Of a DNA stretch of 64,000 bases, positions 1 to 64,000 are shown one piece after another. Numbering within the stretch: the first letter of the stretch is position 1; each line of letters starts with the position of its first letter. The translations under genes were made by a program, and so were the position numbers. The DNA is from Actinomadura syzygii (GTDB lineage: Bacteria > Actinomycetota > Actinomycetes > Streptosporangiales > Streptosporangiaceae), in assembly GCF_008085905.1 (NCBI RefSeq), contig NZ_VSFF01000003.1:124001-188000 (forward strand), given 5' to 3'. The notes under the pieces were generated by a model that saw only the letters and a list, made by a program, of their open reading frames with translations, ran no database searches and was not told the DNA's origin.

Positions 1-617
1 ACCCCGCCGTCACCCTCTCGCTCGCGGTCTTCAAGGGCTTCCCCTGGCGGAAGGTGCTCCCGTTCTGGTTCGCGCAGTTCCTCGGGGCGTTCATCGCCGC
101 GCTGATCGTCCGGTGGGACTACAGCGAGATCCTCCACAAGTTCGACCCGGGCCTGACGGCCAAGACGCAGTTCGTGTTCTCCACCATGCCCGGCAACGGG
201 ACCCTGCCGGTCGGCCTCTGGGGCGGGTTCCGCGACCAGGTGATCGGCACCGCGATCCTGCTGTTCCTCGTCCTCGCGCTCACCGACCTGCGCAACGCGC
301 CGCCGCTCGCGAACATGGCGCCGCTCATCATCGGGCTCATCGTGGTCGCGATCGGGATGGCGTTCGGCTCGGACGCCGGGTACGCGATCAACCCGGCCCG
401 TGACCTCGGCCCCCGGCTCGCCCAGTTCATCACCGGATACGACACGGCCTGGCGAGATCAGTACGGAAACCTGTATTTCTGGGTGCCGATCGTCGGACCG
501 CTGATCGGCGGCCCGATCGGCGCCGGGCTCTACATCCTGCTCATCGGGCGCAACATCCCCGAGGACGGGGAGGGCGAGGTGCCCACGAGGCCCGAGCCGG
601 AATACGACGTTTCCTGA
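1..617 (+). CDS. glpF: MIP-family glycerol uptake facilitator (5' truncated)
   Basis: This is the C-terminal part of an aquaporin/glycerol-facilitator channel; the 5' end lies outside the window. The reading frame is open from base 3 and opens with Pro-Ala-Val-Thr, the remainder of the first NPA box. The second NPA box, [10 protein letters not shown], lies at 390-419, and the Arg after it is the usual selectivity-filter residue. Hydrophobic stretches between the boxes match the second half of a six-helix channel, and a short acidic tail ends the protein. It lies 28 bases upstream of glpK in the same direction, so the pair looks like a glycerol uptake and phosphorylation operon, in which the channel admits glycerol and the kinase traps it. 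A GTG at 54 is in frame but is internal to the family, so it is not the start. Confidence 0.93.
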
Positions 618-645
618 CGGAGATCGCGCAGAAGGGAAAGAGTCC

Positions 646-2163
646 ATGGCCGACTTCGTCGGGGCGCTTGACCAGGGCACCACGAGCACCCGTTTCATGG
701 TCTTCGACCACGGCGGCAACGAGATCGCGCGCCACCAGCTCGAACACGAGCAGGTCCTGCCTCGGGCCGGGTGGGTGGAGCACAATCCCACTGAGATCTG
801 GGAGCGGACGCGCGCCGTCATCCAGGTGGCACTGAACAAGGCGCACCTGGGCTTCGGTGACCTCGCGGCTTTCGGGATCACCAACCAGCGTGAGACGACC
901 GTGGTGTGGAACCGGCGGACGGGACGTCCGTACTACAACGCGATCGTCTGGCAGGACACCCGCACCGACCGCATCGCCGCCGCCCTGGAGCGCGACGGGC
1001 GCGGCGACATCATCCGGCACCGCGCCGGGCTTCCACCCGCCACGTATTTCTCCGGCGGCAAGATCCAATGGATTCTGGAGAACGTCGACGGCGTGCGCGA
1101 GGCGGCCGAGAACGGCGACGCCGTGTTCGGCAACATCGACACGTGGGTGCTGTGGAACCTGACGGGCGGCGTCGACGGGGGCGTGCACGTCACCGATCCG
1201 ACCAATGCCAGCCGCACCATGCTCATGGACCTAGAGACCCTCAACTGGGATGACGAACTTCTGTCGTTCTTCGGGATTCCGCGCTCGATGCTGCCGGAGA
1301 TCAAGCCGTCGTCCGCGCCTGAGCCGTACGGGGTGACGCGCCGTGACGGCCCGCTCGGCGGTGAGGTCCCGCTGACCGGCATCCTGGGCGACCAGCAGGC
1401 GGCGACGGTCGGGCAGGTGTGCTTCGCGCCGGGGGAGGCCAAGAACACCTACGGCACCGGCAATTTCCTGCTGCTCAACACGGGTGAGGAACTGGTCAGG
1501 TCCAAGGCCGGGATGCTCACGACCGTCTGCTACAAGTTCGGCGACTTCGCGCCCGTGTACGCGCTGGAGGGGTCGATCGCGGTGACGGGCTCGGCGGTGC
1601 AATGGCTGCGCGACCAACTCGGCATCATCTCCGGCGCCGCGCAAAGCGAATCACTGGCCCGCCAAGTCGACGACAACGGCGGCGTCTACTTCGTCCCCGC
1701 CTTCTCCGGCCTCTTCGCCCCCTACTGGCGCTCGGACGCACGCGGAGCCATCGTCGGACTGTCGCGCTACAACACCAACGCCCACCTCGCCCGCGCCACC
1801 CTGGAATCCATCTGCTACCAATCCCGCGACGTCGTCGAAGCCATGCGCGCCGACTCGGGTGTATCGCTGGACGTCCTCAAGGTCGACGGCGGCGTCACCG
1901 CCAACGAACTGTGCATGCAACTCCAAGCCGACATCCTCGGCGTCCCGGTGTCGCGCCCCGTCGTCGCCGAGACCACCGCCCTCGGCGCCGCCTACGCCGC
2001 CGGACTCGCCGTCGGCTTCTGGACCACCACCGACGAACTCCGCCAGAACTGGAACGAAGACAAGCGCTGGGAACCCACTTGGGACGAGGAGCAGCGCCAA
2101 AGCGGCTACGCCGGGTGGAAGAAGGCCGTGGAGCGTACCTACGGCTGGGTCGAGGTCGACTGA
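646..2163 (+). CDS. glpK: Glycerol kinase
   Basis: FGGY-family kinase that phosphorylates glycerol with ATP to sn-glycerol 3-phosphate in the cytoplasm. The 505-residue length is normal for GlpK. The N-terminal phosphate loop DQGTTSTRF, the central motif [10 protein letters not shown] and the C-terminal KVDGGVTAN with an Ala/Gly-rich segment are all present. The ATG at 646 is preceded by a purine-rich stretch (AGAAGGGAAAGAG) acting as ribosome binding site. It follows glpF by 28 bases and is probably co-transcribed with it. No glpR-like regulator or glpD dehydrogenase is seen in the window. From about 1640 to 2100 the codon choice shifts toward C-ending codons and local strand composition changes, but the protein remains intact. 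Confidence 0.96.
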
Positions 2164-2175
2164 GCGTGGCGATCC

Positions 2176-2205
2176 TTCACTGAGTGTAGGCAGGTCGTCT
2201 AGAAT
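2176..2205 (+). promoter_or_regulatory. Candidate sigma-70-type promoter for the secreted protease
   Basis: TTCACT (2176-2181), an 18-base spacer and TAGAAT (2200-2205) form a reasonable housekeeping promoter between the glpK stop and the ATG at 2260. It would leave a leader of about 48 bases. Assigned by eye only. Confidence 0.4.
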
Positions 2206-2259
2206 CCGCCTGGACAGCGTCGCCCCGGCCGCTCCCGACGGCCCGCCGAGAGGATTCCC

Positions 2260-3117
2260 ATGACCAGGCGCTTCGCCGCAGCCGTCGCCCTCGCCGCCAT
2301 CGGGGCCGGGACACTCGCCGTCGTCGGACCGGCGCAGGCCGCGCCCTCGCGGACGGCATCCTCCCGGCAGGCGCCAGCGAGGGCGGAGGTCGACTTCACC
2401 GGGATCGTCGCGCTCAGCAACTGCTCGGGATCGCTCGTCCGGGGGCCGCGGTCGCGCGACACCGACGCGGCGCTCGTCCTGACGAACGGCCACTGCCTGG
2501 AGACGGGCATGCCGAAGGGCGGGCAGGTCATCGTCGACCAGGACTCGTCCAGGACGTTCACGCTCCTCGACCGGACGGGCCGGAACGACCTCGGCACCCT
2601 CCGCGCCACGAGGGTCGAGTACGCGACGATGACCGACACCGACGTCACCGTCTACCGGCTGAACACCACCTACGCCGCCATCCAGCGCAGGTACGGCGTC
2701 CCGGCGCTGCGGCTGTCGACGGCCAGGCCGCATGACGGCGCGGAGATCCGCGTGGTCTCCGGCTACTGGCGGACGATCTACGGCTGCCGCTCCGACGCGA
2801 CCGTCCACCGGCTGCGCGAGGCCGGCTGGACGTGGAAGGACTCCATCCGCTACCGGCCCGAGTGCGAGACGACCCACGGCACGTCCGGCTCGCCGATCGT
2901 CGACGTCCAGACGGGGCAGGTCACCGGGATCAACAACACCGGCAACGACGACGGCGAGCGCTGCACCCTCAACAACCCGTGCGAGGTGGACCGGAGCGGC
3001 AGGGTGACCGTCCGCCGCGGCGCCCACTACGGCCAGCAGACGTACCTGCTCGCCCGCTGCCTCGGCCCGGACAGCGACGTCGTCCTGAGCAGGGACTGCG
3101 CGCTGCCCACCCCGTAA
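2260..3117 (+). CDS. Secreted trypsin-like serine protease
   Basis: A 285-residue exported protein. Residues 1-28 form a classical signal peptide (Arg near the start, Ala/Val/Leu-rich core, APAQAA-like cleavage region around GPAQAA). The S1-type catalytic triad is visible: His in LTNGHC, Asp in DTDVTVY and Ser in GTSGSPIVD. Six or more Cys residues could form disulfides in the mature enzyme. The ATG at 2260 has GAGAGGA seven bases upstream. It is monocistronic, with its own promoter, and converges on the sigma-factor gene. Substrate specificity cannot be read from the sequence; extracellular protein degradation is the likely role. Confidence 0.85.
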   Translation: MTRRFAAAVALAAIGAGTLAVVGPAQAAPSRTASSRQAPARAEVDFTGIVALSNCSGSLVRGPRSRDTDAALVLTNGHCLETGMPKGGQVIVDQDSSRTFTLLDRTGRNDLGTLRATRVEYATMTDTDVTVYRLNTTYAAIQRRYGVPALRLSTARPHDGAEIRVVSGYWRTIYGCRSDATVHRLREAGWTWKDSIRYRPECETTHGTSGSPIVDVQTGQVTGINNTGNDDGERCTLNNPCEVDRSGRVTVRRGAHYGQQTYLLARCLGPDSDVVLSRDCALPTP

Positions 3118-3140
3118 CCCCGGGGCCACCCGGGTCGGTG

Positions 3141-3929
3141 TCAGCGGTCCGCGAGGAGCCCGGCGCGGAGCCGCTCCAGCGTGGCGCGGAGCAGCCGCGA
3201 CACGTGCATCTGCGACAGGCCGATCTGCTCGGCGATCTGCGTCTGGGTCTTGTTGCCGAAGAACCGCAGCAGCAGGATCGTCCGCTCGCGCTCGGGCAGT
3301 TCGTCGATCAGCGGGGCGAGGGCGTGGCCGTCGATGAGGGCGTCGAGCGCCGGGTCTTCCCTCCCGAGGTGCTCGCCGACCGTGCCGGAGTCGCCGCTCG
3401 GCGCCCCGTCGGCCGGGGCCTCGAGCGACAGCGGGCGGTAGGCGTCGCACGCGGCGATGACCTCGGCGGTCTCCTCCTCGGTGAGGCCCATCCGCGCGGA
3501 GATCTCCGTGGTCGTGGGGGAGCGGCTGTGCTCGCGGGTGAACTCCTGGACGGTGTGCTGCAGCACCGGCCGCAGCTCCTGGATGCGGCGCGTCACCCGG
3601 ACGCCCCAGGTCTTGTCCCGGAAGTGCCGCTTCACCTCGCCGGTCACCACCGGGTAGGCGTAGGTGACGAAGCGGTCGCCGATCACGGGGTCGAACCGGT
3701 TGATGGCCTTGACGAGGCCCAGGTAGGCGACCTGCTGGAGGTCGTCGAGAGGTTCCCCACGGTCGGCGTACCGGCGCGCGACGCCCCTGACGAGCGGGGC
3801 GTGGATGTCGACGATCCGGGCTCGGAGACGCTCGCGTGCGGGGTCGCCGTCGCGGAGCTCGTTCATCTCCGCGAGGAGCGTCTCGGTCTGGCCGTCGTCG
3901 AACCGTCCGGTGGACTGCGCCGACGTCAT
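3141..3929 (-). CDS. RNA polymerase sigma factor, SigB/SigF/SigG family
   Basis: A 262-residue group-3 sigma factor. Region 2 carries DLQQVAYLGLVKAINRFDP and the RFVTYAYPVVTGEVKRHFRD segment typical of SigB/SigF proteins; region 3 follows, and region 4 has the HTH segment QTQIAEQIGLSQMHVSRLLR. Such factors direct stress or developmental genes and are usually controlled by an anti-sigma/anti-anti-sigma switch, but no such partner gene is adjacent here. The frame is open further upstream to an ATG at 4100, but that extension is Pro/Arg-rich and non-homologous. The ATG at 3929 has GAAGGGAG nine bases before it and gives the family length, so it was chosen. Confidence 0.93.
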   Translation of the reverse strand: MTSAQSTGRFDDGQTETLLAEMNELRDGDPARERLRARIVDIHAPLVRGVARRYADRGEPLDDLQQVAYLGLVKAINRFDPVIGDRFVTYAYPVVTGEVKRHFRDKTWGVRVTRRIQELRPVLQHTVQEFTREHSRSPTTTEISARMGLTEEETAEVIAACDAYRPLSLEAPADGAPSGDSGTVGEHLGREDPALDALIDGHALAPLIDELPERERTILLLRFFGNKTQTQIAEQIGLSQMHVSRLLRATLERLRAGLLADR

Positions 3930-4251
3930 GCGGGGTCGTCTCCCTTCGGACGAGACCGGGCGAGCCGGGGGGCGATCGCTCGGTCCCGTCCCTCTACCCT
4001 CCGATCGGCCCGTCACACGGACGCTCCGCCGAGGAGGCGCGGAAGGCGCGGGGGAGAGGTGGGGAAACGTGGCGCGGCCCAGGCTCGCAGCTGGGAGCAC
4101 ATGGCGCCGAGCCGACGAGTGGGCCGCGAGATGACTCTGCCCATCCCGCCTTCTCGGTAAACCGATAGGTGTCTGAAGTGTCGCGCCCCGGCAAGGCGAC
4201 CTGACCGGCCGGGCCAGGGTGATCCAAGGACCCGGACGTTTTCGGCGGAAC

Positions 4252-4276
4252 GTTAATAACCGGGCATTTCGGGAAG
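4252..4276 (+). promoter_or_regulatory. Possible SigB/F-type promoter before the DUF2267 gene
   Basis: The 3930-4322 interval holds no gene. It contains the divergent upstream regions of the sigma-factor and DUF2267 genes. A GTTA (4252-4255), 15-base spacer and GGGAAG (4271-4276) loosely resemble the GTTT-N15-GGGTAT promoters used by SigB/SigF factors, about 46 bases ahead of the ATG at 4323. A small palindrome TCGGTAAACCGA lies at 4154-4165. The match is partial and the assignment weak. Confidence 0.22.
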
Positions 4277-4322
4277 CTCCAGCAGTTCAGGCTGGACAGG
4301 CGGGATGGGAAGGAGTGTCCAC

Positions 4323-4724
4323 ATGAGGCACGAAGCGTTCATCGGCCAGGTGCAGGACCGTGCCCGCCTCTCCGGGCACGGCGAGGCGGAACGGGCGACC
4401 CGCGCGGTGCTGGAGACGCTCGGCGAGCGGATCCCGGAGGGGCTCGCCGACAACCTCGCGGCGCAGCTGCCGCACGAGATCGGCGAGCATCTGCGCCGCA
4501 CCGAGGTCTACGGCGGGGCCGGGTCGGGCGAGCGGTTCGACCGGCACGACTTCATCGAGCGGGTCGCCGCCCGGTCGGGGACGGACGAGCCGCGCTCGGC
4601 GTACCTGGCGCGGGTCGTGCTGGAGGTGACCGACGAGGCCACGCAGGGAGGCGTCACGCGGAAGGTCCGCGAGAGCCTCCCCGCCGACATCAGGAGCCTG
4701 GTGACGGCCGGACACACCGGCTGA
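4323..4724 (+). CDS. DUF2267 domain-containing protein
   Basis: A 133-residue soluble protein that is almost entirely one DUF2267 domain: the FIGQVQDRARLSG opening, the ATRAVLETLGERIPEGLADNL helix pair, LPHEIGE and a second helical repeat ending near VRESLPADI. The biochemical function of the family is unknown; members often occur near stress genes in actinobacteria. The ATG at 4305 is in frame, but the ribosome binding site GGAAGGAG lies between it and the ATG at 4323, so the latter is the start. It is divergent from the sigma-factor gene, which makes control by that factor an attractive but unproven idea. Confidence 0.8.
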   Translation: MRHEAFIGQVQDRARLSGHGEAERATRAVLETLGERIPEGLADNLAAQLPHEIGEHLRRTEVYGGAGSGERFDRHDFIERVAARSGTDEPRSAYLARVVLEVTDEATQGGVTRKVRESLPADIRSLVTAGHTG

Positions 4725-4742
4725 CACCCACAACGCGCGAGA

Positions 4743-5420
4743 TCACGGCCACGAGGGCTCGCGGGACGGGCAGACCACCATCTCCCGCGTCTCGCAGCCG
4801 TCCGGCCGGGACAGCGCGAACGCGATCGCGGCCGCCACGTCTTCCGGCCGGTCGAGCGGGACGTCCGCGCCGGGCCGGTCGCGTTCGGCGCGGCCCTCGT
4901 AGAAGGCGGTGTCCATGCCGCCCGGGACGATCATCGTGACGGCGACCTTCCCGGCCAGCTCGGCGGCGAGGGCGCGGGTGAACCCGACGACGCCGAACTC
5001 GGCCGCGCAGTACGCCGTCGCGTCCCGCGCCGCCCGGAGCCCGAGCGTGGACGCGACGGTGACGATCCGTCCGGGCGGCTCGTTCTCCAGGTAGGGGAGC
5101 GCGGCGCGGATGACGGCGGCCGTGCCGAGCAGGTTCACCTGGACGACCCGCTCCCAGTCCTCGGCGGGGACCTCGCACAGCGTCCCGTAGGCGTCGATGC
5201 CCGCGGCCGTCACGACGGCGTTCAGCCCTCCGGCGGCGCGGGCGAGGCCGTGCACGGCGCGCTCGGCGCAGCGGCGGTCGGCGAGGTCGGCCTGCATGTG
5301 CTCGACGTCGTCCTTCGGCGGATGCCGGTCGAGGACGAGCGGGCGCCCCCCGTCGGCGGCCACCCGCCGCGCGACCGCCGCGCCCAGCCCGCTGGCGCCT
5401 CCGGTGATGAGGACGTTCAT
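4743..5420 (-). CDS. Short-chain dehydrogenase/reductase with altered catalytic motif
   Basis: A 225-residue classical SDR-fold protein. The dinucleotide motif TGGASGLG is at residues 6-13, the TAAG equivalent of NNAG follows, and a Ser lies in TVASTLG. The active-site Tyr is in AYCAAEFG, so the position normally Lys in YxxxK is Glu (GAG codon). That Lys normally lowers the Tyr pKa and binds NAD(P), so this enzyme may be inactive or changed in function. Two starts are possible: ATG at 5498 makes an ATGA overlap with the glycosyltransferase stop, while ATG at 5420 has GAAGGGAG eight bases upstream and begins directly at the Rossmann fold. The latter was chosen. It is probably co-transcribed with the glycosyltransferase. 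Confidence 0.8.
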   Translation of the reverse strand: MNVLITGGASGLGAAVARRVAADGGRPLVLDRHPPKDDVEHMQADLADRRCAERAVHGLARAAGGLNAVVTAAGIDAYGTLCEVPAEDWERVVQVNLLGTAAVIRAALPYLENEPPGRIVTVASTLGLRAARDATAYCAAEFGVVGFTRALAAELAGKVAVTMIVPGGMDTAFYEGRAERDRPGADVPLDRPEDVAAAIAFALSRPDGCETREMVVCPSREPSWP

Positions 5421-5494
5421 ACCGCGTCTCCCTTCGTCGTGGACGGCAGGCGCGCACTCGGGCGCCTTTGGGGGGAGTTCGTGGGGCGTACCGG

Positions 5495-6733
5495 TCATGC
5501 CGCGACGTCGCTGAGCGCGGCGGCGTCCCGGTAGACGGCGACGGTCCGGGCGGCGACGCGGGACCACGCGTAGTGGACGCGCGCCCGGTCCCTTCCGGCA
5601 AGCCCCATCTGCGCGCGCCGCGCCGGGTCCGTGAGCAGCGCGCGGATCGCGACGGCCGCGGCCTCCGGCTCGCGCGGCGGGACGAGGACGCCGGTGATGC
5701 CGTCCACGACCGTGTCGAGGTGGCCGCCGACGGCGCTCGCCACGACGGGCGCGCCGCAGGCCATGGCCTCCAGCGGCACCATGCCGAACGGCTCGTACCA
5801 GGGCAGTGCGACGACGAGGCTGGCCGAGCGGAGCAGCGGCGGCACCTCGGTGTGCCCGACCCGGCCGGGGAAGCGGACCCGGCCCGCGACCCCCGCGTCC
5901 CGCGCGATCCGCCGCAGCCGGTGGACTCCGGGGTCGCCGTCCACGCGTGCGGGGGGCGGGCCGCCCGCGACGATCAGCTCGGCGTCCGGCAGGTGGGCCA
6001 GTGCCCGGACGGCGGTGTCCACGCCCTTCCGCTCGACGAGCCGCGACAGCACGACCAGCCGATACCGCCCGCCGCCGTCGGCCTCGCGGCACTCGTCGCC
6101 GTCCGGGGTGAACAGGCCGACGTCGACGCCGCACGGCACCACCCGGACGCGGCCCGGCGGCACGCCGATCGCGGCCAGCTCGGAGACCTCGTCCGAGCAG
6201 GTGGCGATCACCCTGTCCGCGGCGCGCCCGATCGCCCGCTCCAGCCGCACCCGGGACGCCGGGCTGGTGTCGCCCGCGCCCCGGTGGCGGCGCATCACGG
6301 TGCCGAGCGCGTGGTAGGACTGCACGACCGGCACGCGCCGCGACCCGGCCGCCTGCGCGGCCTGGATCGCGGCGAGCCCGCTCATCCAGTGGTGGGCGTG
6401 CACGACGTCCGGCGGGTCGGTGGCCCACCGGCGCTCCAGGTGCCGCCCGAAGTCGTGCATCCAGGGGAGCAGCGCGTCCTTCGCGATCCGCTCCGCCGGG
6501 CCCGCGGGGACGTGCTCCACGGTCACGCCGGGCGCGAGCCGCACCCGCTCGGACCGCGCCGGCGCGTCCCGCCGCGTGTACACGGTGACGTAATGGCCTT
6601 GCCGTCCCAGCTCGGCGGCCAACTCGGCGACGAACACGCTTTGCGCGCCGTCGGCTCCGGAGCGCCCTCTCCCCGCCGGTCCGCCTCCGGCGGCGAGTGG
6701 GCTGGCGTGTTCGGAGACCATCGCGATCCTCAT
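5495..6733 (-). CDS. Glycosyltransferase family 4 protein
   Basis: A 412-residue GT-B fold transferase. It opens with MRIAMVSEHASP and a Gly-rich loop, has the HAHHW segment near residue 115, and in the C-terminal half shows VLSRLVERKGVD and the donor-binding EPFGMVPLEAMACG with the EX7E pattern. Family members move a sugar from a nucleotide donor to a glycan or lipid; the acceptor is not predictable here. The ATG at 6733 follows AGGAGGT at seven bases. An in-frame start 30 bases upstream lacks such a site. It is first in a two-gene leftward unit with the SDR. Confidence 0.88.
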   Translation of the reverse strand: MRIAMVSEHASPLAAGGGPAGRGRSGADGAQSVFVAELAAELGRQGHYVTVYTRRDAPARSERVRLAPGVTVEHVPAGPAERIAKDALLPWMHDFGRHLERRWATDPPDVVHAHHWMSGLAAIQAAQAAGSRRVPVVQSYHALGTVMRRHRGAGDTSPASRVRLERAIGRAADRVIATCSDEVSELAAIGVPPGRVRVVPCGVDVGLFTPDGDECREADGGGRYRLVVLSRLVERKGVDTAVRALAHLPDAELIVAGGPPPARVDGDPGVHRLRRIARDAGVAGRVRFPGRVGHTEVPPLLRSASLVVALPWYEPFGMVPLEAMACGAPVVASAVGGHLDTVVDGITGVLVPPREPEAAAVAIRALLTDPARRAQMGLAGRDRARVHYAWSRVAARTVAVYRDAAALSDVAA

Positions 6734-6858
6734 CGCACTACCTCCTGGAGATCTCACCGCCATTCACACAGGAAGCGGGGGGATGAAGCGGATTCGACAT
6801 TGCCTGTGTCGATCGTCCTAAACGCCGGAGTCCCGAAAGCCCGCTGGTGAACGGCGTG

Positions 6859-6902
6859 TCAGGCGGCGGGCGTATCGGCGTCAGGCGGTCGGCGTCAGGC
6901 GG
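6859..6902. repeat. Three copies of TCAGGCGG at the MFS gene 3' end
   Basis: TCAGGCGG occurs at 6859, 6881 and 6895 within degenerate units such as GGCGTCAGGCGG. On the minus strand each copy reads CCGCCTGA and contains a TGA; the copy at 6895 provides the MFS stop codon. It resembles a tandem duplication around a stop codon. Confidence 0.55.
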
Positions 6903-8337
6903 CGGGCGCCGCCGTCCGGCCGCGCGCCAGCCGCAGCGCGCACACCGCGCCGAAGAGCGCCGCCCCGGCGAGGGCCCAGCCCGTGCCGTACTCGGCGTGC
7001 CGGGTCGAGGCGCCGGACTCCGCCAGCGTGAGGAACAGCGTCCCGATGGTGGCGATGCCGACGACCTGGGCGATCTGCATGAGCGTGAGCAGCAGGCCGC
7101 TGGCGTCCGCCGCGTCCTCGGGGGCGACGTGCCGCAGCGCGGTCGTCATGATGATCGGCATCACGCCGAGCCCGAACCCGATGACCATGGTGAGCAGCTC
7201 GTAGGGGAGTCCGCCGCCGGCGAGCGGGCCGACGCACAGGTAGCCCACGGCCGCGATGGCGAACCCGGCCGGGACGGCGGGCCGGTGCCAGCGCGCGGGC
7301 AGCCGCTGCCAGTTGAGCCCGACCAGGGCGAACGCGGCGACGCACGGCACGAAGGCGAGGCCGGACTCGACCGGCGACAGCCGCAGGTCGCCCTGGAGGT
7401 GCAGCGTGGTGGTGAACAGGAACGAGCCCCAGCTCCCCGGCCCGAACAGCATGGCGACGCACGCGGGCACGAGCAGCGGAGCGCGGAGCACGCGCGGGGA
7501 GATCAGCGGGCGTCCGCCGGTGGCGGCGACGCGGCGCTCGACGGCGACGAAGGCGGCGAGGAACATGGCGCTCGCGGCGAGCGAGGCCCAGCCCCACAGC
7601 GGCCAGCCGAGCTCGTGCCCCATGATCAGCGGGACGACGAACAGCAGCACCGCCGGGGCGAGGGTGAGCAGGCCGGGCAGGTCCAGCTCGGCCCGCAGGC
7701 CCGTGGTCCGGGGCGGGACGTCGTCGGCGGGCAGCGTGCGCGGCGACGCGAGCAGCAGCGCGACGCCGATCGGGACGTTCACGAGGAACACCGTCCGCCA
7801 GCCGGTGCCGAACAGGTCGGCGCTGACCAGCAGGCCGCCCGCCGCCTGGCCGACGACGACGCCGCCCGCGATGACCGCGGAGTACACACCGAGCGCGCGC
7901 GCCCGTGCCGCGCCGGTGAAGTTCCGCTGGATCATCGACATCACCTGGGGCGTCAGCAGCGCCGCGCCGATGCCCTGGAGGAACCGGAACACCACCAGGG
8001 CGCCCGTGGTCGGCGCCAGCCCGCAGGCCAGGGACGCGACCGTGAACCCGACGAGCCCGGCGTGGTACATCCGGCGGTGCCCGGCGATGTCGCCGAGCCG
8101 CGCGCCGGTGATCAGCAGCACGGCGTAGGAGATGATGTAGCCCGCGACGACGAGCTGCAGCCCGGAGCCGGAGGCGTGCAGGTCGGCGCGCAGCGTCGGG
8201 AGCGCGACGTTGACGATGCTCACGTCCAGGATGGCCATGAACTGGCCGAGCAGGATGACGGCCAGCGCGAGGCGGCCGGGTCCGTTCCGCGTCCCCCGTT
8301 CGGGAACAATCCCGCGCAGATCGGTTGCTTGTGTCAT
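6895..8337 (-). CDS. MFS drug-efflux transporter, DHA2 (EmrB/QacA) type
   Basis: A 480-residue integral membrane protein with about 14 predicted transmembrane helices. Helix 1 contains the family mark LDVSIVNVALPTL; the loop between helices 2 and 3 has GARLGDIAGHRRMY (motif A), and helix 5 has GGVVVGQAAGG. The 14-helix layout is that of proton-driven multidrug exporters. The frame runs on upstream of 8337, but that extension is antisense to the XRE gene; the ATG at 8337 starts a normal N-terminus. It is divergent from the XRE regulator at 8446, the usual arrangement for a locally controlled efflux pump. The drug or metabolite exported is unknown. Confidence 0.9.
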   Translation of the reverse strand: MTQATDLRGIVPERGTRNGPGRLALAVILLGQFMAILDVSIVNVALPTLRADLHASGSGLQLVVAGYIISYAVLLITGARLGDIAGHRRMYHAGLVGFTVASLACGLAPTTGALVVFRFLQGIGAALLTPQVMSMIQRNFTGAARARALGVYSAVIAGGVVVGQAAGGLLVSADLFGTGWRTVFLVNVPIGVALLLASPRTLPADDVPPRTTGLRAELDLPGLLTLAPAVLLFVVPLIMGHELGWPLWGWASLAASAMFLAAFVAVERRVAATGGRPLISPRVLRAPLLVPACVAMLFGPGSWGSFLFTTTLHLQGDLRLSPVESGLAFVPCVAAFALVGLNWQRLPARWHRPAVPAGFAIAAVGYLCVGPLAGGGLPYELLTMVIGFGLGVMPIIMTTALRHVAPEDAADASGLLLTLMQIAQVVGIATIGTLFLTLAESGASTRHAEYGTGWALAGAALFGAVCALRLARGRTAAPAA

Positions 8338-8381
8338 GGGTACGATCTTTGCGGGCAACGGGTACCGGTAACGAGAGCCTG

Positions 8382-8410
8382 GTGATACTGGTACTGACAG
8401 CACCTGGCAA
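8382..8410 (-). promoter_or_regulatory. Candidate promoter of the MFS gene in the divergent intergenic region
   Basis: On the minus strand TTGCCA (8410-8405), 17 bases and TATCAC (8387-8382) form a plausible promoter for the efflux gene. GGTAC-containing repeats (GGGTACCGGTAACG, 8360-8373, and GGTGATACTGGTACTG) lie in the same 108-base gap and could be regulator sites. Assigned by eye. Confidence 0.35.
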
Positions 8411-8445
8411 CGACGGCGGACCGGATGCATCCTGGGGGCGTGACG

Positions 8446-9318
8446 ATGACCACCGCGCAGACCACCACCGCGCCGCGCCGCAGGACGGAGCTGGCCGCGT
8501 TCCTGCGCAGCAGGCGCGAGCGGATCACGCCCGAGGACGTCGGGATGCCGCCCGGCCCGCGCCGCCGCACCCCCGGCCTGCGCCGCGAGGAGGTCGCACA
8601 GCTCGCCGGGGTCGGCGTCACCTGGTACACGTGGCTGGAGCAGGGCCGTCCGATCAACGCGAGCACCCAGGTGCTGGACGCGGTGGCCCGCACCCTCCGG
8701 CTCGACGGCGCCGAGCGCGAGCACCTGTACCGGCTCGCCGACATCCCCGAGGCGACCGTGGACGAGGAGGCCGACACCCTGCCCGCCGAGGTCCAGGGCA
8801 TCCTGGACGCGCTCGTCCCGATGCCCGCCGCGGTGGCGAACGGCCGGTCCGACATCCTCGCCTGGAACGCCGCCTACGCGGCGATCTTCCCGCACATCGT
8901 GGCGGCGCGGCCGTGCGAGCGGAACTCGCTGTGGATGGTGTTCACCCTGCCGCCGTGCTGCAACCCGGTCGTGAACCTGGAGGAGGCCGCGCCCGGCCAC
9001 GTCGCGGTGTTCCGGCACCGGTACAGCCGGCACCTGGGCGAGCCGGGCTGGAAGGAGCTGGTCCGGCGGCTCCAGGAGGCCAGCCCCCAGTTCGCCCGGC
9101 TGTGGGCGTCGCACGACGTGGCTCTGCCGGGGCAGAGCGACAAGGTGTTCCGGCACCACGCCGTCGGCGTGATCCGGACCCGCACCACGAACATGGAGAT
9201 CACGGCGTCCCCGGACGCGCGGCTCGTCGTGTACACGCCGACCGACGAGGAGAGCCGCGAGCGGATCGGGTGGCTGATCGCCAACCCGGACGCCGCCGCC
9301 GTCGACCACTCCCACTGA
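8446..9318 (+). CDS. XRE-family regulator with MmyB-type ligand domain
   Basis: About 290 residues. An N-terminal HTH_31 domain (ELAAFLRSRRERITPEDVG, then RREEVAQLAGVGVTWYTWLEQ) is followed by an MmyB-like ligand-binding domain beginning near LDALVPMPAAVANGRSDILAWN. Proteins of this type are typical actinobacterial repressors of neighbouring exporter or oxidoreductase genes. GTG at 8440 and ATG at 8425 are also in frame; ATG at 8446 begins the usual disordered arm and has a GGGGGCG stretch upstream. The divergent MFS gene is the likely target. The inducer is unknown. Confidence 0.87.
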   Translation: MTTAQTTTAPRRRTELAAFLRSRRERITPEDVGMPPGPRRRTPGLRREEVAQLAGVGVTWYTWLEQGRPINASTQVLDAVARTLRLDGAEREHLYRLADIPEATVDEEADTLPAEVQGILDALVPMPAAVANGRSDILAWNAAYAAIFPHIVAARPCERNSLWMVFTLPPCCNPVVNLEEAAPGHVAVFRHRYSRHLGEPGWKELVRRLQEASPQFARLWASHDVALPGQSDKVFRHHAVGVIRTRTTNMEITASPDARLVVYTPTDEESRERIGWLIANPDAAAVDHSH

Positions 9319-9337
9319 GCGCCCGGCCGCCGCGCCG

Positions 9338-9721
9338 TCAGGTGCGGGACCGGCGCGCGATCACGACCAGGTCGAGCGCGGCGATCAGGGCCACGCCCGC
9401 GCAGATCGCCGCCGCGGCCCAGGCGCCGTCGCCGCCGCCGGACTGCGCCCGCACGGCGAACAGGACGGCGGCCGCGGCCGTCCCGACCAGCGCGATCCCG
9501 GACAGGATCGCGCGCAGCCGCAGCGGGCTCCGGGCGGTCAGCGGCTCGCGGCCGCTCGGCTGCCCGTGCGGGTATGGGCCGTGCGAGCCGGGGCCGTGCC
9601 AGTCCGGGTCGCGCCACTCGGAGTACTCCGGCCCGGGTTCGCCGCGGCCCCGGTCGTCCCGGCCCCGCTCGTCCCCGCCGGGCTCGTCCCGCTCGGGTTC
9701 CGGTCGCTCGGGCTCGTCCAT
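9338..9721 (-). CDS. Small membrane protein, DUF6343-like
   Basis: A 127-residue protein. The first half is hydrophilic, rich in Glu, Arg, Gly and Pro, and repetitive (ERDEPGGDERGRDDRGRGEP). The second half starts with a conserved-looking REPLTARSPLRLRAILSGIA segment and holds two transmembrane helices separated by a short Gly-rich loop, ending in ARRSRT. The TARSxLRLR segment followed by two helices recalls actinobacterial DUF6343 proteins, whose role is unknown. The start is uncertain: ATG at 9721 is used; a GTG at 9742 is also possible, and neither has a strong ribosome binding site. It converges on the XRE gene, 19 bases away. Confidence 0.6.
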   Translation of the reverse strand: MDEPERPEPERDEPGGDERGRDDRGRGEPGPEYSEWRDPDWHGPGSHGPYPHGQPSGREPLTARSPLRLRAILSGIALVGTAAAAVLFAVRAQSGGGDGAWAAAAICAGVALIAALDLVVIARRSRT

Positions 9722-9753
9722 GGGCTGCTCGTGCCCCGTCACGCCCGGACGAT

Positions 9754-9789
9754 GCGTCCGGCACCGCGTCCGGCACCGCGTCCGAGACC
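9754..9789. repeat. Three tandem 12-base units
   Basis: GCGTCCGGCACC occurs at 9754-9765 and 9766-9777, with a third diverged copy GCGTCCGAGACC at 9778-9789, in the short gap between the small membrane protein and the aldo-keto reductase stop. Confidence 0.8.
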
Positions 9790-9805
9790 CGCCTGAAACC
9801 GCAGG

Positions 9806-10831
9806 TCACCCCGCGCTGGACGCCGCCCAGATGTTGATCCCCGCCTCGACCGCGTCCCGGTCGATCGCGGCGAGCTCGTCCGCGCTGAGCTCCGGCGCGT
9901 CGAGCGCGGCGAGGTTCTCCTCCAGTTGTGCGACGCTGCTTGCGCCGATCAACGCGGAGGTGACGCGGCCGTCCCGCAGCGCCCAGGCGAGGGCGAGCTG
10001 CGCGAGCGACTGGCCCCGCCCCTTGGCGATCTCGTTCAGCGTGCGGACGTGCCGGACGTTCTCCTCGCTGAGCAGGTCGGCGGAGAACGACGTCCCCTTG
10101 CTGGCCCGCGACCCGGCCGGGACGCCGTCGAGGTACTTGTCGGTCAGCATCCCCTGCGCCAGCGGCGAGAACGCGATGCAGCCCGCGCCCTCCCGTTCGA
10201 GCGTGTCGAGCAGGCCGCCCTCGATCCAGCGGTTCAGCATCGAGTAGGACGGCTGGTGGATCAGCAGCGGCGTCCCCATGTCCCGCAGGATGGCGGCGGC
10301 CTCGGCGGTGCGCTCCGGCGAGTACGACGAGATCCCCGCGTACAGCGCCTTCCCGGACCGGACGGCCCGGTCGAGCGCCCCCATCGTCTCCTTAAGCGGC
10401 GTGTCCGGGTCGAACCGGTGGCTGTAGAAGACGTCGACGTAGTCGACGCCCATCCGCCGCAGCGACTGGTCGAGGCTGGCGAGCAGGTACTTGCGGGACC
10501 CCCACTCGCCGTACGGGCCCGGCCACATGTCGTACCCGGCCTTCGTCGAGATGACGATCTCGTCCCGGTAGGGCGTGAAATCTTCCCGGAAGATCCGGCC
10601 GAAGTTGGTCTCGGCGGAGCCGTACGGCGGGCCGTAGTTGTTGGCCAGGTCGAAATGCGTGACGCCGAGGTCGAACGCGCGCCGCAGGATCGCCCGCTGG
10701 ACGTCCAGCGGCCGGTCGTCGCCGAAGTTGTGCCACAGGCCGAGCGAGATCGCCGGGAGCCGCAGCCCGCTGCGCCCGCACCGCCGGTAGGTCGCCCGCT
10801 CGTATCGTCCGCCGTCCGCCGCATAGGTCAT
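9806..10831 (-). CDS. Aldo/keto reductase, YghZ (AKR14) type
   Basis: A 341-residue TIM-barrel NADPH-dependent reductase. The start PYRRCGRSGLRLPAISLG-like block (here TYRRCGRSGLRLPAISLGLW), the catalytic Asp and Tyr in FDLANNYGPP, Lys in STKAGYDMW and His in FYSHRFDPD match the E. coli YghZ subgroup, which reduces L-glyceraldehyde 3-phosphate and methylglyoxal. The C-terminal GASSVAQLEENL holds the cofactor pyrophosphate. The frame is open upstream to 10900, but ATG at 10831 gives the family N-terminus. It is transcribed away from paaZ. The detoxifying role is inferred from the family. Confidence 0.88.
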   Translation of the reverse strand: MTYAADGGRYERATYRRCGRSGLRLPAISLGLWHNFGDDRPLDVQRAILRRAFDLGVTHFDLANNYGPPYGSAETNFGRIFREDFTPYRDEIVISTKAGYDMWPGPYGEWGSRKYLLASLDQSLRRMGVDYVDVFYSHRFDPDTPLKETMGALDRAVRSGKALYAGISSYSPERTAEAAAILRDMGTPLLIHQPSYSMLNRWIEGGLLDTLEREGAGCIAFSPLAQGMLTDKYLDGVPAGSRASKGTSFSADLLSEENVRHVRTLNEIAKGRGQSLAQLALAWALRDGRVTSALIGASSVAQLEENLAALDAPELSADELAAIDRDAVEAGINIWAASSAG

Positions 10832-10990
10832 GGTCGGGAGTATTCCAGGGCGGGCCGGGCACGGCGCCGCGCGGGCGTCCGGGGCGGCGCGAGTACACAA
10901 AGGATCCGGTCGGCGGCTGTCATCTCTGCCATGCGTGAACGGGGCGCGGAAGTGGCAAGGTTACTCAGAGATATGGACGAGGAGGTCCCT

Positions 10991-13030
10991 GTGGTCGCGC
11001 TGCGCAGTTACGTGTCGGGTTCCTGGCATGCTCCGGAGGACGAGGGGGCGCCGCTGCACGACGCCGTCACGGGCGAGGAGGTCGCCAGGATCTCCTCGGC
11101 GGGGATCGACCTCGGCGCCGCGCTGGAGCACGGCCGCCGGGCGGGCGGCCCGGTACTGCGCGAGCTGACCTTCCACCAGCGCGCGTCCCTGCTCAAGGCA
11201 CTGGCCTCCCACCTGCGGGAGCACCGCGAGGAGCTGTACGCGCTGTCGGCCCGGACGGGCGCGACCCTCGGCGACTCGAAGTTCGACGTGGACGGCGGCA
11301 TCGGCGTCCTGTTCGGCTTCGCGAGCAAGGGCAAGCGGGAGCTGCCGAACGACACGCTCCTCGTCGAGGGGAACGTGGAGCCGCTCGGCAAGGGCGGGAC
11401 GTTCGTCGGCCAGCACCTGTGCACCCCGTCGCGCGGCGTCGCGGTGCAGATCAACGCGTTCAACTTCCCGGTGTGGGGGCCGCTGGAGAAGCTCGCCCCG
11501 GCGTTCCTCGCGGGCGTGCCGAGCCTGATCAAGCCCGCGAGCCAGACCGCGTACCTGACGGCCCGGCTGGTCGAGCTGATCGTCGAGTCCGGGATCCTGC
11601 CGGAGGGGACGGTCCAGATGGTCTGCGGCGAGCCGCGCGACCTGCTCGACCACCTCACCGAGCAGGACATCGTGGCGTTCACCGGGTCGGCGTCCACCGC
11701 TCGGCTGCTGCGCACGCACCCGGTGGTCGTGGCGAACGCGGTCCGGTTCAACGCGGAGGCCGACTCGCTGAACTGCTCCATCCTCGGCCCGGACGCGACG
11801 CCCGGCAGCGTCGAGTTCGACCTCTTCGTGAAGCAGCTCGTCAGCGAGATGACGGTGAAGGCGGGGCAGAAGTGCACGGCGATCCGCCGCGCGCTCGTCC
11901 CGGCCGGGCTGGTCGACGAGGTCGCCGAGGCGGCCCGCGAGCGGCTGGCGCGGATCACGATCGGGAACCCGGCCGACCCCGACGTCCGGATGGGCGCGCT
12001 CGCCACCCTCGACCAGCGCGAGGAGGTCCGCCGCTCGCTGAAGGCGCTGCTGGACGCGGGCCGCGTCGTCGCGGGCGACCCCGACCGCGTCGAGGTCGTC
12101 GGCGCGGACGCCGAGCGCGGCGCGTTCATGTCGCCCGTCCTGCTCCGCGCGGACGACCCCGGCCGCGCCGAGCCGCACGAGGTGGAGGCGTTCGGGCCGG
12201 TCAGCACGCTGCTGCCGTACGAGGGGGCCGAGCAGGCGGTGGAGCTCGCCGTCCGGGGGCGCGGCAGCCTCGCCGGGTCGATCGTGACCGGCGACCACGA
12301 CTTCGCGCGGCAGGTGGTGCTCGGCGCCGCGCCGTGGCACGGGCGGCTGCTCGTGCTGAACGCCGAGGACGCGAAGGAGTCCACCGGGCACGGGTCGCCG
12401 CTGCCCCAGCTCGTCCACGGCGGGCCGGGACGCGCGGGCGGCGGGGAGGAGATGGGCGGGATCCGCGGGGTCGTCCACCACATGCGGCGCACCGCCGTCC
12501 AGGCCGGGCCCGCGATGCTCACCTCGATCACCGGCCGCTGGGTGCCCGGCACCGACCGGACGGTCACCGACGAGCACCCGTTCCGCAAGCACCTGGAGGA
12601 CCTGCGCGTCGGCGACACCGCCGTCGGCGGCCCGCGCGTCGTCACGCTCGACGACGTCGAGCACTTCGCCGAGTTCACCGGCGACACCTTCTACGCCCAC
12701 ACGGACGAGGACGCCGCCCGCGCCAACCCGTTCTTCGGCGGCCGGGTCGCGCACGGCTACCTGGTCGTGTCGTTCGCGGCGGGGCTGTTCGTCGAGCCGT
12801 CGCCGGGGCCCGTCCTCGCCAACTACGGCCTGGAGAACCTGCGGTTCCTCACCCCGGTCAAGCCGGGCGACGAGCTGACCGTCACGCTGACCGCCAAGCA
12901 GATCACGCCGCGGGACGGCGCCGACTACGGCGAGGTCCGCTGGGACACCGACGTCACCAACCAGGAGGGCGCCTCGGTCGCCAAATACGACGTGCTGACC
13001 CTGGTGGCCAAGAGGCCCAAGCACGACTGA
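10991..13030 (+). CDS. paaZ: PaaZ-type bifunctional aldehyde dehydrogenase / enoyl-CoA hydratase
   Basis: A 679-residue fusion. Residues 1 to about 520 are an aldehyde dehydrogenase with the catalytic Cys in VKAGQKCTAIRR (near residue 295) and a general-base Glu in FNAEADSLN. Residues about 527-679 are a MaoC hot-dog hydratase with the hydratase segment AHTDEDAARANPFFGGRVAHG. PaaZ opens the oxepin-CoA ring and oxidizes the resulting semialdehyde in phenylacetate breakdown. The start chosen is GTG at 10991, which has GAGGAGGT five bases upstream; ATG codons at 10931 and 10973 are in frame, but they would add a segment with a rare TTA codon and lie before this site. No other paa genes are in the window, so the physiological substrate could differ. 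Confidence 0.87.
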   Translation: MVALRSYVSGSWHAPEDEGAPLHDAVTGEEVARISSAGIDLGAALEHGRRAGGPVLRELTFHQRASLLKALASHLREHREELYALSARTGATLGDSKFDVDGGIGVLFGFASKGKRELPNDTLLVEGNVEPLGKGGTFVGQHLCTPSRGVAVQINAFNFPVWGPLEKLAPAFLAGVPSLIKPASQTAYLTARLVELIVESGILPEGTVQMVCGEPRDLLDHLTEQDIVAFTGSASTARLLRTHPVVVANAVRFNAEADSLNCSILGPDATPGSVEFDLFVKQLVSEMTVKAGQKCTAIRRALVPAGLVDEVAEAARERLARITIGNPADPDVRMGALATLDQREEVRRSLKALLDAGRVVAGDPDRVEVVGADAERGAFMSPVLLRADDPGRAEPHEVEAFGPVSTLLPYEGAEQAVELAVRGRGSLAGSIVTGDHDFARQVVLGAAPWHGRLLVLNAEDAKESTGHGSPLPQLVHGGPGRAGGGEEMGGIRGVVHHMRRTAVQAGPAMLTSITGRWVPGTDRTVTDEHPFRKHLEDLRVGDTAVGGPRVVTLDDVEHFAEFTGDTFYAHTDEDAARANPFFGGRVAHGYLVVSFAAGLFVEPSPGPVLANYGLENLRFLTPVKPGDELTVTLTAKQITPRDGADYGEVRWDTDVTNQEGASVAKYDVLTLVAKRPKHD

Positions 13031-13081
13031 CACTAGAAGGGACGTCCAGCGGGGGAGGCGTCGCCAGAACGGGGTGCGCCC

Positions 13082-14026
13082 ATGATCAGTCCCCTGCACA
13101 TCCAGACGGTGCGCGAGGTCGTCCGCACCGGCTCCTTCGCGGACGCCGCCCGCAACCTCGGGTACACGGCGTCCGCGGTCTCCCAGCAGATCGCCGCGCT
13201 GGAGCGGGCCTGCGGCCTGGTGCTGTTCGAGCGCCGGGCCCGCAGCGTCCGGCCGACCAGCGCCGCGTTCCTCGTGGTCAGCAAGGGCAACGACGTGCTG
13301 TCCGCGCTCGACACCCTCGAACGGGAGCTGCGGACGGTCGCCGTCGGCGAGCGCGGCGCGCTGCAGCTCGGCAGCTTCCCGACCGCCAGCGCCCGCATCC
13401 TGCCGCGGGTGCTGGCGGAGCTGTCCCGCGTCCGGCCCGGCATCGAGATCAAGCTGTCGGAGGGAGAGCCCGACGAGCTGCTCCCCGAACTCCTCGACGG
13501 CGACCTCGACCTCCAGCTCGTCTACCGGTACGACCTGTTCCCCCGCACCTGGCCCGCCCAGATCGTGGAGACGCCGGTGATGGACGAGAACCTCGTCCTG
13601 TGCGTGCCGGAGGAGCATCCGCTCGCCGGTGGACGCACCGTGCGGCTCCGCGACCTCACCTCGGAGACGTGGATCGCGAGCCGCCCGGAGAGCTCCGGCG
13701 CGCAGGCGCTGTTACGGCTGTGCAGCACCGCCGGGTTCACGCCGAACATCGCGTTCCGCAGCAACGACTACGCGGTGGTGTGCGGGCTCGTCGGGTGCGG
13801 GCTCGGGATCGCGCTCGTCCCCGCGCTCGGCTGCGTGCCCGCGCCGGGGCTGCGGACGCTGAAGCTGAGCCGCCGGAGCCCGCAGCGGCACGTCACCGTC
13901 CTGCGCCGGACGACGAACACGAACCCGCTGGTCAAGGACGCGATGCGCGGCCTCGCCGAGGTCGCGCGGACGGTCGGGGCGCAGATCAGCGGGGCGACCG
14001 GTCCGCGCGCGGAAGGCGGCCCTTGA
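13082..14026 (+). CDS. LysR-family transcriptional regulator
   Basis: A 314-residue LysR protein with an N-terminal winged HTH (FADAARNLGYTASAVSQQIAALE) and a periplasmic-binding-like effector domain from about residue 90 (ALQLGSFPTASARILP). It lies 51 bases after paaZ in the same direction and converges on the dehydrogenase gene, overlapping it by 41 bases at the 3' ends. It could govern paaZ or the amino acid operon. Codon 13712-13714 is TTA (Leu), a rare codon in such genomes that needs the bldA-type tRNA in streptomycetes. The effector is unknown. Confidence 0.88.
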   Translation: MISPLHIQTVREVVRTGSFADAARNLGYTASAVSQQIAALERACGLVLFERRARSVRPTSAAFLVVSKGNDVLSALDTLERELRTVAVGERGALQLGSFPTASARILPRVLAELSRVRPGIEIKLSEGEPDELLPELLDGDLDLQLVYRYDLFPRTWPAQIVETPVMDENLVLCVPEEHPLAGGRTVRLRDLTSETWIASRPESSGAQALLRLCSTAGFTPNIAFRSNDYAVVCGLVGCGLGIALVPALGCVPAPGLRTLKLSRRSPQRHVTVLRRTTNTNPLVKDAMRGLAEVARTVGAQISGATGPRAEGGP

Positions 14027-15146
14027 GGTCCATCGCCGCCCGCACCCGCCGCTGCGCCAGTTCGACGGCCGCCCGGTGCGTGGTCGTGCCCTGGGCGCGG
14101 GCGGCCGCGAGGACCGTCCGCGTGTTCTCCCGTGTCTTCGCCGAGACGGCGGCGAACACCGCGTCCGGGTCGGGACGGAACGGCGAGTAGCGGGCGTCCA
14201 TCGCGAACCCGGCCGCGACGACCCCGCCCGCGTTGGCGACGAAATCGGGCACGACCGTGATCCCGCGCGCGGCGAGCACGTCCTGCGCGGCCGGGCCGGT
14301 GGGCAGGTTCGCGCCCTCCACGACGATGCGCGCGCCGATGTCGGCGGCGACGCGCTCGTCGATGACGTCCTGCGTCGCGGCCGGGACGAGCACGTCCGCC
14401 GGGACGAGCAGCTCCGCGCCCACGTCCAGCAGCCGCCCGCCGTACTCCTCGACCGCGGCGTCCCCGACCTCGGCGCGCAGGTCGAGCAGGCGGGCGACGT
14501 CCAGGCCGTCCGGGTCGTGCAGCGCCCCGCGCGCGGTGGACACCGCGACGACGGACGCGCCCAGCTCGGCGAGCCGCCGCGCCGCCGCGTGCCCGACCGC
14601 GCCGAACCCCTGCACCGCGACCCGCGCGCCGCGCAGGGACGTCCCGGCGTGCCGCGCGGCGGCGTCGGCGGCCTCCGCGACGCCGAAGCCGGTGACGCCC
14701 AGCTCGTCGTAGGGCATCCCGCCGAGCGCGTGCGGCGTGCCGACGGCCGCGCCCCGGTCCGCCAGCTCGTCCTGGACGATCGCCGCGTCCCGCTCCGTCA
14801 GCCCCATGTCGAGCCCCGCGACGTACTGGCTCGGGATCTCCCGCGACAGCGCCCGGACGAACGACCGCAGCACCGCCTCCCGGTCCGGCGCGGCCGGGTC
14901 GGCCATGATCCCGGCCTTCGCGCCGCCGAAGAACAGGTCGACGCCCGCCCACTTGTACGTCATGACCCGCGCGAGGCGCGCCACCTCCGCGACCGTCACG
15001 GACGGGCTCATCCGCATGCCGCCCTTGCCCATGCCGCGCGCGGTGTTGTCGATGACGAGGACGCCGCGCATGCCCGTCCGCGAGTCGGAGACGCAGACGA
15101 CCCGCTCGGGGCCCCACTCGTCCATCAAGGCCAGCACGTCAGACAC
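13986..15146 (-). CDS. Glu/Leu/Phe/Val dehydrogenase family protein
   Basis: A 386-residue amino acid dehydrogenase. The catalytic-domain segment MTYKWAGVDLFFGGAKAG carries both expected Lys residues, and the NAD-binding fold has the motif QGFGAVGHAAAR. Family members reversibly deaminate an amino acid to its 2-oxoacid and ammonia in the cytoplasm. The GTG start at 15146 overlaps the stop of the FAD oxidoreductase by eight bases, showing translational coupling in a three-gene leftward operon. With a pipecolate/lysine-type neighbourhood, 2-aminoadipate is one candidate substrate, but Leu or Glu cannot be excluded. Its 3' end overlaps the convergent LysR gene by 41 bases. Confidence 0.86.
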   Translation of the reverse strand: MSDVLALMDEWGPERVVCVSDSRTGMRGVLVIDNTARGMGKGGMRMSPSVTVAEVARLARVMTYKWAGVDLFFGGAKAGIMADPAAPDREAVLRSFVRALSREIPSQYVAGLDMGLTERDAAIVQDELADRGAAVGTPHALGGMPYDELGVTGFGVAEAADAAARHAGTSLRGARVAVQGFGAVGHAAARRLAELGASVVAVSTARGALHDPDGLDVARLLDLRAEVGDAAVEEYGGRLLDVGAELLVPADVLVPAATQDVIDERVAADIGARIVVEGANLPTGPAAQDVLAARGITVVPDFVANAGGVVAAGFAMDARYSPFRPDPDAVFAAVSAKTRENTRTVLAAARAQGTTTHRAAVELAQRRVRAAMDLKGRLPRADRSPR

Positions 15147-16293
15147 GGTTCAGCTCCGGACGGAGCCCGTCGCCGGTGAACCGCGCGGCGTGCAGCGGGC
15201 CGACGTCGACGAACGGCTCGCGGCCCAGGTACAGGTCGCGGACGACCTCGCCCACCGCCGGGCCTTGCAGGAACCCGTGCCCGGAGAAGCCCGTCGCGTA
15301 CAGGAACCGGGAGACCGCGGCGTCCTCCCCGATGAGCGCGTTGTGGTCGGGCGTCACCTCGTACAGGCCCGCCCAGCCGCCGGTGAGCCCGACGTCGAGA
15401 AGGGACGGCGCGCGGGACGCGATCGCCGCGGTGAGGCGGGGGAGCCAGGCGTCCGAGCGGTCCAGCGCGAAGCCGGGCTCCTCGTCCGGGTCGGACATGC
15501 CGAGCATCAGCCCCTCGCCCTCGCCGTGGAAGTAGAACGTCGTCGTGAAGTCGATCGTCATCGGGACGGGACGCGGCAGCCCCGGGATCGGCTCGGTGAA
15601 CACGATCTGGCGGCGCAGCGGCTCGACCGGCAGGTCGACCCCGGCCATCCGGCCGACCGCCGCCGACCACGGCCCGGCCGCGCACACCACGGCGGAGGTC
15701 GCGATCCGGCCGCGCGACGTCTCGACGGCCGTGACCTCGCCGCCGCCGGTCTCGATGCCGAGCACCTCGCAGTGCGTGCGGATCGTCGCGCCGTGCCGCC
15801 GCGCGCCCGTCGCGTACCCGAGGACGACCGACTCGGGCGTGCAGTGCCCGTCGTCGGGGGAGAAGGCGGCGCCGAGCAGCCCGCCCGTGTCGATCAGCGG
15901 GGACAGCCGCCGCGCCTCCGCCGCGGAGACCATCCGGCTCGGCACGCCCAGCTCGTTCTGCAGCGCGACGCCCGCCTCGAACGACGCGACGTCCTCGGGA
16001 CGCGACAGCAGGAACAGGTAGCCGACCCGGCGCAGGTCGATCTCCTGCCCGGGACGTTCCCCGAACCGTCCGAACGCCTCCAGGCTGCGGGCGCCGAGCC
16101 GGATGTTGACCTCGTCGGAGAACTGCGCCCGCACCCCGCCCGCGGCCTTGCACGTCGAACCGGAGCCCAGCTCGTCGCGCTCCACGAGGACGACGCCGCG
16201 CACCCCAGCCTCCGCGAGGTGGAACGCGATGCTCGTGCCCATCACCCCGCCGCCGATGACGACGACCTCCGCCTCCACCCCGGCCGCCTCCAT
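15139..16293 (-). CDS. FAD-dependent amine oxidoreductase (DAO/sarcosine oxidase family)
   Basis: A 384-residue flavoprotein. The N-terminal Rossmann motif VVVIGGGVMGTSIAFHLAEAG is followed by VLVERDELGSGSTCKAAGG, and a C-terminal segment TGFSGHGFLQGPAVGE closes the FAD site, as in sarcosine/dimethylglycine oxidases and related imino acid oxidases. It oxidizes a secondary or primary amine. It sits between an ALDH7-like dehydrogenase (nine-base gap) and the amino acid dehydrogenase (overlap), so L-pipecolate or saccharopine-type oxidation to an aldehyde precursor is a reasonable inference. No signal peptide is seen. Confidence 0.83.
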   Translation of the reverse strand: MEAAGVEAEVVVIGGGVMGTSIAFHLAEAGVRGVVLVERDELGSGSTCKAAGGVRAQFSDEVNIRLGARSLEAFGRFGERPGQEIDLRRVGYLFLLSRPEDVASFEAGVALQNELGVPSRMVSAAEARRLSPLIDTGGLLGAAFSPDDGHCTPESVVLGYATGARRHGATIRTHCEVLGIETGGGEVTAVETSRGRIATSAVVCAAGPWSAAVGRMAGVDLPVEPLRRQIVFTEPIPGLPRPVPMTIDFTTTFYFHGEGEGLMLGMSDPDEEPGFALDRSDAWLPRLTAAIASRAPSLLDVGLTGGWAGLYEVTPDHNALIGEDAAVSRFLYATGFSGHGFLQGPAVGEVVRDLYLGREPFVDVGPLHAARFTGDGLRPELNRV

Positions 16294-16302
16294 CCTGGCC
16301 GC

Positions 16303-17835
16303 CTAGAGCCGGAAGCCCGGATCGGGGACGATCTCCAGGACGTCCATCTGCGCCTTCTGCAGGCGTCCGGAGTAGTCCCAGTTCATCGACTGCCAGCGGG
16401 TGAACTGGTCCAGCACCCACATTCCCGACTGGCGGCTGCCGTTGCCGGAGCGTCCGTTCCCGCCGAACGGCAGGTGCGCCTCCGCGCCGGACGTCGAGTT
16501 GTTCACGCTCACCATCCCCGCCGAGATCCGGCGGCGGAACGCGAAGACCTTCGCCGGGTCCGTCGTGTAGATGGACGCGGACAGGCCGTAGCCGGGAGCG
16601 TTCGCCAGCTCGATCGCCTCGTCCAGCGTCCGGTAGGAGGCGACGCCGATGATCGGGCCGAAGGTCTCGTTCATGAACAGCTCGTCGGCGGGGCCGACGC
16701 CGTCCACGACCACCGGGTGGTAGTACAGCCCGGCGTCGGCGTCGCCGGTGAACCCGTCGCGCGGCGCGGCGGCCGTGATCCGGCCGGTCGAGCCGTGGAT
16801 GGAGTGGTGGGGCCCGATCCAGCCGAGGACCTTCTCGAACCCGTCCGCGAACCGCTCGTCGATCATCGGGCCGTACAGGACGTCGCCGGACGGGTCGCCC
16901 ACCGCGGCGGCGCCGACGGCCTCGTCCAGGAGCCGGACGAACTCGCCGTGGACCGACTCGTGGACGATCGCCGTCCCGAGCGACGTGCAGCGCTGCCCGG
17001 CCGTCCCGAACCCGGAGAACAGGGCGCCCTCGACGGCGAGCGGCAGGTCGGCGTCCTCGGTGACGACCATCGGGTTCTTGCCGCCGAGCTCCAGGCACGG
17101 CGACTGGAGGTGCCGCCCGCACAGCTCCCCGATCCGCGACCCGACCTCGGTGGAGCCGGTGAACCCGACCTTGTCGACCAGGCCGCGGCCGAGCGCCTGC
17201 TCCAGGCCGCGGAACGTCTCGGGGCCGTCCGCGTAGACGACGTTGAGGACGCCGTCCGGCAGCCCCGCGTGCGCGCACAGCTCGTAGAACGCGTCGGCGC
17301 AGGCCGCCGCGTACTCGGCGGGCTTCCACACGACCGCGTTCCCGCAGAGCAGGGCCGGGACGATGTACCAGGACGGCACGGCCACCGGGAAGTTCCCCGC
17401 CGTGATGACGGCGACGACGCCGACCGGGTCGCGGAAGGTGAAGAGCTGCTTGTCCGGCATCTCCGACGGGACGGTCTGCCCGTAGAGGCGGCGCCCCTCG
17501 CCGAGGAAGAACGCGCACGTGTCCGCGATCTCCTGCACCTCGCCGAGCGCCTCCGCGTACGGCTTGCCGACCTCGCGGGTCACGACGCGGGCGAGGGCCT
17601 CCTTGCTGGCCTCGACGAGGCGGCCGAGCGCGGCGACGGCCTGGCCGCGGACGGGCGGCGGGACGTCCCGCCACGCGTCCTGCGCCTCTCGGGCGGCCTC
17701 GCAGGCGCGGACGAGGTCGTCCGCGTCCGCGAGGGACACCTCGGCCACGACCTCGGACGTCCGGGACGGGTCGGTGGAACGGTACGGGCGCGGACCCGCC
17801 GGGACGCGGGCGCCGCCGATGACGGAGGAGAGCAC
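16303..17835 (-). CDS. Aldehyde dehydrogenase, ALDH7-like
   Basis: A 510-residue NAD(P) aldehyde dehydrogenase. Motifs VITAGNFPVAVPSW, LELGGKNPMVV (general-base Glu) and FGTAGQRCTS (catalytic Cys), with HESVH and VLYGPM after it, resemble the ALDH7 group (2-aminoadipate semialdehyde / piperideine-6-carboxylate dehydrogenase). The C-terminus carries STSGAEAHLPFGGNGRSGNG. It is first in a leftward operon with an amine oxidase and an amino acid dehydrogenase, which supports a role in lysine or pipecolate breakdown. The start is a GTG at 17835 giving a normal length; no clear ribosome binding site precedes it, so leaderless translation is possible. Confidence 0.84.
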   Translation of the reverse strand: MLSSVIGGARVPAGPRPYRSTDPSRTSEVVAEVSLADADDLVRACEAAREAQDAWRDVPPPVRGQAVAALGRLVEASKEALARVVTREVGKPYAEALGEVQEIADTCAFFLGEGRRLYGQTVPSEMPDKQLFTFRDPVGVVAVITAGNFPVAVPSWYIVPALLCGNAVVWKPAEYAAACADAFYELCAHAGLPDGVLNVVYADGPETFRGLEQALGRGLVDKVGFTGSTEVGSRIGELCGRHLQSPCLELGGKNPMVVTEDADLPLAVEGALFSGFGTAGQRCTSLGTAIVHESVHGEFVRLLDEAVGAAAVGDPSGDVLYGPMIDERFADGFEKVLGWIGPHHSIHGSTGRITAAAPRDGFTGDADAGLYYHPVVVDGVGPADELFMNETFGPIIGVASYRTLDEAIELANAPGYGLSASIYTTDPAKVFAFRRRISAGMVSVNNSTSGAEAHLPFGGNGRSGNGSRQSGMWVLDQFTRWQSMNWDYSGRLQKAQMDVLEIVPDPGFRL

Positions 17836-18060
17836 GGTCTCAGGGTGAACAGGGCCGGGCGTCCGCGCCAAGATCGGGCAGAGCGCGGCTTCCTTACCGC
17901 GAGCCCAAGCCCACCTGACGCTCCCTCGTTCAGGCCGTTCCAGAAGGGCGTTAAGGGTTTCTTGGTGAAGCGCCAACCGGTTCGCGGGCTCGGCTAGGTC
18001 GACCCGGGGCACGGCGGCGTCCGATGCTCGAACGGCGTCCTCGTCCACGCAGGAGACCGC

Positions 18061-20196
18061 ATGTCCGAGCCCGCCGACGTCCACTTCCTTGAGACGGTCG
18101 CGTCCCTGACACCGCCGGCCGAGCCCGCGCCGCCCGGCCCGGTGGACGACGCGCGCCTGCTGGAGCTGTTCGACGCCCAGATCGGCAGCCGCCACCTCGA
18201 CCTCGCCGCCCGCCGGCTCAGGTCGCGGGGACGCGGCTACTACACGATCGGGTCGGCGGGGCACGAGGGGAACGCGGCCGTCGCCGCCGCGCTGCGGCCG
18301 GACGACCCGGCGCTGCTGCACTACCGGTCCGGCGCGTTCTTCCTGGAGCGGGCCCGCCAGGTCCCCGGCGGCGATCCGCTGCGCGACGTGCTGCTGGGCC
18401 TGGTCGCCGCCGCCGAGGAGCCCATCGCGGGCGGCCGCCACAAGGTGTTCGGGAGCCACCGGCTGCACGTGATCCCGCAGACGTCCACGATCGCCTCGCA
18501 CCTGCCGCGCGCGCTGGGCGTGGCGTTCGCGATCGAGCGCGCGGCGCGGCTCGGCCTCGGCACGCCGTGGCCGAGCGACGCGGTCGCCGTGTGCGGGTTC
18601 GGGGACGCGTCCGCCAATCACTCGACCGCCGCGGGCGCGATCAACGCGGCGGTGAACTGCGGCTACCAGGGGCTTCCGCTGCCGCTGCTGCTGGTCTGCG
18701 AGGACAACGGGATCGGGATCAGCGTCCGGACGCCGCCCGGCTGGATCCAGGCCGCATACGGGTCGCGTCCGGGGCTCGCCTACTTCCACGCTGACGGCTG
18801 CGATCTCGACGACGCCTGCGCCGTGTCGGCGGCGGCGGTCGCGTGGGTGCGGGAGCGGCGGCGTCCCGCGTTTCTGCACTTGCGGACCGTCCGGCTGATG
18901 GGGCACGCCGGGTCGGACGTCGAGTCGTCCTACCGGACGCCCGCCGAGTTGGCGGCCGACCTAGAGCGTGACCCACTGGTCCGGACGGCGCGGCTGCTCG
19001 TCGCGCGCGGCGCCGCGACGCCCGCCGAGGTCGTCGACCGGTACGAGGCGAAGCGCGCGGAGGTGATGGCGCTCGCCGCGAAGGTCGCGGACGCGCCGCG
19101 GCTCGCGTCCGCCGCCGAGGTGATGGCGCCGCTCGCCGCCGCGTCCACGCCGCCGGACGAGACGCGGGGGAGCGGGGAGCCGGTCACGGTCGCGCAGGCG
19201 GTCAACCGGACGCTCGGCGACCTTCTGGACGAGCGGCCCGGCCTGCTCGTCTTCGGCGAGGACGTCGCCCGCAAGGGCGGCGTCTACGGCGTCACGCGCG
19301 GGCTGCTGAGGCGGGCGGGCGCGGCGCGGGTGTTCGACACGATCCTGGACGAGCAGTCCGTGCTCGGGCTGGCGCTCGGGTTCGGCCTCGCCGGGATGCT
19401 GCCCGTGCCGGAGATCCAGTACCTCGCCTACCTGCACAACGCCGCCGACCAGATCCGCGGGGAGGCGGCGACGCTGCCGTTCTTCTCGCGCGGGCGGTAC
19501 CGCAACCCGATGGTCGTCCGCGTCCCCGGCTACGCCTACCAGAAGGGGTTCGGCGGGCACTTCCACAACGACAACGCCGTGGCCGCGCTCCGCGACATTC
19601 CGGGGCTCGTGATCGCCTCTCCGGCCCGTCCGGACGACGCGGCGGGGATGCTGCGCGCCTGCGCCGACTCCGCCGAGACCGACGGACGGGTGTGCGTGTT
19701 CCTGGAGCCGATCGCGCTGTACCACGTCCGCGACCTGCACGAAGAGGGCGACGGCGGCTGGCTGGCGCCCGCCGGGGGCACGGTCCCGATCGGCCGGGCG
19801 CGCACCTACGGGGACGGCCGCGACCTCACCATCGCCACGTTCGCGAACGGGCTGCGGATGAGCCTGCGCGCCGCGCGGCGGCTGGCGCGGGCAGGCGTCC
19901 GGTGCCGCGTCCTCGACCTGCGCTGGCTCGCGCCGCTGCCCGTCGGCGACCTGCTGCGCGAGGCGCGCGCCACCGGGACCGTCCTGGTCGCGGACGAGAC
20001 GCGCCGGACGGGCGGCGTGTCCGAGGCCGTCCTGACCGCGCTCGCCGACGCCGGGTTCCGGGGCCGGGCCGCCCGCGTCGCGAGCGCGGACAGCTTCGTC
20101 CCGCTCGGCGACGCCGCCTACCACGTCCTGCTCTCGGAGTCCACGATCGAGGACGCTGCGCTGCGGCTCGTCCGCGGGGAGGCTGGCGGAGACTGA
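18061..20196 (+). CDS. Fused alpha-beta E1 component of a 2-oxoacid dehydrogenase
   Basis: A 711-residue thiamine-diphosphate enzyme in which the alpha chain (residues 1 to about 360) and beta chain (about 372-711) of the branched-chain-type E1 are joined. The alpha part has the TPP motif GFGDASANHS...EDNGIG, and the beta part has VFGEDVARKGGVYG and the transketolase-like core ending in a C-terminal domain. It decarboxylates a 2-oxoacid and passes the acyl group to a lipoyl E2. No E2 or E3 gene is adjacent, so they must be elsewhere. It is divergent (225-base gap) from the ALDH7 operon; the 2-oxoacid made there, such as 2-oxoadipate, is a candidate substrate. The start ATG follows AGGAGA. Confidence 0.85.
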   Translation: MSEPADVHFLETVASLTPPAEPAPPGPVDDARLLELFDAQIGSRHLDLAARRLRSRGRGYYTIGSAGHEGNAAVAAALRPDDPALLHYRSGAFFLERARQVPGGDPLRDVLLGLVAAAEEPIAGGRHKVFGSHRLHVIPQTSTIASHLPRALGVAFAIERAARLGLGTPWPSDAVAVCGFGDASANHSTAAGAINAAVNCGYQGLPLPLLLVCEDNGIGISVRTPPGWIQAAYGSRPGLAYFHADGCDLDDACAVSAAAVAWVRERRRPAFLHLRTVRLMGHAGSDVESSYRTPAELAADLERDPLVRTARLLVARGAATPAEVVDRYEAKRAEVMALAAKVADAPRLASAAEVMAPLAAASTPPDETRGSGEPVTVAQAVNRTLGDLLDERPGLLVFGEDVARKGGVYGVTRGLLRRAGAARVFDTILDEQSVLGLALGFGLAGMLPVPEIQYLAYLHNAADQIRGEAATLPFFSRGRYRNPMVVRVPGYAYQKGFGGHFHNDNAVAALRDIPGLVIASPARPDDAAGMLRACADSAETDGRVCVFLEPIALYHVRDLHEEGDGGWLAPAGGTVPIGRARTYGDGRDLTIATFANGLRMSLRAARRLARAGVRCRVLDLRWLAPLPVGDLLREARATGTVLVADETRRTGGVSEAVLTALADAGFRGRAARVASADSFVPLGDAAYHVLLSESTIEDAALRLVRGEAGGD

Positions 20197-20243
20197 ACTC
20201 CGCGGCGTCGCACGATGTTTCGCGGAACCGCTTCGTCCTGTTT

Positions 20244-20262
20244 CGTGTCGAATCGTGACACG
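20244..20262. promoter_or_regulatory. Inverted repeat upstream of the kinase gene
   Basis: CGTGTC (20244-20249) and GACACG (20257-20262) form a perfect six-base inverted repeat with a seven-base centre, 24 bases before the GTG start. It could be a regulator site; no cognate protein is evident. Confidence 0.3.
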
Positions 20263-20285
20263 TCCGAGCGAAAGGCGGCCCCGCG

Positions 20286-22208
20286 GTGGCCATCGAACCC
20301 CTCCGGCCGGACGACCCGGCGGCGATCGGCGGATACGAACTCCTGGGACGGCTCGGCGAGGGCGGCCAGGGCGTCGTCTACCTGGCGCGCTGGCCGGGCG
20401 CGTCCGGCGGGCCGGTCGCCCTCAAGACGCCGCACGGCGGGCGGGCCGCCGACCTGTCGGAGATCACGCTCGTCCGGCAGGTCGCGCGGTTCTGCACGGC
20501 CCGCGTCCTGGACGCCGGGACGGACGGCGACCGCCCCTACATCGTCAGCGAGTACGTCGACGGGCCGTCGCTGAAGGCCGCCGTCGAGGACGGCGGCCCG
20601 CTGTCCGGCGTCGAACTGGAGCGGCTCGCGGTCGGGACGATGGTCGCGCTCGCCGCGACGCACGCGGCGGACGTCGTCCACCGCGACTTCACGCCGGGCA
20701 ACGTCCTGCTCGCCCCGGACGGCCCCCGCGTCGTGGACTTCGGCGTCGCGCGGGCGCTCGGCCCGTCCGGCCGGGGCGCGCCCGGGTCGTCCGGGACGCC
20801 CGCGTTCATGGCGCCGGAGCAGGCGGCGGGCGGCGAGGTCGGCGCGGCGGCGGACGTGTTCGCCTGGGCGGTCACGATGGCCTACGCCGCGCTCGGCCCG
20901 GCCGTGCTCGGCGAGGACGGGCCGGGCAGCGCGTTCGGCCGCCTGCTGCGGCTGGAGCGGTGCCTCGCGGACCTGCCTGGATGGCTGGCGGAGATCGTCG
21001 CGCCGTGCCTCGCCGAGGATCCCGCGAGCCGTCCGGCGGCGCGCGACGTCCTGGTCAGGCTGCTCGGCTACGGCGAACGGACCGCCGAGCCCCCGGAGGG
21101 CGGGACGACCCGCCGGGACCGGGGCCTCGTGCCGGAGGGCGCGCACCCGCGCTCCCCGACCATCGGACGCGGGGACGCGGAGCCGTCCGACCGCGCGGAG
21201 CGGCACCCGGGCCCGGCGTCGGGACGCACGGTGATCTCGGCCTGGCGCCGCCGCCGGGTGCTGATCGTCGGTACCGCGCTGGCCTTGTCGGGCGCCCTGG
21301 CCGCCGCCGCCGTGGCCGCCGCGTCGTGGCCCGAGCGGAAGCGCCCCACCGCGCCCGTCACGGCGCCCGTCACGGCGCCCGCGCGGCCGCTGACCGTCGG
21401 GTCCGCGAACTTCCCGGAGAGCGTCCTGCTCGGCGAGATCTACGCGCAGGCGCTGGAGGCCCGGGGCCGGAAGGTCGTCCGCAGGCACGCAATCGGCTCC
21501 CGCGAGGCGTACTTCCCGCTCGTGCGGAGCGGCGAGGTCGACGTCGTCCCCGAGTACAACGGGGCGCTCGCGTCCTACCTGGGCGCGGTCGACCTCGGCG
21601 CGCGCACTCCCGCGACGACGAAGTCGGTGAACGCCGCGCTGCGCCGCAAACTGCCTCCGGGCCTGCGGTTACTCGCCTCGTCGAAGGCCGAGGACAAGGA
21701 CGCCGTCGTCGTGACCCGCCGGACGGCGCGCCGATACGGGCTGACCTCCCTCGCCGACCTCGCGGACGCGGCGGACGAGTTCGTCCTCGGCGGCACCCCC
21801 GAGGCCCAGACCCGCCGCCAGGGACTGATCGGCCTCCGGGCCGTCTACGGGGCCGGGTTCAAGGGCTTCCAGCCGTTCCGGCAGGAGGACTTCGGCACGA
21901 TGGCCGACCTCCTCGACCGGGGATCCCTCCAGGCCGCGCAGATGTTCACCACCGACCCGCTGCTCCGCTCGCACGGCTTCACCGTCCTCAGCGACCCGGA
22001 GCACCTGTTCGGCGCCCAGAACGTGACGCCCCTCGTCGCGGACCGCCGGGTGGACGCGGCGGCCCGCGCCGCGCTCGACGCCGTCTCGGCCGAGCTGACC
22101 ACCGAGGACCTCCGCTACATGAACGCGCGGGTCGCGGTCGACAAGGACGAGGTCGAGGACGTCGCCAAGGCGTGGCTCGTCCAGAACGGGCTGCTACGCG
22201 GAGGATGA
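20286..22208 (+). CDS. Membrane Ser/Thr kinase fused to an OpuAC-type solute-binding domain
   Basis: A 640-residue protein with an unusual layout. Residues 17-265 are a Hanks-type kinase: glycine loop GEGGQGVVY, VALK, catalytic loop HRDFTPGN, DFGVARAL and MAPEQ. The catalytic-loop Lys of HRDxKxxN is Thr here. A basic linker leads to one membrane helix (about 323-346, preceded by RRRR). Residues 366-638 form an OpuAC/ProX-like domain starting PLTVGSANFPESVLLGE with GSREAYFPLVRSGEVDVVPEYNG, as in glycine betaine/choline binding proteins. By topology the kinase is cytoplasmic and the binding domain outside, suggesting a receptor kinase for an osmolyte or quaternary amine. Codon 21669-21671 is TTA. 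The start is a GTG. The 3' end overlaps livF by 15 bases, convergent. Confidence 0.86.
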   Translation: MAIEPLRPDDPAAIGGYELLGRLGEGGQGVVYLARWPGASGGPVALKTPHGGRAADLSEITLVRQVARFCTARVLDAGTDGDRPYIVSEYVDGPSLKAAVEDGGPLSGVELERLAVGTMVALAATHAADVVHRDFTPGNVLLAPDGPRVVDFGVARALGPSGRGAPGSSGTPAFMAPEQAAGGEVGAAADVFAWAVTMAYAALGPAVLGEDGPGSAFGRLLRLERCLADLPGWLAEIVAPCLAEDPASRPAARDVLVRLLGYGERTAEPPEGGTTRRDRGLVPEGAHPRSPTIGRGDAEPSDRAERHPGPASGRTVISAWRRRRVLIVGTALALSGALAAAAVAAASWPERKRPTAPVTAPVTAPARPLTVGSANFPESVLLGEIYAQALEARGRKVVRRHAIGSREAYFPLVRSGEVDVVPEYNGALASYLGAVDLGARTPATTKSVNAALRRKLPPGLRLLASSKAEDKDAVVVTRRTARRYGLTSLADLADAADEFVLGGTPEAQTRRQGLIGLRAVYGAGFKGFQPFRQEDFGTMADLLDRGSLQAAQMFTTDPLLRSHGFTVLSDPEHLFGAQNVTPLVADRRVDAAARAALDAVSAELTTEDLRYMNARVAVDKDEVEDVAKAWLVQNGLLRGG

Positions 22209-22937
22209 GGGGTCGATCGCGGGGTCGCCGCCGAGGTAGGCGGCCCGCACCCGGTCGTCGCTCGCGAGGTCGGCCGCCGGGCCGTCCAGCACGATCCGGC
22301 CCGTCTCCAGGACGTACGCGCGGTCGGCGAGGCGCAGCGTCTGGTGCGCGTTCTGCTCGACGATCAGGACGGTCGCGCCGCCGTCCCGGATCTCCCGGAC
22401 GACGCGGAGCACCTGCTGCGCCATCTGCGGGGCGAGGCCCATCGTCGGCTCGTCCAGCGCCAGCAGGCGGGGACGCAGCATCAGGGCCCGCCCGATCGCG
22501 AGCATCTGCTGCTCGCCGCCCGACAGCAGGCCCGCGAGCTGCCCGCGCCGCTCGCCGAGCCGCGGGAACATCTCGTACACCTCCTCGCGGCGGGCCGCGA
22601 CCCCGGCCCGGTCGCGCCGGTTGAGGTACCCGCCGAGCAGCAGGTTCTCCGCGACGTTCAGCGCCGGGAACACGCGCCGCCCCTCCGGGACGTGCCCCAG
22701 CCCCGCCGCGACGATCCGGTGCGCGGGGAGCCGGGTGATGTCGCGGCCGTCGAACTCGACGCGTCCCGACCGGGCCCGGTGCAGCCCGGTGAGCGTCCGC
22801 AGCGTGGTCGTCTTGCCCGCGCCGTTGCTGCCGAGCAGCGCGACGATCTCGCCCTCCGCCACCTCGAACGAGATCCCGGTGAGGGCCTCCACCTGCCCGT
22901 ACCGGCTGTGCAGCCCGCTCACCCGCAGCAGCGTCAC
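22194..22937 (-). CDS. livF: Branched-chain-type amino acid ABC transporter, ATPase LivF
   Basis: A 247-residue ABC ATPase: Walker A GSNGAGKTTT, the LivF-type ALNVAENLLLGGY segment, signature LSGGEQQMLAIGRAL, Walker B LLALDEPTMGL and an H-loop in IVEQNAH. It energizes the HAAT-family importer encoded just upstream. The start is GTG at 22937 with GGAGGTG upstream; the GTGA overlap with the livMG stop indicates coupled translation. It is last of the four-gene leftward operon. Confidence 0.93.
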   Translation of the reverse strand: MTLLRVSGLHSRYGQVEALTGISFEVAEGEIVALLGSNGAGKTTTLRTLTGLHRARSGRVEFDGRDITRLPAHRIVAAGLGHVPEGRRVFPALNVAENLLLGGYLNRRDRAGVAARREEVYEMFPRLGERRGQLAGLLSGGEQQMLAIGRALMLRPRLLALDEPTMGLAPQMAQQVLRVVREIRDGGATVLIVEQNAHQTLRLADRAYVLETGRIVLDGPAADLASDDRVRAAYLGGDPAIDPSSSA

Positions 22938-24697
22938 CGCAGCACCTCCGTGACGAGGTCGGTCTCCGGATCGTCCGGGACGCCGAGGTAGGCGGCGATG
23001 ACCCGCTGGTCCTCCTGGATCTCGGCGGGCGGGCCCTCGGCGATCATCCGGCCGTACTCCAGCACCGTCACCCGGTCGGAGATCGACATCACCAGCGCGA
23101 CGTCGTGCTCGATCAGCACGACGGCGGCGCCGAGCGCGCTGATCCGCGCGATCAGCTCCATCAGGGCGCGCTTCTCGGTCGGGTTCGCGCCCGCGGCGGG
23201 CTCGTCCAGCAGCAGGACGCGCGGGTCCCCGGCGAGCGCCCGCGCGATCTCCAGGCGGCGCCGGTCGCCGTAGGACAGTCCGCCCGCCGGACGGTCGGCG
23301 GCGTCGAGCAGCCCGGTGAACTCCAGGCAGCGGCGGACGGTGCCGAGGTCGGCGCGCGACAGCGGCCGCAGCAGCCCCCGGTCCCGCGCGAACCGGCCGA
23401 TCAGCACGTTCTCCGCGACGGTCATGTCGTCGAACAGCCGGATGCTCTGGAACGTGCGGGCGAGCCCGGCGGCGGCGACCCGGTGCGGGGCCCGGCCGAC
23501 GACGTCCCGGCCCGCGAGCACGACCGTCCCGGCGGACGGCGCGATCATCCCAGTGACGCAGTTGAACGCCGTCGTCTTGCCCGCGCCGTTCGGCCCGATC
23601 ACGCTGACCACCTGGCCGGCGGCGGCGCGCAGGTCGAGGCCGTCCACGGCGGTGACGCCGCCGAACGACCGGGACAGGCCCGTCACCTCCAGCAGCGTGC
23701 CCTCCGCCGCCGGGAGTTCGGGCGCGGGCCCGGCGGCGGCGGGCAGCCGCAGCCTTCGCGGCCGGTACGGCCACACGCCCTGCGGCCGCAGCAGCACGAT
23801 CAGGATCAGCAGCAGCGCGAAGAACAGCCCCCGGTACTCCTGGACGGTCCGCAGCACCTCCGGCAGCGCGATGATCACGATGGCGCCGACCATCACCCCG
23901 GGACGGCTGCCCATCCCGCCGATGATCACCACGAGGAGGATCATCAGCGAGGTCAGGAACGTGAAGCTGGACGGGTCCACGGTGCCGAGCTGCGCCGCGT
24001 TCAGCGGCCCGGCGGTCGCGCCCGCCGTCGCGCCGAGCACGTAGGCGAGCAGCTTCACCCGCCGGGCGGGCACCCCGACCGCCTCGGCGGCCGTGTCGTC
24101 CGACCGGATGGCGCGCCAGGCGTAGGCGAGCCGGGACCGGGCGAGCAGCGCCGTCGCGGCCAGCACGACGACGAAGAACGCGAGCGCCAGGTAGAAGAAG
24201 TCCCGGGGCGTGACGATCTCCCGGCCGCCGACCGTCACCGGCGGGATGCCGGTCAGCCCGTTCGGCCCGCCGGTCGTCTCCAGGTTGATCACCGTGATCC
24301 GGATGATCTCCCCGAAGCCGAGCGTGACGATGGCGAGGTAGTCGCTGCGCAGCCGCAGCGTCGGATACCCGATCACCACCCCGGCCGCCGCCGCGGCGGC
24401 CACCGCGACCGGCAGCGTCAGCCAGAAGTTCCACTCCTGCTTCACCATCAGCAGCCCGGACGTGTACGCGCCGATCGCGAAGAACGCGGCGAAGCCGAGG
24501 TCGAGCAGCCCGGCGTAGCCGACGACGATGTTGATCCCGAGGCCGAGGATCGCGTAGATGAGGATCGTCCCGGCGACGGTGAGCGCGTAGTCGTCCATCG
24601 TCGCGCCCGCGACGAGCGCGACCACGACGAGCAGCGGCCAGCCGCCGAACCGGGCCGCCGCCTCGGCCCGCGCGGGTACCACCAGGCGGCTCCTCAT
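22934..24697 (-). CDS. Fused LivM permease and LivG ATPase of an amino acid ABC importer
   Basis: A 587-residue single chain. Residues 1 to about 310 are a LivM-type permease with about nine helices (VGYAGLLDLGFAAFFAIGAY and the coupling segment RAIRSDDTAAEAVGV are diagnostic). A short Pro/Ala linker leads to a LivG ATPase (about 335-587) with Walker A GPNGAGKTT, signature LSYGDRRRLEIARAL and Walker B LLLDEPAAGANP. LivM and LivG are usually separate, although such fusions occur in some actinobacteria. The ATG at 24697 overlaps the livH stop (ATGA). It forms the importer with LivH, LivF and the binding protein. Confidence 0.92.
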   Translation of the reverse strand: MRSRLVVPARAEAAARFGGWPLLVVVALVAGATMDDYALTVAGTILIYAILGLGINIVVGYAGLLDLGFAAFFAIGAYTSGLLMVKQEWNFWLTLPVAVAAAAAAGVVIGYPTLRLRSDYLAIVTLGFGEIIRITVINLETTGGPNGLTGIPPVTVGGREIVTPRDFFYLALAFFVVVLAATALLARSRLAYAWRAIRSDDTAAEAVGVPARRVKLLAYVLGATAGATAGPLNAAQLGTVDPSSFTFLTSLMILLVVIIGGMGSRPGVMVGAIVIIALPEVLRTVQEYRGLFFALLLILIVLLRPQGVWPYRPRRLRLPAAAGPAPELPAAEGTLLEVTGLSRSFGGVTAVDGLDLRAAAGQVVSVIGPNGAGKTTAFNCVTGMIAPSAGTVVLAGRDVVGRAPHRVAAAGLARTFQSIRLFDDMTVAENVLIGRFARDRGLLRPLSRADLGTVRRCLEFTGLLDAADRPAGGLSYGDRRRLEIARALAGDPRVLLLDEPAAGANPTEKRALMELIARISALGAAVVLIEHDVALVMSISDRVTVLEYGRMIAEGPPAEIQEDQRVIAAYLGVPDDPETDLVTEVLR

Positions 24698-25593
24698 GCC
24701 CGCTCCACGACGCGCTCGCCGAACAGGCCGGTGGGTCTCAGCGCCAGCACCGCGATCAGCAGTCCAAAGATGATCACGTCCGTCCAGCGGGACGAGACGT
24801 ACCCCGCCGAGAACGACTGGACGAGCCCGATCGCGACGCCCGCGACCATCGTCCCCGGCAGGTTCCCGATGCCGCCGAGCACGGCGGCGGTGAACGCGCG
24901 CAGCCCGATCAGGAACCCCATGCCGAAGCTGATCTGCACGTAGTACAGCCCGTACATGACGCCCGCCGCGCCCGCCAGCATCGAGCCGATGAAGAACGTC
25001 GTGAGGATGAGCCGCTCGACGTTGATGCCTTGCAGGCGGGCGGCGTCCCGGTCCATGGCGAGGGCGCGCATCGCGGTGCCCGTCACGGTCCGCGTCACGA
25101 ACAGCCACAGGCCCGCCATCAGCACGACCGAGAGGAGGACGAGCGTGAGCTGCCCCCACGTGACGTGGACGGCGCCGCTGAAGATCCGGCCGCCGTCCAG
25201 GGCGTGCGGGTACGACTTGAACCGCGCGTCGGTCAGCACCTTGACGCCCTCCTCCAGCGCGAGCGACACTCCGATCGCCGCGATCAGGATCGCCAGGCGC
25301 GGTGACGACAGCAGCGGCACGTAGGCGACCTTCGCGATGCCGGTGCCGACGACTCCCGTGGTCAGGGCGCCGACGACGACCGCCGCGATGATCGCGGGCA
25401 GTGCCGTCCCGCCGGTGACGCCGAGCGTGGTCAGCGTCCCGAAACCGGCGAACGCGCCGATCATGAACACGTCGCCGTGCGCGAAGTTGATCAGCCGGAC
25501 CACGCCGTAGATCATCGAGTAGCCGAGCGCGATCAGCGCGAGGAACGCCCCGATCGTCAGGCCGTTCACCAGGTACTGGACGAACTCGCTCAT
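24694..25593 (-). CDS. livH: Branched-chain-type amino acid ABC permease LivH
   Basis: A 299-residue inner-membrane permease with about eight helices. The opening FVQYLVNGLTIGAFLALIALGYSMIYGVVRLINFAHGD-type block (shown here in part) and the late FTAAVLGGIGNLPG loop are typical of LivH. It pairs with the permease half of the LivMG fusion. The ATG at 25593 follows a GGGGA stretch. It begins 10 bases after the stop of the binding-protein gene, and its stop overlaps livMG. Confidence 0.93.
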   Translation of the reverse strand: MSEFVQYLVNGLTIGAFLALIALGYSMIYGVVRLINFAHGDVFMIGAFAGFGTLTTLGVTGGTALPAIIAAVVVGALTTGVVGTGIAKVAYVPLLSSPRLAILIAAIGVSLALEEGVKVLTDARFKSYPHALDGGRIFSGAVHVTWGQLTLVLLSVVLMAGLWLFVTRTVTGTAMRALAMDRDAARLQGINVERLILTTFFIGSMLAGAAGVMYGLYYVQISFGMGFLIGLRAFTAAVLGGIGNLPGTMVAGVAIGLVQSFSAGYVSSRWTDVIIFGLLIAVLALRPTGLFGERVVERA

Positions 25594-25603
25594 GGGTCCC
25601 CGC

Positions 25604-26899
25604 TCATGAGGTCTTGGCGTCCACCCAGGTGCCGCCGGTCTTGTCCAGCTTCTTGTAGGCGGTGAACGCGCCGGACTGGACCTGGACGGTGATGTACAGC
25701 GGGTCGGTCCGGTCGCCCTTCTGGTCGAAGGTGATCGGCCCGGTGATGCCCGGGAAGTCCTTGATCTTGTGGAGGGCGGCGATGAGGTCCTCGCCGTCCG
25801 TCGACCCGGCGTCGCCGACCGCCTTCGCGATGACCTTCACCGCGTCGTACTCGTACACCGAGAACGGCCCCGGGTCGGCGTTGTTCGCCGCCTTGTAGGC
25901 CGACACGAACCCGGCCGCGGCGGGCAGGTCCTTGGCCAGCGGGGCGGTGGTCGCGATGTAGCCGTCCGCCGCCGAGCCCGCCGTCTTCAGGACGGTCGAG
26001 TCGGTCGTCGCGTCCCCGCCCATCAGCGTGAACTTCAGCCCGAGCTGCTTGCGCTGCTTCATCAGCAGGCCCGCCTCGGCGAAGTATCCGGTGAAGTACA
26101 GGACGTCCGGCTTCGTCGAGGCCACCCTCGTCAGGACGGGGCTGTAGTCGGACTGGCCGGGCTGCAGCGCGTCCTCGTAGACGACCTGCCCGCCCGCCTG
26201 CTTGACCGAGTTCGCCGCCGCGTCCGCGAGGCCCTTGGCGTAGGTGGTGTTGTCGTGCAGGAGCGCGACGCGCTTGGCGCCGAGCGGGCCGGTCATGAAC
26301 TTCGCGGCGACGAGGCCCTGGTTGTCGTCGCGCCCGCAGGTGCGGAACACCTTGCCCTTGCCGGTGTCGGTGAGCGACGGGTTGGTGGAGGCGTCCATCA
26401 CGAACGGGACGCTCCGCCGCCCGTAGATCGGGATCGCGGGCACCGCCGCGCCGGAGCAGTAGCCGCCCGCGACCGCCACGACCTTGCTGTTCAGCAGCTT
26501 CTGCGCGGCCTGCGCGCCCTGCTGGGCGCTGCACTGGTCGTCGGCCTCCACGATGTCGATCTTGCGGCCCTTGACCCCGCCCGCCTTGTTGATCTCGGCG
26601 GCGGCGACCTTGGCGGCGGCGAGGATGTCCTGCCCCGCCGAGGCCGAGTCGCCGCTCAGCGGCGCGGGAACGCCGATCTTGATCGGCCCCGACCCGTCCG
26701 ACCCACCCGAGTCCCCGCACCCCGCGCCGAGCGGAACCAGCAGGAGACCGACCCCGACCGCCGCGACGCCGCGAAACCGACGTCCGCGCCGCCGGGGAGG
26801 GTGTCGGGGAACCGATCGGGCCTCCAGCCCGGCGGGCTGGGGGACGCCCCCTGGACCCTCGGGCCGGTGGCCCGAAGATCCTCGCTTCGCTGCGGTCAT
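25604..26899 (-). CDS. ABC transporter substrate-binding lipoprotein (Liv type)
   Basis: A 431-residue type I periplasmic-binding protein of the HAAT (leucine/isoleucine/valine) group: IKIGVPAPLSGDSASAG opens the mature protein and YEYDAVKVIAKAV lies near the end. The lipoprotein signal is RRGRRFRGVAAVG, a hydrophobic core and LGAGC with the Cys near residue 62. About 45 odd Pro/Gly/Arg-rich residues precede this signal; they are encoded by a set of hairpins at 26824-26873. ATG at 26899 has GGAGG five bases upstream and is the only usable start. It heads the importer operon. Being divergent from the hydroxyproline locus, it may bind hydroxyproline or proline; a branched-chain ligand is the alternative. 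Confidence 0.88.
   Translation of the reverse strand: MTAAKRGSSGHRPEGPGGVPQPAGLEARSVPRHPPRRRGRRFRGVAAVGVGLLLVPLGAGCGDSGGSDGSGPIKIGVPAPLSGDSASAGQDILAAAKVAAAEINKAGGVKGRKIDIVEADDQCSAQQGAQAAQKLLNSKVVAVAGGYCSGAAVPAIPIYGRRSVPFVMDASTNPSLTDTGKGKVFRTCGRDDNQGLVAAKFMTGPLGAKRVALLHDNTTYAKGLADAAANSVKQAGGQVVYEDALQPGQSDYSPVLTRVASTKPDVLYFTGYFAEAGLLMKQRKQLGLKFTLMGGDATTDSTVLKTAGSAADGYIATTAPLAKDLPAAAGFVSAYKAANNADPGPFSVYEYDAVKVIAKAVGDAGSTDGEDLIAALHKIKDFPGITGPITFDQKGDRTDPLYITVQVQSGAFTAYKKLDKTGGTWVDAKTS
26824..26873. repeat. Cluster of three short hairpins at the binding-protein 5' end
   Basis: CCAGCCCGGCGGGCTGG (26824-26840), GGGGGACGCCCCC (26839-26851) and GGGCCGGTGGCCC (26861-26873) are adjacent perfect hairpins. 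They lie inside the 5' coding sequence of the binding protein and encode its unusual N-terminal extension. The arrangement resembles an inserted repetitive extragenic palindrome element. Confidence 0.6.
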
Positions 26900-27055
26900 C
26901 GGGCCTCCGTCGCTCGCGGGCGGGATGGTGAAAGCGTGAAACGTCGGCGCACCTGCGTCGAGACGACCAAGCATGCGATCTCATGTAGTGATCGATAAGA
27001 ACCGCTTGCCCTTCCGCGCTGGACGGAGCGGGAGCGTCCTCGGGAGGATCGTCGG

Positions 27056-28033
27056 ATGCCCGAAGTGCTGCTGCTCTCCGCCGCCGACGTGCGCGCGGTG
27101 TTCGACCTGCCTTCGGCGATCGCCTCGCAGCGCGCCGCGTTCCGCGCGCTCGGCCGCCGGGAGGCGCGGCTCGCGCCGCGGCTCCTCCTGGACGGCCCGG
27201 ACGGCGACGTCGCGTTCTGCTACGTCTCCCGGATGCCCGGCACGGGCGCGGTGTCCAAGTTCGGCAGCGTGCACCCGGACAACGCGGCGCGCGGCCTGCC
27301 GACCGTGTCGGCGCTCGTGATCGTCCAGGACCCGGAGGACGGGCGGCCCGTCGCGATCATCGAGGGGGAGTCGGTGACGACGCTGCGCACGTCCGCGGCG
27401 AGCGCGGTCGCCGCCGACCACCTCGCGGCGCCGGACGCGTCCCGTCTCGCCGTGATCGGCTGCGGTCCGCAGGGACGCGCGCACGTCCGGGCGATGGCGG
27501 AGGTCAGGCCGGTCGAGCGGGTCGCGCTGGCCTGCCGCCACCCGGAGACCTGCGACATCGCCGCCGGGCTCGCGGACGAGCTGGGCCTGCCGGTAGTGGC
27601 GGCGCCGTCCGTCCGGGACGCCGTGGAGGGCGCGCAGATCGTGGTCACCGCGACGACGAGTGCGGAGCCGGTCGTCGGCGGAGCGTGGCTCGACTCCGGC
27701 TGCACCGTCCTGAGCGTCGGCTCGTTCGCCCCGGACCGGGTGGAGGTGGAGGACGACGTCCTCACCCGGGCCGCGTCGATCGTGGTGGACGACGTGCCGT
27801 CCGCGCTGGACCACGCCGGTCCGGTCGTGGCGGCGATCCGCGCGGGACGGCTCAGCCCAGAGCGGGTGCAACCCCTGGGCCCCATCGTCGCGGGCCTCGC
27901 CGACGGGCGCGAGTCGGCCGAGGACATCGTGTTCTACAACAGCGTCGGCGTCGGCGTGCAGGACACGGCGGCGGCGTCCGTCATCGTCGAGCGCGCCCGC
28001 GATCTCGGCGCGGGGCGGCACGCGGACCTCTGA
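27056..28033 (+). CDS. Ornithine cyclodeaminase / mu-crystallin family protein
   Basis: A 325-residue NAD(P)-binding protein of the OCD family. It has the conserved N-terminal SKFGSVHPDN and GRPVAIIEGESVTTLRTSAASA segments and a Rossmann motif AVIGCGPQGRAHVRAM. Family enzymes include ornithine cyclodeaminase and delta1-pyrroline-2-carboxylate reductase (LhpI). Next to hydroxyproline genes the reductase role, returning pyrroline-2-carboxylate to L-proline, is favoured. ATG at 27056 is preceded by GGGAGGA. It is divergent from the LIV importer (156-base gap) and 61 bases before the XRE-cupin regulator. Confidence 0.85.
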   Translation: MPEVLLLSAADVRAVFDLPSAIASQRAAFRALGRREARLAPRLLLDGPDGDVAFCYVSRMPGTGAVSKFGSVHPDNAARGLPTVSALVIVQDPEDGRPVAIIEGESVTTLRTSAASAVAADHLAAPDASRLAVIGCGPQGRAHVRAMAEVRPVERVALACRHPETCDIAAGLADELGLPVVAAPSVRDAVEGAQIVVTATTSAEPVVGGAWLDSGCTVLSVGSFAPDRVEVEDDVLTRAASIVVDDVPSALDHAGPVVAAIRAGRLSPERVQPLGPIVAGLADGRESAEDIVFYNSVGVGVQDTAAASVIVERARDLGAGRHADL

Positions 28034-28072
28034 CCGTCCCGCCGCCCGCTAGGATGGTTCGGTATACCGAAC
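28029..28072 (+). promoter_or_regulatory. Promoter and palindromic operator of the XRE-cupin gene
   Basis: GTTCGGTATACCGAAC (28057-28072) is a perfect 16-base palindrome. A TAGGAT (28050-28055) directly before it serves as -10, with TCTGAC (28029-28034) as a weak -35. The same palindrome, with two changed bases at its centre, recurs at 28751-28766 ahead of the catabolic operon. The likely ligand is the XRE-cupin regulator encoded 23 bases downstream, giving autoregulation. Confidence 0.75.
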
Positions 28073-28094
28073 GCTGGACGAGAGGGCGGGGACC

Positions 28095-28718
28095 GTGGGC
28101 GCGTCAGGGGAATCGGTGCGGGACGTGCTGGCCGGAAACCTGCGGCGGGCCCGGCTGGCGCGCGGCCTGTCGCTGTCCGAGCTGTCCCGCCGGTCGAAGA
28201 TCGGCAAGGCGACGCTGTCGCAGTTGGAGGCCGGGGCCGGGAACCCGACGATCGAGACGGTGTTCAGCCTGTCGCGGGCCCTCGAAGTGCCGATCTCCGA
28301 CCTGCTCGACCACCGCGAGCCGACCGGGCCGACCGTGGTCCGCGCGGCGGACGTCGAGGTGCTGCGCGGCGCGGGCGTCGACCTGCGCCCGCTGCGCGGC
28401 ATCGAGTCCGGCGGCGCGATCTTCGAGGTGTACGACCAGCAGGTCAGGGCCGGATGCCGGCAGGACTCGCTCGGCCACGTCGGGACGGAGCACACGATCG
28501 TCCAGGCCGGGCGCCTCGGCGTAACGGTCGACGGCACGGACGTCGAACTCGGTCCCGGCGACTACGTGGGCTTCGACGCCCGGCTGCCGCACGCCTACAC
28601 CGCCCCGGACGGCCCCGTCCGGTCGGTGCTGCTCCTGGAATACCGCTCCGACCAGCGCCTTCACGCCGCCTCCGACGCGCCGCCGCATCTGGTCCAGCCG
28701 GAGGACGAGGCGCGTTGA
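28095..28718 (+). CDS. XRE-family regulator with C-terminal cupin domain
   Basis: A 207-residue regulator. Residues 10-70 are a Cro/C1 HTH (LRRARLARGLSLSELSRRSKIGKATLSQLEAG). Residues about 85-190 form a cupin barrel with TIVQAGRLGVTVDGTDVELGPGDYVGFDARLPHAY, in which the final His belongs to the second cupin motif. Such proteins sense a small metabolite and repress nearby catabolic genes. The GTG start at 28095 has GGGCGGGGA upstream. Its gene lies between two copies of a 16-base palindrome, one in its own promoter and one in the promoter of the hydroxyproline operon, whose -35 TTGACA overlaps this gene's stop codon. It is therefore the likely local regulator. Confidence 0.9.
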   Translation: MGASGESVRDVLAGNLRRARLARGLSLSELSRRSKIGKATLSQLEAGAGNPTIETVFSLSRALEVPISDLLDHREPTGPTVVRAADVEVLRGAGVDLRPLRGIESGGAIFEVYDQQVRAGCRQDSLGHVGTEHTIVQAGRLGVTVDGTDVELGPGDYVGFDARLPHAYTAPDGPVRSVLLLEYRSDQRLHAASDAPPHLVQPEDEAR

Positions 28719-28766
28719 CAGGGGGCGGGCGGCGGTCCTAGTCTCAAAGCGTTCGGTTTAACGAAC
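28715..28766 (+). promoter_or_regulatory. Promoter and palindromic operator of the hydroxyproline operon
   Basis: A perfect -35 TTGACA (28715-28720) lies 15 bases before TAGTCT (28736-28741). The palindrome GTTCGGTTTAACGAAC (28751-28766; extended by C and G to 18 bases) covers the expected transcription start. Binding there would block transcription, consistent with repression. It matches the site at 28057-28072 outside two central bases. Confidence 0.75.
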
Positions 28767-28779
28767 GATCGGAGGGGCG

Positions 28780-29940
28780 ATGACGCGGGTCGTGGTGCTG
28801 GGCGCCGGGATCGTCGGCGCCGCCTGCGCCCGCGAGCTGACCGCCGCCGGATGCGCGGTGACCGTCGTCGAGCGGGCGCGTCCCGCCGCCGCGACCACGG
28901 CGCACGGCGAGGGCAACATCCTCGTTTCCGACAAGGAGCCCGGTCCCGAACTGGAGCTGGCGCGGCTGTCGCTCCGGCTCTGGCCGCGCCTCCTGGAAGC
29001 GCTTCCCGATCCCGAAGCGGTCGAATGGGAGGCCAAAGGCGGGATCGTCGTCGCGACCACGCCGGAGGGCGCCGCAGCCCTGCGCGCCTTCGCCGCGGGC
29101 CAGCGTGCCGCCGGGATCACCGCCGCCGAACTGGACGCCGCCGCCTTCGCCGACGCCGAGCCGCACGCGGTGAAGGACGTCGCCGCCGCCGTCCACTACC
29201 CCGAGGACGCGCAGGTCCAGCCCGCCGCCGCGGCCACCGCGCTGCTCGGCGCCGCCGTCCGGGCCGGGGCCGTGCTGCGCACCGGCTGCGAGGTGACCGG
29301 CGCCGTCACACGAAAGGGCCGGATCACCGGCGTGCGCACCACCGGCGGGACGGTCGGCGCCGACGCCGTCGTCAACGCCGCCGGGCCGTGGTCGGGCGAG
29401 GTCGCGGCGCGGCTCGGCGTCCGGCTGGACGTCCGGCCCCGGCGCGGCGAGGTGCTCGTCACGGCGCCGCTGCCGCCGACCGTCTTCCACAAGGTCTACG
29501 ACGCCGACTACGTGGGCGCGGTCGGCAGCGGCGAGGCGGGGCTCCAGGCGTCCGCCGTGGTCGAGTCGACCCGCGCCGGGACGGTCCTGATCGGCTCGAC
29601 GCGCCGCCGCGCCGGGTTCAACGACCGGATCCGCCCCGGCGTGCTGTCGGTGCTCGCGGCGAGGGCGCTGCGCCTGTTCCCGTCGCTGGCCGGGGTCCCG
29701 GTGATGCGCGCCTACGGCGGGTTCCGCCCGTACGTCGCCGACCACCTCCCCGTGATCGGCCCCGACCCGGAGCTGGCCGGCCTCTGGCACGCCACCGGCC
29801 ACGAGGGCGCCGGGATCGGGCTCTCCGCCGGGACCGCCGCCGTCCTGCGCGACCTGATGCTCGGCCGCGAACCGGAGATCGACGCCGCGCCGTTCCGCGT
29901 CGACCGGCCCGCCGTCCGCCCGGAGGGACGCGCCGCATGA
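28780..29940 (+). CDS. FAD-dependent oxidoreductase, probable D-hydroxyproline dehydrogenase catalytic subunit
   Basis: A 386-residue DAO-family flavoprotein. It begins VVVLGAGIVGAACARELTAAG, has the AHGEGNILVSDKEPG loop typical of the hydroxyproline/proline dehydrogenase group, and ends with GGFRPYVADHLPVIGPD and HATGHEGAGIGLSAGTA that close the FAD site. It would oxidize cis-4-hydroxy-D-proline to pyrroline-4-hydroxy-2-carboxylate, passing electrons to the next two gene products. It starts at ATG 28780 after GGAGGGG and its stop overlaps the 2Fe-2S gene (ATGA). It is first in a six-gene rightward operon with tight overlaps. Confidence 0.87.
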   Translation: MTRVVVLGAGIVGAACARELTAAGCAVTVVERARPAAATTAHGEGNILVSDKEPGPELELARLSLRLWPRLLEALPDPEAVEWEAKGGIVVATTPEGAAALRAFAAGQRAAGITAAELDAAAFADAEPHAVKDVAAAVHYPEDAQVQPAAAATALLGAAVRAGAVLRTGCEVTGAVTRKGRITGVRTTGGTVGADAVVNAAGPWSGEVAARLGVRLDVRPRRGEVLVTAPLPPTVFHKVYDADYVGAVGSGEAGLQASAVVESTRAGTVLIGSTRRRAGFNDRIRPGVLSVLAARALRLFPSLAGVPVMRAYGGFRPYVADHLPVIGPDPELAGLWHATGHEGAGIGLSAGTAAVLRDLMLGREPEIDAAPFRVDRPAVRPEGRAA

Positions 29941-30239
29941 GGCTCGTGGACGACGACCCGGCGGGACGGCGCGACGTCCCGCTGCGGATCACCGTGGACG
30001 GCGAGCCGGTCGCCGGGATCACGGGCCAGACCATCGCGGGCGTGCTGCTCGCGTCCGGCCACCGCGCTTGGCGGACGGGCCCGTCCGGCGCCCCGCGCGG
30101 CGTGTTCTGCGGCATCGGCGTGTGCTTCGACTGCCTGGTGACCGTGAACGGCGTCCGCGACGTCCGCGCCTGCGCCCGCCGCGCCCACGAGGGTGACACC
30201 GTGACGACCCAGTCCCGCGCGCAAGGAGACCTTCGATGA
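29937..30239 (+). CDS. Small 2Fe-2S subunit of the D-hydroxyproline dehydrogenase
   Basis: A 100-residue plant-type ferredoxin-like protein of the Fer2_4 kind. The cluster Cys residues are in VFCGIGVCFDCLVTVNG (C-X4-C-X2-C), with a fourth Cys in VRACARR. It has a beta-grasp opening (LRITVDGEPVAGITGQTIAG). It would bridge electrons between the FAD subunit and the FAD/BFD subunit. It overlaps both neighbours by four bases (ATGA), so the three are made together. Confidence 0.88.
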   Translation: MRLVDDDPAGRRDVPLRITVDGEPVAGITGQTIAGVLLASGHRAWRTGPSGAPRGVFCGIGVCFDCLVTVNGVRDVRACARRAHEGDTVTTQSRAQGDLR

Positions 30240-31666
30240 CGAGGCGTGTCGTGGTCGTCGGGGCGGGGCCCGCGGGGCTTGGGGCGGCGGCGGGGGCGTT
30301 GCGGGCCGGGGCGGCGGTGACGCTGCTCGACGCCGCCGAGAACCCGGGCGGCCAGTACCACCGGATGCTTCCCGGCGCCTTCGCCGCCGCCGACCCCGGA
30401 CGCCTCCACCACGGGTGGCGCGGCTTCGAGCGCCTCCGCGACCACGTGCTCGGGCACGCGCGGTGCGACTGGTGGCCGGAGAGCGCGGTCTGGGCCGTCG
30501 AGCGTCCCGACCGGGGCGTCCCGCACGTCCACGTGCTGCGCGGCGAGGCCGACGGAGCGGGGCGGGCGCGGCACGTGCTCGTGCCCGACGCGCTCGTCCT
30601 CGCGCCGGGCGCGCACGACCGCGTGCTGCCGTTCCCCGGCTGGGAACTCCCCGGAGTCCACACCGCCGGGGCGGCGCAGGCCCTCGTCAAGGGCGAGCGG
30701 CTCGTCATCGGCGACAGCGTGCTGATCGCCGGGACCGGGCCGTTCCTGCTCCCGGTCGCCGCGTCGCTGCTGGACGCGGGCGCCGCCGTCCACGGCGTGC
30801 TGGAGGCCAACACCGCGTCGACCGTGGCGCGGGGCTGGGGACGCCGCCCGTGGGAGCTTCCCGCCGAGTCCGGCAAGGCCGGTGAGCTGGCCGGATACCT
30901 CGGCCTGCTCGCCCGCCGCCGGGTCCCCTACCGGACGGGCCGCGCCGTCGTCGAGGCGCGCGGCGACGGCCGCGTCGAGGAGGCGGTTACGGCGCGGCTG
31001 CGTCCCGACTGGTCCGTCGTGCCCGGCACCGAGCGGACGATCGCCGTCGACGCCCTCTGCGTCACCCACGGCTTCAGCCCGCGCCTCGAACTCCCCGTCG
31101 CCGCCGGGTGCGCGCTCCGCGACGGCGCGTTCACCGAGGTGGACGCCGACCAGCGGACCAGCGTCCCCGGCGTCCACGCCGCCGGGGAGATCACCGGCAT
31201 CGCCGGGGCGCAGGCCGCCCGCACCGAGGGCCTCCTCGCCGGATGGATCGCCGGGGGAGGAGCCCCGGACGCCCCCGAGGCGGTCCGGACGCGCCGCAGC
31301 CGCGACCGGGCCCGCGCGTTCGCCGCGCGGCTCGCCGCCGCGCATCCGATCGGCGCGGCGTGGCCCGGCTGGCTCCGCCCGGAGACCGTCGTGTGCCGCT
31401 GCGAGGAGACGACGTACGGTGCGCTGCTGAGCGCGGGCGGCGACCCGTCCCGCAACTCGGCGCACGCGGTCAGGCTCGGCACCCGCGCGGGCCTCGGCCC
31501 CTGCCAGGGGCGCATCTGCGGCCCGACGGTCGCCGAGTTGCTGCCGGACGCGGGCGGGAACCCGCACCACCGCCCGGTCGCCCAGCCGATCCGGCTAGGC
31601 GAACTGGCCCAGCCACCGGTCGAGAACCCGATCGAGAACACCGACAGGAAAGAGAGCGCCCGATGA
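30236..31666 (+). CDS. NAD(P)/FAD oxidoreductase with C-terminal BFD-like cluster, dehydrogenase subunit
   Basis: A 476-residue flavoprotein. The FAD motif VVVVGAGPAGLGAAAGALRAG is at the N-terminus and a second Rossmann segment, LIAGTGPFLLPVAASLL, lies near residue 165. The C-terminal quarter has Cys residues in VVCRCEETTYG and LGPCQGRICGPTV, the C-X-C / C-X4-C arrangement of BFD-like 2Fe-2S domains found in HcnB/SoxA-type subunits. It completes the three-subunit dehydrogenase encoded by the overlapping upstream genes. Its stop overlaps the DHDPS-family gene (ATGA). Confidence 0.88.
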   Translation: MTRRVVVVGAGPAGLGAAAGALRAGAAVTLLDAAENPGGQYHRMLPGAFAAADPGRLHHGWRGFERLRDHVLGHARCDWWPESAVWAVERPDRGVPHVHVLRGEADGAGRARHVLVPDALVLAPGAHDRVLPFPGWELPGVHTAGAAQALVKGERLVIGDSVLIAGTGPFLLPVAASLLDAGAAVHGVLEANTASTVARGWGRRPWELPAESGKAGELAGYLGLLARRRVPYRTGRAVVEARGDGRVEEAVTARLRPDWSVVPGTERTIAVDALCVTHGFSPRLELPVAAGCALRDGAFTEVDADQRTSVPGVHAAGEITGIAGAQAARTEGLLAGWIAGGGAPDAPEAVRTRRSRDRARAFAARLAAAHPIGAAWPGWLRPETVVCRCEETTYGALLSAGGDPSRNSAHAVRLGTRAGLGPCQGRICGPTVAELLPDAGGNPHHRPVAQPIRLGELAQPPVENPIENTDRKESAR

Positions 31667-32592
31667 GCGACACGCAGCCCACCGGCCTCGGCGGCGTCAT
31701 CGTGGCCACGGCCCTGCCCTACCGCGCGGACGCGGCCGCGCCCGCCGGGCTCGCCGTCGACTACGACGCCTACGCCGAGCACTGCCGCTGGGTGGTCGGC
31801 AGCGGCTGCCGCGGCGTCGGCCCGAACGGCTCCCTCGGCGAGTACTCGTCGCTGACCGACGCGGAGCGCCGCCGCGTCGCCCGCACCGCCGTGGAGGCGG
31901 TCGGCGGGGACGGCGTGGTCGTCGCCGGGGTGCACGCCCCCGGCTCCCACCAGGCGCGGCACTGGGCCGAGATCGCCGCCGAGGACGGCGCGGACGGCGT
32001 CCTCTGCCTCCCCCCGACCATGTACCGGGCCAACCGGGCCGAGATCGTCGCGCACTTCGAGGCCGTCGCGTCCGTGGGTCTTCCGGTCATGGTCTACAAC
32101 AACCCGATCGACACCAAGGTCGACCTCACCCCCGGCCTGCTCGCGGAGATCGCGCGGATCGACGGGGTCGTGGCGGTCAAGGAGTTCTCCGGGGACGTCC
32201 GCCGCGTCCTGGAGATAGGGGAGAAGGCGCCGGGGCTGGAGGTGGTCGCGGGCGCGGACGACGTCGTCCTCGAATCGCTGCTGATGGGCGCGACCGGATG
32301 GTTCGCGGGCTTCCCCAACGTGTTCCCCGCCGAGTCGGCCCTGCTCTACGACCTTGCGACCGGCGGCAGGCTGGAGGAGGCCCGCGCCCTGTACGAGCCG
32401 CTCGTCGCGGCGTTCCGCTGGGACTCGCGCACCGAGTTCGTCCAGGCGATCAAGCTCGGGATGGACCTCGTGGGCCGGTACGGCGGGGCGTGCCGCCCGC
32501 CGCGCGGGCCGCTCACCGCCGAGCAGCGCGCCGCCGTCGCCGACGACATGGCCCGCGCCGTCGCGGCCCTCGACCGGCGGCGGGCCGCCTGA
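31663..32592 (+). CDS. DHDPS-family deaminase, probable pyrroline-4-hydroxy-2-carboxylate deaminase
   Basis: A 309-residue class I aldolase-fold (TIM barrel) protein. It has GPNGSLGEYSSLTDAE (the GTTGE region of the DHDPS family, modified), the Tyr in VMVYNNPID and the Schiff-base Lys in VAVKEFSGD. In hydroxyproline breakdown this family removes ammonia and water from the pyrroline to give 2-oxoglutarate semialdehyde. The ATG at 31663 overlaps the upstream stop, with AGGAAAGAGAG as ribosome binding site. Its stop shares one base with the next start (TGATG). Confidence 0.87.
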   Translation: MSDTQPTGLGGVIVATALPYRADAAAPAGLAVDYDAYAEHCRWVVGSGCRGVGPNGSLGEYSSLTDAERRRVARTAVEAVGGDGVVVAGVHAPGSHQARHWAEIAAEDGADGVLCLPPTMYRANRAEIVAHFEAVASVGLPVMVYNNPIDTKVDLTPGLLAEIARIDGVVAVKEFSGDVRRVLEIGEKAPGLEVVAGADDVVLESLLMGATGWFAGFPNVFPAESALLYDLATGGRLEEARALYEPLVAAFRWDSRTEFVQAIKLGMDLVGRYGGACRPPRGPLTAEQRAAVADDMARAVAALDRRRAA

Positions 32593-33593
32593 TGCGCTCG
32601 GTCCGCACGATCAGCGCCGTCGACTCCCACACCGAGGGCAACCCGGCCCGGATCGTCACCGGCGGCGTCGCGCCGATCCCCGGCGACACGATGGCCGCGA
32701 AGCGCCTGCACGCGATCGAGCACCTGGACGGCCTGCGCAGCTTCCTCATGGACGAGCCGCGCGGCCACGCCGCGATGAGCGGCGCGATCCTCCAGGAGCC
32801 CACCCGTCCGGACGCCGACTGGGGCGTCGTCTACATCGAGGCGTCCGGCTTCCTGCCGATGTGCGGGCACGGCACGATCGCGCTGGCGACCGTCCTGGTC
32901 GAGACGGGGATGGTCGAGGTCACCGAGCCGGAGACGGTCGTCCGGCTGGACGCGCCCGCCGGGCTCGTCGAGGCGAGGGTCGCGGTCCGCGACGGGCGCG
33001 CGGAGAGCGCCACGGTGCGCATGGTGCCGTCCTTCCTGCTCGAACGCGACGCCGTCGTGGACGTCCCCGGGCTCGGCGAGGTCCGCTACGACATGGCCTA
33101 CGGCGGCAACTTCTACGCGATCACCGAGCTGGACGCCCTCGGCCTGCCGTTCGACCGGTCCCGCAAGGACGACATCGTCCGGGCCGGGCTCGCGATCATG
33201 GCAGCGATCAACGAGCGGAACCCGCCGCGGCACCCCGAGGACCCGGGCGTCGGCGGGACCAAGCACGTCCAGTTCCTCGCGCCGGGCTCGGACGCGAAGC
33301 ACTCCCGCAACGCCATGGCGATCCACCCGGGCTGGTTCGACCGGTCGCCGTGCGGCACCGGCACCTGCGCGCGCATGGCGCAGCTGCACGCCCGCGGCGA
33401 CCTGCCCCTGGACACCCGGTTCGTGAACGAGTCGTTCATCGGGACCCGCTTCCACGGCAGGCTCGCCGGCACGACCGAGGTCGGCGGGCTCCCCGCCGTC
33501 GTCCCGGAGATCTCCGGCCGCGCCTGGATCACCGGCACCGCGAACTACCTCCTCGACCCCGCCGACCCGTTCCCCGAGGGCTTCACCTTCTGA
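32592..33593 (+). CDS. Proline racemase family, probable 4-hydroxyproline 2-epimerase
   Basis: A 333-residue protein. Both catalytic Cys residues of the racemase/epimerase group are present: MCGHGT near residue 90 and SPCGTGTCARMA near residue 250. Trans-3-hydroxyproline dehydratases of this family have Ser or Thr at the first place, so epimerase or racemase activity is favoured. It would convert trans-4-hydroxy-L-proline to cis-4-hydroxy-D-proline, the first step of the pathway. It is translationally coupled on both sides (TGATG overlaps). Its position late in the operon has no bearing on its early pathway role. Confidence 0.9.
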   Translation: MRSVRTISAVDSHTEGNPARIVTGGVAPIPGDTMAAKRLHAIEHLDGLRSFLMDEPRGHAAMSGAILQEPTRPDADWGVVYIEASGFLPMCGHGTIALATVLVETGMVEVTEPETVVRLDAPAGLVEARVAVRDGRAESATVRMVPSFLLERDAVVDVPGLGEVRYDMAYGGNFYAITELDALGLPFDRSRKDDIVRAGLAIMAAINERNPPRHPEDPGVGGTKHVQFLAPGSDAKHSRNAMAIHPGWFDRSPCGTGTCARMAQLHARGDLPLDTRFVNESFIGTRFHGRLAGTTEVGGLPAVVPEISGRAWITGTANYLLDPADPFPEGFTF

Positions 33594-35020
33594 TGACTCC
33601 CACTTCCATGACGGCCGTCGACTCGGCCGTGGACGCCGCCGTGTCGGCCGCGCCCGGCTGGGCCGCCGCCCCGCCCGAGACCCGCGCCGCCGCCCTGACA
33701 TCGGTCGCCGCCGCCCTGGAGGGCGCCAGGGCCGACCTCGTCGCCCTCGCGGACGAAGAGACGCGCCTCGGCGAGGCCCGGCTGAACGGCGAGCTGACGC
33801 GCACGACGTTCCAGCTCGCGATGTTCGCCGACGCGGTGCGCGCGGGCGCCTTCCACGACGCGCGCATCGACCGTCCCGACCCGGACCGGCCCAACGGCCC
33901 GCGCCCCGACCTGCGCCGCTGCCGGATGGCCGTCGGTCCCGTGCTCGTGTTCGCGGCGAGCAACTTCCCGTTCGCGTTCAGCGTCGCGGGCGGCGACACC
34001 GCGTCCGCGTGGGCGGCCGGCTGCCCGGTCGTGGTCAAGGCCCATCCCGGGCATCCGCGCCTGTCCCGCCGGACGGCCGAGGCGATCCGCGCCGCCGGGC
34101 TCCCGGACGGGGTGTTCGGCCTCGTCGAGGACGCGGGCGAGGGCGAGGGCGAGGACGCGGGCGTCGCGGCCCTGCGGCATCCCGGCGTCGCCGCCGCCGC
34201 GTTCACCGGCTCGCAGCGCGGCGGGCTGGCGCTCGCGAAGATCGCCGCCGAACGTCCCGTGCCGATCCCGTTCTTCGCGGAGATGGGCAGCGTCAACCCG
34301 TCCGTGGTGACGCCCCGCGCCGCGCAGACGCGCGGTGACGAGATCGTCCAGGGTTACGCGGCGTCGCTCACCCTGGGCGCGGGACAGTTCTGCACCAACC
34401 CCGGCCTGTTGTTCGCGCCCGCCGGGCTGGTGGACCGGATCGCGCGGCGCGTGCGAGACGTCCCTGACGCGCCGATGCTGAACGACCGCATCGGCTCCGC
34501 GTTCGTGGCCGGGGCGGACGCGCTGGCGGCCCGCCCCGGCGTCCGGCGGCTGGTCTGGCCGGACGACCCGTCGTCCACCGCGCCGCGCCTCCTCGCCACC
34601 GACCTGGACGCCTTCGACGCCGCTGCCGCCGAGGAGTGCTTCGGCCCGCTCGGGCTGGTCGTCGCCTACGAGCGGCTGTCCGACCTGCCCGGCGTCCTCG
34701 CCGCGCTGCCGGGCCAGCTCACCGCGTCGCTGCACGCCGAACCTGACGAGGCCGCCGACCTCGCCGCGTCGGCGGCCGTGCTCGCGGGACGCGCCGGACG
34801 TGTCCTGTGGAACCAGTGGCCGACCGGCGTCTCCGTCACCAACGCGATGCAGCACGGCGGCCCGTACCCGGCGACGACCGCGCCGTCCACCACCTCGGTC
34901 GGAACGGCCGCGATCGAGCGGTTCCTGCGTCCCGTCGCCTTCCAGGGCTGGCCGCAGGAACTCCTGCCGCCCCCGCTCCGCGACGACAACCCGTGGAACG
35001 TCCCGCAGGACGTCCGATAG
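33593..35020 (+). CDS. Aldehyde dehydrogenase (NADP+), probable 2-oxoglutarate semialdehyde dehydrogenase
   Basis: A 475-residue ALDH of the group acting on 2-oxoglutarate semialdehyde. The signature differs from common ALDHs: AASNFPFAFSVAGGDTASA for cofactor binding, Glu in PFFAEMGSVNP and Cys in LGAGQFCTNPG. It would oxidize the semialdehyde to 2-oxoglutarate, the exit of hydroxyproline breakdown to the TCA cycle. It starts in a TGATG overlap with the epimerase gene. A Glu/Gly/Asp microrepeat (EGEGED) occurs in a surface loop. It is last in the operon and converges on the next ALDH with nine bases between stops. Confidence 0.88.
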   Translation: MTPTSMTAVDSAVDAAVSAAPGWAAAPPETRAAALTSVAAALEGARADLVALADEETRLGEARLNGELTRTTFQLAMFADAVRAGAFHDARIDRPDPDRPNGPRPDLRRCRMAVGPVLVFAASNFPFAFSVAGGDTASAWAAGCPVVVKAHPGHPRLSRRTAEAIRAAGLPDGVFGLVEDAGEGEGEDAGVAALRHPGVAAAAFTGSQRGGLALAKIAAERPVPIPFFAEMGSVNPSVVTPRAAQTRGDEIVQGYAASLTLGAGQFCTNPGLLFAPAGLVDRIARRVRDVPDAPMLNDRIGSAFVAGADALAARPGVRRLVWPDDPSSTAPRLLATDLDAFDAAAAEECFGPLGLVVAYERLSDLPGVLAALPGQLTASLHAEPDEAADLAASAAVLAGRAGRVLWNQWPTGVSVTNAMQHGGPYPATTAPSTTSVGTAAIERFLRPVAFQGWPQELLPPPLRDDNPWNVPQDVR

Positions 35021-35029
35021 GAGAAAGAG

Positions 35030-36409
35030 TCAGCCGACCCAGACCGTCTTGGCGTTGCAGAAGGCGTGCATGCCCTCCGCGGACAGTTCGCGCCCGTAGC
35101 CGGAGCGCTTCGTCCCACCGAACGGCAGCTCCGGATAGGACGTCGTCATCCCGTTGATGAACACCTGCCCGGCGTCGAGTTCCCGGACGAACCGCTCCCG
35201 CTCGTCGTCGTCGCGCGTCCAGGCGTTGGAGCCGAGCCCGAAGCCCGTCGCGTTCGCGACCTCGACCGCCTCCGACACCCCGCGCACGCGGAACAGCGAC
35301 GCGACCGGCGCGAACACCTCCTCGTGGTACATCCGCATCTCCGGCGTCACCCCGGACACGACGGTCGGCGGGTAGAACCAGCCGGGGCCGTCCGGGCGCT
35401 CGCCGCCGCACAGCACCTCCGCGCCCTTGGAGACCGCGTCCGCGACCAGTTCCTCGGTCTCGGCGCGGGCCCGCTCGCTGACGAGGGGGCCGATGTCGGT
35501 GGCGTCGTCCAGCGGGTCGCCGACCTTCTTCGCGCGCATGTCCGCGACGAACCGCCGCTCGAACTCGTCCGCGCAGCCGATGTCCACGATGAACCGCTTC
35601 GCGGAGATGCAGCTCTGCCCGTTGTTGAGGCACCGGGACTCCGCCGCCGTCCTCGCCGCGGCCTCGATGTCGGCGGACGGCATCACCACGAACGGGTCGC
35701 TGCCGCCGAGTTCCAGCACCGTCGTCTTGACCTCGCTCCCGGCGATCGACGCGACGGACCGCCCGGCGGGCTCGCTGCCGGTGAGCGTCGCCGCCTTCAC
35801 CCGCGGGTCCCGCAGCACCTGCTCGACCTGCGACGACCCGATCAGCAGCGTTTGGAAGGCGCCCTCGGGGAACCCGGCGCGGTGGAACAGGTCCTCCAGG
35901 AACAGCGCCGTCTGCGGGACGTTCGACGCGTGCTTCAGCAGCCCGACGTTCCCCGCCATCAGCCCCGGCGCGGCGAACCTGACCACCTGCCAGAGCGGGA
36001 AGTTCCACGGCATGACCGCGAGGACCGGCCCGAGCGGCTCGTAGCGGACGTAGGCGTCCCGCGCGTCCACGTCGCGGGGGTCGGCGGGACGCCGGTCGGC
36101 GAGGAACTCCGCCGCGTGCTCCGCGTAGAACCGGCACGCCTTCGCGCACTTGCGCGCCTCCGACCCGGCGGCCTTCAGCGTCTTGCCCATCTCGGTGGTC
36201 ATGATCACGGCGATCTGCTCGGCCTCCCGGTCGAGGATGTCCGCCGCCGCGTTCATCCATTCCGCGCGCCGGTCGAGCGCGGTCGTCCGGTAGGAGGCGA
36301 ACGTCTGCGCGGCCCGGGCGATGCGCCGGTCGACCTCCTCGCCGGTCAGCGCGTCGAAGGTCTTCTCCACCTCGCCCGTCGCGGGGTTGGTCGTCGCGAT
36401 CGTCGTCAT
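35030..36409 (-). CDS. NAD(P)-dependent succinate-semialdehyde-type dehydrogenase
   Basis: A 459-residue GabD/YneI-like ALDH. It starts ATTNPATGEVEKTFDALT, has PLGPVLAVMPWNFPLWQ, Glu in LELGGSDPFVV and Cys in NNGQSCISAKR, and ends with GGTKRSGYGRELS. It oxidizes succinate semialdehyde or a related aldehyde. It lies opposite the hydroxyproline operon, so it could act on the same 2-oxoglutarate semialdehyde or serve GABA breakdown. No aminotransferase is adjacent. The ATG at 36409 was used. Confidence 0.88.
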   Translation of the reverse strand: MTTIATTNPATGEVEKTFDALTGEEVDRRIARAAQTFASYRTTALDRRAEWMNAAADILDREAEQIAVIMTTEMGKTLKAAGSEARKCAKACRFYAEHAAEFLADRRPADPRDVDARDAYVRYEPLGPVLAVMPWNFPLWQVVRFAAPGLMAGNVGLLKHASNVPQTALFLEDLFHRAGFPEGAFQTLLIGSSQVEQVLRDPRVKAATLTGSEPAGRSVASIAGSEVKTTVLELGGSDPFVVMPSADIEAAARTAAESRCLNNGQSCISAKRFIVDIGCADEFERRFVADMRAKKVGDPLDDATDIGPLVSERARAETEELVADAVSKGAEVLCGGERPDGPGWFYPPTVVSGVTPEMRMYHEEVFAPVASLFRVRGVSEAVEVANATGFGLGSNAWTRDDDERERFVRELDAGQVFINGMTTSYPELPFGGTKRSGYGRELSAEGMHAFCNAKTVWVG

Positions 36410-36461
36410 GCCGGGGAGGTGCCCGTGGCGCCGACCAGGAAACGCCGGGCAGGAAACGCGG

Positions 36462-37493
36462 TCAGGCGGGGATCACGCAGACGGGCGACGGCACCGCCAG
36501 CGGCGGACCGGCGGGAACGGGCACGCCGTCCGCGCCGATCCGGAACGTCGCGACCGTGTCGTCGTGCTCGTTGGCCACGTGCATCCAGGCGTCATCGACG
36601 TGCAGATCGACGTGCAGGTCGCGGGGGCCGCGCCCGCCGGACGGGACGTCCGCGACCGCGGCGAGCGCGGCGCCGTCGTCCAGCACCCGGTGGGCGGTCA
36701 CCACGTCCGCGCCGCGCGTGGACGTGTACACGAACCGCCCGCCGCCGCCGAGCTTGATCGCCGCGGGCAGCGGCGTGCCGCTCACCGGACCGGCCGTCAC
36801 GGGGGTCTCCGCGACGACCTCCAGCCGCGCGTACCCGTCCACCGGCCGCAGCACGAGGACGGTCGCGGCCAGCTCGGTCACCACGTGCACGTACCCGCCC
36901 GGATGGACGACCAGGTGCCGCGGCCCGGACCCCGGCGGAACGGGCGTCTCGCCGGTGAGGCGCAGCGCGCCGTCCTCGATCCGGAACGACCGGACGAGGT
37001 CGGCGCCGAGGTCGGTGGTCAGGACGGTCCCGTCCGGCGCGGACGCGCTCGCGTGGGCGTGCGGCCCCTCCTGCCGGTCCGCGCGCGGCCCGCTCCCGTG
37101 CCCTTCCGCGACGGCGGGCTCGCCCGCGAACGCGCCGTCCGGGCCCAGCGGGACGGCCCGGACCGTCCCAGAGCCGTAGTCCGCGACGACCAGGTGCCCC
37201 GCGCCAGGCGGCACGTGCAGGTGGCACGGCAGTGCTCCCGCAGCGCGGCTCCCGATCTCGCGGAGCCGCCCGCCGGACGCGCCGAACGCGACGACGCCGC
37301 CCTCGTTCTCCTCCCGCACCGCGTAGAGGACGTCCCCGCCGGGACCCGCGGCTAGATACGACGGGCTCACCGCCTCGGCGGCGAGCAGGGGAGCGGTCAG
37401 GACGCCGTCGTCCCGCCGCGTGACCCGGTAGATCCCGGCGCCGCGACCGGCCTCACCGGTGTAGGTGCCCACCCAGAACGCCCGCTCGCCCAC
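36462..37493 (-). CDS. Lactonase family protein (YbhE-like seven-bladed propeller)
   Basis: A protein of about 343 residues with repeated beta-propeller blades (e.g. FWVGTYTGEAGRGAGIYRV, LPCHLHVPPGAGHLVVADYGSGTV, GPRDLHVDLHVDDAWMHVANE) characteristic of the 6-phosphogluconolactonase-type lactonase family. It may hydrolyse a sugar lactone; true substrate is not known. No signal peptide is seen. The frame has a GTG at 37508, but GTG at 37493 has GAGGGGAG five bases upstream and is preferred. Confidence 0.8.
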   Translation of the reverse strand: MGERAFWVGTYTGEAGRGAGIYRVTRRDDGVLTAPLLAAEAVSPSYLAAGPGGDVLYAVREENEGGVVAFGASGGRLREIGSRAAGALPCHLHVPPGAGHLVVADYGSGTVRAVPLGPDGAFAGEPAVAEGHGSGPRADRQEGPHAHASASAPDGTVLTTDLGADLVRSFRIEDGALRLTGETPVPPGSGPRHLVVHPGGYVHVVTELAATVLVLRPVDGYARLEVVAETPVTAGPVSGTPLPAAIKLGGGGRFVYTSTRGADVVTAHRVLDDGAALAAVADVPSGGRGPRDLHVDLHVDDAWMHVANEHDDTVATFRIGADGVPVPAGPPLAVPSPVCVIPA

Positions 37494-37546
37494 CAGAACT
37501 CCCCTCACGCCCGAGACAGAGAGGTGAGCCTAGCGCGAGCGGAGGG

Positions 37547-38380
37547 TCACTCCGCTGGCCGAGCCGGCGTCGCGGGACGGAGGAGCGCCTCCTGCTGGAC
37601 GGACGCGAGAAGCGTCCCGTGCGCGGTGTGGAGGGTGCCCCGGGCGAGGCCGCGGGCGCCGTGGTTCGTCACCGGGTCCACCTTGTAGAGCAGCCACCGG
37701 TCGACGCGCGGCGGACGGTGGAACCACACCGCGTGGTCCAGCGACACCGCCGTGGCCAACTCGCGCGGCGAGCCCGGCGCGCGGGCACCGCTGACGACCG
37801 CCATGTCCGACAGGTAGGCGATCAGGCAGGCGTGCATGACCGGGTCGTCGCCGACCGGGTCCGCCGCGCGGATCCAGAACGGGTGGCTGAGCGGGAACTC
37901 GCCCTCGTTCGGCGGGTTCACCAGGCGGACGTCGAAGCCGAACGGGCGTCCGAAGAACTCCGGCGGGTCCAGGGCGGTCAGGCCCTCCGGGCCGGGCGCG
38001 CCGGACGGCGGCTCCTCCTGCCAGTCGAACCCGTCCTCCGGGTCGTGGAACGAGGCGATCAGCTCCAGGATCGGCTTGCCGCCCTGGCTCGCCGTCACGT
38101 GCCGGGTGGAGAAGGACCGGCCGTCCCGCGTGCGGGCGACCTCGAACGTCAGCGGCTCGTCCGGCGTGCCGGGGCGGATGAAGTAGGCGTGCAGCGAGTG
38201 CGGCGGCCGCCCGTCCGCCGTCAGGCACGCGGCGCGCAGGCTCTGCGCGGCGACCTGGCCGCCGAACAGCCGGGGCCGCCCCACCGACCGGGACGTGGTG
38301 ACGAACACGTCCTCGCCGAGCGGCGCGAGGTCGAACAGCCGCGCGAGCCCGGAGGGGGCCTCGGAAGGGACGTCGCTCAT
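37547..38380 (-). CDS. tesB: Acyl-CoA thioesterase II
   Basis: A 277-residue double hot-dog thioesterase. The TesB landmarks are LFGGQVAAQSLRAAC near residue 40, the FIRPGTPDEPLTFEV segment, and the second hot-dog domain with SLDHAVWFHRPPRVDRWLLY. It hydrolyses medium- and long-chain acyl-CoAs in the cytoplasm. AGGAGG lies seven bases before the ATG at 38380. It is divergent from pgi. Confidence 0.92.
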   Translation of the reverse strand: MSDVPSEAPSGLARLFDLAPLGEDVFVTTSRSVGRPRLFGGQVAAQSLRAACLTADGRPPHSLHAYFIRPGTPDEPLTFEVARTRDGRSFSTRHVTASQGGKPILELIASFHDPEDGFDWQEEPPSGAPGPEGLTALDPPEFFGRPFGFDVRLVNPPNEGEFPLSHPFWIRAADPVGDDPVMHACLIAYLSDMAVVSGARAPGSPRELATAVSLDHAVWFHRPPRVDRWLLYKVDPVTNHGARGLARGTLHTAHGTLLASVQQEALLRPATPARPAE

Positions 38381-38437
38381 CGGGAACCTCCTGCGCCTGC
38401 CGCCGTGCCCGGTCGTGGCGCGACCCTACCGGCGCGC

Positions 38438-38461
38438 CCGCGGCGGGCCCCGCGGCGGGCC
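38438..38461. repeat. Two tandem 12-base units
   Basis: CCCGCGGCGGGC is repeated at 38438-38449 and 38450-38461, followed by a partial third CCCGC. Each unit is itself palindromic. It lies in the 245-base gap between tesB and pgi. Confidence 0.75.
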
Positions 38462-38500
38462 CCGCATCGGGTGGGACGCCTGCGCGTCCGGGCGGCGCCC

Positions 38501-38530
38501 TGATACGGTCACGCGCGGTCGACCTATGAT
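38501..38530 (+). promoter_or_regulatory. Candidate promoter for pgi
   Basis: CTGATA (38501-38506), an 18-base spacer and TATGAT (38525-38530) make a good housekeeping promoter with a leader of roughly 90 bases to the ATG at 38626. Assigned by eye. Confidence 0.5.
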
Positions 38531-38625
38531 CGCCGGCAGGGGACGGCGGGCGCCCGGGGGACGCGGCGCCCGTCCTCGCTCCGTGAGGGGACGGGCCCCG
38601 CCGTGCGAGGAGATGAGAGAAGGCA

Positions 38626-40284
38626 ATGGCTGATATCACCGAGTCGCCGGAGTGGTCCGCGCTGGCCGACCACCAGGCGGCGCTCGCCGGGCGGCACCTG
38701 CGCGAGCTGTTCGCGGACGACCCGGGCCGCGCCGACCGCATGACGGTGACCGCGGGGGACCTGTACCTGGACTACTCCAAGCACCGCGCCGACGCCGACA
38801 CGGTGCGGCTGCTCGTCGCGCTCGCCGAGCGGGCCGGGCTGCGCGGACGGATCGACGCGATGTTCGCCGGGGAGCACATCAACGTCAGCGAGGACCGGGC
38901 CGTCCTGCACACGGCGCTGCGGCTGCCGCCCGGCGAGGCGCTCGCCGTCGACGGCCAGGACGTGGCGGGCGACGTGCACGCCGTCCTCGACAAGATGGCC
39001 GACTTCGCCGGGCGCGTCCGCGGGGGCGAGTGGACGGGCTTCACCGGCAAGACCATCACGACCGTCGTGAACATCGGCATCGGCGGCTCCGACCTCGGCC
39101 CCGCCATGGCCTACGAGGCGCTGCACGACTACGCCGACGCGGGCATCTCGTGCCGGTTCGTGTCGAACATCGACCCGGCCGACATCGTCGGGAAGCTCGC
39201 CGGCCTCGACCCCGAGCGGACGCTGTTCGTCGTCGCCTCGAAGACGTTCGGGACGCTGGAGACGCTCACCAACGCCAAGGCCGCCCGGCGGTGGCTGGTC
39301 GACGGGCTCGGCGCCGACGAGGCCGTGTCCCGGCACTTCGTCGCGGTGTCGACCAACGCGGAGCGGGTCGCGGACTTCGGCATCGACACCGCCAACATGT
39401 TCGGCTTCTGGGACTGGGTCGGCGGGCGCTACTCCTTCGACGGCGCCATCGGCCTGTCCCTGATGATCGCGATCGGCGGCGAGGCGTTCCGCGAGATGCT
39501 CGCCGGGTTCCGCGAGATCGACGAGCACTTCCGCAGCGCGCCGTTCGAGGCGAACATGCCGGTGCTGATGGGCCTGCTCGGCGTCTGGTACACCGACTTC
39601 TTCGGCGCGCAGACCCGGGCCGTGCTGCCTTACAGCCAGCGCCTCGCGCGCTTCCCCGCCTACCTCCAGCAGCTCACGATGGAGTCGAACGGCAAGTCGG
39701 TGCGGGCGGACGGCGCGCCCGTCGTCGCGCAGACCGGCGAGATCTTCTGGGGCGAGCCCGGCACCAACGGGCAGCACGCCTTCTACCAGTTGCTGCACCA
39801 GGGGACGCGGCTCGTCCCGGCCGACTTCATCGGCTTCGCCGAGCCGTTCGCCGAGCCCGCCCTCGACGGCGCCGCCGACGCCTCCACCGGGATGCACGAC
39901 CTGCTCACCGCGAACCTGCTCGCGCAGACGTCCGCGCTCGCGTTCGGCAAGACCGCCGAGGAGATCGCGGCGGAGGGGACGCCGGCGGCGGTCGTCCCGC
40001 ACAAGGTGATGCCGGGCAACCGTCCGACCAGCACGATCCTCGTGCCGAAGCTCACGCCGAAGACGCTCGGCTCGCTCGTCGCCCTTTACGAGCACATCGT
40101 CTTCGTCGAGGGGACGATCTGGGGCATCGACTCCTTCGACCAGTGGGGCGTCGAGCTGGGCAAGGTCATGGCCATGGACCTCGCGCCCGCGCTGACCTCG
40201 GCGGAGCCGCCGTCGCAGGCGCCGGACCCGTCGACCGCCGCGCTCGTCCGCCGGTACCGCGAACTGCGCGGCCGCCGCGTCTGA
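38626..40284 (+). CDS. pgi: Glucose-6-phosphate isomerase
   Basis: A 552-residue enzyme of the long bacterial Pgi type, interconverting glucose 6-phosphate and fructose 6-phosphate. Motifs include [61 protein letters not shown] (catalytic Glu and His) and a late Lys in WGVELGK. The ATG at 38626 has AGAGAAGG upstream. It is monocistronic with its own promoter and a strong terminator. The stop codon lies in the first of three tandem repeats. Confidence 0.97.
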
Positions 40285-40335
40285 CCCGCGAACGACGTCT
40301 GACCCCGCGAACGACGTCTGACGCCCGCGAACGGC
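40279..40335. repeat. Three tandem 18-20 base units spanning the pgi stop codon
   Basis: Units of GTCTGACCCGCGAACGAC (40279-40296), GTCTGACCCCGCGAACGAC (40297-40315) and GTCTGACGCCCGCGAACGGC (40316-40335). The first holds the TGA of pgi, and the later copies repeat TGA in shifted frames. Confidence 0.9.
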
Positions 40336-40338
40336 AAG

Positions 40339-40366
40339 GGGCCCGCCGGTCGGAACCGGCGGGCCC
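40339..40366. terminator. Strong terminator hairpin between pgi and the EF-hand gene
   Basis: GGGCCCGCCGGT (40339-40350), loop CGGA and ACCGGCGGGCCC (40355-40366) form a perfect 12-pair stem, followed by TT. It lies between convergent genes and can serve both strands. Confidence 0.85.
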
Positions 40367-40382
40367 TTCGCGTGCGAGTCGG

Positions 40383-40649
40383 TCAGGCGTGTGCCACGGG
40401 ACCGTCGGCGACGGGGCCGCCGGCCCAGCCCTGGGTCTCCATGATGGCGCGGAACTCCTCGTAGGAGATGAACCCGTCGAGGTTGGTGTCGGCCTTCTCG
40501 AACCTGTCCTGGGTCTCGGAGCGCGTCCAGGAGAGGCCGAGCTCCTCCAGGACGAGCGTGAACTCCATCAGGTCGAGCTTCTGGTCTCCGCCGAGGTCCG
40601 CGCGCCTGAACACGGTGGGAAGGTCGTCCCCGGTCGGTCGTGTCGTCAT
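40383..40649 (-). CDS. Small EF-hand calcium-binding protein
   Basis: An 88-residue calmodulin-like protein with two helix-loop-helix units. The second loop, DTNLDGFISYEEF, is a canonical EF-hand with Asp/Asn/Asp ligands and a final Glu. The first, ADLGGDQKLDLMEF, is looser but retains acidic positions. There is no signal peptide, so it is cytoplasmic. Small EF-hand proteins of actinomycetes are thought to buffer or sense calcium. The C-terminal tail is Ala/Gly/Pro-rich. It is transcribed leftward against pgi. Confidence 0.87.
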   Translation of the reverse strand: MTTRPTGDDLPTVFRRADLGGDQKLDLMEFTLVLEELGLSWTRSETQDRFEKADTNLDGFISYEEFRAIMETQGWAGGPVADGPVAHA

Positions 40650-40707
40650 CTCGCTCCCCGTTCTGGTCCGATGAGCGGCATCCTGCCACAGCGGGAGCCG
40701 TTCCGCG

Positions 40708-41451
40708 CTAAGCGTCGCCGGTCAGCTCGGGGATGCGGTGCCGGTAGCGCTCCAGCAGCGCGATGTTCACCTCGTCGCCGCCCGGAACGTTCGCGCTCGT
40801 CCAGCGGGGCAGCTCCACGCCGCCCGCCGCGGCGAGGTCGTCGAGCGCGGCGAGCACCCGCGACCAGGCGTACGCGGCGAGGATCGTGGACGCCGCCGCC
40901 GTGCGCGGCGCCGCCGCCGGGTGGACGACGTCGCCCGGCGGGACGCGCGTGTCCAGCACGATCGCGGCGTGGTCGGCGAGCGTCGTCGCGGTCCGCGCGG
41001 CCGCGCCCTCCGCCGCCCGCGCCGACGTCACCGCGACGACCGGCACCCCGCGCGCCGCGCACTCGGCGGCGACCTCGACCGGGTACGGGTTGCGCCCGCT
41101 GGTGGAGAACACGACCGCCACGTCCGGCGGGGCGGGCGCGGCGGCCTCCACCACGGCGCGCCCGACCCCGGCGCGGCGCTCGACGCGGGTGCTGCGGACG
41201 GCGTGGTCCAGCGGGAACACGCCGGGGTCCCAGATCGGGCGGACGGCGGCGAGCCCGCCCGCCCGGTAGAACGTCTCGAACACCATGGCCAGGGAGTGCC
41301 CCGCCCCGGCGACGTGGACGATCCCGTCCGCCTCGACCGACGCCAGCAGCAGCGCGGCGGCGTCGTCGATCGCCTCGCCGGAGGCGGCGTCGAGATCGTC
41401 CAGCAGCGTCCGCACCCGGCTGGAGAACTCGGACCGGGTGCCCTCAAGCAT
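40708..41451 (-). CDS. SIS-domain sugar isomerase-like protein
   Basis: A 247-residue protein with one SIS fold: HVAGAGHSLAMVFETFYRAGG near residue 47 and VVFSTSGRNPYPVEVA near residue 110 bind a sugar phosphate. Members isomerize or bind phosphosugars, including amino sugar phosphates. The ATG at 41451 overlaps the stop of the PTS IIA gene by eight bases. It is the last gene of the leftward PTS operon and probably acts on the imported sugar phosphate. Confidence 0.82.
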   Translation of the reverse strand: MLEGTRSEFSSRVRTLLDDLDAASGEAIDDAAALLLASVEADGIVHVAGAGHSLAMVFETFYRAGGLAAVRPIWDPGVFPLDHAVRSTRVERRAGVGRAVVEAAAPAPPDVAVVFSTSGRNPYPVEVAAECAARGVPVVAVTSARAAEGAAARTATTLADHAAIVLDTRVPPGDVVHPAAAPRTAAASTILAAYAWSRVLAALDDLAAAGGVELPRWTSANVPGGDEVNIALLERYRHRIPELTGDA

Positions 41452-41917
41452 CGGGGACGGCCTCCTTCAGGACGCGGGCCAGGTCCTGCTCGTCCGACGC
41501 GCCGCGGAGCCGGTCGGCCAGCCCGCCGGACAGCGCGCGGGCCAGCGCGGACAGCGTCCCGACGTGGACGTCGGGGTCGGGCGTGCAGAACGCGAGGAGC
41601 AGGTCGACGGGGTCGTTGTCAGGGTGCCCGAACCCGACGGGCGACGCCAGCCGGGTCACGCCGACGCCGACCGCGAGCCCGCCCTCCTCCGGACGGGCGT
41701 GGACGAGCGCGAGCCCCTTCGTCAGCACGATGTAGGGGCCGTTCTCCTCCACCACCCGGACGCACGCCTCCGGGTAGCCCTCGCCCGCCGCGCCGGCGGC
41801 GACCAGCGCGGCCGCCGCCGCCCGGACGGCCTCCCGCCAGTCGTCCGCCGCCACCGCGTCCGTCGCGGTCACCACGGGCGCCTGCCGGGAGACCGAAGCC
41901 TCAGCACGGTCCGTCAT
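41444..41917 (-). CDS. PTS sugar transporter subunit IIA (fructose/ascorbate type)
   Basis: A 157-residue PTS_IIA_2 domain. The phosphorylated His is in GLALVHARPEEGG, followed by the conserved TRLASPVGFGHPDNDPV stretch. It receives phosphate from HPr and passes it to IIB. The start overlaps the IIB stop (ATGA) and the stop overlaps the SIS gene by eight bases. There is a non-conserved 20-residue N-terminal arm. Neither HPr nor enzyme I genes are in the window. Confidence 0.9.
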   Translation of the reverse strand: MTDRAEASVSRQAPVVTATDAVAADDWREAVRAAAAALVAAGAAGEGYPEACVRVVEENGPYIVLTKGLALVHARPEEGGLAVGVGVTRLASPVGFGHPDNDPVDLLLAFCTPDPDVHVGTLSALARALSGGLADRLRGASDEQDLARVLKEAVPDA

Positions 41918-42216
41918 GACAGCCAGCCCTGGTCGGTCAGGCGGTCACGGAGCTGCGCCTCCAGGCCGTCCTTGTCCAGGAAGTCGCTGACCGTGATCAC
42001 CACGGGCGCCAGCTCGGAGATCTCGCTGGTGTGCATGCCCTGGCCGATCACCACGTCGGGCGTCATCCCGCGCGCCGTGGACACGTCGGTGTTCTCCACC
42101 CGGGCGTCCACGCCGAGCGAGCGGAGCGCGTCCTCGGCGGTCATCTTCAGCATCAGGCTGGAGCCCATCCCGACGCCGCAGACGGCGAGGACCTCCAGTC
42201 GCCGGTCCAATGCCAT
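41914..42216 (-). CDS. PTS sugar transporter subunit IIB (lactose/ascorbate type)
   Basis: A 100-residue PTS IIB domain. The phospho-Cys P-loop is AVCGVGMGSSLMLKM at residues 11-25, characteristic of the UlaB/SgaB type. It phosphorylates the sugar as it passes through IIC. ATG at 42216 follows AAGGAAGGAG. It lies 38 bases after the IIC stop and overlaps the IIA start by four bases. Confidence 0.92.
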   Translation of the reverse strand: MALDRRLEVLAVCGVGMGSSLMLKMTAEDALRSLGVDARVENTDVSTARGMTPDVVIGQGMHTSEISELAPVVITVSDFLDKDGLEAQLRDRLTDQGWLS

Positions 42217-42254
42217 GTCGCTCCTTCCTTGTCGCGATGCGTCACGTAGGTGCG

Positions 42255-43688
42255 TCACGCCTCGGCGGGCGCGCTCTCGGGCGCCGCCGTGTCGCCGGGC
42301 TCGTCCGTCCTGCGCTTCTCGGCGCGGCCGAGCAGCACCAGCGTTCCCACCATGGCGGCGAGCGCGACGGCGGGCACGAGCCAGATCGAGTTCCCGCCGA
42401 CGACCGGGTCGGCCGCCTTCAGCAGCCACGCGATCGCGTACCAGTCCGGGTCGGCGAGGGTCGCCAGCTCGGGCGCGGTCCGGTCGAACAGGTCCCAGGT
42501 GACGGCCTGCCCGACGGCGAGGACCAGGCCGGTGATCACGCCGCCGAGGACGGCGCCGCGCCAGCCCGCCACCACGTTGCCGAACAGCGCGGCGGCGCCG
42601 CCGACGAAGAACAGCATGATCATGGGCGGGGCGAGGGTGAACCAGCCCGCCGCGGCGAACACCCCGAGGCAGACCAGGAACACGCCGGTGGACGCCACGA
42701 ACCCGACCATCACGGCGGTCGGCGCGACGGGGAACACGGTCGGCGCGTCCAGCGCGGGACGGGTCCCCGGGATCACCCGGTCGCTGAACCCCTTGAAGGC
42801 GGGGACGATCTCGCCGAGGAACATCCGCACGCCGAACAGCAGGATCGCGATGCCGCCCGCGAACCGCAGGCCGACGAGCAGCGCCCACACCCAGGGGGAC
42901 AGCTTGGCGTCCATCTCGGCGGCGGACTTGCTCACCACCGCGTGGTCGGCGAGCGCCACCCCGATCAGCATGATCACCGAGATGATCAGCGCGGTGCTGA
43001 CGTTGACGTCCTTGAAGAACGACAGCTGGCGGGGCAGCTTCAGCTTCTCGGTGTCGTGCTTCTCCCGGCTGCCGAGCGGGCGGGCCGCGTAGCCGGTGAT
43101 CAGGCAGGCGAGCGAGCTGGTGTGCGCGTAGCCGAACCGGTCGTCCGGCATGACGCGGCGCATCAGCGGGCGCATCCACAGCGGCTGGAGCGTCCAGTAC
43201 GCGGCGACGAACCCGGCGCCGCACAGCACCAGCGTGAACTGGTCGGCGCCCGGCGCGATCGTGACCAGCGACGCGACCGTCACCGTGCTGACCCAGAACA
43301 TCAGGTGCCCGGTCAGGTAGAGGTAGCGGGCGGCCGGGAACAGCCGGACCACCAGGACATGGACGAGGAACGCGGCCGTGATGACGAGCGCGATCGTCCC
43401 GCCCTGGTCGGTGAGGAAGTCGGCGAGGCTCCGGTCCGCCTTCGGCGGCGTCGTGCCCATCGCGCTCGCGAGGACGGTCTGGAAGCTCGTCAGCCCGCCC
43501 GTGAACACCTCGACGCCGATGAACAGGATGACGACGCCGATGGTGGCGCGCAGCGCGCCGGCGAAGACGTCCTCGAACCGCTTGCGCTGCAGCACCAGGC
43601 CGACGAGGGTGATGAGCCCGATGAGGATGGGCACCTGGCCGAAGACGTTGTCCGCCAGGAAGGTGAGGATGTCCTTGATGACGTCCAT
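42255..43688 (-). CDS. PTS sugar transporter subunit IIC, UlaA/SgaT type
   Basis: A 477-residue membrane protein with about 11-12 helices. Motifs LTFLADNVFGQVPILIGLITLVGL at the N-terminus, FGYAHTSSLACLITGY and LGEIVPAFKGFSDRVIPG match the ascorbate-type (SgaT/UlaA) IIC family. The family has been tied to L-ascorbate, but many actinobacterial relatives have unknown sugars. There are no ula catabolic genes (UlaD/E/F) here; instead a SIS protein and a PfkB kinase are close by. It is the first PTS gene after the GntR regulator. Confidence 0.9.
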   Translation of the reverse strand: MDVIKDILTFLADNVFGQVPILIGLITLVGLVLQRKRFEDVFAGALRATIGVVILFIGVEVFTGGLTSFQTVLASAMGTTPPKADRSLADFLTDQGGTIALVITAAFLVHVLVVRLFPAARYLYLTGHLMFWVSTVTVASLVTIAPGADQFTLVLCGAGFVAAYWTLQPLWMRPLMRRVMPDDRFGYAHTSSLACLITGYAARPLGSREKHDTEKLKLPRQLSFFKDVNVSTALIISVIMLIGVALADHAVVSKSAAEMDAKLSPWVWALLVGLRFAGGIAILLFGVRMFLGEIVPAFKGFSDRVIPGTRPALDAPTVFPVAPTAVMVGFVASTGVFLVCLGVFAAAGWFTLAPPMIMLFFVGGAAALFGNVVAGWRGAVLGGVITGLVLAVGQAVTWDLFDRTAPELATLADPDWYAIAWLLKAADPVVGGNSIWLVPAVALAAMVGTLVLLGRAEKRRTDEPGDTAAPESAPAEA

Positions 43689-43797
43689 GGGTGAAAAGCC
43701 TCACTTCTCGGGGGTGGGTCGTGCGCTGTCGCCCCCGTCAGCGCGGTTGGACGGTCGTGCGTCCGGGCGGCGCGTCCGGAGCCTGCCGGGCCGCCGG

Positions 43798-43827
43798 TCC
43801 GTCGGGTGGTGATCCGTCGGGTGGTGA
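43798..43827. repeat. Two tandem 15-base units
   Basis: TCCGTCGGGTGGTGA is repeated exactly at 43798-43812 and 43813-43827, in the 151-base gap between the GntR gene and the IIC gene. It may bear on expression of the PTS operon. Confidence 0.85.
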
Positions 43828-43839
43828 GTGGCCGGTCGT

Positions 43840-44571
43840 TCAGTGGGTGGGTGGTCGCAGGTCCAGTTCCAGCCGGTACCGGTCGCCCCGGTACAGGGAG
43901 CGGACGTATTCCAGGGGACGGCCGCCCTCGTCCCGCGTGACCCGTTCGAACAGGAACGCCGGCGTGTGCACCGGGACGTCCAGCTCGGCCGCCTCCTCGG
44001 CGGTGGTCACGGTCGGCTCGATCGTCTCGGTGCCCGAGGCGATCTCGACGCCGCTAGCGCGCAGCAGGTCGTAGAAGGAGCGCCCTTCCAGGTCGTGCCG
44101 GCGCAGTCCGGGCATCAGCGCGCGCGGCAGGTACAGCGTCTCGATGGCCATGGAGGCGCCGTCCGCGAGCCGGAGCCGGCGAATGGTAAATACCTCTTCG
44201 ACGGGTGAGAGGGCCAGCCGCCTGCCGATCCGCGCCCCCGCGGTCTCGGTGCGGAACGACAGGACCCGGCCGCCCGGCTTCATCCCGCGCCTGATCATGT
44301 CCTCGGTGAACGAGGTCATGGTCAGCGACACGGCGATCCGGGGTTCGGCCACGTAGGTGCCGCTCCCGTGCCGCCGGTCGAGCAGGCCCTCGGCGACGAG
44401 GCCGTCGATGGCCTGGCGCAGGGTGGGCCGGGACACGCCGAGCTCTTCGGCCAGCTTCCGCTCGGACGGCAGGGCGTCCCCGACGTCGAGCCCGTCCAGC
44501 ATCGTGAGGAGCTCGCGGCGGACCGCCTGCCGTTTCGTGCTCCCGGACCGGGTTTCACCGGTGGATGTCAT
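43840..44571 (-). CDS. GntR/HutC-family regulator with UTRA domain
   Basis: A protein of about 243 residues. Residues 15-75 are the GntR winged helix (DALPSERKLAEELGVSRPTLRQAIDGLV, RRHGSGTYVAEP). The rest is a UTRA effector domain with FTIRRLRLADGASMAIETLYLP and TPAFLFERVTRDEGGRPLEY. UTRA regulators typically bind phosphosugars; DasR is a well-known example. GTG at 44580 is in frame, but ATG at 44571 has AAGGGGGTGA at a good distance and was preferred. It is upstream of the PTS genes in the same direction and divergent from a secreted-protein gene. Confidence 0.89.
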   Translation of the reverse strand: MTSTGETRSGSTKRQAVRRELLTMLDGLDVGDALPSERKLAEELGVSRPTLRQAIDGLVAEGLLDRRHGSGTYVAEPRIAVSLTMTSFTEDMIRRGMKPGGRVLSFRTETAGARIGRRLALSPVEEVFTIRRLRLADGASMAIETLYLPRALMPGLRRHDLEGRSFYDLLRASGVEIASGTETIEPTVTTAEEAAELDVPVHTPAFLFERVTRDEGGRPLEYVRSLYRGDRYRLELDLRPPTH

Positions 44572-44630
44572 GCCGCTCACCCCCTTCGATGCTCTTCCTG
44601 CTGTTGCACACCGTATGTCCCATTATGGCG

Positions 44631-44646
44631 ACTGGTCAATACCACT
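44631..44646. promoter_or_regulatory. DasR-like operator between the GntR gene and the secreted-protein gene
   Basis: ACTGGTCAATACCACT closely resembles the published DasR-responsive element ACTGGTCTAGACCACT, differing in two central positions. It lies in the 127-base divergent gap, 53 bases before the ATG at 44699. The adjacent GntR/UTRA protein is the likely ligand. Confidence 0.65.
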
Positions 44647-44698
44647 TTGGCGATGTTTGCCGTGGTCGTGGCGCGGAGGGCCGACCTACCGTCGCCGA

Positions 44699-46024
44699 AT
44701 GAGACACCTCGCACGACGCGCCATCGCGCTGACGCTCCCATTGGTACTTCCCGCGGCTCTGTGCGCCGTCCCCGCGCGCGCCGCCCCGCCGGGCGCGCGC
44801 GACGGCTGGCGACTGGTCGCCGCCGAGCCCTTCAACCGCCGGATCGACGACGCCGAGCACCCGTGGCGGCCGGACGGCGACGGCCCGTCCAGCCCGTACA
44901 ACGTGGACATGTACGACAACGACGGCGCCTACTTCGACACCGTCGGCGGCCCGGCGTTCCGCACGCAGCTCGCCAGGATGCGGACCTACCGCAAGGCGTT
45001 CACTTTCGGCGAACACGGCTGGCTGACCGCCGAGCTCGCCGCCCGCGACGCGGACGGCGACGGCAGGCCGGACGCGCCGCCCGCGCTCACGTCCCGGAAC
45101 GGCGTCGCGCGCCTGGACGAGCCCGCCCACCAGGCGGGCGTCGTGATCCGCTCGACCCGCGACCTGCCCGCCGAGTACCGGGTCGAGATGACGCTGCGCG
45201 GCCTCGACTTCGGCGGGCGGCGCGACGGCTCCTGGGACTACCCGGACGGCCGGATCAACGGTTACTCGCCGAAGGGCTGCAAGACGAACTTCCCGTGGGC
45301 GTCCGGCGGCGACTTCGCACGCCCGGAGTGCGAGTGGGCGGACGTCCGCACCGACTCCAACGGCTTCTACTACATGTCGATCATGGACTACCGGCAGGTC
45401 GCGCCCCACAACAACGTCTTCGTCCACGGCCACCGGAAAGTGGCCATGGACGGTTACAACCGTTACAAGTACGCCGGTTCGGGTCTGCTCTACTGCAACC
45501 CGGTCACCAAGCAGTACGAGCCGTACTCCGCCGGGACGGGCAACGGCGTCAACGCGATCTTCATGACCGACGACCGCCGGTATCCGGCGATGCCCGGCAC
45601 CGAGTACCTGATGCAGAGCGAGTGCGGGTACCGCAAGGGCGGCGCGATCGTCTCGACCGTCGACCTCAAGCCCGAGCTCCTGCCCGACGAGCCCTACACG
45701 TTCGCGGTGGAGCGGCGCGGCGGCGCCTACACGATGGAGATGTCCGGCGTGTTCGCGCACGCGGGGCGCGCCACGTTCCGGTACACGCGGTCGTTCGTCC
45801 AGGACGGCGAGCCCATCTGGCACTACAACCAGCGCCCGGACGAGTACGACGGCCGCTTCGACGCCGACTGGACCTGGACGGGCCCGGGCGGCACGCTCGT
45901 CGACCGCGACACGTGGCCCGCCGGGTCCGCCTACCCCGACAGGTTCATGATCGGTGACCCGCACATGAACTTCTACGAAGGGACCGCGCGGGTGGACGAC
46001 ATCCGCATGTACGTTCCGGAGTAG
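44699..46024 (+). CDS. Secreted protein of unknown function
   Basis: A 441-residue exported protein. Residues 1-28 are a signal peptide (RHLARRAIAL, a hydrophobic core, ARAA cleavage). The mature part has no motif I recognise with certainty. It is rich in Asp, Tyr and Trp, and has segments such as AGVVIRSTRDLPAEYRVEMTL and GLDFGGRRDGSWDYPDGRING that suggest a concanavalin-like beta-sandwich seen in carbohydrate-active proteins. Four or more Cys residues could pair. It is divergent from the GntR regulator with a DasR-like site between, which suggests release or binding of a glycan whose sugar enters through the PTS. This function is inferred, not shown. Confidence 0.72.
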   Translation: MRHLARRAIALTLPLVLPAALCAVPARAAPPGARDGWRLVAAEPFNRRIDDAEHPWRPDGDGPSSPYNVDMYDNDGAYFDTVGGPAFRTQLARMRTYRKAFTFGEHGWLTAELAARDADGDGRPDAPPALTSRNGVARLDEPAHQAGVVIRSTRDLPAEYRVEMTLRGLDFGGRRDGSWDYPDGRINGYSPKGCKTNFPWASGGDFARPECEWADVRTDSNGFYYMSIMDYRQVAPHNNVFVHGHRKVAMDGYNRYKYAGSGLLYCNPVTKQYEPYSAGTGNGVNAIFMTDDRRYPAMPGTEYLMQSECGYRKGGAIVSTVDLKPELLPDEPYTFAVERRGGAYTMEMSGVFAHAGRATFRYTRSFVQDGEPIWHYNQRPDEYDGRFDADWTWTGPGGTLVDRDTWPAGSAYPDRFMIGDPHMNFYEGTARVDDIRMYVPE

Positions 46025-46053
46025 ATGTCGGTGGCGCGGTCTAGTGTCCGTTA

Positions 46054-46106
46054 GAACGTGCCAACGAACGTTCCCGAGCCTCCCCACGGGGTCTGGGGGT
46101 CCCAGA
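46054..46106 (+). promoter_or_regulatory. Inverted repeat and paired hairpins upstream of the PfkB kinase gene
   Basis: GAACGT (46054-46059) and ACGTTC (46068-46073) form an inverted repeat with an eight-base centre. Next come hairpins CCCCACGGGG (46082-46091) and TCTGGGGGTCCCAGA (46092-46106), just before the GTG at 46123. They could be an operator and a leader structure or partial terminator for the upstream gene. Confidence 0.35.
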
Positions 46107-46122
46107 AAGGCAGGGCCGCCTC

Positions 46123-47241
46123 GTGACCGAGCAGACCGTCCCGGGCCGGCCGCCGGAGCCGTCCCTCGCCGACCCCTGCGCCGAGCGGCGGCCGGCGGGG
46201 GAGCGGCTGCGCGGCGACTGGGCGGAGCCGTCGCCCGCCCTCGACGTGTTCCTGTCCGGCCGCGTCTTCATGGACATGATCTTCACCGGGCTGCCCGGGC
46301 TGCCGCCGCCCGGCACCGAGATCGTCACCGACGGGCTCGGCTCCGCGCCCGGCGGCGTCGCCAACATCGCCGTCGCGATGAGCAGGCTCGGCCTGCGGGT
46401 CGGTCTGGCGGCGGCGTTCGGCGACGACATGTTCGGCGCCTACCTGTGGCGGACGCTCGCCGAGCAGGAGGGCGTCGACCTCGGGGCGTCCCGCCGGGTC
46501 CCCGGCTGGCCGACGCCGGTGACGGTGTCGATGGCCTACGACTCCGACCGCAGCATGGTCACCTACGCGCGTCCCGCGCCGGACCCGGTCGGCGACCTGG
46601 CGGGCGCGGAGCCGCCGTCCGCGCGGGCCTGCTTCGTCGACGTCGACCGCCCGGTCCCGGCGTGGGCGGCGGCGATGCGGCGGCGCGGCGCGCTGGTCTT
46701 CGGCGACCTCGGCTGGGACCAGACCGGCGCCTGGTCCGCCGAGGTCCTCGACCGGCTGGAGCACGTGGACGCGTTCCTCCCGAACGCCGCCGAGGCGATG
46801 GCCTACACCCGCACCCGCACGCCCGAGGACGCCGCCGAGGCGCTGGCCGGGCGCGTCCCGGTCGTCGTCGTCAAGCGCGGCGGCGACGGCGCGATCGCGA
46901 TCGACTCCGCGACGGGGGAGCGGGCCGAGGTCAGCGCGCTGCCGGTGGAGGCGCTCGACCCGACCGGCGCGGGCGACGTGTTCGCCGCCGGGTTCGTGTT
47001 CGCCACGCTCGCCGGGCTCCCGCTCACCGAGCGGCTGCGGTTCGCCAACCTGTGCGCCGGGCTGTCGGTCCGGCACCGCAGCGGCTCGCTCGGCTCGCCC
47101 TGCTGGGGCGAGATCGCTGCGTTCGGCGAGTCCGGCGAAGTCCCCGAGCGGATCCTCGCCGACTACGCGTTCGTGATCCCCTTCATCCCCGACGCCGCCG
47201 AAGACGAGGTCATACGCGCCGAACCCACCCTGCGCGGGTGA
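46123..47241 (+). CDS. PfkB-family carbohydrate kinase
   Basis: A 372-residue ribokinase-fold kinase. The N-terminal PfkB motif region reads SAPGGVANIAVAMSRLGLRVGLAAAFGDD, and the active-site signature is LDPTGAGDVFAAGFVFA, with the anion-hole GAGD and catalytic Asp. It phosphorylates a sugar or sugar phosphate with ATP. It may belong with the neighbouring PTS/SIS genes, acting on the isomerized phosphosugar as a phosphofructokinase- or tagatose-kinase-like step. The GTG at 46123 gives about 35 extra residues compared with compact family members, so a later start is possible. Confidence 0.85.
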   Translation: MTEQTVPGRPPEPSLADPCAERRPAGERLRGDWAEPSPALDVFLSGRVFMDMIFTGLPGLPPPGTEIVTDGLGSAPGGVANIAVAMSRLGLRVGLAAAFGDDMFGAYLWRTLAEQEGVDLGASRRVPGWPTPVTVSMAYDSDRSMVTYARPAPDPVGDLAGAEPPSARACFVDVDRPVPAWAAAMRRRGALVFGDLGWDQTGAWSAEVLDRLEHVDAFLPNAAEAMAYTRTRTPEDAAEALAGRVPVVVVKRGGDGAIAIDSATGERAEVSALPVEALDPTGAGDVFAAGFVFATLAGLPLTERLRFANLCAGLSVRHRSGSLGSPCWGEIAAFGESGEVPERILADYAFVIPFIPDAAEDEVIRAEPTLRG

Positions 47242-47244
47242 GCG

Positions 47245-48186
47245 CTAGGCGGTGGCGAGGGTGGTGCGGTACTCCTGGGGGCTTACGCCGTGTTCGCGTT
47301 TGAAGGCGGTGCTCAGCGCGAACGCGTTGCCGTAGCCGACCTGGCGGGCTACCGCGTCCAGTGTGGCGTCGCTCTCCCGCAGCAGGTCGGCGGCCTGCGC
47401 CAGCCGGGCGCCCGTCAGGTACGACATGGGCGGCTCGCCGATCAGCTTCGTGAACCGCTGCGCGAGGGCCGCGCGGGACGCGCCGACCTCGGCGGCCAGG
47501 GCGGCGACCGTCCAGGGATGGGACAGGTCGTCGTGCAGCAGCCGCAGCGCCGGGCCGACGACCGGGTCGCCGTGCGCGCGGTACCAGCCGGGCGCGGCCG
47601 CCTCCGGCCGGGAGAACCAGGCCCGCAGTGTGGCGATGAGTAGCAGGTCCAGCAGCCGGTCGAGGACGACGTCCTGCCCCGGCTCGTCCTTGCCGATCTC
47701 GTCGGCGAGCACGTCGACCAGCGGTGACCGCCACGTGTCGCCGCGGACGACCGCGATCGGCGGCAGCGCGGACAGCAGCCGCTGCGTCACCGCCCCGCGC
47801 ATCTGGTAGGTGCCGACCAGCATGACGGTGGTGCCGTCGGGGTCGTTGCCCCAGGCGCGGACGCCGAGGTCCATGGCCTCGGACAGGCTCGTCCCGTCCG
47901 GGGTGGTGCACACCTGGCCGGGGTGGATGACGATCTGCGGCGCGGTCGCCGGGTCGTCCGCGACGGTGTACGGCTCGGGCCCCCGGAAGATCACCATGTC
48001 GCCGGGGGAGACGCGGACCGGCTCGGCGCCGGCCGAGACGAGCCAGGCGTCGTCGCGCACCATCGACAGCAGCGTGAGGGGGGCCTCGTCCTGGATCCGC
48101 ATCGACCACGGCGGCGAGAGGGACGCGCGGAGCATGAACGCGCCCCGCGCGCGCGGCCCGTCCAGGAGATCGGTGAGGGCGTCCAT
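47245..48186 (-). CDS. AraC-family transcriptional regulator with cupin domain
   Basis: A 313-residue regulator. The N-terminal half is an AraC_binding-like cupin (FMLRASLSPPWSMRIQDEAPL, VSPGDMVIFRGPEPY). The C-terminal half has two HTH motifs: WTVAALAAEVGASRAALAQRF and LDAVARQVGYGNAFALSTAFKREHGVSPQEYR. It is divergent from an NmrA-type gene (82-base gap), its likely target. The ATG at 48186 was used. Confidence 0.9.
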   Translation of the reverse strand: MDALTDLLDGPRARGAFMLRASLSPPWSMRIQDEAPLTLLSMVRDDAWLVSAGAEPVRVSPGDMVIFRGPEPYTVADDPATAPQIVIHPGQVCTTPDGTSLSEAMDLGVRAWGNDPDGTTVMLVGTYQMRGAVTQRLLSALPPIAVVRGDTWRSPLVDVLADEIGKDEPGQDVVLDRLLDLLLIATLRAWFSRPEAAAPGWYRAHGDPVVGPALRLLHDDLSHPWTVAALAAEVGASRAALAQRFTKLIGEPPMSYLTGARLAQAADLLRESDATLDAVARQVGYGNAFALSTAFKREHGVSPQEYRTTLATA

Positions 48187-48267
48187 GCGGCCAGCGTAGA
48201 CGCTCGCGTATGCGGGCGAGCTTCTCGACGATGGTGGCCGGGGCGGCCCGCCGGTTGACTCAAGGGC

Positions 48268-49119
48268 ATGACGAACAAGGCGCTCAACAGCGAAGACGGC
48301 AACACCCTCACCCTCGTCCTCGGCGGGACGGGCAAGACCGGCCGCCGCGTGGTCGAGCGGCTGGAGGCCCTGGACGTCCCGGTCCGGATGGGCTCGCGGT
48401 CGGCGTCCCCGGCCTTCGACTGGCAGGACGAGGACACCTGGGCGCCCGTCCTCCAGGACGTGGCGAAGGTCTACCTCTCCTACTACCCCGACCTGTGCGC
48501 GCCGGGCGCGCCCGAGGCGATCCGGAACTTCACCGGGACGGCGCGGGACGCGGGCGTCCGGCACGTGGTCCTCCTGTCGGGACGCGGCGAGGAGGAGGCG
48601 CGCGAGTGCGAGCGGATCGTCCAGGACTCGGGCCTTGCCTGGACGGTCGTCCGAGCGAGCTGGTTCGCGCAGAACTTCAGCGAGGACTACCTCCTCGACC
48701 CGGTCCGGGAGGGCGAGGTCGTCCTCCCGGCGGGCGACGTGCCCGAGCCGTTCGCGGACGCCGACGACATCGCGGACGTGGCCGTCGCCGCGCTCACCGA
48801 CCCCGCGCACGCGGGCGAGGTCTACGAGGTGACCGGGCCGCGCGCGCTGACCTTCGCCGAGGCCGTCGCCGAGATCGGCCGCGCGGCCGGACGGGAGATC
48901 GCGTTCGTTCCGGTCCCGGTGGACGACTACGCCGCGGCTCTCGCGCGGCACGGCCTCCCCGACGAGGTCGTCGGCCTGCTGACGTACCTGTTCGGTACCG
49001 TCCTGGACGGCCGGAACTCCAAGCCCGCCGACGGCGTCCGGCGCGCCCTGGGCCGCGGGCCGCGGGACTTCGCCGACTACGCGCGGGCCACCGCCGCCAG
49101 CGGCATCTGGAACATCTGA
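48268..49119 (+). CDS. NmrA-like NAD(P)-binding protein
   Basis: A 283-residue atypical SDR. The dinucleotide motif is TLVLGGTGKTGRRVVERL at residues 11-28, followed by AALDVPVRMGSRSASP-type and VVLLSGRGEEEA segments seen in NmrA/azoreductase-like proteins. These bind NAD(P) and may reduce quinones or act as redox sensors. It is divergent from the AraC regulator and 33 bases before the DUF1772 gene. The AraC-NmrA-DUF1772 group is common in actinobacteria. Confidence 0.87.
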   Translation: MTNKALNSEDGNTLTLVLGGTGKTGRRVVERLEALDVPVRMGSRSASPAFDWQDEDTWAPVLQDVAKVYLSYYPDLCAPGAPEAIRNFTGTARDAGVRHVVLLSGRGEEEARECERIVQDSGLAWTVVRASWFAQNFSEDYLLDPVREGEVVLPAGDVPEPFADADDIADVAVAALTDPAHAGEVYEVTGPRALTFAEAVAEIGRAAGREIAFVPVPVDDYAAALARHGLPDEVVGLLTYLFGTVLDGRNSKPADGVRRALGRGPRDFADYARATAASGIWNI

Positions 49120-49152
49120 GACCCCCACCACTGAACACGGATTGGAACGACG

Positions 49153-49656
49153 ATGAAGTTCTCGCTCGCGGGCGTCTCGGCGACGCTGTCGATCATCATG
49201 GCGGCCGGTATGGCCGGAACGTTCTTCGGGTTCTCCACCGGCGTCATGCCGGGTCTGAACGCGGCGCGGCCCGGCTCGGCGATCGACGCCATGCAGGGCA
49301 TCAACCAGAAGATCCAGAACCCGCTGTTCGTCGCGATGTTCATGCTGGTCCCGGTGGCGGCGGCCGCCGCGGGCGTCCTCCTGCTGACGCTGGACCAGAA
49401 GGCCGCGGCCATCCTGTTCTTCGTCGCGGCGGGCGTGTACCTGCTGGGCGCGCTCTTCCCGAGCTTCGCGGTGAACATCCCGATGAACAACGACCTGGAC
49501 GCCGTGAAGATCCCGGGCAGCGCGTCCGAGGCGGCGAAGATCTGGTCGGACTACTCCGGACGCTGGACGGCCTGGAACAACGTCCGCGCCGTGTTCAGCT
49601 GGGTGAGCGTCCTCGCGATGTCCCTCGGCGTCTACGTCTGGGGCAAGAACCACTGA
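49153..49656 (+). CDS. DUF1772 (anthrone oxygenase-like) membrane protein
   Basis: A 167-residue protein with four predicted helices (e.g. LSIIMAAGMAGTFFGFSTGV, FVAMFMLVPVAAAAAGVLLL). The NIPMNNDLD motif and the later WxxWNNVR segment are signatures of DUF1772, the family with fungal anthrone oxygenases. Its role in bacteria is unclear. It follows the NmrA gene and ends at a strong terminator. Confidence 0.87.
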   Translation: MKFSLAGVSATLSIIMAAGMAGTFFGFSTGVMPGLNAARPGSAIDAMQGINQKIQNPLFVAMFMLVPVAAAAAGVLLLTLDQKAAAILFFVAAGVYLLGALFPSFAVNIPMNNDLDAVKIPGSASEAAKIWSDYSGRWTAWNNVRAVFSWVSVLAMSLGVYVWGKNH

Positions 49657-49663
49657 CCGGCCG

Positions 49664-49710
49664 CGCGGACGCGGCCCGCCCTCCCTCGGGGAGCGCGGGC
49701 CGCGTCCGCG
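49664..49710. terminator. Bidirectional terminator hairpin
   Basis: CGCGGACGCGGCCCGC (49664-49679) and its exact complement GCGGGCCGCGTCCGCG (49695-49710) make a 16-pair stem with a 15-base loop, followed by TTG. It separates the convergent DUF1772 and hydrolase genes. Confidence 0.85.
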
Positions 49711-49720
49711 TTGCGCCGGG

Positions 49721-51163
49721 TCACGGGAGGAGCAGCCCCCAGTACACCGCCCACGGGATGAACACCGCGCCCGCCGTCACCAGCAGCCCGAGCCGGACGC
49801 GCTCGCCCACCGGCACCGCCCCGGCGGCCCGCCGCCACGCCACCGCCGTGCCCGCGGCCGCCGCGACGGCCGCCACCGCGAGCCCCTGGACCGCCAGCCA
49901 GGGCAGCGGCCTGCCCGCGAGGGCGGGCCCCGGGTCCGGCGCCCGGCCGGCGGCCATCAGGTAGAAGAGGTAGAAGGGCAGGCCGAGCGCGGCGGCGAGC
50001 CCGGCGCCGGAGAGCAGCCGGGGCGCCCACCGGCTCACCGGCCGGACCGTCCGCCCGCGCACCCGCCGGACCAGCGCGACCAGCGGATACGCGGCGAACG
50101 CGACGACGAACAGCATGAAGGCCGCGAGCTGCGCCCACGCCGACGTCCACCACGGCGACGGCGAGACCTCGACGCTGCGGTACTCCTGGCGGGGCGGCGC
50201 CGGGGCGTCGGCGACGGGCGCCTTCCCGCTCGTCGCGTCGCGGACCCAGGAGCCCACCAGGTCGGCGTAACCGGGGGCCAGCGCCTCGCCCCGGGTGACG
50301 CCGCCGTCCGGGGTCGTGTGCGCGCCGTGGTCCGCGCCCGGGAAGAAGCGGAACGTGTAGTGGACGTTGCCGCCGCGCCGCAGCGCCCGCGCGAACAGCG
50401 GCGGGTTGTCTCCCGGCGGCGTCTGGAGGTCGTGCTCGCCCCACACCCCGAGCAGCGGCTGCCGGACCCGGCCGAGGACGTCCTCCGCGGGGAAGAACGC
50501 CTCGGCGAACAGGCCCGCGTCCGCGCCGAGCCGGGCGAAGTTCCGCTTGCCGTGGTCGATCAGCGAACCGGACGCGCCCGCCCTGCGCAGCGCGGACGTC
50601 TCGTTCCACAGCTGCTGCCGGATCGGCGGCATGGCGTTGCCGCCGACCACGATCACGAACGCGACGTCCGCGGACCGGGACGCGGCGAGCGGCGCGACCC
50701 AGCCGCCCTCGCTCAGCCCCCACAGCCCCACCTTCGCCGGGTCGACGCCCGGCCGCGCGCGCAGGGCGCGCACGCCGCCGAGCGCGTCGTCCGCCAGCTC
50801 GGAGTAGGAGCGGCGGAAGTCGCCGTACCCGACGGACCGCTTGTCGTAGATCAGCACGGCGAGCCCCCGCCGCGCGAACTCGACGGCCTCGGTGAGCAGG
50901 TGGTCGCGCGGCACGCCGGCGCCCGAGCCGGTGACGAGCACGACGCCCGGCAGCGGCCCGGACGTCTTCCGCGGCGCGACGACGGAGCCGTGCAGGGCCA
51001 GTCCGCCGTACCCGGTGAAGCTCACGTCGTCGGCGGTCAGCTCGGACGGCACGGGAACCCGCCCGGACGCCGGGGTGCGCGCGGCCCGCACCGGGGGAGA
51101 GCCCGCGACGCCGAGCAACGCGGCTGTGAGGAGGGCCGCCACGGTGATCAGGACTGTTTTCAT
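49721..51163 (-). CDS. Alpha/beta hydrolase with C-terminal membrane helices
   Basis: A 480-residue protein. A signal peptide or anchor covers residues 1-28. The hydrolase domain has GVVLVTGSGAG, the nucleophile motif GLWGLSEGGW, an acid in LGVWGEHDLQTP and the catalytic His in PGADHGAH. About four transmembrane helices follow from residue 330 on (LAAFMLFVVAFAAYPLVAL and others). The catalytic domain would face outward. The substrate is unknown. It is divergent from an ArsR-type regulator, with repeats in the shared promoter. The ATG at 51163 was chosen because it begins the signal sequence. Confidence 0.83.
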   Translation of the reverse strand: MKTVLITVAALLTAALLGVAGSPPVRAARTPASGRVPVPSELTADDVSFTGYGGLALHGSVVAPRKTSGPLPGVVLVTGSGAGVPRDHLLTEAVEFARRGLAVLIYDKRSVGYGDFRRSYSELADDALGGVRALRARPGVDPAKVGLWGLSEGGWVAPLAASRSADVAFVIVVGGNAMPPIRQQLWNETSALRRAGASGSLIDHGKRNFARLGADAGLFAEAFFPAEDVLGRVRQPLLGVWGEHDLQTPPGDNPPLFARALRRGGNVHYTFRFFPGADHGAHTTPDGGVTRGEALAPGYADLVGSWVRDATSGKAPVADAPAPPRQEYRSVEVSPSPWWTSAWAQLAAFMLFVVAFAAYPLVALVRRVRGRTVRPVSRWAPRLLSGAGLAAALGLPFYLFYLMAAGRAPDPGPALAGRPLPWLAVQGLAVAAVAAAAGTAVAWRRAAGAVPVGERVRLGLLVTAGAVFIPWAVYWGLLLP

Positions 51164-51181
51164 GGCGGCGACGCTAGACCA

Positions 51182-51214
51182 CAGAGAACTCTCTGCAAAG
51201 GATTCTCTGCAAAG
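51182..51214. promoter_or_regulatory. Operator-like repeats between the hydrolase and the regulator genes
   Basis: CAGAGAACTCTCTG (51182-51195) is a perfect inverted repeat with a two-base centre, and TCTCTGCAAAG is repeated directly at 51190-51200 and 51204-51214. TAGTAT (51224-51229) follows as a -10 for the rightward gene. The ArsR-type protein encoded at 51243 is the likely ligand. Confidence 0.6.
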
Positions 51215-51242
51215 ATACCTCTGTAGTATTAGACTACTCCTC

Positions 51243-51809
51243 ATGAAGGACGACCTGGAGCCCGTGATCCTGGACGACCCGGGACGGATCAAGGCGCTGA
51301 GCCATCCGCTCCGCCGCCGGATCCTGCACCGGCTGCGCGCGCACGGCCCCGCGACGTCCACGACGATCGGGGAGGTGCTCGGCGCCAACACCGGCACGAC
51401 GAGCTACCACCTGCGGCAGTTGGAGAAGTACGGGTTCATCGAGGAGATCCCCGAGCGGTCCGCCGGGCGGGAGCGCTGGTGGCGGCCCGCCGACACCCCG
51501 CGCGACCTACGGCTGCCCGCCCCGGACACCGTCGCCCCCGAGGACCGGTCCGTCCTCGACGAGCTGGTGCGCGTCGCGCACGCCGAGGACCTGGAGCTCT
51601 TCCGCAGGCTGCCCGCCGAATACACGCGCGACCGGGCCTGGGCGCTGCTGTCGCGCGGCTTCGCCCACATGACCGAGGAGGGCCTCGCCGAGTTCTTCGA
51701 GGCGTACATCCGCCTGCTGCACGAGCACTCGCACCGCCGCGAGGACGCGCCGCCCGGCGCGCGCCCCGTGCACATCCGGCTCTTCACCCTCCCCGCCGAC
51801 GAGGAGTGA
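51243..51809 (+). CDS. ArsR-like winged-helix transcriptional regulator
   Basis: A 188-residue regulator. The N-terminal winged helix reads RIKALSHPLRRRILHRLRAHGP, then TTSYHLRQLEKYGFIEEIPE. The C-terminal part, rich in charged residues, resembles the extended ArsR-like (HTH_20) proteins of actinobacteria. No metal-binding Cys pair is seen, so it is not a metal sensor. There is no ribosome binding site; the -10 TAGTAT lies 14 bases upstream of the ATG, suggesting a leaderless or near-leaderless mRNA. It is divergent from the hydrolase gene and probably controls it. Confidence 0.88.
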   Translation: MKDDLEPVILDDPGRIKALSHPLRRRILHRLRAHGPATSTTIGEVLGANTGTTSYHLRQLEKYGFIEEIPERSAGRERWWRPADTPRDLRLPAPDTVAPEDRSVLDELVRVAHAEDLELFRRLPAEYTRDRAWALLSRGFAHMTEEGLAEFFEAYIRLLHEHSHRREDAPPGARPVHIRLFTLPADEE

Positions 51810-51833
51810 AAGCCGCCTTCGGCCCTTACGATC
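51806..51833 (+). promoter_or_regulatory. Promoter of the metallophosphoesterase gene, leaderless
   Basis: GTGAAA (51806-51811), 16 bases and TACGAT (51828-51833). The start codon at 51840 lies where transcription is expected to begin, and no ribosome binding site is present, so the mRNA is probably leaderless. Confidence 0.5.
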
Positions 51834-51839
51834 TATGGG

Positions 51840-52679
51840 ATGAGCGGTGTGCACGCGATCAGCGACCTGCACGTGGGATTCCCCGAGAACCGGGCCTTCG
51901 TCGAGGGGCTGCGACCCGAGTCCGGCGACGACTGGCTGATCGTGGCCGGCGACGTCGCCGAGCGGTTCTCCGACGTCGAATGGACCCTCCGCACCCTGCG
52001 CGAACGGTTCGCGACCGTGATCTGGACGCCCGGCAACCACGAGCTGTGGACCATCAAGGACGACCCGGTCCAACTACGCGGCGAGGCGCGCTACCAGGCG
52101 CTCGTCGAGATGTGCCGGTCGCTGGGCGTCCTGACCCCCGAGGACCCGTACCCCGTGTGGGACGGCGAGGGCGGCCCCGTCACCATCGCGCCCCTCTTCC
52201 TCCTGTACGACTACACGTTCCGGCCGGAGGGGACGTCCACGAAGGAGGAGGCGCTCGCCGTCGCGCATGAGGCGGGCGTCGTGTGCACCGACGAGGTCTA
52301 CCTCCACCCCGACCCGTACCCGACGCGGGACGCCTGGTGCGACGCCCGCGTCGCCTACAGCGAGAAGCGCCTCGCCGCCCTGGAGCCGGGCACGCGCACC
52401 GTGCTGATCAACCACTGGCCGCTCGTCCGCGAACCGACCCGCATTCTCTGGTACCCGGAGTTCGCGCAGTGGTGCGGGACGGAGCGCACCGCCGACTGGC
52501 ACCGCCGGTTCGGCGCGGTGTCGGTCGTGTACGGCCACCTGCACATCCCTCGGACGATCCGGACGGACGGCGTCCCGCACGTCGAGGTGTCGGTCGGCTA
52601 CCCGCGCGAATGGCGCAAGCGCGGCGAGGCGCCCCGCGGGCCGCGCCGTGTCCTCCCGCCCACCCCGGAGACGGCCTGA
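51840..52679 (+). CDS. Calcineurin-like metallophosphoesterase
   Basis: A 279-residue enzyme. All metal-binding motifs are present: SDLHVG, AGDVAE, PGNHE, INHWP and YGHLH. The dinuclear metal centre hydrolyses phosphate mono- or diesters. There is no signal peptide. Proteins of this subtype occur near secondary-metabolism or phosphopantetheine genes in streptomycetes, but none is here. A stop-codon tandem repeat follows. Confidence 0.88.
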   Translation: MSGVHAISDLHVGFPENRAFVEGLRPESGDDWLIVAGDVAERFSDVEWTLRTLRERFATVIWTPGNHELWTIKDDPVQLRGEARYQALVEMCRSLGVLTPEDPYPVWDGEGGPVTIAPLFLLYDYTFRPEGTSTKEEALAVAHEAGVVCTDEVYLHPDPYPTRDAWCDARVAYSEKRLAALEPGTRTVLINHWPLVREPTRILWYPEFAQWCGTERTADWHRRFGAVSVVYGHLHIPRTIRTDGVPHVEVSVGYPREWRKRGEAPRGPRRVLPPTPETA

Positions 52680-52717
52680 CTCAGACGCGGCCTGACCCGC
52701 CGCGCTGACCCGACGCG
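52672..52717. repeat. Diverged tandem units around the metallophosphoesterase stop codon
   Basis: CGGCCTGAC (52672-52680, with the stop codon), CGGCCTGACCC (52687-52697) and CGCTGACCC (52703-52711) recur in diverged form, then GACGCGCTAG, which holds the tetR stop on the other strand. Confidence 0.5.
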
Positions 52718-53308
52718 CTAGCCCGCCTTGCCGGAGAGCACGCCGCGCGAGGCGAGCGCGAGGAGCCGTCCGGCGGCGTTCGGTTCCCGCTCGGTGACGG
52801 TCGCGATCCCGGCCGCGAGGCGGAGCGCGTCGGTGAACGCGGCGTCCGGGGGGACGTCCCCGGCGTCCCGCGCGCGGGCGAAGAGGGCCGAACCCGCCTC
52901 GCGCATCGCGCGGCACGCCGCGGACGACTCCGGCGGGTCGTCGCGCAGCGCCACCGCCGCCGACGCCGCGAGCCCCGGGAACGCCGTCACGCCGGAGACG
53001 TACGCGCGCAGCCACGCCGCCAGCGCCGCCCCCGGATCGGGGGCGGCGAGCAGCTCGCGCGCGGTCGCCGCCAGCCCGTCGTAGGCGTCGGCGAGCACCG
53101 CCTCCAGGAGGTCCTGCCGGGTCGGGAAGTGGCGGTAGAGCGTTCCGATGCCGACGCCCGCGAGCCGCGCGATGCCCTCCAGCGAGGCGTCCGCCCCGTC
53201 CCGGCCGAAGGTCTCCCGCGCCGCGGCGAGCAGCCGGGCCCGGTTGCGGCGCACGTCCGCGCGCACCGCCCTCACCGCCACCGCCGGTGGCATGTCGTCG
53301 CTGGTCAC
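52718..53308 (-). CDS. TetR-family transcriptional regulator
   Basis: A protein of about 196 residues. The HTH reads RLLAAARETFGRDGADASLEGIARLAGVGIGTLYRHF, which is diagnostic of TetR; the rest is an Ala-rich helical ligand domain. The frame extends upstream of 53308 into non-homologous Pro/Arg-rich sequence. GTG at 53308 has GAAGGA 11 bases before it; ATG at 53293 is an alternative. It follows thiC by 91 bases in the same direction. The target is not apparent. Confidence 0.87.
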   Translation of the reverse strand: MTSDDMPPAVAVRAVRADVRRNRARLLAAARETFGRDGADASLEGIARLAGVGIGTLYRHFPTRQDLLEAVLADAYDGLAATARELLAAPDPGAALAAWLRAYVSGVTAFPGLAASAAVALRDDPPESSAACRAMREAGSALFARARDAGDVPPDAAFTDALRLAAGIATVTEREPNAAGRLLALASRGVLSGKAG

Positions 53309-53399
53309 GTGGTCGTCGGTCCTTCCGGCGAGTGGACGGGCCGGCGGCGATCCGGAGGGCTCCGCGGCGTTTGGAACGGTCCCTCGATAGTAGCCCGAG

Positions 53400-55250
<1,851 letters not shown>

Positions 55251-55320
55251 CTGTCGCCACCGACGCTAACCCGGCCCACCCCGGTTGCCGCAACCGCCGG
55301 TCTTGGGATAGACGCGCGCG

Positions 55321-56337
55321 TCAGGACGGCCGGGACGCCACCCCGACCAGCAGGGGCAGGGCCAGGGTGAGCGCGCGGAGCGCGGCGGGCGCCGACGGGG
55401 ACCGGTGAAGCCGCCACCGGCCCTCGTCGTCGGCCCCGCCCTGCGCCCGGCGGAGGGAGGCGGACTCGCGGCCGTCCACGCCGGTGACGACGTAGCGCCC
55501 GCCGTCGCCGCGGGTGGCGCCGAGGAGCATGCCGTCGGCCGCGTGGAAGGACGGCTCGCGCGAGCCCCTGATCCGGCCGATGAGGCGGCCGTCCGCGTCG
55601 AGGACGCGCATCCGGTCGCGGCCCAGCGGCGGGCGCTTGAACACGAGCAGCCGCGCGGTGTGCGGGTCGCGGAGCACGACCGTCCGGCGGCCTCCGCAGG
55701 CGACGGCGAGCAGGGCGCCGCCGCGCTCGCTCCGGTAGCGGCCCCGGTCGTCCACGGTGACGCGGTCGGCCCTGGTCAGCGCGTTCGGGGTCGGCGGCTG
55801 GACCTCCTCGCCCGCGTCGTCGACGACGCGCCACGGCACCCCGAGCGTCCCGGTCGCGGCGTCCCGGACGGCGTCGAGCCGCCCCGGGGGCAGGAGGCGG
55901 CTGGCCAGCAGGGGCGCGACACCGCTCTCGGCCTTGGTGACGGCGGCGATGCCGGGGGCCGCTGCCGGGTCGAACCAGACCGTCCAGACGGGGTCGGCGA
56001 CCGGCCAGGCGATGCCGATCGCGTCCAGCGCGCTCACCGGCACGGCCGCCCGCGCCCCGCCCCGGCGCAGGACGAGCCCCTTCGCGTCGATCGTCACGAC
56101 CAGCCGGGTCCGGAAGATCACGGCGGCCCACGCGACGGCGGCCGACGCGCCGGCCACGAGGAGGACCACGATCTGGCGCGCGCCATCGGCGTCCCGGAGG
56201 CCGGTCCGCGCGGCCAGTACGGTGAGCGCCGCGAGAGCGAGCGCCGCGAGGCCGATCCTGAGCGGCCACCGGTAGGCACTCCGGCCCGGCGCGACCCGGA
56301 GCTCCTGCGGGGGGACGGACGGCGGGGGCACGGACAC
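55321..56337 (-). CDS. Hypothetical membrane protein
   Basis: A 338-residue protein not assigned to a family. It has two N-terminal transmembrane helices (around residues 25-45 and 55-75) and a long soluble part containing VVTIDAKGLVLRRGGARAAVPVSAL, reminiscent of bacterial PH-like domains, then beta-rich repeats with LDADGRLIGRIRG and FHAADGMLLGATRGDGG resembling phospholipid scramblase/tubby-like or LURP-type beta barrels. One hydrophobic stretch lies at the C-terminus. The GTG at 56337 was used. The function is unknown. Confidence 0.65.
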   Translation of the reverse strand: MSVPPPSVPPQELRVAPGRSAYRWPLRIGLAALALAALTVLAARTGLRDADGARQIVVLLVAGASAAVAWAAVIFRTRLVVTIDAKGLVLRRGGARAAVPVSALDAIGIAWPVADPVWTVWFDPAAAPGIAAVTKAESGVAPLLASRLLPPGRLDAVRDAATGTLGVPWRVVDDAGEEVQPPTPNALTRADRVTVDDRGRYRSERGGALLAVACGGRRTVVLRDPHTARLLVFKRPPLGRDRMRVLDADGRLIGRIRGSREPSFHAADGMLLGATRGDGGRYVVTGVDGRESASLRRAQGGADDEGRWRLHRSPSAPAALRALTLALPLLVGVASRPS

Positions 56338-56517
56338 TGTCAGCCCTTCGTGATCGAGTCCGCAGAACTATAGGGGCGGAACCCCCGTTCCACCGGAAAG
56401 CGCACGACAGCGATCATCCTGCCCGTCCGGCCCGTGGAAGGGAACGACCGCCGCGTGGCCGGGTTCGGAGCGGGGCGGTGTGGCGCGGCCGGGGGCGTCG
56501 GTGAGAATGGACGGGTG

Positions 56518-57675
56518 GTGATCGTGCGTCGGGCCGGTGTGACGGTGAAGGACGCCCTGCTCGCGGCGGTGCTGGCGGCCGTCGCGGTGGCGGTGGCGGT
56601 GGCGTGGCCCGGCGTCCGCGGGCTGGACGCCGTCGGCGTGCTGCTGCTCGTCGGGGCGCACGTCCCGCTCGCGGTGATCAGGAGGTGGCCGACGCCGGGG
56701 CTCGTGGCCCTGGGCGCCATGGTGGTGCCGTACCACCTGGCGCAGTACCAGCACCACGCGCTGGTGCCCGCCGAGGTGCTCACGCTGTTCGCGTACGCGT
56801 GGTTCGGACGGCGGGTCAAGGTCGTCCTCACCGTCGTCGGGGCCCTGCTGCTCGTCTGCGTGGTCGCGATGGCGGTGCGCGGCGGCGGCGGCCTGGTCCG
56901 CGAGCAGATCGCGATGATCGAGGCCATGGTGTCGGTGGTGATCGCCGTCCAGGTGTGGCGGGTGCACCGGGCCCGGCTCGCGGCGATCAGCGAGGAGGCC
57001 GCGCGGGCGGAGCGGGCCCGCGAGGAGGAGGCGCGGCGCCGGGTCGCCGAGGAGCGCCTGCGGATCGCCCGCGACCTGCACGACCTGCTCGCGCACAGCA
57101 TCACGGTGATCGGCGTCCAGGCGGGCGCGGCGGCGCACCTCGTCCGCGGTGACCGGCCGCTCGACCGGGAGGAGCTGGCCGAGGCGCTCGGCGCGATCGC
57201 CGACACCTGCCGGGACGCCCGCACCGAGCTGCGCGGCACGCTGCAGGTGCTGCGCGGAACCGATGCGGCGCCGTCCGGGACGCTGCCCGGCGCGCACGGC
57301 ATCGCCGACCTCGTCCAGACCGCGCGGGCCGCCGGGATCGAGGTCGACCTCGACGACGCGGACGCCGGGACGCCGCCCCCGGAGGTCGGTGTCGCCGCGT
57401 ACCGGATCGTCCAGGAGGCCCTGACCAACGTTGTCAAGCACGCGGCGGCGACCCATGTCGTGGTGAGCCTCACACGCGCGGACGGCGGGCTCGTCGTGCG
57501 GGTCGCCGACGACGGTCGCGGGCCGGTCGGCGGGACGCCCGGCGGCTTCGGCGTCCTCGGCATGATCGAGCGGGCGCGCAGCGTCGGCGGGACCCTCGAC
57601 GCGGGTCCGCGCGACGGCGGCGGATTCGCCGTCACCGCCGTGTTCCCCGCCGCGGACGTCGCGGCTCCCCGGTGA
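56518..57675 (+). CDS. Sensor histidine kinase, NarL-type (HisKA_3)
   Basis: A protein of about 385 residues. Four to five N-terminal helices span residues 10 to 145. A coiled-coil rich in Glu/Arg/Ala precedes the dimerization box RIARDLHDLLAHSITVIG with the phosphorylated His. The ATPase domain has EALTNVVKHA (N box) and VADDGRGP. No HAMP or sensory loop is visible. Such kinases normally pair with an adjacent LuxR-type response regulator, but the next gene is a CDP-alcohol transferase and the previous gene is unrelated. The start is uncertain among GTG codons at 56515, 56518 and 56524. Confidence 0.85.
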   Translation: MIVRRAGVTVKDALLAAVLAAVAVAVAVAWPGVRGLDAVGVLLLVGAHVPLAVIRRWPTPGLVALGAMVVPYHLAQYQHHALVPAEVLTLFAYAWFGRRVKVVLTVVGALLLVCVVAMAVRGGGGLVREQIAMIEAMVSVVIAVQVWRVHRARLAAISEEAARAERAREEEARRRVAEERLRIARDLHDLLAHSITVIGVQAGAAAHLVRGDRPLDREELAEALGAIADTCRDARTELRGTLQVLRGTDAAPSGTLPGAHGIADLVQTARAAGIEVDLDDADAGTPPPEVGVAAYRIVQEALTNVVKHAAATHVVVSLTRADGGLVVRVADDGRGPVGGTPGGFGVLGMIERARSVGGTLDAGPRDGGGFAVTAVFPAADVAAPR

Positions 57676-57688
57676 CCGCGCGCGGGGC

Positions 57689-57712
57689 GGACCGCGGCCC
57701 GGACCGCGGCCC
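57689..57712. repeat. Two tandem 12-base units
   Basis: GGACCGCGGCCC is repeated exactly at 57689-57700 and 57701-57712, after the histidine kinase stop. Each copy contains an internal palindrome and might act as a weak terminator. Confidence 0.8.
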
Positions 57713-57746
57713 GGCGCCGCGACGATCTACGCGCGGGGGCTTTCAA

Positions 57747-57763
57747 ACCCTTACCGGTAGGGT
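57747..57763. promoter_or_regulatory. Near-palindrome upstream of the CDP-alcohol transferase gene
   Basis: ACCCTTACCGGTAGGGT is a near-perfect palindrome (ACCC-TT-ACCGGT-A-GGGT). It contains a TAGGGT that could serve as -10. It lies 37 bases before the GTG at 57800. Confidence 0.35.
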
Positions 57764-57799
57764 CAGGATCAAGGGGGACCAGGGGAGGCGAACGCGTCG

Positions 57800-58459
57800 G
57801 TGAGCACGCAGAGCGAGCAGCGGGAAGCCCCGCAGGACCGGATCTTCACGGTGCCGAACAGCCTGAGCCTCGCCAGGCTCGTCGGCGTCCCGCTGTTCCT
57901 GTGGCTCGTCCTGGTCGAGGCGGACTGGTGGGCGCTCGGCCTGCTGGTGTTCGCGGGCCTGTCCGACTGGCTGGACGGCAAGCTCGCGCGGGTGCTGAAC
58001 CAGACCAGCAAGCTCGGCGCGATGCTCGACCCGGCCGCCGACCGGCTCTACATCCTCGCGACGCTGGTCGGGCTGACGATCCGCGACATCATCCCGCTGT
58101 GGCTGGTGGTGCTGCTCGTCGCCCGCGAGCTGGCGATCGTGCCGATCGCGCCGATCGTCCGGCGGCTCGGGTACAGCGGCACGCTGCCCGTCCACTTCAT
58201 CGGGAAGGCGGGCACGCTCTGCCTGCTGTACGCCTTCCCGCTGCTGCTGCTCGGCGACCACGACGGGACGGCCGCGACCGTCGCGAAGGTGATCGGCTGG
58301 TCGTTCGCGATCTGGGGGGCGGGCCTGTACTGGTGGGCCGCCGTCCTGTACTGGGAGCAGACGCGGCAGCTCGTGGTGGCCGGCCGCGGCGGGCCGCCGC
58401 CGGCCGCGCCCGCCCCGGACCCCGAGGGTGAGCAGGAGGGAGCGGAGACCCCCCGATGA
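57800..58459 (+). CDS. CDP-alcohol phosphotransferase family protein
   Basis: A 219-residue membrane enzyme with about six helices. The family signature is intact: DGKLARVLNQTSKLGAMLDP followed by AAD, fitting DG-X2-AR-X8-G-X3-D-X3-D. It transfers a phosphoalcohol from a CDP-alcohol to a hydroxyl, as in phospholipid synthesis; the actual lipid head group or alcohol is not evident. The GTG start has GGGGAGG upstream. Its stop overlaps the next start by four bases (ATGA), coupling it with the nucleotidyltransferase. Confidence 0.89.
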   Translation: MSTQSEQREAPQDRIFTVPNSLSLARLVGVPLFLWLVLVEADWWALGLLVFAGLSDWLDGKLARVLNQTSKLGAMLDPAADRLYILATLVGLTIRDIIPLWLVVLLVARELAIVPIAPIVRRLGYSGTLPVHFIGKAGTLCLLYAFPLLLLGDHDGTAATVAKVIGWSFAIWGAGLYWWAAVLYWEQTRQLVVAGRGGPPPAAPAPDPEGEQEGAETPR

Positions 58460-60954
58460 AGGCCGTCGTGATGGCGGGAGGCGAGGGGACGCGGCTGCGC
58501 CCCATGACCGCCAACCAGCCGAAGCCGCTGCTCCCGCTCGTCAACCGGCCGATCATGGAGCACGTGCTGCGGCTGCTGAAACGGCACGGGTTCGGGGAGA
58601 CCGTCGTCACCGTCCAGTTCCTCGCGGCGCTCGTCCGCAACTACTTCGGGGACGGCGAGGAGCTCGGCATGGCGCTGAGCTACGCGACGGAGGAGGTCCC
58701 GCTCGGCACCGCGGGGAGCGTGAAGAACGCCGAGGAGGCGCTGCGCGACGACCGCTTCCTGGTGATCTCCGGGGACGCCCTCACCGACATCGACCTGACC
58801 GACATGGTGCGGTTCCACGAGGAGAAGGGCGCGCTCGTCACGATCGGGTTGAAGCGCGTCCCGAACCCGCTCGAATTCGGGATCATCATCGTCGACGACG
58901 AGGGCCGCGTGCGGCGCTTCCTGGAGAAGCCGACCTGGGGCCAGGTGTTCTCCGACACCGTCAACACCGGCATCTACGTCATGGAGCCGGAGGTCCTGGA
59001 GCACGTCGCGGCGGGGGAGCCGGTCGACTGGTCCGGGGACGTGTTCCCCGCGCTGCTGGCGGCGGGCGCCCCACTCTACGGATACGTCGCCGACTGCTAC
59101 TGGGAGGACGTCGGCACCCACGAGAGCTACCTCAAGGCGCAGGCAGACATGCTGTCCGGGCAGGTCGGCGTCGACCTGGACGGCTTCGAGGTTTCGCCCG
59201 GCGTGTGGGTCGCCGAAGGCGCGGAGGTGGACGCCGAGGCCGTCCTCAAGGGCCCGCTCTACATCGGCGACTACGCCAAGGTCGAAGCGGGCGTGGAGCT
59301 GCGGGAGTACACCGTCCTCGGCAGCAACGTCGTCGTGAAGGAGGGCGCGTTCCTGCACCGGGCGGTCGTCCACGACAACGTGTTCGTCGCGCCGTCCACG
59401 AACCTGCGCGGCTGTGTCGTCGGCAAGAACACCGACATCATGACGGGCGCCCGCGTCGAGGAGGGCGCCGTCATCGGGGACGAGTGCGTCATCGAGGCGG
59501 AGGCGTACGTCTCGTCCGGCGTGAAGGTCTACCCGTTCAAGACGATCGAGGCGGGCGCGGTCGTCAACACGAGCGTCATCTGGGAGTCGCGGGGGCAGCG
59601 CAACCTGTTCGGGCCGCGCGGCGTGTCCGGGCTGGTCAACGTCGAGATCACGCCGGAGCTGGCGGTGCGGCTCGCGAGCGCGTACGCGACCACGCTGAAG
59701 AAGGGCTCGACGGTCGTCACCGGACGGGACGTCTCCCGCGCCGCGCGGACGCTGAAGCGCGCGGTGAACAGCGCGCTGACCGCGAGCGCGATCGACGTCC
59801 GCGACCTGGAGGCGACGCCGCTGACCGTCGCCCGGTTCGAGACCGGCCGGGAGGACGCCGTCGGCGGCATCTACCTCCGCACCACGCTCGGCGACCCGCA
59901 GGGCGTCGACATCCTGTTCTTCGACCCGGACGGCGCCGACCTGTCCCAGGCGGCGCAGCGCAAGCTGGAGCGGGTGTTCGGGCGGCAGGAGTACCGGCGC
60001 GCGTTCCCCGGCGAGATCGCGGAGCTGACCTACCCGCCGCGCGTCGTCGAGACCTACACCCGCGACCTGCTGCGCCGGGTCGACATCGGCGGGGTCCGGG
60101 AGGCCGGGCTGAAGATCGTCCTGGACTGCGCGGGCGGGGTCGCCTCGCTCGTCCTGCCGAGCCTGCTCGGCAAGATCGGGGTGGAGGTCCTCACCCGCAA
60201 CGCCGGGCTGGACGAGGCGAACCCGACCGAGACGCTCGCCGAGCGGATGCGCGACCTGGAGCGGCTCGGCGAGCTGGTGTCGTCGTCGCGCGCCGCGTTC
60301 GGCGTCCGGTTCGACCCGGTGGGGGAGCGGATCTCCCTGGTCGACGAGAACGGCGAGCTGGTCGGGGACGACCGCGCCCTGCTCGTCATGCTCGACCTCG
60401 TCGCCGCGGAGCGCCGCGACGGGCGGGTGGCGCTGCCGGTGACGACGACGCGGGTCGCCGAGCAGGTGTGCCGGTTCCACGGCGTGCGGGTCGAGTGGAC
60501 GTCCACGTCGCAGGACGTGCTGACCAAGGCCGCCGCGCGGCCCGGCGTGATCTTCGCGGGGGACGGCCGGGGCGGGTTCCTGATGCCCGAGTTCGGCGGC
60601 ACCGTCGACGGGATCGCGGCGTTCGCCCGGCTGGTCGGGCTCGTCGCGCGGACGCGCCTCACGCTGTCGCAGATCGACCGCCGGATCCCGGACGCGCACC
60701 TGCTGCGCCGGTCCGTCCCGACGCCGTGGGCGGCGAAGGGCGGCGTGATGCGGCACGTCGTGGAGGCCGCCGGGACCCGGACGGTCGACACGACCGACGG
60801 CGTCCGCGTGGTCGAGGACGACGGCCGCTGGGTCCTCGTCCTGCCCGACCCGGCGGAGGCGGTCACGCACCTGTGGGCCGAGGGCCCGGACGCCGACGCC
60901 GCCCAGGCGCTGCTGGAGGACTGGGCCGCCGTGGTCGAGCGCGCCGGGTCCTGA
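58456..60954 (+). CDS. GDP-mannose pyrophosphorylase-like protein with degenerate phosphomannomutase half
   Basis: An 832-residue protein. Residues 1-235 are a nucleotidyltransferase with VVMAGGEGTRLRPMT and the metal-binding/catalytic VISGDALTD. Residues about 250-370 are a left-handed beta-helix of hexapeptide repeats. The rest, from 380, is a phosphohexomutase fold, yet its motifs are lost: TTLGDPQG stands for the phosphoserine loop TASHNP, RFDPVGER for the metal loop DGDxDR, and the GExSGH and RPSGTEP loops are also absent. The mutase half is therefore probably not catalytic. It may be structural or regulatory. The overlap with the CDP-alcohol transferase suggests the two act on one nucleotide-activated product. 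Confidence 0.87.
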   Translation: MKAVVMAGGEGTRLRPMTANQPKPLLPLVNRPIMEHVLRLLKRHGFGETVVTVQFLAALVRNYFGDGEELGMALSYATEEVPLGTAGSVKNAEEALRDDRFLVISGDALTDIDLTDMVRFHEEKGALVTIGLKRVPNPLEFGIIIVDDEGRVRRFLEKPTWGQVFSDTVNTGIYVMEPEVLEHVAAGEPVDWSGDVFPALLAAGAPLYGYVADCYWEDVGTHESYLKAQADMLSGQVGVDLDGFEVSPGVWVAEGAEVDAEAVLKGPLYIGDYAKVEAGVELREYTVLGSNVVVKEGAFLHRAVVHDNVFVAPSTNLRGCVVGKNTDIMTGARVEEGAVIGDECVIEAEAYVSSGVKVYPFKTIEAGAVVNTSVIWESRGQRNLFGPRGVSGLVNVEITPELAVRLASAYATTLKKGSTVVTGRDVSRAARTLKRAVNSALTASAIDVRDLEATPLTVARFETGREDAVGGIYLRTTLGDPQGVDILFFDPDGADLSQAAQRKLERVFGRQEYRRAFPGEIAELTYPPRVVETYTRDLLRRVDIGGVREAGLKIVLDCAGGVASLVLPSLLGKIGVEVLTRNAGLDEANPTETLAERMRDLERLGELVSSSRAAFGVRFDPVGERISLVDENGELVGDDRALLVMLDLVAAERRDGRVALPVTTTRVAEQVCRFHGVRVEWTSTSQDVLTKAAARPGVIFAGDGRGGFLMPEFGGTVDGIAAFARLVGLVARTRLTLSQIDRRIPDAHLLRRSVPTPWAAKGGVMRHVVEAAGTRTVDTTDGVRVVEDDGRWVLVLPDPAEAVTHLWAEGPDADAAQALLEDWAAVVERAGS

Positions 60955-60961
60955 GCCGCGC

Positions 60962-62386
60962 TCAGCAGCGCTCGCGGGGCTTCAGGCCGGTCGCGTCCGG
61001 CTCGCGGCTCCCGTAGGCGGCGTCGAGGAAGCCGGTGAGGCGGTCGACGTCGGCCGCGTTGGACACGAGGCCGAGCGACGCGCGCACCGCCCCGCCGCTC
61101 GGCAGGCCGAGCACGCCGAGGTAGTCGTCGAGCGTCCGCATCCGCCGGTGCGCGGTGAGCCGCAGCGCCCGCTCCGGGATCTCGAACGCGCCCTCCCCGG
61201 CGCCGGGGTTGCAGAAGCAGCCGGTGCGGACGGAGATCCCCGCGGCGGCGGTGTCACGGGCCACGATCCGCTCGTCGACGACCCCGCCGTGCGCGTCGAG
61301 GACGTTGAACGCGACCGTGCCGCCGCGCCGGTCGGTGCCGTCCGGGCCGTAGATCCTCACCAGCGGGGAGCCGTCCGGGCGGCGGAGCGCGGCGAGGCGG
61401 CGCAGCAGCCGGGCCGTCAGGCCCGTGACGCGGCGGTGGATGAGGTCCATGCCGATGTCCTCGATCCAGCGGATGCCGAACTCCACGTCCGGGATGGACA
61501 GGAAGTTGAGGGTGCCGTCCTCGAACGCCGTCTCGTCCGGGGCGAGGACGTGCCAGCCGCCGAGCGCGCTGACGGCCTGGATCGTCCCGCCCGCGAACCA
61601 CGGGCGGCGCAGCCGGGAAAGGGCCTCGCGCCGCGCGACCAGCGCGCCCACGCCGGTCGGGTACCCGAACACCTTGTACCAGCTCACCGGGACGAAGTCG
61701 GGCCGCACGAGGGAGAGGTCCAGGCGGTTGGCGGGGACGAACGCCGCCGCGTCCAGCAGGACGTCGTAGCCGTGGGCCCGCGCCAGCTCGATCCAGCTCA
61801 GCGGGTGCTGCACGCCGCTGAAGTTGCTCTGCGCCGGGAAGACGAACAGGCCGCGGCGGCCGGTGAGCGCGGCGGCGACCTCCTCGTCCGGGACGCGCAG
61901 CTCGGGCCCGCGGACGGGGACGTGCACCGTCGCCGCGCCGCGCGCCCGCGCGAACTCGCGCAGCCCGTTCACCGAGTTGTGGTTGTCGCCGGTGAGGACG
62001 AGCCGGTCGCCCGGCTCGAACGGGTACGCCTCGCCGACGAGGCGGCACGCGCCGCTCGCGTTCGGCGTGAACACCACCGCGTACTCGTCCGGGGAGGCGT
62101 TGAAGAACCCCAGGATCGCCTCCCGCGTCCGCTCGACCAGCGCGGTGGACGCGCTGGACGTCGGGTTCTCCGAGTGCGGGTTGCCGTAACAGTGGCCCGC
62201 GAGCCGCTCGCAGTGGGCGCGTATCTGCGCGTCCGCGGCGACGCCGGAGCCGGTGTAGTCGAGGTAGGTCTGGCCGCGCTCGTCCAGGTAGCGGTACTCG
62301 GTGGCGCGCAGCTCGTCGAGCCGCCGCGTTCCCGCGAAGCCCCCGCCGCAGCCGGGCAGGTCGTCAGAGCCGGATGAAGGGCCCAT
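60962..62386 (-). CDS. Class V aminotransferase / cysteine desulfurase-like (MoCo sulfurase type)
   Basis: A 474-residue PLP enzyme. PLP Lys is in VSWYKVFGYPTGVG; VLLDAAAFVPANRLDLS precedes it. Near the C-terminus VRTGCFCNPGAGE carries the Cys expected to accept sulfur. The N-terminal DYTGSGVAADAQIRAH and GNPHSENPTSSAS resemble the aminotransferase domain of molybdenum cofactor sulfurases. It may mobilize sulfur or act on another amino acid. The ATG at 62386 follows GGGGGTG; the frame is open further upstream. It converges on the nucleotidyltransferase, seven bases between stops. Confidence 0.86.
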   Translation of the reverse strand: MGPSSGSDDLPGCGGGFAGTRRLDELRATEYRYLDERGQTYLDYTGSGVAADAQIRAHCERLAGHCYGNPHSENPTSSASTALVERTREAILGFFNASPDEYAVVFTPNASGACRLVGEAYPFEPGDRLVLTGDNHNSVNGLREFARARGAATVHVPVRGPELRVPDEEVAAALTGRRGLFVFPAQSNFSGVQHPLSWIELARAHGYDVLLDAAAFVPANRLDLSLVRPDFVPVSWYKVFGYPTGVGALVARREALSRLRRPWFAGGTIQAVSALGGWHVLAPDETAFEDGTLNFLSIPDVEFGIRWIEDIGMDLIHRRVTGLTARLLRRLAALRRPDGSPLVRIYGPDGTDRRGGTVAFNVLDAHGGVVDERIVARDTAAAGISVRTGCFCNPGAGEGAFEIPERALRLTAHRRMRTLDDYLGVLGLPSGGAVRASLGLVSNAADVDRLTGFLDAAYGSREPDATGLKPRERC

Positions 62387-62417
62387 GGTGCACCCCCGCG
62401 TGCATGTAAGCCACACC

Positions 62418-62423
62418 CTTATA
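62418..62423 (-). promoter_or_regulatory. -10 element of the aminotransferase gene
   Basis: TATAAG (minus strand, 62423-62418) is a strong -10 in an A+T-richer gap (62387-62512). No convincing -35 is seen at the usual distance; TTGCGT lies slightly too far upstream. The gap also holds GACCTTTTTTGGTC (62467-62480), a palindrome with a central T-run. Confidence 0.35.
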
Positions 62424-62512
62424 GAAACGGTCCGAAATTCGGGTGTGACACGCAAGGGGGTGTCCTGACCTTTTTTGGTCCGCCTGAGGACGTTTGTCAG
62501 GTAGACCGGATG

Positions 62513-64000
62513 TCAGGTACGCCGGACGATCACCAGCCACGTCCCGGCGAGGAACAGCGCCGCGAACCCGCCGAGGACCGCCCAGTCGACGGCGACCGCG
62601 CGGGAGAACGTGTCCCCGTAGGAGTCGAGCAGCGGCGGGCCGAGCGGGGAGCGCCCGGTGGCCCAGAGCCGCTCGACGCCGAGGCTGTGGCCGAGCCCCT
62701 CGAACGCCCACCGGTTGGACATGGCGTAGCTCAGCCACCGTCCCGGCGCCGCCATCACCGGCACGGGCAGGATCGCACCCACGAACAGCACCTGCGGGAA
62801 GCACAGCATCGGCAGCGCCATCGTCGCCTGCGCCGGGTCGGTCACGGCCGCGGACACGAGCAGGCCCAGCGCCAGCGCCGCGAGCGAGCACAGGAGCAGC
62901 GTCGTGAACAGCTCCCCATAGGCGCCCCAGCCCGCCGCGGGCAGCCGGTCCAGGGCGCGCAGGACGCCGAGGGTCAGCGCGTCCACGACGGCCAGCAGCG
63001 GCAGCAGCACGGCGACCTTCGCCAGCACGTACGGCCCGGCGCGCAGCCCGGTGAGCCGCTCCCGCCGCACCACGGGCAGCTCCGAGCACACCTGGAGCAG
63101 GCCGTAGGTGAGGCCGAAGAAGAACCCGCCGAACGCGATCCAGAACAGGATCATCACCGTCGCGCTCGGGCTGGGCGCGGCGGGGGAGAACGCGCCCGGA
63201 CGGAACAGGACGGCGAACATCGCCAGCACCATCAACGGCGAGCCCGCGAGGACGGCGACCGTCAGCCGGTTCCGGGTCAGCAGGTCGGCGTTGCGGCGGC
63301 TGAGCAGGGCCCACTGCCGCCACGCCCCGACCGGCGGCCCGCCCGGCGAGGGCCGGTCGGCCGGGCGCGGCACGGGCTTCGGCGCGGGGGCCTCCCCGAT
63401 CTCCGCGCGGCCGCTGGACAGGCGGAGGTAGACGTCGTCGAACCCGTCGGCCTGGAAGTGCGCGAGCGCCTCGCGGGGCGGGCCGTAGAACGCGAGCGTC
63501 CCGTCCATGGCGAGGACGGCGACCTTGTCGCACACGGCCGCGTCCGGCGGGTGGTGGGTCGTGAGGACGACGGTCGTCCCGGTGGCGGCGAGGCCGCGCA
63601 GGGTCCGCATCAGATCGGCCGCCGACGCCGGGTCGAGGCCGGACGTCGGCTCGTCCAGGAAGAACACGCACGGCCGGGTCAGCAGCTCGACGGCGATGCT
63701 GGCGCGCTTGCGCTCGCCGCCGCTCAGCGACCCGACCCGCTGCCCGGCGCGGCCGGTGAGCGCCAGCGCCGCGAGCGCCCCGTCGACCGCGCTCTCCGCG
63801 TCCTCCGGCGGCGTCCCGGCGGGCAGCCGCAGGCCCGCCGCGTAGCGGAGGGTGCGCCGCAGCGGCAGGTCCCGGTGGACGATGTCGTCCTGCGGGACGT
63901 ACCCGAGCGACCCGTCGCCGCCCGCGTGCCGGACGTGGCCCTCGGCGGGCGGGCGGACGCCCGCGAGCGCGTCCAGCAGCGTGGTCTTGCCCGCGCCGCT
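62513..64000 (-). CDS. ABCG-type half-transporter: ATPase plus ABC-2 permease (5' truncated)
   Basis: The gene continues beyond the window edge; 495 residues are visible. It starts with Walker A SGAGKTTLL at the edge, then the Q loop YVPQDD, signature LSGGERKRASIAVEL and Walker B CVFFLDEPTSGLDP, followed by LTTHHP. From about the middle, a cytosolic linker leads to six transmembrane helices of an ABC-2 permease (WALLSRRNADLLTRNRL, then ILFWIAFGGFFFGLTYGLLQ). ATPase before permease in one chain is the ABCG layout; actinobacterial examples such as Rv1747 also have FHA domains before the ATPase, which would lie outside this window. The exported substrate is unknown. An in-frame internal start at 63667 is not genuine, because it would remove Walker A. 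Confidence 0.9.
   Translation of the reverse strand, partial: SGAGKTTLLDALAGVRPPAEGHVRHAGGDGSLGYVPQDDIVHRDLPLRRTLRYAAGLRLPAGTPPEDAESAVDGALAALALTGRAGQRVGSLSGGERKRASIAVELLTRPCVFFLDEPTSGLDPASAADLMRTLRGLAATGTTVVLTTHHPPDAAVCDKVAVLAMDGTLAFYGPPREALAHFQADGFDDVYLRLSSGRAEIGEAPAPKPVPRPADRPSPGGPPVGAWRQWALLSRRNADLLTRNRLTVAVLAGSPLMVLAMFAVLFRPGAFSPAAPSPSATVMILFWIAFGGFFFGLTYGLLQVCSELPVVRRERLTGLRAGPYVLAKVAVLLPLLAVVDALTLGVLRALDRLPAAGWGAYGELFTTLLLCSLAALALGLLVSAAVTDPAQATMALPMLCFPQVLFVGAILPVPVMAAPGRWLSYAMSNRWAFEGLGHSLGVERLWATGRSPLGPPLLDSYGDTFSRAVAVDWAVLGGFAALFLAGTWLVIVRRT

Follow-up and report, generated by a model that had tools for sequence, protein, structure and literature searches.

A probable hydroxyproline catabolic cassette of Actinomadura syzygii with a predicted XRE-cupin repressor and a candidate palindromic operator

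Analysis of a 64,000-nucleotide stretch of the Actinomadura syzygii genome (the window) pointed to a self-contained catabolic cassette that would convert trans-4-hydroxy-L-proline to 2-oxoglutarate under local repression by an XRE-cupin protein, a reading given a probability of about 0.83 and in which the enzyme activities, DNA binding, repression, and effector are all predicted. The catabolic operon (28780-35020, all plus strand) codes for four predicted enzymes: a D-hydroxyproline dehydrogenase of three subunits, a deaminase of the DHDPS family, an epimerase with a Cys-Cys pair, and an aldehyde dehydrogenase. The features of the locus are as follows:

25604-26974: SBP near the OCD gene (LIV-type ABC importer next door)
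27056-28033, plus: OCD-family reductase (PF02423), flanking gene
28034-35029, unstranded: the cassette as a unit, 6,996 bp between the OCD and SSADH stop codons (seven empty sites and one scar)
28050-28055, plus: putative -10 TAGGAT of the regulator gene, read by eye
28057-28072, unstranded: putative palindromic operator O1, GTTCGGTATACCGAAC, 5' of the regulator gene
28095-28718, plus: XRE-cupin regulator (207 aa), proposed local repressor (HTH_3 2.9e-14, Cupin_2 2.8e-9)
28715-28720, plus: putative -35 TTGACA of the catabolic operon (sequence reading; conserved promoter arrangement)
28739-28744, plus: putative -10 TAGTCT of the operon, 18 bp from the -35
28751-28766, unstranded: putative palindromic operator O2, GTTCGGTTTAACGAAC, at the expected operon transcription start
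28780-29940, plus: DAO-type FAD subunit (beta-like) of D-hydroxyproline dehydrogenase (PF01266 6e-71; family and position match SCO6289)
29937-30239, plus: [2Fe-2S] subunit (gamma-like) of the same enzyme (Fer2_4 PF13510 1.7e-24; 4-base overlap)
30236-31666, plus: FAD/NAD and BFD [2Fe-2S] subunit (alpha-like) of the same enzyme (Pyr_redox_2 PF07992 and PF04324; 4-base overlap)
31663-32592, plus: putative pyrroline-4-hydroxy-2-carboxylate deaminase (DHDPS family, HypD-like; PF00701 1.1e-45; order as SCO6292)
32592-33593, plus: putative 4-hydroxyproline 2-epimerase (Pro_racemase PF05544 3.9e-127; Cys91/Cys254, Ser63, His225, unusual Ile244)
33593-35020, plus: 2-oxoglutarate semialdehyde dehydrogenase (KGSADH-like; Aldedh, solved relatives; substrate predicted from gene position)
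35030-36409, minus: NADP-dependent succinate-semialdehyde dehydrogenase (SSADH), flanking (NF006915, 796 bits vs a 730-bit cut-off)

The original prediction had held an epimerase with both Cys residues, a three-part dehydrogenase, a DHDPS-family deaminase, and a semialdehyde dehydrogenase sufficient for this conversion, and gene content supports it: coordinates and families agree, and a regulator gene of the proposed XRE-cupin type lies 5' of the operon. The claimed run of four- and one-base overlaps was also found (4, 4, 4, 1, and 1 bases), with its start at the DAO gene and the regulator gene ending 61 bp 5' of the run. The best reading of the operon is that the epimerase would convert trans-4-hydroxy-L-proline to cis-4-hydroxy-D-proline, the flavo-iron-sulfur dehydrogenase would oxidize this to pyrroline-4-hydroxy-2-carboxylate, the DHDPS-family enzyme would deaminate and dehydrate the latter to 2-oxoglutarate semialdehyde, and the aldehyde dehydrogenase would yield 2-oxoglutarate; genes for all four enzymes are present by family, their substrates being predicted. 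The aldehyde dehydrogenase has 3v4c (1.2e-103) and 1eyy (1.6e-102) as best solved relatives, a group we take to be a KGSADH type; a literature search on KGSADH typing gave no useful result. The neighboring SSADH was rejected as the pathway's own dehydrogenase since it remains at empty sites, and in Actinomadura madurae (L046) an SSADH gene lies directly 3' of the epimerase with no KGSADH gene found in the locus. A tRNA predicted at 33913-33997 lies within the dehydrogenase gene and was dismissed as a false prediction.

For Streptomyces the pathway has already been published, along with the order of five of its genes, so that the enzyme part of the locus is ordinary. In the account of Streptomyces coelicolor given in PMC6608401, SCO6289-6293 match the window in five catabolic genes and in their order, and growth on hydroxyproline requires the epimerase gene, while the KGSADH gene lies away from the operon instead of inside it as in the window. 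An eLife 2014 survey of proline racemases reports growth of Streptomyces lividans on t4Hyp and, jointly for Bacillus cereus and S. lividans, 4HypE genes neighboring oxidase, deaminase, and KGSADH genes (PMC4113996). Among the best 80 of 477 confirmed relatives, a sample favoring close relatives, the DAO-Fer2-Pyr_redox-DHDPS-epimerase order on one strand was found in 69/80, more than chance would give, several of the other 11 being cut by contig ends, and a KGSADH-like gene was in the locus in 27 of the 71 with at least 3.5 kb downstream. The suggestion that a locus this complete stands out among actinobacteria was not upheld. As summarized in PMC6608401, Pseudomonas aeruginosa lhp and Sinorhizobium meliloti hyp encode the same pathway, with a three-subunit dehydrogenase in Pseudomonas like that of the window and an unrelated dehydrogenase, HypO, in S. 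meliloti.

Residues of the epimerase largely agreed with its assignment. The catalytic pair Cys91 (MCGH) and Cys254 (DRSPCGTG) was found in 149/149 orthologues of at least 65% identity, a set including copies of one genome under two identifiers, and HypE-type Ser and His accompanied the pair in all 149. HypE enzymes are recognized by site 1, where Ser or Val replaces Phe, and by a His at site 4, and those characterized have Cys or Tyr at site 5 (PMC4364671). Alignment to the annotated plasmid HypE (L187) placed Ser63 at site 1 and His225 at site 4; site 4 rests on this alignment, since His225 falls one column beside Leu221 in direct alignment to TlProR. Site 5 is Ile244 (Ile in 146/149 orthologues, Val in 3/149), departing from the HypE residues and also unlike the Phe of proline racemases. 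In addition, the protein matched six NCBIfam models, in each case with a score under the model's cut-off. We read Ile244 as variation within the HypE group, and the gene is named by context, with its HypE identity weakened by this residue.

The on-off switch of the operon appears to differ in kind from that described in Streptomyces and to have a recognizable DNA control site. S. coelicolor has a GntR regulator, HypR, with a CTNTGC(A/C)ATGTCAC site, P. aeruginosa an AraC-type LhpR, and S. meliloti a GntR HypR, by the account in PMC6608401, in contrast to the XRE-cupin protein of the window. The latter has an N-terminal XRE helix-turn-helix and a C-terminal cupin, and residues 10-171 align to 1y9q, its best solved relative. 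Its operator is probably GTTCGnTWWAnCGAAC, newly proposed here from sequence and lying at the predicted transcription start; the palindromes went unmentioned in the original prediction. The pattern, written from O1 and O2, gave four strand-matches in the window against 0.37 expected, a number reached in 0/100 shuffles; independent support comes from the genome and genus scans.

The palindrome tends to accompany the cassette across relatives. It was found in 36/36 genus genomes with a close epimerase against 4/29 others (65 genus genomes), and a reversed control pattern had no match in all 65; among the four exceptions, one carries a cassette cut by a contig end and the other three, without the cassette, have one match each. 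Palindrome and epimerase lie on different contigs in G207, G210, and G217; the palindrome flanks an XRE homologue in G233, and an extra site in G085 lies near a gene that is MarR-like by eye, the same 16 bases being shared by G216 and G242. The window and its relatives served to shape the patterns, and some of those relatives appear again in the genus scan; the perfect conservation of the arms is partly by construction as they were fixed by the search pattern. Upstream of DAO the palindrome was present in 71/72 loci with both XRE and DAO genes vs 2/30 loci without the regulator, overlapping genomes included; L064 fails the strict pattern, and L060 has the palindrome before DAO with no regulator in the approximately 6 kb upstream examined. 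Relative loci and genus genomes overlap (e.g., L032 and G241), and unique sequences are therefore given where counted. The operator also co-varied with the regulator, with GTTCA in 8/8 unique promoters whose regulator is less than 60% identical and GTTCG in the 53/53 others. A further XRE-cupin gene of this genome, a paralogue, supports the assignment: upstream of it, before a divergent racemase-like gene, lies a copy of the palindrome with one mismatch.

Position of the site suggests how it may work. TTGAC and TAnnnT followed after 6-7 bp by the palindrome occurred in 53/61 unique promoters under a strict pattern and a -35/-10 pair followed by the palindrome in 55/62 under a loose one; a relaxed form of the former arrangement was matched by 0.0003 of random 50-bp stretches. 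The palindrome 5' of the regulator gene was less conserved (48/63 unique promoters, loose pattern), and an automatic test found no -35/-10 pair before it in any of the 63. When substrate is absent, the regulator would occupy, as a dimer, the 16-bp palindromes at the operon transcription start and 5' of its own gene, blocking both promoters; it would be released once its cupin domain binds a metabolite of the pathway. Local repression by promoter occlusion is likely by analogy with Pseudomonas XRE-cupin proteins, which PMC7901475 describes as inhibiting locally by binding to palindromes within core promoters. PsdR, PauR, and ErfA resemble the window's regulator in their domain architecture, in having local targets next to their own gene, and in a core-promoter palindrome, which as judged from sequence is likewise found here, and differ in serving other pathways through binding sequences unlike one another (PMC7901475, the main text of which does not contain the word hydroxyproline). 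That the protein instead activates the operon, or acts in both modes, is a distant alternative: it draws on the site's position relative to transcription being itself predicted from sequence, but a protein bound 6-7 bp after the -10 should block polymerase, and the P. aeruginosa relatives with determined regulons, as presented in that paper, inhibit transcription.

Two regulator types divide the operon among relatives. An XRE-cupin homologue (>50% identity) was present in 41 and a GntR resembling HypR (100-bit cut-off) in 23 of the best 80 of 477, with both in 0/80; many of these loci are cut by contig ends, and those extending 7 kb or more upstream and 4 kb or more downstream comprised 35 XRE, 22 GntR, five neither, and none both. 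One locus (L056) has a weak 74-bit GntR match beside its XRE gene. The 64 kb window contained no homologue of the G131 GntR at E 1e-8 and no HypR-type site with fewer than two mismatches, the site consensus itself being weakly diagnostic: it was upstream of DAO in 2/21 GntR loci and 0/40 XRE loci, although more frequent per kb in GntR loci (33 in 469 kb vs 8 in 805 kb). HypR-type sites as a second control of the operon were rejected as nearly uninformative. On balance we favor the view that actinobacteria run one hydroxyproline operon with at least two unrelated, interchangeable switches, a HypR-like GntR protein and an XRE-cupin repressor with a co-varying operator, the XRE cassette having been lost or relocated whole within the genus and standing beside a GntR of the other type in four Actinomadura-group genomes. 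The locus would offer a natural case of different regulators over one conserved operon and, for actinobacteria whose operon lacks an adjacent HypR-like gene, a candidate operator and regulator. It would also provide a compact candidate sensor responding to hydroxyproline or to a metabolite further along the pathway.

The hydroxyproline genes form a cassette of approximately 7 kb at the OCD-SSADH junction. In seven sister genomes the stop codons of the OCD and SSADH genes are separated by 1-7 bp and no cassette lies between them, and elsewhere in the genus the cassette is at another location or was not found. Such clean empty sites could speak for separate insertion at the junction in several lineages, as opposed to ancestral presence followed by loss or movement. 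Separate insertion is nevertheless improbable, as G235 retains at the junction a scar made up in part of remnants of the epimerase and dehydrogenase genes, and the flanking-gene and cassette trees agree where they overlap (support 0.88-1.0, ten groups checked; 46 loci input, 18 in the flank and 31 in the cassette tree, with rows missing more than one gene dropped, including the scar G235 and empty sites G200 and G207).

The OCD gene stands as a unit of its own, 61 bp 5' of the regulator gene, with a palindrome and putative promoter in between, and is probably a flanking gene outside the pathway. The proposal that it adds pyrroline-2-carboxylate reduction found no support: OCD gene and cassette each occur without the other in sister genomes, and no dehydratase source of pyrroline-2-carboxylate was found. 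The draft genome (97% complete) holds one Pro_racemase-family gene, which with its Cys-Cys pair is not a Cys-Thr 3-hydroxyproline dehydratase, and AcnX was not found in it; together these leave no known dehydratase to feed the OCD enzyme. The OCD-family pyrroline-2-carboxylate reductases covered in PMC4113996 accompany t3-hydroxyproline dehydratases, for which this genome gave no candidate. A functional role of the LIV-type ABC importer and OCD gene in hydroxyproline uptake and side-product recycling is suggested by LIV-type genes recurring near hyp operons of other actinobacteria, by L184, in which a site matching the HypR type exactly lies 3.9 kb upstream of the LivF gene, and by co-occurrence in the genus (OCD and epimerase both in 22, OCD only in 5, epimerase only in 14, neither in 24). 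We consider it doubtful, given that the empty site of G223 keeps the ABC and OCD genes with neither epimerase nor palindrome found in that genome, that G204 and G222 have the cassette without OCD beside it, and that no palindrome lies between the ABC and OCD genes of the window at up to three mismatches. Far less credible is a route in which L-proline would be racemized to D-proline, oxidized to pyrroline-2-carboxylate, and then restored through reduction by OCD; the best solved relative of OCD is the pyrroline-2-carboxylate reductase 6t3e, and the epimerase's family includes proline racemases, the name borne by its closest solved relatives, but this route leaves the deaminase and KGSADH-like genes without a place and is opposed by sites 1 and 4 of the epimerase and by the unlinked OCD gene. 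Proximity should accordingly not assign the OCD gene to the hydroxyproline pathway.

The gene set, compact and portable, probably lets an Actinomadura-type soil bacterium use hydroxyproline from collagen. The one M9 collagenase match in the genome is on contig C24, which has no palindrome match at up to two mismatches, so that the collagenase does not evidently belong to the regulon.

The window formed part of contig C21 in a 9.7 Mb draft genome, and its nearest named relatives by epimerase, among the best 80 of 477, were Actinomadura. Every gene of the original prediction was recovered with unchanged coordinates and on a single strand, and the one overlapping run that it described held, beginning at the DAO gene and ending with the aldehyde dehydrogenase gene (overlaps of 4, 4, 4, 1, and 1 bases), with the regulator and OCD genes lying outside. 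Gaps of 61 bp separated the OCD gene from the XRE-cupin regulator and the regulator from the DAO gene, and the intergenic features and flanking genes were as follows.

27056-28033 (+), OCD gene
28057-28072, palindrome GTTCGGTATACCGAAC before the regulator gene
28715-28720, putative -35 element TTGACA, 18 bp from the next element
28739-28744, putative -10 element TAGTCT, followed after 6 bp by the palindrome
28751-28766, palindrome GTTCGGTTTAACGAAC before the catabolic operon
35030-36409 (-), convergent SSADH gene

ARAGORN also called a tRNA of unknown type at 33913-33997, which sits within the aldehyde dehydrogenase gene and is almost certainly a false call.

The window held four strand-matches to the palindrome versus 0.37 expected, using a pattern written from the two sites themselves, and the single additional site genome-wide, with one mismatch, preceded a second XRE-cupin gene, a paralogue with 37% identity. 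In this region (L182:4570-5980) the one-mismatch palindrome lay between the paralogue and a divergent aspartate/glutamate-type racemase-like gene. Across 65 genus genomes, GTTCGNTWWANCGAAC was found in all 36 that had a close epimerase (at least 80% identity, full length) and in 4 of 29 without, this pattern having been widened once relatives, some of them among the 65, were inspected; a reversed control pattern gave 0 matches in all 65. The four matching genomes without a close epimerase were G246, where a contig end interrupted the cassette, and G085, G216, and G242, which had one common matching sequence, GTTCGGTTAACCGAAC. Of 72 loci with both an XRE and a DAO gene, 71 matched a slightly looser pattern upstream of DAO, versus 2 of 30 loci without XRE, one of the two (L078) having less than 700 bp of contig ahead of DAO; this looser pattern gave 71 matches versus 0.34 predicted from base composition in 1.56 Mb (the window plus the 80 named loci, the best 80 of 477). 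In locus L057 the regulator adjoined the deaminase gene, the palindrome preceded the deaminase, and DAO was not found, while in locus L060 the palindrome stood before DAO and no regulator was found nearby.

The arrangement TTGAC, 18-20 bp, TAnnnT, 6-7 bp, and then the palindrome was identified in 53 of 61 unique promoters, whereas a looser arrangement at that spacing turned up at a frequency of 0.0003 among random 50-bp stretches from the same loci; the transcription start would accordingly fall within the palindrome. Its arms were GTTCA in all eight unique promoters, partly from related organisms, whose regulator was <60% identical to that of the window and GTTCG in the remaining 53 of 53, as co-variation of the regulator with its site would predict. 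With a loose pattern the palindrome also preceded the regulator gene in 48 of 63 unique promoters, where no accompanying -35/-10 pair was found. In P. aeruginosa, XRE-cupin proteins inhibit locally by binding core promoters adjacent to the genes that encode them; those of their motifs that have been determined are palindromic, and the proteins constitute functional units with the genes they regulate (PMC7901475). Because the window locus has the same anatomy, the best reading by analogy is that a XRE-cupin dimer on the palindrome would occlude the promoter until relieved by a metabolite. No paper joining hydroxyproline and an XRE-cupin regulator, or treating hydroxyproline and proline racemase in Actinomadura, was found among the open PMC papers; the main text of PMC12565409 on XRE palindromes contained neither hydroxyproline nor GTTCG, and its supplementary motif lists might include the motif.

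Regulators in the 80 named loci (best 80 of 477) were XRE in 41, GntR in 23, neither in 16, and both in none, and the long-flank loci among them gave 35, 22, 5, and 0, respectively, a GntR homologue being defined by >100 bits to the GntR protein adjoining the G131 cassette. The GntR gene followed the epimerase directly in L098, L101, L104, and L105, the place that SCO6294 would have judging by gene number, and an XRE cassette adjoined a GntR gene in genomes G131, G208, G214, and G246. Locus L184 had an exact HypR-type site at 1867, 3.9 kb upstream of a LivF gene.

The epimerase carried both predicted catalytic cysteines (Cys91 and Cys254) together with Ser63 and His225 at substrate sites treated in PMC4364671, where Phe at site 1 marks proline racemases and Ser/His-type sites mark hydroxyproline epimerases. 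Site 4 was located through alignment with one annotated HypE, and site 5 was Ile244, differing from the Phe of proline racemases and the Cys/Tyr of the epimerases compared in that study. This Ser-Cys-His-Ile-Cys pattern was conserved in 146 of 149 aligned orthologues (at least 65%; including copies of a genome listed under two ids), with Val replacing Ile in three. The dehydrogenase subunits (DAO, [2Fe-2S], and Pyr_redox/BFD) were those reported for SCO6289-6291, the deaminase belonged to the DHDPS family, and the aldehyde dehydrogenase matched 3v4c and 1eyy along nearly its full length. Families and gene order point to activities matching the established hydroxyproline route, in which a deaminase and semialdehyde dehydrogenase follow the epimerase and D-amino acid dehydrogenase (PMC6608401). 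A single M9-family collagenase match in the same genome (L189, C24:433139-434005) is a plausible hydroxyproline source.

Neither the pathway nor its completeness is novel, because S. coelicolor SCO6289-6293 comprises five genes identical in kind and order and growth on L-hydroxyproline is abolished without the epimerase (PMC6608401), trans-4-hydroxyproline supports S. lividans growth and induces the predicted genes (PMC4113996), and the DAO-Fer2-Pyr_redox-DHDPS-epimerase order was kept in 69 of the 80 named relatives (best 80 of 477). From the same set, a KGSADH-like gene (>45% identity) was present in 27 of the 71 loci with at least 3.5 kb downstream, including 13/36 with XRE, 9/23 with GntR, and 5/12 with neither. 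The suggestion that such completeness is unusual in actinobacteria was not supported. In many relatives an APC-type amino acid permease gene, absent from the window, lay between the epimerase and aldehyde dehydrogenase genes (L033:11115-12581, Pfam assignment for this copy only; similar N-termini in L035, L037, L039, L045, L051, and L064) and perhaps serves hydroxyproline uptake; its best homologue in the window's own genome was 45% identical and located elsewhere. Locus L046 (Actinomadura madurae) lacked the aldehyde dehydrogenase gene, the convergent SSADH gene directly following the epimerase.

The OCD gene is a neighbour of the hydroxyproline operon. At cut-offs of at least 64% identity for OCD and those above for the epimerase, 27 and 36 of the 65 genus genomes had the respective gene (22 both, 5 OCD only, 14 epimerase only, and 24 neither); among the OCD-only genomes, G246 had the cassette start at a contig end and G235 carried a scar. 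The convergent SSADH gene came immediately after OCD in seven genomes (L135-L141), with stop codons 1-7 bp apart and no hydroxyproline genes between them, and in G204 and G222 the cassette lay between an ABC importer and SSADH with OCD gone. The window's genome had one Pro_racemase gene and no AcnX, and therefore no known dehydratase source of pyrroline-2-carboxylate. The nearest solved relatives of the OCD enzyme were pyrroline-2-carboxylate reductase and alanine dehydrogenases; given this separate occurrence and missing dehydratase, its proposed addition of pyrroline-2-carboxylate reduction to the pathway was not supported. Loci L079, L083, L084, L095, L100, L107, and L108 had a further proline-racemase paralogue with the Cys-Cys pair (37-40% identity; specificity sites Tyr/Gly/Phe) near an OCD gene and a GntR gene; the pair may comprise a proline racemase-like enzyme and, in the OCD protein, a pyrroline-2-carboxylate reductase.

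The OCD-SSADH interval, 1-7 bp in L135-L141, measured 6,996 bp in the window and held the regulator through the aldehyde dehydrogenase. Inheritance with loss and relocation fits the cassette history best. The flanking-gene (18 genomes) and cassette-gene (31 genomes) trees agreed where overlapping, supporting the window's group {G000, G202, G239, G241} at 0.999 and 1.0 and its sister relationship to the empty-site group at 0.883 and 0.972, respectively. Neither epimerase nor palindrome was found in G223 and G200. The OCD-SSADH junction was empty and the cassette elsewhere in G131, G208, and G214; the first cassette genes of G246 were likewise elsewhere, at a contig end, and the G207 cassette was partly on another contig. 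The scar at the G235 junction retained the final 48 epimerase residues, an aldehyde dehydrogenase remnant, and, judged by eye, a possible half palindrome.
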